Shown piece after piece: positions 1 to 35,234 of a stretch of 35,234 nucleotides of DNA (position 1 is its first letter; the number at the start of each line of letters is the position of its first letter). This stretch comes from Terriglobia bacterium. GTDB taxonomy: Bacteria; Acidobacteriota; Terriglobia; Terriglobales; SCQP01. Made by a program: the position numbers and the translations under genes. The notes beneath the pieces are model-generated. The model ran no database searches. It saw only the letters and a list, made by a program, of their open reading frames with translations, and was not told the DNA's origin. The DNA lies in the NCBI GenBank assembly GCA_021323595.1, contig JAJPKR010000044.1:1-35234 (forward strand), written 5' to 3'.

Positions 1-87
1 CGATAGGAAATGGTGGATCCGCGACTAACCCCGCGCGCCGCCTCGCGGCGCCCGTTCCCACTGCCTGCGCCCCGGCAAAACCCGCGC

Positions 88-163
88 AGATCAGGCTGTC
101 CCCTTTTACGAATAGGTAAACAGGGAAAGATCAGGCTGTCCCTTTTGCAACGAGGTAAACAGG
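88..163. repeat. two-copy direct tandem repeat, 40-bp period
   Basis: Two copies start at 88 and 128. Each begins AGATCAGGCTGTCCC, continues with TTTT, then a variable 6-7 nt, and ends GGTAAACAGG. The copies are separated by 3 nt and differ by one C in the C-run and by the variable core. The reverse complement reads GGGACAGCCTGATCT. This resembles the REP-type or RAYT-associated palindrome halves seen in many bacterial genomes, but no partner inverted copy or transposase is present in the window, so the origin is inferred. Confidence 0.6.
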
Positions 164-230
164 AGCCGCCCGGCCGGGCGAGCAGGCCTGCGGGTGCGGA
201 GGCGGCAGGGGCCGTGCGCGGGGCCCGGGC

Positions 231-236
231 TATACT
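231..236 (+). promoter_or_regulatory. -10-like box upstream of waaA
   Basis: TATACT in the context GGGCTATACTCG lies 18 nt before the waaA ATG. No convincing -35 hexamer is seen 17 nt upstream. The same CTATACT-like string recurs upstream of other genes in this window, which raises its credibility a little. Confidence 0.3.
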
Positions 237-254
237 CGATCTATTCGCGGCGCG

Positions 255-1559
255 ATGTTTTGGCTTTACTCCATCGTCCTCGCCCTCGGGCTGCTGGCGA
301 TCAGCCCCGTGCTGCTGCTCAAGGACACGCAAAACGGCCGCTACACCCGCTTTTTGCGCGAGCGCTTCGGGCGCATTCCCAAGCTCGAGGAGGCAGGGGC
401 GATTTGGCTGCACGCGGTTTCGGTGGGGGAAGCGCTGGCGGTGGAGCGGCTGATCGCCATGCTGCGCGAGGAATTTCCCGAGCGCGCGATCGTGCTCTCG
501 GTGACCACGGCGGCGGCGCGCGGCGTGATCGAGCGGCGGCTGCCGGCGCAGAAGCTGTTTTATTTTCCGCTGGATTTTCGCTGGACCGCGCGGCGGGCGC
601 TGCGGGCGGTGCGCCCGGGGCTGGTGCTGATCGTGGAGACCGAGATCTGGCCCAACTTCCTGCGCGAGGCGCAGGCGGCGGGCGTGCCGGTGGCCTTCAT
701 CAACGGCCGCATCTCGGGACGCAGCTATGCGCGCTACCGCTTGGTGCGCCGCCTGATGCGCCGCGTCTTGGGCGGGGTGACGTGCTGGCTGATGCAGACG
801 CAGACCGACGCCGAGCGCTGTCTCGATCTGGGCGCGCGGCCGGAGCGGGTGCAGGTGGCGGGCAATTTGAAATTCGATCTGGTGCCGCCGGAGAAGCGCG
901 CGCTGCTGCGCCTGCTCGCCGACAAGTTTCGCCAGGCCGGCGTGGATCGCGTCTGCGTGGCCGGCAGCACGATGGAGGGCGAGGAGCCGATCCTGCTCGC
1001 CAGCTTCGCGGCGGCGCGGGAGCGCTTCCCGCAGGCGCTGCTGATTCTCGCCCCGCGCCATCCGCAGCGTTTCGAGGCCGTCGCCGGGCTGCTCGCCGCC
1101 GCCGCCCTGCCCTGGACGCGCCGCAGCCGGCTGGAGAGCGAGGGCGTGATCGCGGGCGGCGTGCTGCTGCTCGACACCTTGGGCGAGCTGGCGACGGTCT
1201 ATCGCTTCGCCGACGTCGCCTTTGTCGGCGGCAGCCTCGTGCCGCACGGCGGCCATAACTTGCTGGAGCCGGCTTTCTATGGCGCGCCCATCATCTTCGG
1301 GCCCTCCATGGAGAACTTCGCCGCCATCGCCGAGGAGTTTCTGGCCGCGCGCGCGGCCTTTCGCGCCGACAGCGGCCCCGAACTGCAGCACATGATGCTG
1401 CGGCTGCTCGAGAACGACCGCCTGCGGGAAGAGACGGGCCGCAATGCCCGCCTGCTGCTGGAATCGAAGCGCGGGGCGACGGCGCGGGTGGTCGAGGTGA
1501 TCCGCCCGCTGCTGCGCGAGAGCGGCGCCGGCGCGGTGGTTCCGGCCGGCGTGCCATGA
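255..1559 (+). CDS. waaA: 3-deoxy-D-manno-octulosonic acid (Kdo) transferase
   Basis: This is a GT30-family glycosyltransferase that moves Kdo from CMP-Kdo to the lipid A precursor on the cytoplasmic face of the inner membrane. The 434 residues match the family length. An N-terminal membrane anchor (about residues 3-22) is followed by WLHAVSVGEA, with the expected catalytic base Glu at residue 59. Next come VETEIWPNFL in the first Rossmann lobe and GGSLVPHGGHNLLEPA followed by FGPSMENF in the C-terminal CMP-Kdo-binding lobe. The ATG at 255 opens directly onto the anchor; there is no clear Shine-Dalgarno. Its stop overlaps the lpxK start by 4 nt (ATGA), so translation is probably coupled. Mono- or bifunctionality cannot be read from sequence. 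Confidence 0.95.
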   Translation: MFWLYSIVLALGLLAISPVLLLKDTQNGRYTRFLRERFGRIPKLEEAGAIWLHAVSVGEALAVERLIAMLREEFPERAIVLSVTTAAARGVIERRLPAQKLFYFPLDFRWTARRALRAVRPGLVLIVETEIWPNFLREAQAAGVPVAFINGRISGRSYARYRLVRRLMRRVLGGVTCWLMQTQTDAERCLDLGARPERVQVAGNLKFDLVPPEKRALLRLLADKFRQAGVDRVCVAGSTMEGEEPILLASFAAARERFPQALLILAPRHPQRFEAVAGLLAAAALPWTRRSRLESEGVIAGGVLLLDTLGELATVYRFADVAFVGGSLVPHGGHNLLEPAFYGAPIIFGPSMENFAAIAEEFLAARAAFRADSGPELQHMMLRLLENDRLREETGRNARLLLESKRGATARVVEVIRPLLRESGAGAVVPAGVP

Positions 1560-2542
1560 TGGCGGCGCCGCTGGCGGCGGCGTTCGGCGGGGCGGTGCGC
1601 GCGCGCAACGCCGCCTTCGAGCGCGGCTGGCTGCGCTCGTACGCGGCGAGCGCGCCGGTGATCAGCGTCGGCAATCTGGCGGTGGGCGGGCGCGGCAAGA
1701 CGCCGACGGTGATCGCCATCGGCGGGGAGCTGCGGCGGCGCGGCATCGTCTTCGACGTCCTCACCCGCGGCTACCGCCGCCGCGGACGGACGCTGGCGGT
1801 GGTGCGCGGCGGCGAGAGCGTGGACGAGGCCGGCGACGAGCCGCTGCTGATCGCGCGCGCGCTGGGCGTGCCGGTGCTGGTGCATGCCGACCGGCGGCGG
1901 GCGGCGCGGCTGGGCGAGGAGCGCTGCGGCGCGCGCCTGCATCTGCTCGACGACGGCTTCCAGCGGCGGCAGTTGCGCCGCGACTTCGACCTCGTGATCG
2001 TCACCGCGCGCGACCTGCGCGACCGCATGCTGCCGGCGGGACGGCTGCGCGAGCCGCCGGCCTCGCTGGCGCGCGCCGACGCCGTGCTCTGGCTGGCGGC
2101 GCCGGGCGAAGCGGCCGCGCCCGCGGAGCTGGCCGCCTGCACGGCGGCGCCGGTGTTCGCGGCGCGCAAGGTGGCGCTGCAGGCGCAAGTGGAGTCGCGG
2201 CGGCCGCTGGCGTTTTGCGGCTTGGCGGAGCCGGACTCGTTCTGGGCGACGCTGGCGGCGCTGCGCATCGCGCCGGCGGCGCGCGTCGCCTTTCGCGACC
2301 ATCATCGCTACACGCGCGCCGACGCCGAGCGGCTGGCGGCGCAGGCCCGCGCGCACGGCGCCGACGGCTTCGTCACCACGGAGAAAGACGGCGTCAAGCT
2401 GGCGCCGGAACTGCGGCGCTTGCTGGCGCCGCTGGCGGAAATTCGCATCGCGCTGGAAATCGAGGGGCTGGAGCGCTTGGTGGATCTCATGCTCGAGCAG
2501 GCCGGCCGGCGCCGCGAGGCGGGGCGGAGCGCCGCGCCATGA
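1556..2542 (+). CDS. lpxK: tetraacyldisaccharide 4'-kinase
   Basis: This enzyme phosphorylates the 4'-position of the lipid A disaccharide precursor at the inner membrane, producing lipid IVA, the acceptor for WaaA. It has 328 residues, typical of LpxK. The P-loop is at about residues 39-49 (GNLAVGGRGKT), followed by LTRGYRRRG and the conserved LLDDGFQRR motif. The C-terminal half contains FRDHHRYT and VTTEKDGVKL, both characteristic of LpxK. It overlaps waaA upstream and waaF downstream by 4 nt each, giving an uninterrupted three-gene lipid A/core operon. A second in-frame ATG follows immediately, so the start could be one codon later. Confidence 0.95.
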   Translation: MMAAPLAAAFGGAVRARNAAFERGWLRSYAASAPVISVGNLAVGGRGKTPTVIAIGGELRRRGIVFDVLTRGYRRRGRTLAVVRGGESVDEAGDEPLLIARALGVPVLVHADRRRAARLGEERCGARLHLLDDGFQRRQLRRDFDLVIVTARDLRDRMLPAGRLREPPASLARADAVLWLAAPGEAAAPAELAACTAAPVFAARKVALQAQVESRRPLAFCGLAEPDSFWATLAALRIAPAARVAFRDHHRYTRADAERLAAQARAHGADGFVTTEKDGVKLAPELRRLLAPLAEIRIALEIEGLERLVDLMLEQAGRRREAGRSAAP

Positions 2543-3624
2543 CGCCTGCCCCGGCGGAGGGAACGTGGGCGGTTCTGGCGCCCAACTGGCTCGGGGACGC
2601 GGTGATGTGCCTGCCGGCCCTCGCCGAATGGCGGCGGCAGCGGCCGCAGCAGCCGCTGCGGCTGTACGCGCGGCCGGGCGTGGCGCCGGTCTTTGCCGCC
2701 GCCGGCCTGGGCTTGGACGTGCGGGTGACGCCGCGGCCGCGCGGCACCGGCCTGGCCGCGCTGCGCGAGCTGCGCCGCCAGGCGGACGCCGCGCCGGAGG
2801 CGGCGCTGCTGCTGCCGAATTCCGTGCACGCGGCGCTGGCGGCGCGCGCGCTGGGGGCGCGCCGCATCGTCGGCTACGCGCGCCAGGGGCGGCGGCTGCT
2901 GCTCACCCAGGCGATTGCCCGGCCGCGGCGCGGCGAGATTCCCGAACACGAGTCGTTCTACTATCTCGAGCTGCTGCGCCGCGCCGGCCTGATCGCCGCG
3001 CTGCCGGCGGCGCCGGCGGCCCATCTGCGGGCCGAGCCGGGCTTGGTGGCGGCTTGGCGGGCGCGGCTGCCGCAGCTCGCGGGGCCGCGGGTCGCGATCC
3101 ATGCCGGCGCCAGCCACGACCTCGCCAAGCGCTGGCTGCCGGAGCGCTTCGCCGCCACCGCCGCCGCGCTGGCCGCGGGCGGCGCCCAAGTGGTGCTCAT
3201 CGGCGGCGGCGACGAGCGCGCGCTCGCCGCGCGCGTGCGCGCGCGCGCCGTGGCGGACGGCGCGCCGGAAGCGCGCGTGGTGGATCTCGCGGGCGAGACC
3301 TCGCTCGCGGAATTGCTGGCGCTATTGACGCTCTGCGACCTGCTGATCGCCAACGACTCCGGGCCGATGCATCTTGCGGCCGCGCTCGGCACGCCGGTGG
3401 TGGCGATCTTCGGCCCGACGCGGGAATGCGCCACGCGGCCGCTGGCGGCGCCGGGCCGGCTGCGCATCGTCCGGGCCGAGGGCGTCGCCTGCAGTCCCTG
3501 CAAGCTGGCCCGCTGCCCCATCGACCACCGCTGCATGACCCGCATCGCCGCCGCCGAGGTCATCGCCGCCGCGGAAGCGTTCCTCGCCCGCAGCGGCGGG
3601 CCCGCGGCGCCGGCGGGCGGCTAA
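2539..3624 (+). CDS. waaF: ADP-heptose:LPS heptosyltransferase II
   Basis: This GT9-family enzyme adds heptose to the LPS inner core in the cytoplasm. I chose the ATG at 2539 because it forms an ATGA overlap with lpxK and gives a 361-residue protein beginning just before the family motif APNWLGDAVM; the frame stays open upstream only as a GC-rich artefact. Other signatures are HAGASHDLAKRW in the mid-protein, NDSGPMHLAAALGTPVVAIFG in the ADP-heptose-binding C-lobe, and the Cys-rich CSPCKLARCPIDHRCM segment common in WaaF. The gene converges on ccmD; the two stop codons overlap by 4 nt (3621-3624). Confidence 0.9.
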   Translation: MTPAPAEGTWAVLAPNWLGDAVMCLPALAEWRRQRPQQPLRLYARPGVAPVFAAAGLGLDVRVTPRPRGTGLAALRELRRQADAAPEAALLLPNSVHAALAARALGARRIVGYARQGRRLLLTQAIARPRRGEIPEHESFYYLELLRRAGLIAALPAAPAAHLRAEPGLVAAWRARLPQLAGPRVAIHAGASHDLAKRWLPERFAATAAALAAGGAQVVLIGGGDERALAARVRARAVADGAPEARVVDLAGETSLAELLALLTLCDLLIANDSGPMHLAAALGTPVVAIFGPTRECATRPLAAPGRLRIVRAEGVACSPCKLARCPIDHRCMTRIAAAEVIAAAEAFLARSGGPAAPAGG

Positions 3625-3746
3625 CGCTCGCGGGCGTCGAGGGAATCGAGGGCTTGCTGGAGGCGGCGCTGGCGGGCGCCCAGCGTGAACAAATAGAGGA
3701 TGTGAACGATCCACGCGGCGGCGAAGGCCGCGACGACACTGGCCAT
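3621..3746 (-). CDS. ccmD: CcmD-like small membrane protein
   Basis: This is a 41-residue protein with a single transmembrane helix (about residues 4-22) followed by a basic, helical tail rich in Arg and Gln. That size and topology, together with its position just after ccmC, is the standard signature of CcmD, which helps release holo-CcmE from the CcmABC complex. A strong AAGGAG Shine-Dalgarno lies 8-9 nt before the ATG, which fixes the start. The gap to ccmC is 29 nt. Primary sequence is not diagnostic in this family, so the call rests on context and topology. Confidence 0.75.
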   Translation of the reverse strand: MASVVAAFAAAWIVHILYLFTLGARQRRLQQALDSLDARER

Positions 3747-3775
3747 GGGGTCGGCTCCTTTCGGCGAAATCCTTC

Positions 3776-4516
3776 TCAGCTCTCCTTGAGCGCGGCGGCG
3801 CGCTGGCGGCGCAAAATCTCGTGGCTGAGCATTTCCTGGCGATGGCGGAAGCGCATCAGCGTCGCCATCAGCGCGAGAAACGCCAGCAGGCAGACCACCA
3901 AGGCGTACGCCATGTGCGGGTCGAGGCCGGAGTTCGGCCCGCCGAAGATCACCGGCTGCGGATGCTGCGTGCGCCACCAGCGGATGGCCATGTAATCGAT
4001 CGGCACCGCGATGAACAGGAACATGGCGTAGGCGGCGGCCAGCCGCGGCTGCAGCTCCGAGCGCGGCGTGAACTGGCGCAGCACCAGATAGCTCACGTAC
4101 ATGATCCAAATCACCAGCGTCAGCGTCAGCCGCGGGTCCCAGACCCACCACACGCCCCAGATCGGCTTGGCCCAGATCGGCCCGGTGATGAGGTTGACGG
4201 CGAGAAAGACGACGCCGGTTTCGGCGGCGGCCAAGGCCAGTGCGTCGGCGGCCTTGCGCGGGCGCAGCAAGTACCAGAGGCTGGCGGCGGCGTTCACGCC
4301 GAAGGCGGCGAAGCCGGTGATGCCGGCGGGAACGTGGAAATAAAAGATCCGGTAATAGATGCCCATCGTCGCCTCGGTGGGGGCGAGGAGCAGGGCTTGG
4401 ACCAATCCATAGAGGAGCAGCGCCAGGGTGACGCCGCCCCACCAGTACAGCCAGGCGCCGCCGGCGGCGGCGCGGCGGCGTAGCGGCGCGGAGCGGGTTG
4501 GGGTCGGAGTCGTCAT
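3776..4516 (-). CDS. ccmC: haem exporter / cytochrome c biogenesis protein CcmC
   Basis: This is a 246-residue, six-helix inner-membrane protein of the haem-handling family that presents haem to CcmE. The tryptophan-rich WWD segment reads WGVWWVWDPRLT, on the periplasmic side in known CcmC. The two conserved haem-ligand histidines are visible in IFYFHVPAG before it and in RTQHPQPV after it. The N-terminus carries about 20 extra basic residues compared with typical CcmC. The start overlaps the ccmB stop by 4 nt, so it is translationally coupled. Confidence 0.95.
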   Translation of the reverse strand: MTTPTPTRSAPLRRRAAAGGAWLYWWGGVTLALLLYGLVQALLLAPTEATMGIYYRIFYFHVPAGITGFAAFGVNAAASLWYLLRPRKAADALALAAAETGVVFLAVNLITGPIWAKPIWGVWWVWDPRLTLTLVIWIMYVSYLVLRQFTPRSELQPRLAAAYAMFLFIAVPIDYMAIRWWRTQHPQPVIFGGPNSGLDPHMAYALVVCLLAFLALMATLMRFRHRQEMLSHEILRRQRAAALKES

Positions 4517-5265
4517 TCGGCCTCGAGCACGGCGTCGGCGAGCACGACGCCCAGCGCGGTGAAGATCACGTCATAGCCTAGCAGCAGCTTCAGCCAAAAC
4601 TCCGCGCCGCCGCTGCCGGCCAGGAACACTTGCGTGGCCTGGACCATGGCGATGATCGCCGGCACGGCTACCGGCAGCAGCAGCAGCGGCAGCAGCAGCG
4701 TGCGCTGCCGCGCATGGGTGCCGAGCGCGGAGAAATAGGTGCCGTTGGCGGCCAGCGCCCAGGTGCCGAGCAGCACGGTGAGCACGATGCCGCCCCAGCG
4801 CGCGGCCGGCGGAGCGTTGAAGATGACGGCGAAGAGGGGCAGCAGCACCGCTTCCACCATCAGCATCATCGCCGCCGTCGCCGCGAACTTGCCGGCCAGC
4901 AGCGCGGCGCGCGGCGCGGGCGAGGCGATCAGCCCGGCAAGGCAGTCGTTGGCCGCCTCGCGCAAGAAGGCGCGATCGAGCGCCAGCAGCCCCGCGAACA
5001 AGAAGGCCACCCATAGCAAGCCGCCGCCGACGCGCAGGGTGAGCTGCGCCTCGGCGGTGAAGGCGAAGCTGAAGATGACGATCACCAGCAAGCCGTAAAA
5101 CAGCATGGCGTTGGCGGCGTCGCGCTCGCGCAGCTCCAGCCGCAGATCGCGCCGCGCCGTCGCCCAGAGCACGCGCCAGGCGCTGGGCCGGGGCCGCGCC
5201 GGCGCGGCGGCGGGGGCGGGGGCGCGGCCGGCGAGGGCGGAGGCGGTATGCACGCCGGGCTTCAT
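4513..5265 (-). CDS. ccmB: haem exporter protein CcmB
   Basis: This is the membrane-domain partner of the CcmA ATPase; together they drive release of holo-CcmE. I took the ATG at 5265 because it forms an ATGA overlap with the ccmA stop and gives 250 residues; the open frame upstream lies wholly inside ccmA and is a shadow. After about 30 Pro/Ala-rich residues, the RDLRLELRERDAANAMLFYG segment leads into six predicted helices, with FYGLLVIVIFSFAF as the first. The Pro/Ala-rich N-terminal extension is longer than in proteobacterial CcmB. Confidence 0.9.
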   Translation of the reverse strand: MKPGVHTASALAGRAPAPAAAPARPRPSAWRVLWATARRDLRLELRERDAANAMLFYGLLVIVIFSFAFTAEAQLTLRVGGGLLWVAFLFAGLLALDRAFLREAANDCLAGLIASPAPRAALLAGKFAATAAMMLMVEAVLLPLFAVIFNAPPAARWGGIVLTVLLGTWALAANGTYFSALGTHARQRTLLLPLLLLPVAVPAIIAMVQATQVFLAGSGGAEFWLKLLLGYDVIFTALGVVLADAVLEAE

Positions 5266-5972
5266 GCCTCCGCCTCCGCGGCCAGCCCCGGCGACGCCGC
5301 CACGAGGCGGCCGCGCTCCAGGCGCGCCCAGCCGTCGGCGAGGCCGGCGATGAGATCCTCGGTGTGGGTGCTGGCGATCAGCAGCAAGCCGGCGCCGCGC
5401 AGCTCCTGCAGCGTCGCTTGCAGCTCGGCCACGGTGGCGCGATCCAAGCTGGCGAAGGGCTCGTCGAGCAGCAGCACGCGCGGCGTATGCAGCAGGCAGC
5501 GCGCCAGGGCCGCCTTCTGCCTCATGCCCTGCGAGAGCTCGCCGACGCGCAGCCGCGCCAGCCGCTCGCCGCGCGCGCGCGCCAGCGCCTCGGCGGCGGC
5601 GCCGGCGGCCAGCCCGTAGAGGGTGGCGTAGTAGGCCAAGTTCTCGGCCACGGTGAGGCTGGGATGCAGCCAGCTCTCGTGCGCCAGCAAGCCGGCGGCC
5701 CCGCGCGCCGCCGCCGAGCCCCAGGGAGCGCCGGCCACCGTCACCTCGCCCGCGCTCGGCCGCAGCGCGCCGGCGACGATGCGCAGCAGCGTGCTCTTGC
5801 CGGCGCCGTTGGCGCCGAAGAGCGCCAGCAAATAGCCCGGCGGCAACTCCAGATCGAGCTGGCGCAGCGCCGCCGTGGCGCCGAAAAATCGGGTCAGGCC
5901 CCGGCACGCCACCAGCGCCGCGCCGCTAGGCAGCGGGCAGCGCAGGGCGAGATGCGGCAGCGGAGATTGCAC
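5262..5972 (-). CDS. ccmA: cytochrome c biogenesis ABC transporter ATP-binding protein CcmA
   Basis: This is the 236-residue ATPase of the CcmAB complex. Walker A is GANGAGKS at residues 53-60, the ABC signature is the unusual LSQGM at about 146-150, Walker B is LLLDEP at about 167-172, and the switch His is in IASTHTEDL. The start is GTG at 5972; no good Shine-Dalgarno precedes it, and the 54-nt gap to ccmE gives little to decide on. The stop overlaps ccmB by 4 nt. The SQGM in place of SGGQ is common in CcmA and is not a defect. Confidence 0.92.
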
Positions 5973-6026
5973 GTTGATGCTCGTCGCCGGCGCGTGTCGG
6001 GGGCGGCGGGAAAGCCCGCCCGCCGC

Positions 6027-6461
6027 TCACATGGTGCCGGCGGTCGTGCGCACGGCGCGTCCGGCGGCGCGCACGCCTTGCGGCTCGTATTTGGAGGCGC
6101 ATTTCGCCTGCACGCCGGTGGCGCGGAACGAGCCGTCGCTCAGCCAGCGGCCGGAGGCCACCGCCTGCGCGTGATCCACGAAGGTGTCGGGCAGCGGATC
6201 GGTGCCGACGTAGGCGACCGGCAGCGTCACCCCGCCTTGCTGCAACACGAAGTCGGTTTCGCCGCTCTTGCGGCGAATGCTGCCCGGCACTACGTCGCCC
6301 TCCACCCGCAAGCGGCGGGCATGGGCGTCGGGCATCTTTTTCAGCTCGGCGACGGTGACGTAATAGCTCTTGCTGTCGCGGATGCCGGTCACGGCCAGCC
6401 AGGCGAAGGTGGCCAGAATGATGGCCAGCGCTGCGCCCAATTTCCAATGGCTTGCTTTCAC
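6027..6461 (-). CDS. ccmE: haem chaperone CcmE, C-x3-Y variant
   Basis: This periplasmic haem chaperone is anchored by one N-terminal helix (about residues 8-26) and has an OB-fold core with RRLRVEGDVVPGSI and FVLQQGGVTLPVAYVG. Proteobacterial CcmE binds haem covalently through His in H-x3-Y. Here the aligned site reads VQAKCASKYEP, with Cys121 in place of His and Tyr125 kept. The C-x3-Y form is known from Desulfovibrio and archaeal type systems. I chose the GTG at 6461 because GAGAGG sits 7 nt upstream and the protein then starts directly before the anchor; a TTG five codons earlier (6476) is possible but has no Shine-Dalgarno. The protein is 144 residues from this start. Confidence 0.9.
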   Translation of the reverse strand: MKASHWKLGAALAIILATFAWLAVTGIRDSKSYYVTVAELKKMPDAHARRLRVEGDVVPGSIRRKSGETDFVLQQGGVTLPVAYVGTDPLPDTFVDHAQAVASGRWLSDGSFRATGVQAKCASKYEPQGVRAAGRAVRTTAGTM

Positions 6462-6480
6462 GACAGTGCCTCTCAATCGG

Positions 6481-6486
6481 AGTATA
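6481..6486 (-). promoter_or_regulatory. -10-like box upstream of ccmE
   Basis: On the minus strand GGTTATACTCC lies about 20 nt before the GTG start of ccmE, in the short gap after the preceding gene. It could allow transcription of ccmEABCD independently of ccmF. No -35 hexamer is evident. Confidence 0.25.
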
Positions 6487-6495
6487 ACCCGCCGC

Positions 6496-7728
6496 TCAAC
6501 GGTTCTCGCGCGGCGCTTGCGCCAGCGCGCGCATGCGGGCGTCGAGCTGCCGCCGGGCGCGCCGATACCCGGCGTCGTCGAGATGGCCGGTATGCCGCTG
6601 CACTTCGAGCAGGAATAAGTCGTCCTTGAGCCGATCTAGCTCCGACTTCGGCGCCGCCCCGCTCGCGGCGGAGGCGGATGCGGCGGCTGGCGGCGCGGCG
6701 CGCGCGGCGGCGCCCGCGGCGGCTGCGGTTTCCGGCCGCGTCAGCAAATAGCCGAAGCCGGTGGCGGCGAGTACCAGCAGGATCGCCAGCACGGCGAAGC
6801 TATTCTTCTCCATCCAGGACTTGGGAGGGATGATGCCGGCAGCGGGCGCGGCGGCGGCGTTGGGATCGCCCGAAGCCGCAGCGCCGTCGCCGCCGCTCGC
6901 CTGCATTTGCGGCGGCAAGGGCGCGTCGCCGGAAACGGTGAAGCGCAGCGGATGCGCGGTCGAGCGCGCTTCGTAAACCTGATAGCCCTCGTCTTGGCCG
7001 GGCGGATTGAAGCCGTCGCCGGCGAACTTCATCGGCGGCGGCACATAGACGAGCAGATGATCCACGGGATAGGGCGGATCGTCGGTGATTTCGGCCTGCT
7101 GGGTGGCATAGGGCAAGCGATAGGAAACCTGAAAGCGGGTTTCCCCGGGACGGATGGGGTAATCGAGGCCGAATTCGCCGGGCTGCTTGGCGGCCTCCAC
7201 CGGGCGGGTGATGGGCATGCCGTTGGGGCCGATTACGCGCGCGCCGTCGGCGCGGACGTTGCGCGGGAGGCGGAAGCGGAACAGGCCGCCGCGGCGGTAG
7301 AGCGTGCGGTCGAGCTTGTTGTCCACGACGTACTCATCCACCACCGCTAGTTGCCCGTTCTGCGGCTGCACGACGGTGACCTCGGCGGTGAGGTGGATTT
7401 GGGCGGCGTCGCCGCTCACTTCGTACACCGTCAAGCGGGCGGAGTTCTGGCCGGCGGCGAGCGCTTGAAAATAGGGGACGCCGCGGTAATCGGCGCGCAG
7501 CATCACCGGCTGGCCGGAGGCGGGAGCCTGGGCGAAGCGGAAGCGGCCGGCGGCATCGGTGCGGGTGGTCGCGGCGGGCGCCACGCCCGCCTGCACCGCG
7601 ATCAGGGAGACGGCCACGCCGGCGGCGGGGCGCCCGGTGGTGCCGTTGACGACTGTGCCGGCGATCTGCGCCGCCAAGCCGGCGGCAGCCGCCAGCAGCG
7701 CGGCCAGGGTTAAGAGGCTTCGCCGCAT
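6496..7728 (-). CDS. membrane-anchored protein with carboxypeptidase-regulatory-like domain, in ccm operon
   Basis: This 410-residue protein is not a standard Ccm component. A signal peptide (about 1-20) is followed by a regulatory-like beta-sandwich (IAGTVVNGTTGRPAAGVAVS through DAAGRFRF), then a beta-rich middle region with VSYRLPY and YPVDHLLVYVPPP. After an Ala/Gly/Pro linker come a single transmembrane helix (about 312-330) and a cytoplasmic C-terminal helical pair (LKDDLFLLEVQRHTGHL then YRRARRQLDARM). The first 19 nt overlap the end of the small ccmI-like gene, and ccmE follows, so it is co-transcribed with the maturation machinery. A role in holding apocytochrome or substituting for CcmG/CcmI is conceivable but is inference. 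Confidence 0.8.
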   Translation of the reverse strand: MRRSLLTLAALLAAAAGLAAQIAGTVVNGTTGRPAAGVAVSLIAVQAGVAPAATTRTDAAGRFRFAQAPASGQPVMLRADYRGVPYFQALAAGQNSARLTVYEVSGDAAQIHLTAEVTVVQPQNGQLAVVDEYVVDNKLDRTLYRRGGLFRFRLPRNVRADGARVIGPNGMPITRPVEAAKQPGEFGLDYPIRPGETRFQVSYRLPYATQQAEITDDPPYPVDHLLVYVPPPMKFAGDGFNPPGQDEGYQVYEARSTAHPLRFTVSGDAPLPPQMQASGGDGAAASGDPNAAAAPAAGIIPPKSWMEKNSFAVLAILLVLAATGFGYLLTRPETAAAAGAAARAAPPAAASASAASGAAPKSELDRLKDDLFLLEVQRHTGHLDDAGYRRARRQLDARMRALAQAPRENR

Positions 7729-7991
7729 CTTTGGATTTCCCGCACCACGCGCGCCGCTTCGGTTTCCAGCATCTGGCGGCTGCGCTGGTAGTCGGGCTGG
7801 GCCAGCTTGCCGGCCAGGAACTCAAAATGCAAATCGCGCAGGTTGTCGTAGATCGCCTGCTTGCGTTCGCGGAGGGCGCGGAGGCGGGCGGCGGCGGGAG
7901 AATCCTCCGGCAGCCGTTCGTCGCCGGCGAACACGAACCAGGCCGCCAGGGCGGTGAAAAAGACGCAGGCGAAGGCGGCGAGCAGGGTCAT
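7710..7991 (-). CDS. small CcmI-like single-helix membrane protein
   Basis: This 93-residue protein has one N-terminal helix (FACVFFTALAAWFVFAG) and a charged helical remainder. It sits between ccmH and the regulatory-domain protein, where the N-terminal part of CcmI would be expected. The ATG at 7991 forms a 4-nt overlap with the ccmH stop, which decides the start. The C-terminal helix pair (IYDNLRDLHFEFLAGKL then YQRSRQMLETEA) has the same spacing as the C-terminus of the next protein in the operon. No TPR repeats follow, so a full CcmI is absent. The function is inferred from position only. Confidence 0.75.
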   Translation of the reverse strand: MTLLAAFACVFFTALAAWFVFAGDERLPEDSPAAARLRALRERKQAIYDNLRDLHFEFLAGKLAQPDYQRSRQMLETEAARVVREIQRCGEAS

Positions 7992-8521
7992 TCGCGCCGC
8001 TCCCAGTCGCCGAGCTCGCGCGCGATTTCCGCCTGCACGCGCGCCAGCGCCGGATCGCCGTCGCCGGCGGGGGCGGCGGGCGCGGTCGCGGGCTCCGCGC
8101 TCGGCCGCTGCGCGCGCCAGTAGTGCAGCACGGCGAGCAGCGCCCACAGCCCCAGACCCGCCGCCACCCAGGGCATGATCCAGACCACCAAGCTGAAGCC
8201 GTGGGTGGGCGGCGCGGCCAGGACCTCGGGGCCGAACTCCTGCACGAAGGCCTGCAGGATCAGCTCGTCGGAGTCGCCGGAGCGCACTTTTTGGCTGAGC
8301 TTCACCATCGCCGCGTCCAATTGGGCGCGCGCCGAGCACTGCATGTTGCTGCACTCCGACAGCATGCTCTGATGGCAGGGGCAGACGCAGCGCAGCTTCG
8401 CCGCCAAGCGGTGATAGCGCTCGGCGACGGGATCGCCGCGCAGGCCGGCGGTGAACAGGCCGAGCAGCGCCAGCGCGAGGGAGATGCGGCGCAACGGCCG
8501 CGAGGCAAAGCGAACCTGCAT
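7988..8521 (-). CDS. ccmH: cytochrome c maturation protein CcmH, multi-cysteine variant
   Basis: This is a periplasmic thiol-redox protein that keeps or makes apocytochrome CXXCH cysteines available for haem ligation. It has 177 residues: a signal sequence (about 11-28), the CcmH domain, a C-terminal helix (WIMPWVAAGLGLWALLAVLHYW) and a charged tail. The canonical LRC-x2-C is replaced by LRCVCPC, with cysteines at 45, 47 and 49, followed by C57 and C62 in SECSNMQC. The rest of the domain is ordinary (AQLDAAM, LILQAFVQEFGPEVLA). Multi-Cys forms of this kind are, from memory, seen in acidobacterial CcmH. It is coupled to the downstream small gene by a 4-nt overlap and lies 9 nt after ccmF. Confidence 0.9.
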   Translation of the reverse strand: MQVRFASRPLRRISLALALLGLFTAGLRGDPVAERYHRLAAKLRCVCPCHQSMLSECSNMQCSARAQLDAAMVKLSQKVRSGDSDELILQAFVQEFGPEVLAAPPTHGFSLVVWIMPWVAAGLGLWALLAVLHYWRAQRPSAEPATAPAAPAGDGDPALARVQAEIARELGDWERRE

Positions 8522-8530
8522 GAGAAGCTC

Positions 8531-10570
8531 CTAGACCTGCGCCACTTCCGCCGTTTCCGCCACCCGCGCCGGCGGGTTCTCGCGCCGCGCCGCCGCCGTG
8601 CGGCTGGGCAGCAAGGCGATGATCGTGCCGAAGCCGATCACCAGCGCGCCGATCCAGATCCAGGCGATCAGCGGGTTCCAGTACGCGTGCAGGATCGGCT
8701 GGTTGGTTTCGGGATCGTCGCCGGCATAGACCAGATAGAGGTCCGAGAGCAGCGTGCTGCGGTCGGCGACCATGGATTGCGTTTGGTTGGAGGCCTTGTA
8801 GAACCGGCGCGAGGGGTACATCGTCGCGATCTCGCGTCCGCCTTGATCCACGCGCACGATCAGCGCCTCGGAGGAGAAGTTGGCGTTGTCGTCTTGGGTA
8901 TAGGCGAGCGAAGTCAGCGTATAGGGTCCGACCGCGAGCTTGGCGCGGTAGGGCATGGGGCCCTCGGTCTGCTGGTTGAAGCCCGAGCCGGCAATGCCCA
9001 CTGCCAGCAGCACGATGCCGACGTGAATGATGTAGCCGCCGTAACGGCGGGTATTGCGCATGGTCAGCTCGACGGCGGAGAGCGCCAGCCCGCGCCGCGA
9101 GCGGCGCGAGAGGACGCGCGCGCCGCGGTAGAACTCCATGGCCACGATCGCGAGCACGAAGGCCGCCAGCGCGAAGCACACCAGCGGGTAGGGATCGCGC
9201 CAGCCCATCGCCAGGCAGAGGGCGAGCACCGCCGCGCCCAGGATTGCCGGGCCGAGGAAGTTCCGCTTCAGGCTGGCCGCCGACGTGCGCCGCCAGGCGA
9301 GCAGGGGGCCGACGCCGGTCAGAAACAGCAGGAAGAGGAAGATGGGCACGTTGATGCGGTCGAAGAAGACGCGCCCGACGCTGATCTTCTGCCCTTCCAC
9401 CCATTCCGAAATCACCGGGAACAGCGTGCCCCACAGGATCGCGAAGGCGGCCACCAGCAGCACGAAATTGTTGAATAGGAAGCCGGCTTCGCGCGAGGCC
9501 GTGCTTTCGAGCGGGTTCTCGCTTTTCAAGAAGTCCTTGTTTTTGAAGAAGGCCGCCAGGCAAACCGCGACGGCGATCGCCAGGAAGATCACGAACCAGC
9601 CGCCGATCGAAGATTGCGCGAAGGCGTGCACGGAACTGACCAAGCCCGAGCGCGTCAAAAAATCGCCGAAGATGGCCAGCAGGAAGGTGGCGAACACCAG
9701 CCAGACGTTCCAGATCTTCAGCATGCCGCGCTTTTCCTGCATCATCACCGAATGCAAGAAGGCGGTGCCGGTGAGCCAGGGCAAGAACGCCGCGTTCTCG
9801 ACCGGGTCCCAGGCCCAGTAACCGCCCCAGCCCAGCACCTTATAGGCCCACAAGCCGCCGAGGACGATGCCGATGGTCAGGAACAGCCAGGCGACCATCG
9901 TCCAGCGGCGGGTGATGTGAATCCAGCGGTCGCCGGGATAGCGCTTCAGCAGCGCCGCCAGGCAGAAAGCGAAGGGCACGGCGAAGCCCACATAGCCGAG
10001 GTACAGCAGCGGCGGATGGATATCCATCTGGCTGTATTGGAGCAGCGGGTTGAGGCCGTTGCCGTCGGCGGGGGTGCCGACCGGCAGGCTGGCGAAGGCC
10101 GAGGCGGCGAAGTTGTTGAGGGCGAGGAAGAAGACTTCGACGCCCGCCAAAATGACCGAGGCCAGCGGCACCAGCGCGCGATGCGCGTGCTTCGGGCTCA
10201 GCTCGTCGGCGGCGCGGCCGGGCCGCAAGCGACCGCCGAGCAGGACCACGAAGGCATAGCCGGAGAGCAGCCAGCTCCAAAACAGCAGCGAGCCCTCCTG
10301 CCCCGACCACAAGACCGCGATCTTGAAGTAGAACGGCAGCGCGCGGTTGCTGTGCTCGGCGATATAGGCGACGGTGAAGTCGTTGCGGAAGATCAGGCCG
10401 ATTAGGCACAGCACCGCCACGGTCAGGGCGGGAAACACCGCCAGCGTAGCGCGCTCGGCGCTGACGATCAGCCGCCGGCGGCGGCGCAGGTGGCCGACCA
10501 CCCCGGCCACGAAGGCGTACACCGCCAGTACGAAGGCCAGGAGTACCGCATACGCACCGAAGAGTTGCAT
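8531..10570 (-). CDS. ccmF: haem lyase / cytochrome c maturation protein CcmF
   Basis: This 679-residue polytopic protein catalyses haem transfer from holo-CcmE to apocytochrome. Family signatures include HPPLLYLGYVGFAVPFAF, the WWD motif in GWGGYWAWDPVENAAFLPWL, HSVMMQEKRGMLK, FLTRSGLVSSVHAFAQS and a C-terminal periplasmic part starting after YIIHVGIVLLAVGIAG. Length and topology (about 14-15 helices) match CcmF/NrfE. It is the first gene of the ccm operon; transcription starts in the 120-nt gap upstream, where TAGAAT (minus strand, 10604-10609) is the only -10-like string. No strong Shine-Dalgarno precedes the ATG. Confidence 0.95.
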   Translation of the reverse strand: MQLFGAYAVLLAFVLAVYAFVAGVVGHLRRRRRLIVSAERATLAVFPALTVAVLCLIGLIFRNDFTVAYIAEHSNRALPFYFKIAVLWSGQEGSLLFWSWLLSGYAFVVLLGGRLRPGRAADELSPKHAHRALVPLASVILAGVEVFFLALNNFAASAFASLPVGTPADGNGLNPLLQYSQMDIHPPLLYLGYVGFAVPFAFCLAALLKRYPGDRWIHITRRWTMVAWLFLTIGIVLGGLWAYKVLGWGGYWAWDPVENAAFLPWLTGTAFLHSVMMQEKRGMLKIWNVWLVFATFLLAIFGDFLTRSGLVSSVHAFAQSSIGGWFVIFLAIAVAVCLAAFFKNKDFLKSENPLESTASREAGFLFNNFVLLVAAFAILWGTLFPVISEWVEGQKISVGRVFFDRINVPIFLFLLFLTGVGPLLAWRRTSAASLKRNFLGPAILGAAVLALCLAMGWRDPYPLVCFALAAFVLAIVAMEFYRGARVLSRRSRRGLALSAVELTMRNTRRYGGYIIHVGIVLLAVGIAGSGFNQQTEGPMPYRAKLAVGPYTLTSLAYTQDDNANFSSEALIVRVDQGGREIATMYPSRRFYKASNQTQSMVADRSTLLSDLYLVYAGDDPETNQPILHAYWNPLIAWIWIGALVIGFGTIIALLPSRTAAARRENPPARVAETAEVAQV

Positions 10571-10603
10571 GAGGGCCAGCGCCCGCCAGGCGTGCTGCCC
10601 TCT

Positions 10604-10609
10604 ATTCTA
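10604..10609 (-). promoter_or_regulatory. possible -10 box of the ccm operon
   Basis: On the minus strand GTTAGAATAGAG lies 33 nt before the ccmF ATG in the only gap ahead of the operon. No good -35 match is found at 16-18 nt spacing, so this is weak. Confidence 0.25.
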
Positions 10610-10690
10610 ACAAGCGCTCTCGCCCATTCCGCCCCCGGCCTGGGGCGCCGCGGCGGCGGTTGGCGGCCGGGCGCGGGCGGAGCGGCGGAG

Positions 10691-11770
10691 CTAGAACAGC
10701 TTGAGCTGGATGGTCAGGTACTTCTTGGGATGCTGGCGAAACGCCGCGACCATCGCGCGCAGCTCGGTCGCCAAATTCTGCAGTTGATCGTAGAGCGAGC
10801 GATTGACCATCAGCTGGCCGACTGTGCCCTGCCCCTGCTGCAAGCCCGCCAGCAAGGCGTCGAGCCGCGTCGTGGTGTCGCGCAGCTTGTCCGCCATCTG
10901 CCGATCGTGCAACAGCATTCCGACCGTGCCCTGGCCGCTGTTGATGGCATTGGCGGTCTGGTCGAGATGCGTCACCAGGCGATTGGCGTTGTCGTACAGG
11001 CTGGGATCGTTGATGAGCTTGGCCAGCGTGCCGTTGCCGGTATTGACGCGATTGAGGGTGTCGTTGAGGCGGTCGAGGGTGGTGTTGAGCTTGGCGTAGA
11101 GCTCGTCGCTGTAAGCGAGCTTGCCGATCGTGCCCTTGCCGGCAGCGATAGTCGCAGTGAGCGACTGAATGTTCTTGGCGATGGCGTTGAAGCGGTCGTA
11201 AAGCTCTTCGGAGTACAGCAGCTTGCCGACCGAGCCTTGGCCGTTTTGGATTTGATCGAGCAGTAGTCCCAGCCGCTGCACGATGTCGTTGGCGTTTTGC
11301 AGCACGCTGTGGGTGGAGACCATCAGCTCGGAAATGCCGGTGGCGACCCGCGACCGCAGCACCGTGCCGTTGCGGGCGGGGGGCGAATTGGGCGTGCCGC
11401 GGTAGATGTTGACCATCGTCTCCCCGAGCGGGTTGACCGCGCCCAGCTCGGCCACGGAGTCTTGCCGCAGCCAGGCGGTCTGGTTCTTGGAGACCGACAT
11501 CTCGATGCGCACCGGCAGCGCGGGATCGGGTGGATGCGGCGACAGCCGCACCGAAGTCACGTTGCCGATGCGGACGCCGGCCAAATTGACGATGCCGCCG
11601 GGACGCAGGCCGGCGGCGTCGTTGACGTAGGTCGTGATCTTAATGTTGCCGCCGAAGACCCCGCCTTCGCCGGTCATTAAAAAAATCATGATGATCAGCA
11701 GCACGATGGCCACGGCCACCACGATGCCGACCTTCAATTGTGACCACCGCAAATCCGCGCGCGACGCCAA
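10691..11770 (-). CDS. MCE/MlaD-family lipid-binding protein with five 34-residue repeats
   Basis: This is a periplasmic, membrane-anchored MCE-domain protein, the family that ferries phospholipids between membranes. One transmembrane helix (about 13-32) precedes one MCE domain (VNDAAGLRPGGIVNLAGVRIG at about 49-69, then GAVNPLGETMVNIYRG). The C-terminal half consists of helical repeats whose GxG turn falls at residues 177, 211, 245, 279 and 313, exactly 34 apart, with consensus GxGTxGKLxxDxxLYxxL. The start is TTG at 11770, chosen because GGGAGG ends 5 nt upstream and no other start precedes the anchor. No MlaE permease or MlaF ATPase gene is adjacent, so its transporter partner is elsewhere or absent. 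Confidence 0.9.
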   Translation of the reverse strand: MASRADLRWSQLKVGIVVAVAIVLLIIMIFLMTGEGGVFGGNIKITTYVNDAAGLRPGGIVNLAGVRIGNVTSVRLSPHPPDPALPVRIEMSVSKNQTAWLRQDSVAELGAVNPLGETMVNIYRGTPNSPPARNGTVLRSRVATGISELMVSTHSVLQNANDIVQRLGLLLDQIQNGQGSVGKLLYSEELYDRFNAIAKNIQSLTATIAAGKGTIGKLAYSDELYAKLNTTLDRLNDTLNRVNTGNGTLAKLINDPSLYDNANRLVTHLDQTANAINSGQGTVGMLLHDRQMADKLRDTTTRLDALLAGLQQGQGTVGQLMVNRSLYDQLQNLATELRAMVAAFRQHPKKYLTIQLKLF

Positions 11771-11911
11771 TGATCCTCCCTGAGCCGCTCTCCCCGCGCG
11801 CCGTTTGCGCCAACCGGCGGCGAAACCGGGAGCCGATGCTGGTGTTTGCGTTCACCCTAACACGGATTGCCCCGGCGCACCCATCCGTTGGGCTCCGCCT
11901 CGCACGCCCAC

Positions 11912-14308
11912 TTAGACGCGGGTCACGGCGCGGACCGCCGGGCCGCAGGCGGCGGGCGAGACCGGCCGCGCCAAGACGCGCGCCAGCGGCCAAGCGGCGG
12001 CATAGCTGGCGGCCGCGGCCGCCAGCGTCCAATTCATCCCGAAGTGAATGCCGATGAAGATCGCCAGCACCGATCCCAGCACGCTGGCGGCGGCGTTCAG
12101 CGCCCAGGCCCAGGCCACGGTCTCTTCGCCGCGATCGGCGAGCCAGGAGAGCCCGGCGGGAAAAGGCATGCCGAGCAAGAACGCCAGCGGCGCGAGCAGA
12201 GCGCCGGCCAGCGCGAATTTCAGCGCCGGCGGCAAGCCCACCGCGCGACTCAGGGCGGGCGTGAGCACGGCGCCATACACCAGAATCCAGAGCGCCGCTG
12301 CCGCTATCACGCCGGCGATAAAGCCCAGGCGGCGGTGGCCGCGGCTCCAGTAGCTGCCCAGCCCGCTCGCCGCCAGCATGGCGAAGACCACCACCGTCAA
12401 GGCGTAGGTGGGATGGCCGAGGAAAAGCACGAAGCGCTGAATCAGCGCGATCTCGAGCAGGATGTAGCCCAGGCCGAGGGCGACGAAATACGCCAAACTC
12501 CAGCGCGCGCCGCCGGCGGGCAGCGGCACGCGCCGCCAAACGAGCGGCAGGAGCAGAAAGACGGCCACTGCGGAGATGGCGAAGAGCAGCAGGCTCAGCA
12601 GCACGAAGAGCGCCAGGTTGTTTTTCCAATCCATGGCGTGCTCGATGGCGCTGCGGCCGGTCACGATATCGCGCAGCACGGCGCCGGTCTTCAAGGTATA
12701 GAAAAAGAACGGCCGGGCGTCGGTGACCGGCGCGATGTCGAAGCGATAACGGGCGCTGAAGCGCGCGGCGTTGCCGCTAGCCAGGAGATCGTAAAAGACG
12801 CGCCCGGGGCTGCCGGCGGCGGGCGGCGCCATGCCCGGCGCGTAGACAATTTGCAGCGGCGGATGCGCGGCGGCGTAAGCGGCGGCGCGCGCGAGATCCG
12901 CGGCGGTGAAGGGCCGGCGGCCTATGAGGGTGGTGACGGTGACGCCTTGATCCGACAATTGGCCGTCCGCCGCCACCAAGAGGTAGGGGCGGGGATCGGT
13001 GACGCCATATTCCCGGTGCAGCGCTGCCATGCCCAAGGCGACGATGCGCAGCGCCTCGCGCGGCTGGCGAAATTCCCACCGCGTCATGGCGATCAGGCCG
13101 CCGGGCGTGAGATGGCGTAGGTATTCGCGGAAGGCCTCGACCGTGTACAAATTGCTCTCGGAGAGCGCCAGCGCGCCCGCTGCCGTCGAGGCCCAGGTAT
13201 CCACCATGGTCGCCTGCACGAGGTCATAGCGGCGGCGGCTTTGGCGCACGTAGCTGCGGCCTTCGGCCACGACCGCATGGACCTGCGGCAGCAGATAGAG
13301 CCCGTGGGAGTAGGCGCGGTAGCGGCCTTCCATCAAGTCGCGGACGATGATGGGGTTGATCTCGACAGCGGTGACGTCGGCGGAGCCGGCAAGCAGCGCG
13401 CGCATGACGTCGGAGCCGCCGCCGGGGCCGATGATCAGCGTGCGCGCGCCCGGCCGCAACACGTAGCCGAGCGCGGGGCTGTAGCGCAGGAAGTGCGCGC
13501 CCAGACGCGGATCCGAACGCGCCTCCGCCGGCGAGACGCCGACGATCGCGGTGGCCGCGTCCGAATCGATAAGGATGGTTTTGCCGCCTCCAGCCTGGCG
13601 CTGCACCTCGATGCGCGAGAGGCTGTTCCAGCGCTTGTATTCGATGTTTTCGCGGCGGATGCCCTTGGCGTAGCGCACATCCCAGAGGCGTCCCTGCCGG
13701 TTCGCCACCGCCAGCGCCGCGAGCACGAGCGCCGCCAGCACGCAGGCGGCGCGCGCCGCCCGGCGGCCGCGAGGAAAAAACAGCGCCGCCGCCAGCAGCG
13801 CCGTCAGCGCCGCCAGCATGACCGTGCTCGGGCCGCCGATGCGGTTCATGGCGGGCACCAGCAGCAGACAGGCGGCGGCCGCGCCCGCTAGGTCGGCGAA
13901 ATACAGCCAATGAACGGCGGCGGCGAACTCGGCCATCAGCCGCGCCAGCGCGAAGCCATTCAGGAAGAAGGGAATCGCGGCGAAGAAATACAACGCCCCG
14001 AGCTTGCCGAAGTTCGACCACGAGACGGCGAGCGAAATATCCGCGTGCAGGAGCCAAGCCAGCAGGAGCAGCGTGGCGCCGCACGAGGCCGCCGCGGCGG
14101 CGCCGGCGGCCGGCAGCGGGCGGCGCGGCGCGAAGAGAAAGGCCGCCAACCCGCCCGCGCCCAGTCCCAGCAGGGCGATCGAGATCGCCATGAAGGCGAA
14201 GTGATAGAAGAGCACCACCGAGAACAAGCGCGTCAGCGCCAGTTCCAAAAGCAGCGAGGCCAGGCTGAGGCAAAACACGCCGCCGAGGACGGGGTTCTTA
14301 GGGCGCAT
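11912..14308 (-). CDS. membrane-embedded spermidine-synthase-like methyltransferase-fold protein
   Basis: This 798-residue protein contains an aminopropyltransferase/SAM-methyltransferase fold between two membrane domains. About six N-terminal helices are followed by the soluble domain (LIIGPGGGSDVMRAL as nucleotide-binding loop, VTAVEINPIIVRDL, then LSESNLYTVEAFREYLRHLTPGG). About six to seven C-terminal helices end the protein. The GGGSD loop differs from the GGGDG of true spermidine synthases, so polyamine synthesis is doubtful; related fused proteins are annotated as spermidine-synthase-like without a proven substrate. I placed the start at the ATG at 14308, which overlaps the preceding stop by 1 nt (TGATG). 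The longer open frame upstream is a GC shadow. Confidence 0.8.
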   Translation of the reverse strand: MRPKNPVLGGVFCLSLASLLLELALTRLFSVVLFYHFAFMAISIALLGLGAGGLAAFLFAPRRPLPAAGAAAAASCGATLLLLAWLLHADISLAVSWSNFGKLGALYFFAAIPFFLNGFALARLMAEFAAAVHWLYFADLAGAAAACLLLVPAMNRIGGPSTVMLAALTALLAAALFFPRGRRAARAACVLAALVLAALAVANRQGRLWDVRYAKGIRRENIEYKRWNSLSRIEVQRQAGGGKTILIDSDAATAIVGVSPAEARSDPRLGAHFLRYSPALGYVLRPGARTLIIGPGGGSDVMRALLAGSADVTAVEINPIIVRDLMEGRYRAYSHGLYLLPQVHAVVAEGRSYVRQSRRRYDLVQATMVDTWASTAAGALALSESNLYTVEAFREYLRHLTPGGLIAMTRWEFRQPREALRIVALGMAALHREYGVTDPRPYLLVAADGQLSDQGVTVTTLIGRRPFTAADLARAAAYAAAHPPLQIVYAPGMAPPAAGSPGRVFYDLLASGNAARFSARYRFDIAPVTDARPFFFYTLKTGAVLRDIVTGRSAIEHAMDWKNNLALFVLLSLLLFAISAVAVFLLLPLVWRRVPLPAGGARWSLAYFVALGLGYILLEIALIQRFVLFLGHPTYALTVVVFAMLAASGLGSYWSRGHRRLGFIAGVIAAAALWILVYGAVLTPALSRAVGLPPALKFALAGALLAPLAFLLGMPFPAGLSWLADRGEETVAWAWALNAAASVLGSVLAIFIGIHFGMNWTLAAAAASYAAAWPLARVLARPVSPAACGPAVRAVTRV

Positions 14309-15219
14309 CAGCGTTCCGGGCGCAGCGCTTCGGGCAGCGCCAGCCACGACACGAAGCTGGTCAGGGCGAAGCACTCCCAGGCGAAGGGCGGAAAGCCGAA
14401 AAAGCCCGGCCAGGGCATGGCGAAGATTTTTGAATGCTGGAAGATGGGAAAGATGTACTCCCAGCGCGACGCCGCCCAGAAATTCCAAAACTCCCAGCAA
14501 AAGCCGCAGATGGCGCCGGCGGCGAGCAAGGCGTAGAGCCGGCCGGGCGCGCCGCGCTCGAGATCGCTCCACACCGAAGGCAGCCCGAGGCGGCGGTTCA
14601 CCGGCTCGAGCACGAGCACGAAACCGCCCCAGACCAAGCCGAATAAATACGGCGCCAGCCAGCCGGGCGCGGCCAAGGGCGCAACGAGCAGAATGACACC
14701 GGCGGCGGCGGCCGCCGCCGGCCAGCCCGCGGGCGCGCGCCCTGGGCGCGAGCGGCTGCGCTCGAGGCCGGCGGCGAGCAGCAAATCGGCGACCTCCAAG
14801 ATGCCCGGCAAGATCGTCGCGAAGGCCCAGCTCCCGCCCACGATGAACAGCGCAAGCTCGCGCGGCACGCCCACGTAGCGCCAGTTGCGCAAATGCAGGT
14901 TGTAGGCTTCGAAGAGCAGCCAGATGGGGATCGAGAGCAGGCAGAGTGCGGCGAAACGCGCGGGATGACGCAGCCGCGAGTCGCCGCGCAGCCGGAACAC
15001 GGCCGCATCCACGGCGGGGATGAACGCGGTCCAGATGAGCGCGGTGAAGAAGGTGACGACGCCGGGCGCGCGCAGCGCCAGCAGCAGCTCCAGCAGGGCC
15101 AGCGCCGCCAGCGCCCAGCGTCCATAGGAGGGATAGGGGCGCGGCGCCGGCCGCATTCCCGCCCACGCCAGAACCGCCGCGCTGCTCGCGAACCCCGCCA
15201 GCCCCAGGACGAACAACAT
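14308..15219 (-). CDS. multi-pass membrane protein of unknown function
   Basis: This 303-residue hydrophobic protein has about eight predicted helices. I do not recognise a characterised family. Striking conserved-looking segments are IPIWLLFEAYNLHLRNWRYVG in the middle and CWEFWNFWAASRWEYIFP followed by PGFFGFPPFAWECFAL near the end, all rich in Trp, Phe and Glu. Its stop overlaps the start of the spermidine-synthase-like gene by 1 nt, so the two are probably translated together and may act together in the membrane. Upstream GAGGA just before the ATG gives a plausible ribosome binding site, though spacing is short. Confidence 0.7.
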   Translation of the reverse strand: MLFVLGLAGFASSAAVLAWAGMRPAPRPYPSYGRWALAALALLELLLALRAPGVVTFFTALIWTAFIPAVDAAVFRLRGDSRLRHPARFAALCLLSIPIWLLFEAYNLHLRNWRYVGVPRELALFIVGGSWAFATILPGILEVADLLLAAGLERSRSRPGRAPAGWPAAAAAAGVILLVAPLAAPGWLAPYLFGLVWGGFVLVLEPVNRRLGLPSVWSDLERGAPGRLYALLAAGAICGFCWEFWNFWAASRWEYIFPIFQHSKIFAMPWPGFFGFPPFAWECFALTSFVSWLALPEALRPER

Positions 15220-15264
15220 TCCTCGACCTTATCTGAAGTCGGCCCGGCGCAGAGCCGGACGCGC

Positions 15265-15969
15265 TTAGCGCAAATACTCGGTGAAAAAGGCCTGGCGCAA
15301 AGCTTCGGCCTGGCGCGCGGCCGCGGCATTATAGGACGGGCGCTCGTCGTTGTTGAAGGCGTGATCGGCCCGCGCCCACAGTACCTCCACGAAATCCGCT
15401 TTGGCGGCGGTCAGGGCATCGCTGACAGCGCGGCGCTTGTCGGCGGTGATATGGCGATCGAGGCCGCCCCAAAACAGCAGCAGCGGGCAGCGGAGGCGCG
15501 GGGCGCGGTCCAGGAGCGCCTCGATGCCGCCGCCGTAATAGCTGACGGCGGCGGCCAAGGGGACGGCGCCGGCGGCGATATAGGCGACGCGGCCGCCCAT
15601 GCAGAAGCCGAGGGCGGCGATGGGCCGGCCGGGGAGCTCGGCCGCGAGGTGTTCGTAGGCGGCGCGAATATCGGCTTCCAGCCCCTCGACGGTGAGCTTT
15701 TGGACGTGCGCCATCACGGCGGGAAAATTGTCGTAACTGCCTTCGAAGCCGGCTGGGGCGCTGCGGTGAAACAATTCCGGCGCCAGGGCCAGGTAGCCCT
15801 CTCCGGCCAGCCGATCGGCGAGGCCGCGGATGTGCCCGGTCACGCCGAAGGCCTCCTGGAACAGCAAAACACCGCCCCGCGCCTTGCCCGCCGGACGGGC
15901 CAGGTAGGCCGCCATTTCGCCGCCATCGGCGACTTGCAGCAGCGGCTTAGCGGATCGCAGCTTGGCCAT
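15265..15969 (-). CDS. dienelactone hydrolase family protein
   Basis: This 234-residue alpha/beta hydrolase has the dienelactone hydrolase architecture. The nucleophile is Cys123 in GFCMGG, with Asp171 in WGGLDRHI and His203 in ADHAFNN completing the triad; Glu39 in LFQEAFG is the family's additional regulatory Glu. The N-terminal segment [13 protein letters not shown] is typical. The substrate is unknown; many members act on short lactones or esters outside chlorocatechol pathways, and no catechol genes are nearby. The first 23 nt overlap the 3' end of mnmG, so it is probably co-transcribed with it. A small GC hairpin (15244-15258) follows the stop. Confidence 0.9.
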
Positions 15970-17890
15970 CGCTCTTATGCACCTCGATCAGCACGTTCAA
16001 TAACGACAACGCCGCCGGCGTGACGCCGGGGATGCGCGCCGCCTGCCCCAGAGTCGCCGGCCGCACGCGGCTGAGCTTTTCTTTCATTTCCCGCGACAGG
16101 CCGGGAATGGGCTGATAGTCGAAATCTTCCGGAATCACTTTGCCCTCGGCGCGGCGCAGCTGCGCCATCTCGCGTTGCTGCTGCGCCAAATAGCCTTCAA
16201 ACTTGATTGCGGTCGCGACCGTTTTCCATTCCCAGCCGGCGGGGTCGGCCTGCCGCTGTTCCGCCAGCAGGGCGGGCAGGCGGCGCTCGAGCAGCGGCAA
16301 GAAATCCTCGAATTGAAACTCGGGCCGCTTCAGCAATTGTGCCGCCGTGGGGCGGTCGGGCAAAGCGCCGCCGGCCTTGGCGTGGAGCGCGGCGCCGGCG
16401 GCCGTGGCGGGATCGGGGCGCTCGGTGGCGAGAAATTCGCCGAGGGCGGCGATGCGCGCCTGCTTGGCGGTGAAGCGGCGCCAGCGCGCGTCGGTCACCA
16501 GGCCCACGCGCCGACCGTGCGGCGTCAGCCGCGCGTCGGCATTGTCGATGCGCAGGTGCAGGCGGAACTCGGCCCGCGAGGTGAACATGCGGTAGGGCTC
16601 GTCGGCGCCGCGGGCGATCAGATCGTCCACCAGGATGCCGATATAGGCCTCGGTGCGGCTCAAGTGCAGCGGCGCCTCGCCGCGCACTTGCAGCGCGGCG
16701 TTGATGCCGGCGAACTGGCCTTGGCAGGCGGCTTCTTCGTAGCCGGTGGTGCCGTTGATTTGTCCCGCCAAGAACAGCCCCGCGATCCGCTTGGTCTCGA
16801 GCGTGGGCCGCAACTCGGTCGGCTGCACGAAGTCGTATTCGATCGCGTAGCCGGGCCGCAGCATCTCCGCGCGCTCCAGCCCGGGGATGGAGGCGATCAT
16901 CGCCGCTTGCACGTCCACGGGCATGGAGGTGGACATGCCGTTGACGTAAATTTCATGCGTGTCGAGTCCCTCGGGCTCGAGAAAGATCTGGTGCCGCTCC
17001 TTGTCGGGGAACTTGACGATCTTGTCCTCGAAGCTGGGGCAGTAGCGCGGTCCGACGCCGGCGATTTGCCCGGAGTAGAGCGGGCTGCGGCCGAGATTTT
17101 CCAGGATCAATCGGCGGGTGACCGCGTTGCTATACGCGATGTGGCATTGAATCTGGGGCCGGACGATGCGATCGGTGAGGAACGAGAACGGGGTCGGCTC
17201 GGCGTCGCCCGGCTGCGGCTCGAAGTGCGCCCAGTCGATCGTGCGGCCGTCGAGGCGGGGCGGGGTGCCGGTTTTCAGCCGGCCGCATTCGAAGCCCAGC
17301 GCCCGCAGCGATTCGCCGAGCAAGTGCGAGGCCGGCTCGCCGCTGCGCCCCGCCGGATAGCGCGCTTCCCCGACGTGAATCAAGCCATTGAGAAAGGTTC
17401 CAGTGGTGATCACCACCGCTTGCGCGCCGATCTCGCGGCCGTCGCGCAGCCGCACGCCGGCCACGCGGCGGCGCCCCTGGGGAGCGGCGACGAGCATCAG
17501 CTCGACGGCTTCGCCCTGGCGAATCCGCAGATTGGGCTCGGCTTCCAGCCGCTGGCGCATGCGGATGCGGTATTGCTTCTTGTCTTGCTGCGCCCGCGGC
17601 GACCAGACCGCCGGGCCGCGGCTGCTGTTGAGCAGCCGGAACTGAATGCCGACCTCGTCGGCGACCTCGCCCATCAACCCGCCCAAGGCGTCAATCTCGC
17701 GCACCAGATGGCCCTTGGCAATGCCGCCAATGGCGGGATTGCACGACATTTGCGCGACCAGATCGAGGTTGAGGGTGAACAGGCCGGTGCGCAGGCCCAT
17801 GCGCGCGGCGGCGAACGCAGCTTCGCAGCCGGCGTGACCGGCGCCGATCACGACGACGTCATAGCGGTCCGCATAGGGCAGCACGGGCAT
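15947..17890 (-). CDS. mnmG: tRNA uridine-5-carboxymethylaminomethyl modification enzyme MnmG
   Basis: This is the FAD-dependent subunit of the MnmE-MnmG complex that makes cmnm5U34 in tRNA anticodons. It has 647 residues, slightly longer than average. The FAD-binding loop is [13 protein letters not shown] at about residues 13-25. Other motifs are [25 protein letters not shown] (split here only by eye), [13 protein letters not shown], the [13 protein letters not shown] segment and [10 protein letters not shown]. The C-terminal MnmE/tRNA-interacting helical domain ends [26 protein letters not shown] box lies 8 nt upstream of the ATG, and there is no Shine-Dalgarno. MnmE is not in the window. 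Confidence 0.97.
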
Positions 17891-17898
17891 GCGGCTCT

Positions 17899-17904
17899 AT
17901 TGTA
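17899..17904 (-). promoter_or_regulatory. -10-like box close to mnmG start
   Basis: On the minus strand CGTTACAATAG has TACAAT ending 8 nt before the mnmG ATG. If used, the transcript would begin at or next to the start codon. The -35 candidate (CTGAAG at 17 nt spacing) matches consensus poorly. Confidence 0.3.
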
Positions 17905-17943
17905 ACGATTGGCGTTCGCGGCTTCAGGCATGCCCGGCAGTGC

Positions 17944-17949
17944 TAAACT
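17944..17949 (+). promoter_or_regulatory. extended -10-like box close to start of the 84-aa gene
   Basis: TGCTAAACTC contains TAAACT preceded by TGn, and it ends 6 nt before the ATG at 17956. A transcript from here would be essentially leaderless. No Shine-Dalgarno is present, which agrees with that reading. Confidence 0.35.
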
Positions 17950-17955
17950 CGGCCC

Positions 17956-18210
17956 ATGAACGGCGGCCGCCTCAGCGACGACGAAGCCATGCTCCAAGGA
18001 TTGCGCCAGGTCCGCGCGGCGCTCGCCGGAGAAGCCCCGGCGGAGCCGCCGCACCAGGCGCTGCGGATGATCGCCATGCGCTTTCCGGAGGAAGCCGAAA
18101 ATATCACCGCGCTCTGGATGCGCGCGCCCTCCGGCCATCGGCAGGAAATCGAGACGCTGCTGGCGGAGATCGAACGCCAGCACGCCGAAGACAGCGCGGA
18201 AGATGCTTAG
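17956..18210 (+). CDS. small acidic helical protein, unknown
   Basis: This 84-residue protein is not one I recognise. It is predicted almost wholly helical, acidic at the C-terminus, with no signal peptide or membrane segment. Codon use is GC-rich at third positions and like its neighbours, which supports it being real. It is transcribed divergently from mnmG across a 65-nt gap holding one -10-like box for each direction. Its TAG stop overlaps the stop of the opposite-strand small gene by 4 nt. Confidence 0.6.
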   Translation: MNGGRLSDDEAMLQGLRQVRAALAGEAPAEPPHQALRMIAMRFPEEAENITALWMRAPSGHRQEIETLLAEIERQHAEDSAEDA

Positions 18211-18461
18211 TCGTCGAGATGCGCCACGGATTCCACTTCGCGCGAAGACATGGGCTTGCTGAAGACGCGATAGCGAGACAACAAGGCGTGCTTGAGCGCC
18301 CACTGGATATCTTCATCCAGCGGCGATTTGCGACCATTGTCGCGGATGTATTTGTCCAACTTGCCGACATCCACCAGCCCAAGTCGAATGGTGCCTTCAC
18401 AAACAATGGCCTGGGTTCCCTGGGGGATGAGGGAGTACTTCATCAGCCGAGGTTTGCTCAT
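18207..18461 (-). CDS. small hypothetical protein in an AT-richer patch
   Basis: This 84-residue basic protein of unknown family begins MSKPRLMKYSLIPQGTQAIV. The first part looks beta-rich and the second helical (DEDIQWALKHALLSRYRVF). I took the ATG at 18461; a GTG at 18491 would add ten residues but lies inside a hairpin and also lacks a ribosome binding site. An extended -10 (TGATATAAT) lies about 64 nt upstream, giving a leader of about 57 nt. Base composition is lower in GC than the neighbours, so recent acquisition is possible. It is small and charged like a toxin-antitoxin or regulatory protein, but no partner or motif confirms that. Confidence 0.5.
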   Translation of the reverse strand: MSKPRLMKYSLIPQGTQAIVCEGTIRLGLVDVGKLDKYIRDNGRKSPLDEDIQWALKHALLSRYRVFSKPMSSREVESVAHLDD

Positions 18462-18482
18462 GGAAATTATGCCGTACCATCC

Positions 18483-18504
18483 GCAAGTCACCTGAAGGAC
18501 TTGC
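18483..18504 (-). promoter_or_regulatory. inverted repeat in 5' leader of the small gene
   Basis: GCAAGTC and GACTTGC form a perfect 7-bp inverted repeat with an 8-nt loop. It lies between the extended -10 box and the ATG at 18461. It could be an operator or an RNA hairpin that controls translation. Confidence 0.4.
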
Positions 18505-18524
18505 GCTTCCGAAATCGAAAATTC

Positions 18525-18533
18525 ATTATATCA
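18525..18533 (-). promoter_or_regulatory. extended -10 promoter, TGnTATAAT
   Basis: Reading the minus strand, TGATATAAT is a perfect extended -10 element, the best promoter match seen in this GC-rich window. The predicted start is near 18518. The -35 region (TGGATG at 16 nt) is weak, as extended -10 promoters allow. It points at the small gene ending at 18207. Confidence 0.5.
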
Positions 18534-18599
18534 CAGCAGTCGTCTTCATCCATTCACTTTTCGGAGCGGCTCATACCTTCTAACATATTGAAAAATCAA

Positions 18600-19616
18600 T
18601 TGGTTGATCGACAGGCGCGGGAGGGGAGTGCGGGGGCGCGGGAGCGCCGTGCGAGGCAGCAAAATTCCAAAAATGGGAGTGATGAGCCGAACTGTGACGT
18701 TTTGGGGCTGGGCAACAGTTGCTTGGACCAAATCCTTGCTCTAGACCCATTTCCGCAGCCGGGGACGAGTACGCCGGTCCTTTATTCCGTAACGGCGCCG
18801 GGCGGCCAAGTCGCGAGCGCGCTGGTGGCGGGCAGCCGATTGGGGCTGCGCACCCGCTTCGCGCTGCGCATCGGCGACGATGAGGCCGGGGAACAGCAGC
18901 GAGCGGCGCTCGAGCGGGAAGGCGTGGACTTGTCGCTGGCGCGCAAGCGCGCCGGCGTGCCCAGCGCGCGCGCGCTGATCCTGCTGGATGTGGCGCGCGG
19001 GCAGCGGGCGGTGGTCTGGAATACCGATACGCGCTTGGCGGTCGCGGCGGCGGAGGTTTCTCGTGAGATCGTCGCCCAAGCGCGCCTGCTCTACATTGAT
19101 GGAAAAGACGGCGAGGCATGCCTGGCCGCCAGCCGCTGGGCGCGCGCGCTCGGCCGGCCGGTGGTGTCCGATATCGACACGCCGACGCCGTGGAGCGCGG
19201 AACTGATCGGGCAAGTGAGCGATTGCATCTGCAACCGCGAATTCTTGCCCGCCTATACCGGGATCCAGGAACTTGAGCCCGCGCTGCGCAAGCTGGCGGG
19301 CGAGGGGCCGCGCATGGTTTGCGCCACGCTGGGGGCGGAGGGCGCGCTGGCCTGGACGGAAGGCCGCTGGCATCGTGCGCCGGGGTTTTCCGTCAACGTC
19401 GTGGATGACACCGGCGCCGGCGACGGTTTTCGCGCGGGCTATGTGTATGCGTTGCTGGCGGGCTGGCCCATCGAAGCACGGCTGGCGTTCGCCAATGCCA
19501 CGGCAGCCTGCGTATGCGAAACGATCGGCGCGGTCCCCTCGATGCCGACAATGGCGCAAGTGCGGCAGATGCTGGCGCGGTTTCACGCTTCCGGGCCATG
19601 GGAGCGCGCCTGCTGA
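18600..19616 (+). CDS. PfkB-family carbohydrate kinase
   Basis: This is a ribokinase-fold kinase that phosphorylates a sugar or nucleoside with ATP. The first beta strand is CDVLGLGNSCLDQIL, then APGGQVASALVAGSRLG (the substrate-binding glycine pair) and the C-terminal signature DDTGAGDGF at about residues 269-277, with the catalytic Asp in GAGD. It has about 300 core residues, normal for the family. The start is uncertain: the frame has no ATG or GTG near the fold, and TTG at 18600 is the best available codon although it has no ribosome binding site. It leads a same-strand cluster and its last 19 nt overlap the phosphodiesterase gene. The substrate is unknown. Confidence 0.85.
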   Translation: MVDRQAREGSAGARERRARQQNSKNGSDEPNCDVLGLGNSCLDQILALDPFPQPGTSTPVLYSVTAPGGQVASALVAGSRLGLRTRFALRIGDDEAGEQQRAALEREGVDLSLARKRAGVPSARALILLDVARGQRAVVWNTDTRLAVAAAEVSREIVAQARLLYIDGKDGEACLAASRWARALGRPVVSDIDTPTPWSAELIGQVSDCICNREFLPAYTGIQELEPALRKLAGEGPRMVCATLGAEGALAWTEGRWHRAPGFSVNVVDDTGAGDGFRAGYVYALLAGWPIEARLAFANATAACVCETIGAVPSMPTMAQVRQMLARFHASGPWERAC

Positions 19617-20395
19617 ATCCGCGCCACAAACGCGAGCACCCGGATGAACCCGGGCCGGCTGCGCCGCAGGCGCCCGCCGCGCGCGCGCCGCGGCGTCCGC
19701 CGTTGCTGGTCGGGCATCGCGGCCATCGCGTCGCCGCCTACGGCGAAGGCGAGAACACTTTAGCGGCCTTCGAGCGCGCCTTGGCCCTGGGTTGCGACGG
19801 GCTGGAACTCGATCTCCATTGCACGGCGGATGGGCACTTGGTGGTCCATCACGACCCGGAGATAGAAGGCGTCGCGATCGCCGCCAGCTCATACCGGCAG
19901 TTGCGGGGTCTGCGGCCGGTCCTGACCACGCTGCCGCGTGTATTGCGCCAATACGCCCACCGCTGCTGGCTGGATCTCGAAGTCAAAGCGCCGGGCTGCG
20001 AAGCGGCGCTGGTGGCCGCATTGCGCCGGCTGCCGCCAGCGCGCGGCTACGTGGTGAGCTCATTCGATCTGAAGGTGCTGGGCCGATTGGCGCGCAGCGC
20101 CCCCCAAGTGCCGCTCTGCCTGAACCTGCAGCGGCCGCTGCCCTGGCGCCGCTGGCGCGAACTTCCCCTCGCGGCGGTGGCGCCTCATGTGAGCTTCGCC
20201 CAGCGCTGGTATTTGGCGCGAATGCAGCGGCGCGGGCTGAAGATCGTGGTCTGGACCGTGAATCAGCCGCGCCGTATGCTGCAGCTCGCGCGCGCCGGTT
20301 GTGACGCCATCATCTCCGACGATCCGCGCCTTTTGGTGGAGACGCTGGGGGATCTTCGGGCCGCGCCGCCGCGCGCGCTCGCCGCGCATCGCTGA
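19598..20395 (+). CDS. glycerophosphodiester phosphodiesterase
   Basis: This is a TIM-barrel GDPD-family hydrolase of 265 residues from the ATG at 19598. The metal and catalytic motifs are His40-Arg41 in VGHRGHR, GENT at about 51-54, LELDLH with Glu70 and Asp72, and VVHHDP with His85. Later barrel strands give WLDLEVKAP, VVSSFD, IVVWTVNQ and CDAIISDDP, which are all expected. The first 35 residues are Pro/Arg/Ala-rich and precede the domain; there is no signal peptide, so it is probably cytoplasmic. It overlaps the PfkB kinase gene by 19 nt. In this cluster it may cleave a glycerophospho- or other phosphodiester intermediate rather than a lipid breakdown product (inference). Confidence 0.9.
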   Translation: MGARLLNPRHKREHPDEPGPAAPQAPAARAPRRPPLLVGHRGHRVAAYGEGENTLAAFERALALGCDGLELDLHCTADGHLVVHHDPEIEGVAIAASSYRQLRGLRPVLTTLPRVLRQYAHRCWLDLEVKAPGCEAALVAALRRLPPARGYVVSSFDLKVLGRLARSAPQVPLCLNLQRPLPWRRWRELPLAAVAPHVSFAQRWYLARMQRRGLKIVVWTVNQPRRMLQLARAGCDAIISDDPRLLVETLGDLRAAPPRALAAHR

Positions 20396-20438
20396 GGCGC
20401 AAACAAACTCGCCCGAAAGCTCTGCATCAGCTACAGGT

Positions 20439-21191
20439 GTGGAGGCGACCGCCGACCTGCAGCAGCGGGTGCACGAGCTTGGCGAATGGTTCCACAACCT
20501 CGACTTGGGCGGCATTCGCACCGCTCCGAATCATTTTTTGGGCGATTATCCCCGCGTGAAGTGGGAGCGGCTGCGGCCCGCTCTGCCCGCCGATCTCGCG
20601 GGCGCGTCGGTGCTGGATATCGGCTGCAACGCCGGGTTTTATTGCTTTGCCATGAAGCGGCTGGGCGCCGGCCGGGTGTTGGGCATCGACGTGGATGAGC
20701 GCTATCTGCGCCAAGCCGCCTTCGCGGCCGACTACTACGGCTTGCCGGTCGAGTTTCGCCGCCTGTCGGCCTACGACGTCGGCCAGATCGAGGAAACCTT
20801 CGATTACGTGCTCTTCATGGGCCTGTTCTATCACCTCCGATATCCGCTGCTGGCGCTGGATCTGGTGATGCCGCGCGTGGGGCGAAAGTTGATCTTCCAG
20901 ACCATGATTCGCGGCGCCGCGGCCGGCGCGCCGCCGCGCGATGACTACGATTTTTGGGATCCGCATCCGTTCCAGACGCCGGGCTTTCCGTGCATGTATT
21001 TCATCGAGAAGCGTTTTGCCGGCGACCCGACGAATTGGTGGATTCCCAACGCCGCGGCGGTGGAAGGCATGCTGGCGAGCGCGGGGCTGGCGATCGAGGC
21101 TCGTCCGGAAGCCGAGACTTGGATTTGCGCGCCTCGGCGCGAGCGCAGCCAGCCGCCGATCTGGGCGTTGGAATTGGAAGGAAGGCTGTAG
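20439..21191 (+). CDS. class I SAM-dependent methyltransferase
   Basis: This 250-residue Rossmann-fold methyltransferase has motif I at about residues 58-66 (VLDIGCNAG), the acidic strand GIDVDERYL and motif IV-like FDYVLFMGLFYHLRYPLLAL. The opening HELGEWFHNLDLGGIRTAP is distinctive and, from memory, resembles the TIGR04290 family, which travels with B12-type radical SAM and sugar genes. The start is a GTG at 20439, chosen because the family N-terminus follows directly; no good ribosome binding site supports it, and upstream in-frame sequence runs into the phosphodiesterase gene. A GTG epimerase start follows the stop by 1 nt. The acceptor is unknown; the neighbours suggest a sugar or glycan. 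Confidence 0.85.
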   Translation: MEATADLQQRVHELGEWFHNLDLGGIRTAPNHFLGDYPRVKWERLRPALPADLAGASVLDIGCNAGFYCFAMKRLGAGRVLGIDVDERYLRQAAFAADYYGLPVEFRRLSAYDVGQIEETFDYVLFMGLFYHLRYPLLALDLVMPRVGRKLIFQTMIRGAAAGAPPRDDYDFWDPHPFQTPGFPCMYFIEKRFAGDPTNWWIPNAAAVEGMLASAGLAIEARPEAETWICAPRRERSQPPIWALELEGRL

Positions 21192-21192
21192 C

Positions 21193-22191
21193 GTGCGCGT
21201 GCTGGTGACGGGTGGAGCGGGTTTCATCGGCGCCCACTTGTGCCGCCGCTGGCTGGAAGGCGGAGCGGCGGTCACGATCTTCGACAACTTCAGCCGCGCC
21301 GGCTCGGAGGAAAACTGGCAGCGGCTGCGCGCCGAGAGCGCGCCGGCGGCGGCGCTGGCGCTGCTGCGCGGGGACGTGCGCGACGCCGCCGGAGTGGCCG
21401 CGGCGGTGGCCGGCCAGGACGCGGTCTTTCATCTGGCGGCGCAAGTCGCGGTGACGACGTCGCTGGCGGAGCCGCGGCGCGACTTCGAAATCAACGCCGC
21501 CGGCACGCTCAACGTGCTCGAAGCCGCGCGCCGCGCGATTCGCCCGCCGTTCGTGCTCTACAGCTCCACCAACAAGGTGTATGGCGCGCTGCGGGGCGCG
21601 GCGCGGGCGACGGCGGTGGGCGAAGACCAGCCGCTCGATTTTCATTCCCCCTACGGCTGCTCGAAAGGCGCGGCCGACCAATACGTGCGCGACTATGCCC
21701 GCATCTTCGGCGTGCCGACGGCGGTGTTCCGCATGAGCTGCATCTACGGTCCGGGGCAAAACGGCAGCGAGGACCAAGGCTGGGTGGCGCACTTCGCCCG
21801 CGCCCTGCGCGCGGGCGAGGCGGTGACCATTTACGGCGACGGCGAGCAGACCCGCGACTTGCTGTTCATCGAGGATCTGGTGGAAGCGATGCTGCTCGCC
21901 TGGCGGCGGCGGGAGGGCTGCGCCGGGGCGGTCTTCAACATCGGCGGCGGCGCGGCCAACGTGCGCTCGCTACGCGAAGTGATGGCGGCGCTCGAGCGCC
22001 TGGTGGGGCGGCGGCTGGAGACGCGGGCGGCGGCGGCGCGGCCCGGCGATCAGCGGCACTATTGCAGCGACATCCGGCGTTTTCAAGCGCTCACCGGCTG
22101 GCAGCCGCGGGTGGGGGTGGCGGCCGGCCTGGCGCGCCTCGACCAGTGGTTCGCCGGGCAGCGCGCCACGGCGGAAGGCAGGGCGGCATGA
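21193..22191 (+). CDS. NAD-dependent epimerase/dehydratase, CDP-paratose 2-epimerase-like
   Basis: This is an extended short-chain dehydrogenase of 332 residues acting on a nucleotide sugar. NAD binding is at TGGAGFIGAHL (residues 6-16), and the catalytic Tyr154 and Lys158 are in SPYGCSKGAADQYV with Ser/Thr in YSSTNKVYG (123-131). The STNKVYG string and the RMSCIYGP...EDQGWVAHF region are what I associate with CDP-paratose/tyvelose 2-epimerases rather than UDP-glucose epimerases. The GTG at 21193 is set by GGAAGGAAGG 7 nt upstream and by the Rossmann strand beginning at residue 2. The stop overlaps the radical SAM gene by 4 nt. Confidence 0.88.
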   Translation: MRVLVTGGAGFIGAHLCRRWLEGGAAVTIFDNFSRAGSEENWQRLRAESAPAAALALLRGDVRDAAGVAAAVAGQDAVFHLAAQVAVTTSLAEPRRDFEINAAGTLNVLEAARRAIRPPFVLYSSTNKVYGALRGAARATAVGEDQPLDFHSPYGCSKGAADQYVRDYARIFGVPTAVFRMSCIYGPGQNGSEDQGWVAHFARALRAGEAVTIYGDGEQTRDLLFIEDLVEAMLLAWRRREGCAGAVFNIGGGAANVRSLREVMAALERLVGRRLETRAAAARPGDQRHYCSDIRRFQALTGWQPRVGVAAGLARLDQWFAGQRATAEGRAA

Positions 22192-23480
22192 AGTTCGCGC
22201 TGCTGCAGCCCCATTGGGACTTTGCCGGCTCCAGCTACTTCGGCTGCCGGGAACCTCATTTTCCCTTCGAGCTGCTCTTCGCCCGCCAGCAACTGGAAGC
22301 CGCCGGCCACGAATGCCTGCTGCTCGATGGGCATTTGGAGGCGATGACGGCGGAAGAGGCGGGCCGGCGCGTTCGCGGCTTCGATCCGGACTTCACCGTC
22401 GTCACCACCGCGCCCACGTATTTGTTTTGGCGCTGCCCGCAGCCGGAGCTGCGGCTGCCGCGGCAATGGCTGAGCGCTTGCCGCACGCGGGCGGTGCGCG
22501 TGGCCATCGGGCCGCACGGCTCGGCGACGCCGCGCGCGGCTGGGGAAAAGCTGGACTGCGACGTGGTGCTGCGCGGCGAGCCGGAGCAAGTGCTGCCGCG
22601 GCTGGCGGGCGGCGCCTGGGCGGAGATTCCGGGCTGCTGCTGGCGCGATGCGGCGGGCTGGCATCTCGACGCGCGCACCGCGGAGGCCGATCTCGCCGGC
22701 CTCGGCGCGCTCGACTTTCGCGACTATCCCTTGCCGCGCCGCGAGCATCGCCATCACGTATTTTCCGGCGCCGGGCGCGGCGCCGAATTGGAGTTCAGCC
22801 GCGGCTGCCCCTGGGGCTGCGACTTCTGCAACAAGACGCTGTTCCGCAACCGCCTGCGCCATCGCCGCGCCGAGGACGTGCTGGCCGAGGCCGAGGCGCT
22901 GGCCCGCGCCGGTTTCGATTACGTCTATTTCATCGACGAGATCTTCGGCTGCGGCAAGCAGCGCGCGGTCTTGCTCGAGGCCTTCGCGGGGTTGCCGCTG
23001 GCGATCGGTTTGCAGACGCGCATCGATCTGTGGGACGAAGAATCGCTCGCCGCCCTGGGCCGCGCCCACTGCGTTTCGCTCGAGTGCGGCATCGAATCCA
23101 TCACGCCGGCCGGCCGCGCCGCCTGGAACAAAGGCTGCCGGCTCAGCACCGAGCGCATCGCCGAGCTGCTGCTGGCCGCCCGGCGGCACATCCCTTGGGT
23201 GCAGGCCAACCTCATCGCCGACGACGAGGAAGATCTCGCGGCCACGGAAGCGTGGCGGCGCGAGTTGATCGCGCGCGGGGTATGGGTGTCGCGGCCGGTG
23301 CCCGCCTATCCGTTCCCCGGCAGCCCGCTCTATGCCAGGCTGTTCGGCCCGCCCGACGACCTGGCCTGGGAGCGCGCGCACGGCCACTATCTCGCCCTCA
23401 ACGACCGCCGCGGGTACTACAGCGACGTGCAAGACTCCGCTCCCGCGCCGCTCAGCCGCCTGGAAAATTCCGCCGGCTAG
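22188..23480 (+). CDS. B12-binding-domain radical SAM protein
   Basis: This 430-residue enzyme of the B12-type radical SAM class has an N-terminal Rossmann-like cobalamin domain (about 1-140) and a TIM-barrel radical SAM domain. The 4Fe-4S cysteines are C207, C211 and C214 in RGCPWGCDFCNK. LEFSRG before them and the VYFIDEIFG, LQTRIDL and SLECGIES strands after them fit the family. The classical DxHxxG cobalamin motif is not present, as in many members, so B12 binding is not certain. It ends the five-gene cluster and is coupled to the epimerase gene. Likely chemistry is radical methylation or rearrangement of an unactivated carbon; the substrate is unknown. From memory it resembles TIGR04295. 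Confidence 0.88.
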   Translation: MKFALLQPHWDFAGSSYFGCREPHFPFELLFARQQLEAAGHECLLLDGHLEAMTAEEAGRRVRGFDPDFTVVTTAPTYLFWRCPQPELRLPRQWLSACRTRAVRVAIGPHGSATPRAAGEKLDCDVVLRGEPEQVLPRLAGGAWAEIPGCCWRDAAGWHLDARTAEADLAGLGALDFRDYPLPRREHRHHVFSGAGRGAELEFSRGCPWGCDFCNKTLFRNRLRHRRAEDVLAEAEALARAGFDYVYFIDEIFGCGKQRAVLLEAFAGLPLAIGLQTRIDLWDEESLAALGRAHCVSLECGIESITPAGRAAWNKGCRLSTERIAELLLAARRHIPWVQANLIADDEEDLAATEAWRRELIARGVWVSRPVPAYPFPGSPLYARLFGPPDDLAWERAHGHYLALNDRRGYYSDVQDSAPAPLSRLENSAG

Positions 23481-23578
23481 CCGCGACCGCGACCGCCTCC
23501 GCGCCGGCTGGCGGGAAGGACGGCATCGGATAGGTCACGCGTGGTCCGCGATTGCGAGAAGGGCGGCCGTGCGCGTTT

Positions 23579-23624
23579 AAGCTCGTTCTCCGTGCAGTTC
23601 GACTGGGTTTTTGGGGAAGAGCTT
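23579..23624. terminator. imperfect hairpin between convergent genes
   Basis: AAGCTC-TTC-CC-type left arm at 23579-23591 pairs imperfectly with GGGGAAGAGCTT at 23613-23624 around a loop of about 21 nt. It lies in the 244-nt gap where the radical SAM gene and the receptor gene converge, so it could act as a two-way terminator. The stem has bulges and there is no clean U tract, hence low confidence. The gap otherwise holds no recognised gene. Confidence 0.25.
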
Positions 23625-23724
23625 CCATTTGAGCCCCGGGGCGTTGATTTACAACGGCAACGCGGACGCCTTCTGGCCGATCCCAGCCGCCCGCGCTCCG
23701 CACGCTGCGCGCGCCCGCGCCGAG

Positions 23725-26217
23725 CTACCAGAAGAAATCCAGCTCGGGGACGAAATAGCGGTAACGGTTCGCGAGAAACGTGCCGAAGGCGGGGTCGGCG
23801 AGATTGGCTTGGACGTCGGCGGGGTTGAAGTGGTTGGTGACGTTATAGACGTCGAAGCCCCACTGCAAGGTGTAACGGTGGAGCAGCCGGGTGTCATGCA
23901 GCAGCGTTAAATCGAGGGAGAAGAACGCCGGGAAACGGTGGCTGTCGCGGGGCCCGACAAAATTCAGATTGGCGTCCACGACCGAATAGGGGAAGCCGCT
24001 ATGCCAGTCGAGGATGGGCGCCAGCGTGGTCGCCTGGGGGAGGCGCAGCACGCCCCAGGTGATCCAGCGATTGGGGACATCCGACGGCAGCGGGCCGTAT
24101 TCGTTCGGGCGAATGATGGGATGGGGAAAATCCCCGAAGAAATAGTCGTAGTTGTTCAAGTCGCCGTGCGTGCGGCTGTGCACGAACGAGCTGTTGATGG
24201 CTTGCCCGGCCAAATTGATCTTGGCGGTGACCACCGCTTTGGAAAAGCGCATTTGGCCGCTGTTGCTGAGGGTGAGAAAGTACTGGCCGGGCCCGCCGGC
24301 GAGCGGATCCACGATGAACTGCCGCCGGGTATGGCTTTGCAGGAAGCTGGCATCGAGCAGCAGATGCGAGCCGAGGCGGCGCTCGGCCTCGATGTTCCAG
24401 GTGAGGTTGAACGGCAAGAAATTGAAATCGCCGCCCGGCAGAAATTGGTTGGGACTGGGTTCGGCGGTGAAGTCGGTCAGAATGTTGGTGAAGGGCTCGA
24501 CCGCGACGATGCCGGTGCCAGCGGGATCGAAGTAAGTGACGGTTTGCCGCGGATATTCGCGAAAGACGCCGACATCGAGGGGCAGCCGGTCGTAGAACAT
24601 CCCGGCACCGCCGCGCAACACGAAGCCGGCCGGCGCCTGCCAGGAAAAGCCGGCGCGCGGGGCGAGGTGAACGGCGTCGGAGATGGTTTCGCTCTCGTAA
24701 CGCAGGCCCAAGTCGAGCGCCAGGCGCGCGTCCGGCGCCCATTGATCTTCGGCATAGGCGTTCCACGCGGTATTCGTGATGGCCAGCAGCGAGCCGCCGG
24801 TGAACTGCACCGTTTGGCTGAGGGTGCCGTCGGGACGAAAGACCTGCACCGGCCGGCCGAGGAAGCTGCCGCGGATCGCGCTGGCGGCGGCGCCGCCGCC
24901 GATCTTCCATTGCTGCGAGCCATGCCAGTGCGTCTGGGCCGGCAGGTAGGCCGATTCCCAGGCCACGCGCCAGGCCGCACGGCGCTGGGTATTGAAGAAG
25001 CTGCCCTGCGCGCCGGAACTGCGCAAGATCATGGGGCCGTTGCCCTCGCCCCAGACATCGTCCACGAAGTGCTCCCAATTGAACGTGTTCTGCCACACCG
25101 CCCCGGTGGCGGAGCCGTGGCGCTCGATCAGGTTCAAGCTCAGGTTGCGGCGGCGCAGATCGGGCGCGGCGGGCTGCGGCAGAAAGACATCGAGATGAGC
25201 GTGCTCGACGTGGCGGGGCGCGTAGTTCGCGGTCAGGGTCACCAGGTCGCGCGGGGAAACCACCCAGTCGAGCTGGGTGAAGGAGTCGCCGCCTTCGGTC
25301 TTGCTGATGTTGAAGGGAAAGGGCAGGCCGCGGATCGGCGTCTTGTCGAGATCGTAGTTGACGCCTTGCGATAGATAGAGTCGCCGGGGCAGCAGCGGGC
25401 CGGAAACCAGCAGCCGCGGCGTGATCCCGCGAAAGCCGAAGAGGGTGCCGCCGCGAAAGCGGGGCTCGGGAAAGAAATCGTTGACCTCGAAGCGCCATTC
25501 ATCGCCGCCGCCGCGGGTGAGCACCTTGGTGACGCCGCCGGTGAACTGGCCGTATTCGGCGAGATACGGCGCCTGATAGACCTGCACTCGCCGCACGACG
25601 TCGAGCGGCAAATTGACCGAGAAGTCGCCGGTGGCCGGATCGCTGGCATCGGCGCCGTTGATCAGCATGGCGTTCTCGTTCTCGCGGGCGCCATTGATGT
25701 TGATGCGGCCGTCGGGCGTGCGCACCACCCCGGGCACCAGCGGCAGCGCCTGCTGCAGTTGCTGCCCGGGCACGGGCAGGCGGCGCACCGTCGCCGCCTC
25801 CAACGATTGCGCCGGCGAGGAGGCGCCTTGCGCGGCTTCCGGCGAGGCGGTGACGTTCACGGTCTGGCTCACCGCCGAGCGCTTGGCGAATTGCAGGGCG
25901 ACCTCGAGCGCGCGCGGCGCCAGCACCCGGATCGGCTGCACCACCGGGAAGTAGTCCTTCTTGGCGGCGGTGAGCAAATAGGAGCCGCTTTGCACGCTGC
26001 CGAAATTCACCACGCCTTGCGCGTTGCTCGTGCCCGCGGCCACGGCGGCGCCGCCGGAGTTGAGGCTGACGCGCACGCCGCGTAGGGGGTGATGGGCGGT
26101 GTCCGTGCAAGTGACATGCACCAGCGCCGTCGCCAACACCTGTCCCGGCGACGAGCCGGCGAGGCAGGCCAAAAGCACGGTGAGCGCGAACCAGAACCGA
26201 CCGCATTGCCGGGCCAT
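23725..26217 (-). CDS. TonB-dependent receptor with carboxypeptidase-regulatory-like N-domain
   Basis: This is an outer-membrane receptor, 830 residues, of the Oar-like kind abundant in Acidobacteriota. A signal peptide (about 1-29) is followed by a regulatory-like beta-sandwich (VHVTCTDTAHHPLRGVRVSL to about residue 112), then the plug (LPLVPGVVRTPDGRININGARENENAMLINGADASDP) and a beta barrel. It ends with aromatic FVPELDFFW, suiting recognition by the BAM machinery. It is shorter than the 1000-1200 residues common in this family, mainly in the barrel loops. No TonB box is obvious. The substrate is unknown. It stands alone on its strand between the sugar cluster and the rlpA pair. Confidence 0.92.
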   Translation of the reverse strand: MARQCGRFWFALTVLLACLAGSSPGQVLATALVHVTCTDTAHHPLRGVRVSLNSGGAAVAAGTSNAQGVVNFGSVQSGSYLLTAAKKDYFPVVQPIRVLAPRALEVALQFAKRSAVSQTVNVTASPEAAQGASSPAQSLEAATVRRLPVPGQQLQQALPLVPGVVRTPDGRININGARENENAMLINGADASDPATGDFSVNLPLDVVRRVQVYQAPYLAEYGQFTGGVTKVLTRGGGDEWRFEVNDFFPEPRFRGGTLFGFRGITPRLLVSGPLLPRRLYLSQGVNYDLDKTPIRGLPFPFNISKTEGGDSFTQLDWVVSPRDLVTLTANYAPRHVEHAHLDVFLPQPAAPDLRRRNLSLNLIERHGSATGAVWQNTFNWEHFVDDVWGEGNGPMILRSSGAQGSFFNTQRRAAWRVAWESAYLPAQTHWHGSQQWKIGGGAAASAIRGSFLGRPVQVFRPDGTLSQTVQFTGGSLLAITNTAWNAYAEDQWAPDARLALDLGLRYESETISDAVHLAPRAGFSWQAPAGFVLRGGAGMFYDRLPLDVGVFREYPRQTVTYFDPAGTGIVAVEPFTNILTDFTAEPSPNQFLPGGDFNFLPFNLTWNIEAERRLGSHLLLDASFLQSHTRRQFIVDPLAGGPGQYFLTLSNSGQMRFSKAVVTAKINLAGQAINSSFVHSRTHGDLNNYDYFFGDFPHPIIRPNEYGPLPSDVPNRWITWGVLRLPQATTLAPILDWHSGFPYSVVDANLNFVGPRDSHRFPAFFSLDLTLLHDTRLLHRYTLQWGFDVYNVTNHFNPADVQANLADPAFGTFLANRYRYFVPELDFFW

Positions 26218-26223
26218 CTCATC

Positions 26224-26229
26224 CAGTAT
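26224..26229 (-). promoter_or_regulatory. -10-like box close to receptor start
   Basis: On the minus strand ACCATACTGGATGAG places CATACT 7 nt before the receptor ATG. It resembles the other close -10 boxes in the window. GGATGAG between them could alternatively serve as a weak ribosome binding site. Confidence 0.3.
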
Positions 26230-26303
26230 GGTCTTGCGCCCGCGGGACGAAAACGCGAAACTGAAAACGCTCGGGATTTTTTTCCGCTACGAGGTCGTGA
26301 ACG

Positions 26304-26489
26304 ATGGCAGCAACGTTCGACGAAGCGGCCCGCCGCGTGGAAGCGGAACTGAAGCGCCTGATCGCGGTGATGAACGACGAGATCGTGCCGGCGATCCGTC
26401 AAGACAGCGGGAAGGCGCTGCGAGTCGTCGCGGAGCAATTGCAAAAACTCGCCGACGCGCTCGAACGCTCGAAAACGGAGCCGCGTTGA
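26304..26489 (+). CDS. small helical protein coupled to rlpA
   Basis: This 61-residue protein is wholly helical and amphipathic (FDEAARRVEAELKRLIAVMN, then AEQLQKLADALERSK) with a probable coiled coil and no membrane segment. GAGG lies 9 nt before the ATG. Similar small proteins occur, from memory, in other acidobacterial genomes, but I know no function. Its TGA overlaps the TTG start of the rlpA-like gene by 4 nt, so the two are probably co-translated, which hints at a cell-envelope role. Confidence 0.7.
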   Translation: MAATFDEAARRVEAELKRLIAVMNDEIVPAIRQDSGKALRVVAEQLQKLADALERSKTEPR

Positions 26490-27259
26490 GCACCGGCCGG
26501 CGCTGGGCGGCGGCGGCCGCGGCCACGCTGGCGATCACCGGCGCGGCCTGCGGGCCGAAGCCGGTCAAGCCCATGCTGCAGCCGCCGATGCCGCCCGGCG
26601 TCAGTTGGGGACGGCCGGCAAATCCGGCGGCGCCGCCCGCGCCCGCCTCGACCGGCGCCGCCGCGGTCAGCGAGGCCGCGCTCTCGATCGTGCCGGCCAT
26701 GGATGCGCGCTTGCGCGTGGGCGAGCGCTTTACCGGCGTCGCCAGCTATTACGGCCCGGAGGAACAAGGCCGTGAAACCGCGAGCGGCGCCGTCTTCGAC
26801 GATCGCAAGCTGACCGCCGCGCATCGCACCCTGCCCTTCGGCACCCGCCTGCGGGTGACGTATCCGGCGACCGGCCGCTCCGTCATCGTCACGATCAACG
26901 ATCGCGGGCCGTTCTGGCCGTATCGCACCCTGGATCTTTCGCTCGCCGCCGCGCGGCGCATCGGCCTTTACGATCACGGCCTGGGCCAAGTCGAGATGGA
27001 GATCATCGGTCTGCCGCGGCCGCTGCCCGACGGCCGTTATACGGTGCAAGTGGGATGGTTCGACAGCAGCCGGCAGCTGCGCGCGTGCCGGCGCTTGATG
27101 CGCGCGCGCGCGCCGTACCCGGTCGTGGCGTTTCATTCCTCGAGCGGCTCCTGGCTGCGCTACGACCACGACGCCAGCCTCGACGCCGCCCAGGCGATCC
27201 GTATCGTCGAGGACTTGCGCGCCCATCGGTATCCCGCCTACGTCGTGCGCCTGAACTGA
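26486..27259 (+). CDS. RlpA-like DPBB and SPOR domain lipoprotein, catalytic Glu replaced
   Basis: RlpA proteins bind or cleave denuded peptidoglycan at division sites. An N-terminal hydrophobic segment ends at Cys22 (LAITGAAC), a poor but possible lipobox. A Pro/Ala linker follows, then the double-psi beta-barrel (FTGVASYYG at 82-90 to about 165) and a C-terminal SPOR domain (YTVQVGWFDSSRQLRACRRL onwards). In Pseudomonas aeruginosa RlpA the catalytic residues are E120, H131 and D157. Here the matching positions are Ala102, His113 and Asp139, with identical spacing, so the Glu is lost. The start is TTG at 26486, set by GGAG 5 nt upstream and coupling to the previous gene. It has 257 residues. 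Confidence 0.88.
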   Translation: MSTGRRWAAAAAATLAITGAACGPKPVKPMLQPPMPPGVSWGRPANPAAPPAPASTGAAAVSEAALSIVPAMDARLRVGERFTGVASYYGPEEQGRETASGAVFDDRKLTAAHRTLPFGTRLRVTYPATGRSVIVTINDRGPFWPYRTLDLSLAAARRIGLYDHGLGQVEMEIIGLPRPLPDGRYTVQVGWFDSSRQLRACRRLMRARAPYPVVAFHSSSGSWLRYDHDASLDAAQAIRIVEDLRAHRYPAYVVRLN

Positions 27260-27651
27260 CCGGAGCGCAGGCTGGCCGGCGCTCTTCGCGCCGTTTGCGG
27301 CGGCGGTCGCGGGACCCGGCGCGCGCCGGCGCGGCCGCGCTGCGCCCGCTCCTGGCGGCCGGAGAACCGTGCCGTGCCGGATGCGCGGAGATCCATGAGC
27401 CCGCCGGAGGCCGCCGCGGCGGGAGCGCGCGCTATTCGCGTGGCTTGCTCAAACGCGGCTTTTATTCGTCGAGGATGCGTGCGCGGGCGTTCGCTGCCGC
27501 TGGCCGCTCCCGGAGTTGGCGCGGCGATCCACGCGGAATTGGCGCTTTCCTGAGGTGGTCTCCTCGGAACAAACCGGACTGAATCCCGTATGTGCGGATG
27601 TGCGGCGCTTTTTGCCGCTAACGCGCCAGGAGCACGGCGTCCAAGTGAAAC
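27260..27651. other. 392-nt stretch without a recognised gene
   Basis: Open frames on both strands here are short or antisense to each other and show no family motif, signal sequence or ribosome binding site. GC is a little lower and more even across codon positions than in the flanking genes, as expected for non-coding or decayed sequence. It leads into the ABC ATPase remnant. Confidence 0.5.
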
Positions 27652-27789
27652 GTGGCCACCGGCGCGAGCGAGGGCACACGCTTGTCGCGAGAACCGCTGT
27701 TGCGGCTCGATAACGTCGGCAAGGTATTGTTGACCGACGAGGTCGAAACCCACGCCCTGTCGTGGGCGCAGCGCGCGGTATCATCCTGA
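27652..27789 (+). pseudogene. N-terminal remnant of a MacB/LolD-type ABC transporter ATPase
   Basis: From GTG at 27652 the frame reads 45 residues to TGA at 27787. Residues 14-37 include PLLRLDNVGKVLLTDEVETH followed by ALS, the first beta strand and adenine-binding A-loop region found at the N-terminus of MacB/LolD-like ATPases, typically continuing ALSG...GEYVAI. Here the match stops after ALS, and Walker A, the signature and Walker B are all missing from the 105 nt before the next gene. It therefore looks like a truncated gene whose remainder was deleted. The next gene is a MacB-like permease, which suits a former ATPase-permease pair. The assignment rests on a short segment. Confidence 0.65.
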
Positions 27790-27894
27790 AGCATGCGCTC
27801 GAGACGCGCGGCCTCGCGGCGTGGCGACCGGCGCGGAGCGAGCGACGCCGGGATTTGCGATCACGAAAATCAGCGCCCTTCGTCTAAGGCAGCC

Positions 27895-30333
27895 ATGGAG
27901 AAGCTGGGGCAAGACCTGAGATTCGCGTTCCGCCTGCTGGCCAAGAGCCCGGGCTTTGCCGCCATCGCCATCGTGACGCTTGCCTTGGGTATCGGCGCCA
28001 ACGCCGTCATCTTCAGCGCGGTGGATGCCGTGCTGCTGCGGCCGTTGCCCTATCCCCATGCCGAGCGCCTCTTCGACGTGCTCAGCCGCTGGCCGCGCGG
28101 CGGCATCGAGAACGGCATTTTCATCGGCCAATACCAATGGCTGGCCGAGCACTGCCGCTCCTGCGAAAGCGTCGCGGCGTTCGTCCCGGGCGCGGGGGCC
28201 AACCTGAGCGGATCCGGCGGCGCGCCGCTGCGCGTGCGCAGCGCGCAGGTCAACGCCCAGTACTTTCCCATGCTGCAAATGCCGCCCGAGCTGGGGCGTG
28301 CGTTTGCGCCCGCCGACGAGCTGCCGAACGCGGCGGGGGTGGCGATCTTGAGCGACGCGCTGTGGCGCGCGCGGTTCAACGCGGATCCCGGCATCGTCGG
28401 GCGCGGCATTCGGCTGGATGGCGCGCTGTACACAGTGGTCGGGGTGGCGCGGCCCCGCACCGATCCCGACGTTGACCTTTGGACCGCGCTCCATCCTGAC
28501 GATCCGCTGGTCGCCGAAGAAGGGCCGAATATCAACGTGAGCGTACGGCTGAAGCCGAACGTGACCCTGGCGCAGGCTCAGGCAGAGGTGGCGCTGCTCG
28601 CCGCCGCTTACAATCGCGCGCATCCCAGCCGCTACGAAGTGGGCCTGCTGCTGCGCGGCATGCATGAGGATCAGGTGAGCGGCGTGCGGCCGCAACTGCT
28701 GATCCTGCTGTATGCGGTGGGATTGGTGCTGCTGATCGCCTGCGTCAATGTCGCCAACCTGCTGCTCTCGCGCGCCAACGGCCGGCGGCGGGAGATGGCG
28801 GTGCGGGCGGCGCTGGGCGCCGGGCGCGGCCGGATCGCGCGGCAACTGCTGACGGAAAGCGTCTTGCTCGGGCTGGCCGGAGGCGGCGCCGGCCTGTTGC
28901 TGGCGTGGGGCGGCTTGCCGCTGCTGCTGCGGGCGGCGCCACGCGGCAGCGGCGAATTTTTCGCCGACGCCGGGTGGGGGCAGATCTTCGGCGCCAGCGG
29001 CGTGCACCTCGACGCCACGGTGCTGCTGTACAGCCTGGGCCTGGCGCTGCTCACCGGCCTGCTTTTCGGCATGGCGCCGGCGTGGCAGTTAGCCCGCGGC
29101 GATTTGCACGGCAGCCTCAAGGAAGAAGGCGGCCGCGCCGGCGGCGGCGCGCGGCGGCGGCGCACGCAGAGCGCGCTGGTGGCCGGCGAGTTCGCGCTGG
29201 CCTTCGTGCTGCTGGCGGGCGCGGGTCTGCTGATCGCGAGCATCCTCTATTTAGAGGGGCTGAACGTCGGCTTCGACACCCATTCGGTCTTCACCGTCGA
29301 AACCTCGCTGAGCGGGCCGCGGCGCGCCAGCGCCGCCGCCGGCAGCCGCTATCTCGATGAGGCGGTGGCACGGCTGGAGCGAATTCCGGGCGTCGCGGCG
29401 GCGGCGGCGATCGTCGGCATGCCGCTGGTGCGCGGCATGAACGACGGCTTTCGCGTCACCGGCAGCGCGGTCGCGCAAGGCCGCGCGCAGATCTTGCCGG
29501 TAACCGCGGATTTCTTTGCCGCGCTCGGCCTCAAAGTCGCGCAAGGCCGCGCGTTCACCGCGGCCGATACGGCGGGCAGCGAGCCGGTGTGCATCGTCAG
29601 CCCCGATCTGGCGCGCCAGCATTGGCCGGCGGGCAACGCCGTCGGCCAGCAGATCGTCTTCGGCCGGGCGTACCGCATCATCGGCGTCACCGCGCCCGCG
29701 CGCATGATGGCCTACTACATGGGCCAGATGCAGAACGTCTATATTCCGCTGGCGCAAACGCCGGACCGCGGCTTCGAGCTGGCGACGACTTGGTTTCCGG
29801 TGACGTTCCTGATTCGCGCGCATGGGGATCCGGCGCTGATTGAGCAGCCGGCGCTGCAGGCGCTGGCGTCGGTGGATGATCAGCAGCCGTTCTTCGCGCC
29901 GCAGACGCTGGACGCGGTGCGCGGCGCCACGCTCGCGAGCTACCGCTTCTTGGCGCTGCTGCTCGGGCTGTTCGCGGCGCTGGCGCTGGCGCTGGGCGCA
30001 ATCGGCATCTACGGCGTGATGGCGCACGCGGTGGCGCAGCGCACGCGCGAGATCGGCATTCGCGTGGCGCTGGGAGCGACGCGGGGCCACATCCTGCGGC
30101 TGGTGGTCGGCGAGGGGTTGGCGCTGGCCGGCATCGGCTTGGCCGTCGGAGTGGGAGCGACGCTGCTGGCGGGGCGGCTGCTGGCCAGCCAGCTTTACGG
30201 CGTGCAGCCCGGCAATGCGTGGCTGCTGCTCGCCGCCGCGGCGGCGCTGGCGGCCGCGGCTTGGGCCGCTTGCCAGATTCCCGCGCGCCGCGCCATGCGC
30301 ATCGATCCCACCGAAGCTTTGCGCTACGAGTAG
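27895..30333 (+). CDS. ADOP-type MacB-like ABC permease
   Basis: This 812-residue permease belongs to the acidobacterial duplicated orphan permease group. The N-terminus (DLRFAFRLLAKSPGFAAIAI, then LALGIGANAVIFSAVDAVLL) is the group's hallmark. A periplasmic MacB domain, the first FtsX domain (LLIACVNVANLLLSRANGRR), a second periplasmic domain and the second FtsX domain (ALGAIGIYGVMAHAVAQRTR) follow. Both FtsX halves have the ATPase-coupling loops MAVRAALGAGRGRI and IGIRVALGATRGHI, so ATPase contact seems retained. The ATG at 27895 has AAGG 5-6 nt upstream. No intact ATPase gene is adjacent, only the remnant just upstream. Substrate unknown; MacB relatives act as mechanotransmitters rather than classic transporters. 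Confidence 0.92.
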   Translation: MEKLGQDLRFAFRLLAKSPGFAAIAIVTLALGIGANAVIFSAVDAVLLRPLPYPHAERLFDVLSRWPRGGIENGIFIGQYQWLAEHCRSCESVAAFVPGAGANLSGSGGAPLRVRSAQVNAQYFPMLQMPPELGRAFAPADELPNAAGVAILSDALWRARFNADPGIVGRGIRLDGALYTVVGVARPRTDPDVDLWTALHPDDPLVAEEGPNINVSVRLKPNVTLAQAQAEVALLAAAYNRAHPSRYEVGLLLRGMHEDQVSGVRPQLLILLYAVGLVLLIACVNVANLLLSRANGRRREMAVRAALGAGRGRIARQLLTESVLLGLAGGGAGLLLAWGGLPLLLRAAPRGSGEFFADAGWGQIFGASGVHLDATVLLYSLGLALLTGLLFGMAPAWQLARGDLHGSLKEEGGRAGGGARRRRTQSALVAGEFALAFVLLAGAGLLIASILYLEGLNVGFDTHSVFTVETSLSGPRRASAAAGSRYLDEAVARLERIPGVAAAAAIVGMPLVRGMNDGFRVTGSAVAQGRAQILPVTADFFAALGLKVAQGRAFTAADTAGSEPVCIVSPDLARQHWPAGNAVGQQIVFGRAYRIIGVTAPARMMAYYMGQMQNVYIPLAQTPDRGFELATTWFPVTFLIRAHGDPALIEQPALQALASVDDQQPFFAPQTLDAVRGATLASYRFLALLLGLFAALALALGAIGIYGVMAHAVAQRTREIGIRVALGATRGHILRLVVGEGLALAGIGLAVGVGATLLAGRLLASQLYGVQPGNAWLLLAAAAALAAAAWAACQIPARRAMRIDPTEALRYE

Positions 30334-30395
30334 CGGGCGAGCCGGGGCGAGCGGCGGGTTTGGCGGTTGCGGGTGCGTGAGAGAATCGGGGAGGC

Positions 30396-31958
30396 ATGCC
30401 CTCGCAACTGCTGCGTTGCAAGTCCATCGACCGGCTGATCGCGGAATCCGAGGAGCCCCACCGCCGCCTGAAGAAGACCCTGGGACCGTGGTCGCTGACC
30501 GCGCTGGGCATCGGCGCGATCATCGGCGCCGGCATCTTCGTGCTCACCGGCACCGCCGCCGCCGGCGAGTACTCGATCGTGCCGCATTGGTGGAAGGCGC
30601 AGGCGCTCGACCTCATCCTCAACTTCTTGCGGCACGGCACGATCAGCAGCACCATCATGCACGGCCGCCCGCCCGCGGGCCCGGCCATCGCCATCTCGTT
30701 CGCGCTGGTCGCGATCGTCTGCGCGTTCGCGGGGCTGTGCTACGCGGAGCTGGCGTCGATGATTCCCATCGCCGGCAGCGCCTACACCTATTCCTACGCG
30801 ACGCTGGGCGAAATCTTCGCCTGGATCATCGGCTGGGATCTAATTCTGGAATACGCGGTGAGCAATGTCGCCGTCGCGGTGGGCTTCGGCGGCTACTTCA
30901 AGGCCGAGTTGCAGGAGTTCGGCATCAATCTGCCGGACAAGTGGTCGAACCCGTATTGGTCGGCGCCCGGCACGCCGCACGGCTACTTCAATATCCCCGG
31001 CTTTCTGGTGGTGATGATTCTGACCGTGCTGCTGGTGCGGGGCGTGCGCGAATCGGCCGAGACCAACAACGTGATGGTGCTGATCAAGCTGGGCGCGATC
31101 TTGACCTTCATCGTCGCCGGGGCTTATTTCATTCGCCCGGCCAACTGGCACCCCTTCGCGCCGGAAGGCTTCGCGGGGATTCTGAGCGGCGGCGCCATCA
31201 TCTTTTTCACCTATATCGGCTTCGACTCGGTTTCGACGGCGGCCGAGGAGGCGCGCAATCCGCAGCGCGACATTCCTTTCGGCATCATCGCCTCGCTGAT
31301 CGTCTGCACGGTGCTGTATATCGGGGTGGCGATCGTGCTGCTGGGGATGCAGAAGTACACGGTGTTCCGCACCGGCGACGCCGCCGCGGCGCCGGTGGCG
31401 TACGCCCTGCAGGCGGTGCGCGCCGATCCCCGGCTGCAGTTCGTGATCATCGTCGGCGGGCTGATGGGCATGCTCAGCTCGCTGCTGGTCTTCCAGTACG
31501 GGCAGACGCGGATTTGGTTCGCGATGTCGCGCGACGGATTGCTGCCGAAGATCTTTTCCGCCGTGCATCCCAAGTTCAAGACGCCGCATTGGTCCACCTG
31601 GATCGCCGGCTTCGCGGTGGGCATTCCCGCCGGGCTGGTGAGCATCAGCGACGCGGCGGACCTGTCGAATATCGGGACGCTCTTCGCATTCCTGCTGGTT
31701 TCGCTGGGCGTGCTGCTGCTGCGGCGCCACCAGCCCGAGCGGCCGCGCGGCTTTCGCGTGCCCTTCGTGCCGCTGTTTCCCTGGCTGGCGATCGTCTTTT
31801 GCCTGGTGCTGATGATGGGGCTGCCGATCGAGACCTGGCTGCGCTTCGTGATTTGGCTGGGGATCGGCTTGGTGATTTACCGCTTCTACAGCCGCCGCCA
31901 CAGCGAGTTCGCGCAACGGCCGCCGGCGCCGTCGCTGACCACGGAGACGCGCTCCTGA
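30396..31958 (+). CDS. APC-superfamily amino acid permease
   Basis: This 520-residue inner-membrane transporter of the cationic amino acid transporter type has about 12-13 helices. The first helix motif GIGAIIGAGIFVLTG is diagnostic for the APC fold substrate site. Also seen are CYAELASMIPIAGSAYTYSY, FFTYIGFDSVSTAAEEARNPQRDIP (the central conserved loop) and MSRDGLLPKIFSAVHPKFKTP. Length and C-terminal extra helices suit the CAT/YfnA-like group. The stretch GGGGAGG sits too near the ATG to be an ideal ribosome binding site. It is separated by 62 nt from the ADOP gene and converges on the RNA methyltransferase gene. The amino acid carried is not readable. Confidence 0.92.
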   Translation: MPSQLLRCKSIDRLIAESEEPHRRLKKTLGPWSLTALGIGAIIGAGIFVLTGTAAAGEYSIVPHWWKAQALDLILNFLRHGTISSTIMHGRPPAGPAIAISFALVAIVCAFAGLCYAELASMIPIAGSAYTYSYATLGEIFAWIIGWDLILEYAVSNVAVAVGFGGYFKAELQEFGINLPDKWSNPYWSAPGTPHGYFNIPGFLVVMILTVLLVRGVRESAETNNVMVLIKLGAILTFIVAGAYFIRPANWHPFAPEGFAGILSGGAIIFFTYIGFDSVSTAAEEARNPQRDIPFGIIASLIVCTVLYIGVAIVLLGMQKYTVFRTGDAAAAPVAYALQAVRADPRLQFVIIVGGLMGMLSSLLVFQYGQTRIWFAMSRDGLLPKIFSAVHPKFKTPHWSTWIAGFAVGIPAGLVSISDAADLSNIGTLFAFLLVSLGVLLLRRHQPERPRGFRVPFVPLFPWLAIVFCLVLMMGLPIETWLRFVIWLGIGLVIYRFYSRRHSEFAQRPPAPSLTTETRS

Positions 31959-31977
31959 GGGGAGGGGCGGGGCTCGC

Positions 31978-33204
31978 TCAGGCGGCGAGCTGCAAGACCG
32001 CCAAGGTTTCGATGTGGAAGGTTTGGGGGAAGAGGTCGAACAGGCGCAGCTCGGCGAGGCGGTAGGGCGCGGCCGCCAGCAACTGCTTGAGATCGCGGGC
32101 CAGCGTGGCGGGATCGCAGGAGAGATAGCGCAGCTCGCGCGGGCGGGCGGCGGCGATGGCGGCGACGAGCTTGCGGCCGAGGCCGGCGCGGGGCGGATCG
32201 GCGACGAGCAAAGCGAGCGGGCCGGACCAGCGCGCCATGAACTCCTCGGCCGCGAGGTCGTGCACGCGCAGCTGCGCGAGGCCGGCAGCGTTGCGGCGGA
32301 GGCTGGCGACGGCGGCGGGATGATTCTCGACGGCGCTGACGTTCGCGAAGCGCTCAGCGAGCGGCAGCGCGAACAAGCCCACGCCGCTGAAGAGGTCCAC
32401 GGCGCGGCCGCCGGCGGCGCCGGCCGGCGCGGTGACGGCGGCGATGAGATCATCGAGCAGAAACCGATTGGCTTGGAAAAAGGCCCCGCGCGCGACCCAG
32501 TAATCGCGCCCGCCGGCCGCGTACTCGATCCCTTCCCCCGCCGCGCCCGCCATTTCCGCGGCTTCGCTCGCGTATGCGCGCACGAGCGTGCCGGCACGCT
32601 CGGCTTCCAGGTTCAGGCAAAGCCTGGCGCCGGCGGCATCGGTCATGATCTCGATCTCGCGCACGCCGGGCGGCGGCGGCGGCAGCGCCGCCAAGGCGGC
32701 GATCGCCTTCTCCACCGCCGGCGCGGCGATGGGGCAGCGGGCCACGGGCACGAGGGTGCGGCTGTCGCGCGCGAAATAGGCCAGACGCGGCGCCTCCGCC
32801 GCGCCGCTGACGCGCAGGCGGGCGCGATTGCGGTAGGCCCAAGCCGGGCCGGCATGGAGCGCCACCGGCGCGCTCCACTCCAAGCCGCCGGTGCGGCGCA
32901 GGGTTTCGCGCAGGATGGCGACTTTCATCTCGGCCTGGTAATCGGCGGGAGCGTGCTGCCACTGGCAGCCGCCGCAGCGGCCGAAGTATTCGCAGGCGGG
33001 GGCGATGCGGCGCGGGGATGCCGTTTCGAGGGCGACGAGCCGTCCGCGATCGTAGCTTTCGTGGCGCTCGACGATCTCGATGCGGGCGCGCTCGCCCGGC
33101 AGCGTTTGCGGCACAAAGACGGTCTTGCCGTCGCGCCGCGCCAGGCCGTCGCCGCCGTAGACCAGCCGCTCGATCTCCACCACTTCGAAGGTTCGGCCGC
33201 TCAT
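31978..33204 (-). CDS. 23S rRNA (uracil-5-)-methyltransferase, RlmD/RumA type
   Basis: This SAM-dependent enzyme makes 5-methyluridine in rRNA, 408 residues. An N-terminal TRAM domain (GRTFEVVEIERLVYGGDGLAR) is followed by the 4Fe-4S site with Cys71, Cys77, Cys80 and Cys at about 157. The Rossmann domain has VDLFSGVGLFALPLAERF, the DPPRAG motif and the catalytic Cys in YLSCDPATLARDL near residue 363. FFQANR upstream is also conserved. It may be RlmD, RlmCD or a relative; the exact uridine cannot be told from sequence. Its start overlaps the stop of the upstream unknown gene by 4 nt, so the two form an operon. Confidence 0.93.
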   Translation of the reverse strand: MSGRTFEVVEIERLVYGGDGLARRDGKTVFVPQTLPGERARIEIVERHESYDRGRLVALETASPRRIAPACEYFGRCGGCQWQHAPADYQAEMKVAILRETLRRTGGLEWSAPVALHAGPAWAYRNRARLRVSGAAEAPRLAYFARDSRTLVPVARCPIAAPAVEKAIAALAALPPPPPGVREIEIMTDAAGARLCLNLEAERAGTLVRAYASEAAEMAGAAGEGIEYAAGGRDYWVARGAFFQANRFLLDDLIAAVTAPAGAAGGRAVDLFSGVGLFALPLAERFANVSAVENHPAAVASLRRNAAGLAQLRVHDLAAEEFMARWSGPLALLVADPPRAGLGRKLVAAIAAARPRELRYLSCDPATLARDLKQLLAAAPYRLAELRLFDLFPQTFHIETLAVLQLAA

Positions 33205-33902
33205 GGCATGTAGAAGAGGCTGAGCCGCGGCAGGCCATAACGCTCGAGCAGCCGTTTGCGGAGGAATTGGCGCTCGACCATGGCCAACTGCTCGGTCTTG
33301 AGCTGGCGGCGATAGGGGGCGAGCTCGCGTTCGTAATCGGCGCGGGAGGCGGCCAGCACGGCGCTGGGCGCGGCCGCCTGCACGGCGGCAAAGAGGCGGT
33401 CATCCAGGGCGGTGAGCCAGCGGTCGAGCTGGTCGAGCGGCGGGCGGGCGGGCGGTGCGGGCTCGGTCCACAGCGCGGCTTGCGCCGCCAGCTCCTGCGC
33501 GACTTCCGCGGCCACGGCGGCGGCCAGCGGCGGCAGCGACGCGGCGGCGAGCTGGGCGCGCGCCTGCTCGAGAAACGCGGCGATGCGGCGCGGCTCGAAG
33601 CCGGGCGCCTCCGGCGGCGTTCCGTCGCGGCCGCCGACGGCGGCCTCCTTCGCGGCTTCGGCGGCGCGGGCGACGGCGGCGGCGCAATAGGCGAGCGAGC
33701 GCGGGCGCTCGGTATCCTTGCGGCGGCCGGCGGCAAAGCCGGCGAAGGTCTGATCGATGCCGGCGAGAACGGCCGCCAGCGGAATGCCGGCTTCCTTCCA
33801 CGACTCGATCAGCGCCCAGTCGAGCGGGCAAAGGTAAATCTGGCGGCCGCGCGCGCGCTGGAAATGCTCTTCGATCTCGGTGAAGTAGTTGAAGTAGTTC
33901 AA
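33201..33902 (-). CDS. conserved hypothetical helical protein coupled to rRNA methyltransferase
   Basis: This 233-residue, mainly helical and Ala-rich protein has no signal peptide or membrane helix. The N-terminal segment NYFNYFTEIEEHFQRARGRQ, then LCPLDWALIESWKEAGIPL and VLAGIDQTF, is well conserved in proteins I recall from Acidobacteriota, but no function is known to me. The C-terminus ends with a basic helix (VERQFLRKRLLERYGLPRL). The start is a TTG at 33902; the family N-terminus begins exactly there. Only 16 nt separate it from the divergent gene at 33919. The 4-nt overlap with the methyltransferase suggests a linked role, possibly in RNA or ribosome biology (inference). Confidence 0.75.
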   Translation of the reverse strand: MNYFNYFTEIEEHFQRARGRQIYLCPLDWALIESWKEAGIPLAAVLAGIDQTFAGFAAGRRKDTERPRSLAYCAAAVARAAEAAKEAAVGGRDGTPPEAPGFEPRRIAAFLEQARAQLAAASLPPLAAAVAAEVAQELAAQAALWTEPAPPARPPLDQLDRWLTALDDRLFAAVQAAAPSAVLAASRADYERELAPYRRQLKTEQLAMVERQFLRKRLLERYGLPRLSLFYMP

Positions 33903-33906
33903 AGGC

Positions 33907-33912
33907 TATGAT
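33907..33912 (+). promoter_or_regulatory. -10-like box close to start of the secreted protein gene
   Basis: GGCTATGATGG contains TATGAT ending 6 nt before the ATG at 33919. No Shine-Dalgarno is present, so a leaderless transcript is possible. The box sits in a 16-nt divergent gap, and any -35 element would lie inside the opposite gene. Confidence 0.35.
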
Positions 33913-33918
33913 GGGCTC

Positions 33919-34830
33919 ATGCCGCGACGCTCGCCGTGGATCCTTTCGATTATCGCCTTGACGCTGGCGGCGGGGGCGCAGAGCGCGCCGGCGCCGCCGG
34001 CGACGGTGACGATTCAGCCGCATTGGCAGGCGGGCCAGGTGCTGCGCTGGCGGCTGACGATCCACTCGACGCTGACCCGCGACGCCGAAGGGCAGAGCCA
34101 AACCGCCACGCTCGACAATCATTCCTTGGCGCAGATGAAGATCGATTCCGCCAGCCCGGATGGCGCGGTGGCCGAGCTCTCGGTGCTGAGCTATAAGACC
34201 GACGTCAGCGGACTGGATGCCGTGGCCGGCCAACTGCGCGCCGACGAGGACAAGCTGAGCGCCGCCGCGCCGACGCTCGCGCCGCTGCGGGTGCGGATCG
34301 TCAACGGCGGCGAGAACCAGATCCTCTCGGCGCCGCAGGGAAGCGAGTACGCGGAGATCGTCAATATGCTCGAGCAGCTGGCGCGCACCGATACCCTGCC
34401 CTCGGGCGCGACGCGCGTCGGCGACCAATGGACGCGGCAGCGCGTGCAGGAATTGGAGACGCTGCATTTTTCGCTGCCGACCACGCTGCGCTGCGCGCTC
34501 CGCCGCCTGGATTGGACGCCCGGCGGCTGGCAAGCCGAAATCAGCGTGACGACGAGCGCGGATTCGGCGCTGCCGCCGAGCTCGATCCCGAATTTCACGG
34601 AGTTCGCGCAACAAGGCTACGCCGCCAAAGCCACGCTCAACATCACGGGCACGGCGACCGCGAAGTATCAGGTCGCGACCGGCATGCTGGCGAGCGCCAA
34701 CAGCGAGACGCATAACTTGTTTCGCATCGAGCTGACCGGGCCGCAGCCGCAGCCGATCGAGATCACCACGCGCATCGATTCCACCGGCACGGTCGAGCCG
34801 GCGCCGGCACCCGCCGGCGCCGCGCACTGA
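33919..34830 (+). CDS. secreted protein of unknown function, possibly DUF6263-like
   Basis: This 303-residue protein begins with a signal peptide (about residues 6-22, ending near GAQSAPA) and continues as a beta-rich domain without cysteines. Segments such as GQVLRWRLTIHSTLTRDAEG, ALRRLDWTPGGWQAEISV and TLNITGTATAKYQVATGML recall the DUF6263 group, though I am unsure. It ends in a Pro/Ala-rich tail. It is probably periplasmic or on the outer membrane surface. No catalytic motif is visible. It is divergent from the hypothetical gene ending at 33201 and is followed by a hairpin at 34863-34885. Confidence 0.75.
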   Translation: MPRRSPWILSIIALTLAAGAQSAPAPPATVTIQPHWQAGQVLRWRLTIHSTLTRDAEGQSQTATLDNHSLAQMKIDSASPDGAVAELSVLSYKTDVSGLDAVAGQLRADEDKLSAAAPTLAPLRVRIVNGGENQILSAPQGSEYAEIVNMLEQLARTDTLPSGATRVGDQWTRQRVQELETLHFSLPTTLRCALRRLDWTPGGWQAEISVTTSADSALPPSSIPNFTEFAQQGYAAKATLNITGTATAKYQVATGMLASANSETHNLFRIELTGPQPQPIEITTRIDSTGTVEPAPAPAGAAH

Positions 34831-34862
34831 GCGACCGCGGCGCGCGGCGGCCGGCCGTCCGT

Positions 34863-34885
34863 GGGGCAAGCATTTTTGCCTGCCC
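34863..34885 (+). terminator. hairpin after secreted protein gene
   Basis: GGGCAAGC and GCCTGCCC pair with one mismatch around an ATTTTT loop, starting 33 nt after the stop. There is no T-tract after the stem, so it may be a factor-dependent terminator or a dispersed palindrome. Confidence 0.3.
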
Positions 34886-35208
34886 GCGGAGCGAGGGGCG
34901 CCTAGCAATGGGTTTCGGGTTTGAGCCTTTCCGGGTGCTCGGGGACATTCTCTGCACCCATACGTGGGGGGAGACCAGGGCAGATTCGCCGCGTTCGGCT
35001 GGTTGTCGGTAAATTGTTGATAACAAGTACGTTACTCTGACGCGCATGGCGTGGCGGCGGCCGAAAAAATGGTCTCCTGGCCGGAAGTACAGGTCAACAC
35101 CCCCGGCGGCGCGGCGAACGCGTGCTGGCGGCTAAGCGATTGCGGCGCTTGGGTTTGCAGGCGGCACACGGGCTCGCGTGCGCTGCTTGCAGTGTTGAGC
35201 TTCCCAAC

Positions 35209-35234
35209 GGGTGGGGCCCAAAAGTGGGCCACCC
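35209..35234. repeat. imperfect inverted repeat at window end
   Basis: GGGTGGGGCCCA, a four-base loop AAAG, then TGGGCCACCC pair over 10 bp with a two-base bulge. Short GGGTGGCCCA palindromes of this kind can be dispersed repeats. The window edge cuts off the context. Confidence 0.4.

Follow-up and report, generated by a model that had tools for sequence, protein, structure and literature searches.

Do five genes that lie almost end to end on one strand of an acidobacterial genome form a pathway of their own, or do they belong to a larger system whose remaining parts are encoded elsewhere? The question is raised by a 35,234-nucleotide stretch of DNA (hereafter the window) from a Terriglobia bacterium, in which sequence reading and HMM searches place five closely packed genes, all on the plus strand and all with open frames, between 18.6 and 23.5 kb (Table 1). 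An earlier note on this DNA had described a tightly spaced, same-strand group, and the sequence agrees: the first two genes overlap by 19 nt, a gap of 43 nt precedes the methyltransferase gene, a single nucleotide separates the latter from the SDR gene, and the SDR and radical SAM genes share 4 nt (ATGA). The genes on either side point the opposite way; from their translations by eye, we take them to be mnmG-like (upstream, 15947-17890) and TonB-receptor-like (downstream, 23725-26217). The GC content is about 0.61 at 18000-18500 and about 0.62 at 18500-19000, compared with about 0.69 in the surrounding sequence. No consensus sigma-70 promoter or other plus-strand promoter-like site came out of a scan over the five genes.

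Table 1. Features of the five-gene unit, with positions in the window.
Feature	Position	Strand	Basis and remarks
Possible upstream regulatory region of the unit	18500..18600	+	A+T-richer dip
PfkB-family carbohydrate kinase, ribokinase-like	18699..19616	+	PF00294; start TTG 18600 or TTG 18702
Glycerophosphodiester phosphodiesterase-family (GDPD) hydrolase	19598..20395	+	PF03009; start ATG 19598 possible
TIGR04290-family SAM methyltransferase	20439..21191	+	GTG start; 342.7 bits (curated cut-off 300)
Extended SDR, CDP-tyvelose/paratose 2-epimerase-like	21193..22191	+	GTG start; solved relatives 9rl0, 1orr
TIGR04295-family B12-binding-domain radical SAM protein	22188..23480	+	ATG start; 561 bits (cut-off 400)

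The last three genes, which we refer to as the trio, are the most informative. The methyltransferase and the radical SAM protein pass the curated cut-offs of TIGR04290 (meth_Rta_06860) and TIGR04295 (B12_rSAM_oligo), each over the whole profile length, and the two families that the earlier note had named were the right ones. Both are uncharacterised, and a literature search by the names TIGR04290, TIGR04295 and Rta_06860 found no paper. The methyltransferase carries the motif DIGCNAG. It shares the methyltransferase fold with the tRNA carboxymethyltransferase CmoB, the closest, though distant, characterised sequence to TIGR04290; however, it misses both CmoB equivalog cut-offs (69 against 275 bits and 65 against 209 bits), and of the residues used for the carboxy-SAM comparison (Tyr200, Lys91 and Arg315, from PMC7496830) the Tyr200 region alone can be aligned, with Lys91 and Arg315 falling outside the alignable stretch.

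The SDR had been called CDP-paratose-epimerase-like, and this assignment holds. Its best solved relatives are the CDP-tyvelose 2-epimerases (TaTyvE, 9RL0, 249 bits; Salmonella, 1ORR, 222 bits), the next SDR reaching 153 bits. The motifs TNK and YxxxK are present, and 10 of 11 checked active-site positions are kept when the residue set of a 2026 structure paper on CDP-tyvelose 2-epimerase is used (PMC13098431). The equivalents of TNK, Tyr164, Lys168, Gln205, Arg237 and Arg299 do not vary across the 79 sequences compared, that of the window included. The family differs from these epimerases in carrying VAV in place of the VAM segment (79/79 sequences), and the window SDR has a much shorter Gly132-Asn150 hairpin loop than TaTyvE. 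Among characterised enzymes, its nearest relative inverts CDP-glucose at C2 (PMC13098431).

To see the trio in its usual surroundings, 80 loci from other genomes, with flanks of up to 10 kb, were compared by clustering, by family scans and by mapping the window proteins onto them. What is conserved is methyltransferase-(SDR)-radical SAM, and most loci form a single cluster that also holds glycosyltransferases, commonly in the order F5-SDR2-SDR-radical SAM-GT4-three CgeB-like glycosyltransferases, F5 being a TIM-barrel protein and SDR2 a second SDR. Within about 10 kb the methyltransferase is usual, and a nucleotidyltransferase, a HAD phosphatase and a protein designated F10 are often found. 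This one-cluster form occurs in Acidobacteriota, Alphaproteobacteria, Myxococcota, Nitrospirota and cyanobacteria. The cultured Terriglobus albidus DSM 26559 carries it as well. A literature search combining CgeB and radical SAM clusters gave no relevant work among the papers listed.

The window departs from this arrangement in two ways: the cluster is divided, and the trio is preceded by PfkB and GDPD. In the window's genome the cluster is distributed over at least three loci. Besides the trio, contig C63 (locus B) carries F5-SDR2-GT4-GT-GT-GT, which is the usual order minus the SDR and radical SAM genes, and the nucleotidyltransferase, which looks thymidylyl-type and RmlA-like, stands alone at 39968-40663 of contig C34 (locus C). 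Because the glycosyltransferases are on other contigs, half of the pathway is missed when the neighbourhood alone is read. We sampled 14 genomes from six genera of the window's GTDB family and found the methyltransferase in 12 and the radical SAM gene in 11, with all misses in genomes less than 90% complete; since several genomes are incomplete, these absences are provisional. The window's genus shows PfkB-GDPD-methyltransferase-SDR-radical SAM; g168, g169 and g170 show methyltransferase-SDR-radical SAM; in g171, GDPD-methyltransferase-SDR is followed by the contig end; and g172 has GDPD-methyltransferase-radical SAM with no adjoining SDR, PfkB standing ahead in two of its genomes (L140 and L142). 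No glycosyltransferase was found next to the trio in these family layouts. The glycosyltransferase half was found by a CgeB-like family search and mapping in 13 of 13 family relatives, cut by contig ends in some and without SDR2 in g169. As the methyltransferase-SDR-radical SAM order is seen again in sister genera, the five-gene arrangement is more than chance. In a tree of the radical SAM protein, the window's family forms a clade of its own with support of 95/99, next to the other Acidobacteriota. Clustered loci branch to either side of it, which makes the split look derived. In our judgement, the trio probably serves as the sugar-tailoring arm of a conserved system for oligosaccharide assembly, the parts of which are scattered in this genome.

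What the arm might do depends largely on the radical SAM protein. Its CxxxCxxC iron-sulphur motif (C207, C211 and C214) is invariant in 33 homologues, and it matches PF04055 with 47 bits. The AlphaFold model (pLDDT 91) finds its top fold matches in TsrM (the nearest, a methylase), MgmA, AprD4, OxsB, TokK and CysS, and the full-length matches of this predicted structure include cobalamin-dependent radical SAM enzymes. By analogy with the B12/radical SAM sugar C-methylations of GenD1 and GenK (PMC5461906) and of MoeK5 (PMC8992657), which it would resemble in cofactor class and sugar setting, the protein may C-methylate a sugar; those precedents belong to antibiotic clusters, whereas the window's protein would act in a split oligosaccharide pathway. 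Against this model, its use of cobalamin is putative, the B12-binding domain PF02310 scoring 19.7 bits, below the cut-off of 32.1.

The main rival reading gives the radical SAM protein and the SDR a different chemistry, in which they would be an AprD4/AprD3-like diol dehydratase and reductase that dehydrate a diol and reduce the resulting ketone to yield a deoxysugar. AprD4 works together with a reductase on a sugar substrate (PMC5461906), its radical SAM domain is similar and it lies near the window protein both by fold and by sequence (48 bits, among the closest solved relatives), and the SDR and radical SAM genes, which overlap here, adjoin in most of the 80 loci. We nevertheless regard this pairing as unlikely, as the protein reaches 43.9 bits against a cut-off of 500 with the AprD4 model NF033070, its closest fold is that of a methylase, and the SDR retains the catalytic and substrate-binding residues of a 2-epimerase except in the VAM segment. 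The methyltransferase-radical SAM pair of g172, which lacks an adjoining SDR, speaks against a deoxygenation pair and also against our own model.

Out of 298 genomes of the window's order, 66 carry a TIGR04290 protein, 65 a TIGR04295 protein, 68 F5 and 64 the nucleotidyltransferase, and 57 of the 71 genomes with any of these four markers have all of them, clustered or scattered. The methyltransferase, the radical SAM gene and F5 are all present in 61 genomes. They lie within 25 kb of each other in 37 of these; nine have the methyltransferase and radical SAM genes together with F5 apart, all nine belonging to the window's family, ten keep the methyltransferase with F5, and five keep the radical SAM gene with F5, where "apart" covers different contigs and some distances in fragmented genomes are indeterminate. 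Fisher tests give p values of about 1e-50 or less, which are overstated since related genomes were counted as independent. Carriers and non-carriers are mixed within the genera g2, g4 and g9, which supports repeated joint gain or loss.

The two leading genes behave differently, and PfkB and GDPD are a local addition outside the conserved core. Their identities, as given in the earlier note, are upheld by Pfam. PfkB (142 bits with PF00294, over the cut-off) has the catalytic motif DDTGAGD, and its closest solved structures are E. coli ribokinase (94 bits) and sulfofructose kinase (87 bits); it stays under every NCBIfam equivalog cut-off, scoring higher as ribokinase (118 against 300 bits) than as IolC (110 against 300 bits). 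Its start is the only uncertain gene end, as in-frame ATG and GTG codons are absent near the conserved beginning and only TTG codons occur. The TTG at 18600, chosen in the earlier note, adds an N-terminal stretch with no visible homology, and that at 18702 would match the L142 homologue, which opens VIVLGLGNSCLD at GTG. GDPD (96 bits with PF03009, over the cut-off) passed no narrower family and shows the catalytic motifs GHRG, ENT, ELD, H and LEVK, aligned with those of its nearest solved relative, 1v8e.

It would be tempting to see in these junctions, which are operon-like, a self-contained pathway that makes or recycles a glycerol-phosphate-linked methylated sugar, with GDPD releasing the unit, PfkB phosphorylating it and the trio tailoring it. 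The earlier note had suggested a single pathway, for which conserved co-localisation of at least four of the five genes would speak; PfkB-GDPD-methyltransferase-radical SAM is indeed repeated in g172 (L140 and L142), and GDPD adjoins the methyltransferase in three of the six family genera (g1, g171 and g172), with a PfkB orthologue beside GDPD in two of the six. However, among the 80 fetched loci a single one has PfkB and GDPD close to the trio (E 1e-8, flanks of up to 10 kb, some contigs being short). In the window's family, g168 and g170 have their GDPD orthologue on a different contig from the trio, and the orthologue search found none in g169. The g170 PfkB orthologue is also on another contig, amid iolC-, iolD-, iolE- and iolG-like genes of an inositol-catabolism cluster, and the constant partners of the trio sit at other loci. 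We therefore consider five self-sufficient genes quite improbable: the sugar-tailoring part of the earlier proposal stands, while its self-contained form does not, with the glycosyltransferases, SDR2 and the nucleotidyltransferase at other loci and PfkB and GDPD outside the core. The two genes may still serve the glycan pathway, on evidence that is local and weak.

The iol-like surroundings of that orthologue also bear on a further reading, in which inositol would be the core: PfkB would phosphorylate it, GDPD would take glycerophosphoinositol as substrate, and GT4 would glycosylate inositol phosphate in the manner of MshA. In Alphaproteobacteria the clusters include two extras, a mycothiol-type inositol-3-phosphate synthase and a histidine phosphatase, and the best solved relative of GT4 is MshA-type, weak at 28 bits. 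This reading is, in our view, highly improbable, because PfkB fits ribokinase better than IolC and inositol-3-phosphate synthase was found in 0 of the 298 genomes of the window's order, a result on which we reject inositol as the core in Acidobacteriota.

Returning to the split oligosaccharide-assembly system, we infer its reactions, their order and the product against the background of the gene identities, motifs, split and co-occurrence described above. The RmlA-like nucleotidyltransferase of locus C would activate a sugar 1-phosphate, and SDR2 of locus B, together with the tyvelose-epimerase-like SDR of the window, would alter the stereochemistry of the NDP-sugar, the latter probably by transient oxidation at C2 leading to C2 epimerisation. 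The B12/radical SAM enzyme could then place a methyl group on an unactivated sugar carbon, and the TIGR04290 enzyme could O-methylate the sugar. Chain assembly would fall to the GT4 and the three CgeB-like glycosyltransferases of locus B, and F5, the TIM-barrel protein, might act in trimming or transfer. The part of PfkB and GDPD would be local and accessory, and they might provide or recycle a phosphorylated building block. An RmlA-like nucleotidyltransferase sits uneasily with this scheme, in that the nearest epimerases use CDP-sugars and would point to a cytidylyl-type enzyme. As there is no known flippase, polymerase or acceptor, an oligosaccharide is the presumptive product.

Two curated families lacking a function gain from these results a concrete set of partners, four genes that stay together in genomes even when scattered. 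If a C-methyl sugar is indeed made with B12, this would be a new place for such chemistry outside antibiotic clusters, and its hosts would be common soil Acidobacteriota, Bradyrhizobium and Methylobacterium. We could speculate further, and tentatively, that a widespread glycan pathway combines the B12/radical SAM enzyme with a circularly permuted, clan GH-A-like F5 to produce a carbon-branched sugar, its guild of genes persisting though the clusters broke in various ways; we hold this possibility with some doubt. The N-terminal part of F5 aligns with residues 67-195 of a profile for glycosyl hydrolases, and a Pfam search with just the C-terminal half brings up no relevant family; a circular permutation is suggested. 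With Foldseek, the F5 model matches GH10 and GH2 proteins over about half of its length, and VIA-align returns many TIM barrels, non-specifically, with Z of 12-14.

In a relative from a sister genus, the orthologue of the window's PfkB gene is surrounded by iolC-, iolD-, iolE- and iolG-like genes and a methylmalonate-semialdehyde dehydrogenase gene, a set that is an inositol-catabolism cluster. In Alphaproteobacteria, versions of the larger putative glycan cluster open with genes for a histidine phosphatase and an inositol-3-phosphate synthase of the mycothiol type (518 bits, against a cut-off of 638); a search of the window's order for this type of synthase, covering 298 genomes, found none. 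In the sister genus g172, the methyltransferase gene is followed by the radical SAM gene with no tyvelose-epimerase-like SDR between them, and the closest SDRs encoded at other sites in these genomes share only 36-39% identity with that SDR.

Relatives of F5, a TIM-barrel protein of that larger cluster, are present in about 45 loci. F5 carries a WNEPN motif at residue 8, Glu112 is a possible nucleophile, and its N-terminal part matches positions 67-195 of the PF11790 profile. The strand order suggests that F5 is a candidate circularly permuted clan GH-A glycoside hydrolase. Within SDR2, the second SDR of the same cluster, a segment with four cysteines (CGDCG...CDACNG) is inserted; it resembles a small metal-binding insert. 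Separately, a Kdo transferase/LpxK gene pair lies about 16 kb upstream of the five-gene cluster.

Coordinates of the features discussed (L, fetched locus; G000, the window's own genome)
Feature	Location
PfkB orthologue neighbourhood, sister genus (relative G301, contig C2)	L161:1-15757
Start of alphaproteobacterial cluster version, Bradyrhizobium sp. RP6	L087:1101-2818
Methyltransferase/radical SAM loci without intervening SDR, genus g172	L139, L140, L142
F5, conserved TIM-barrel protein	L147:5994-6926 = G000:C63:55993-56925
SDR2	L045:7757-8878 and relatives
Kdo transferase (PF04413) and LpxK (PF02606) genes, side by side	window:255-2539
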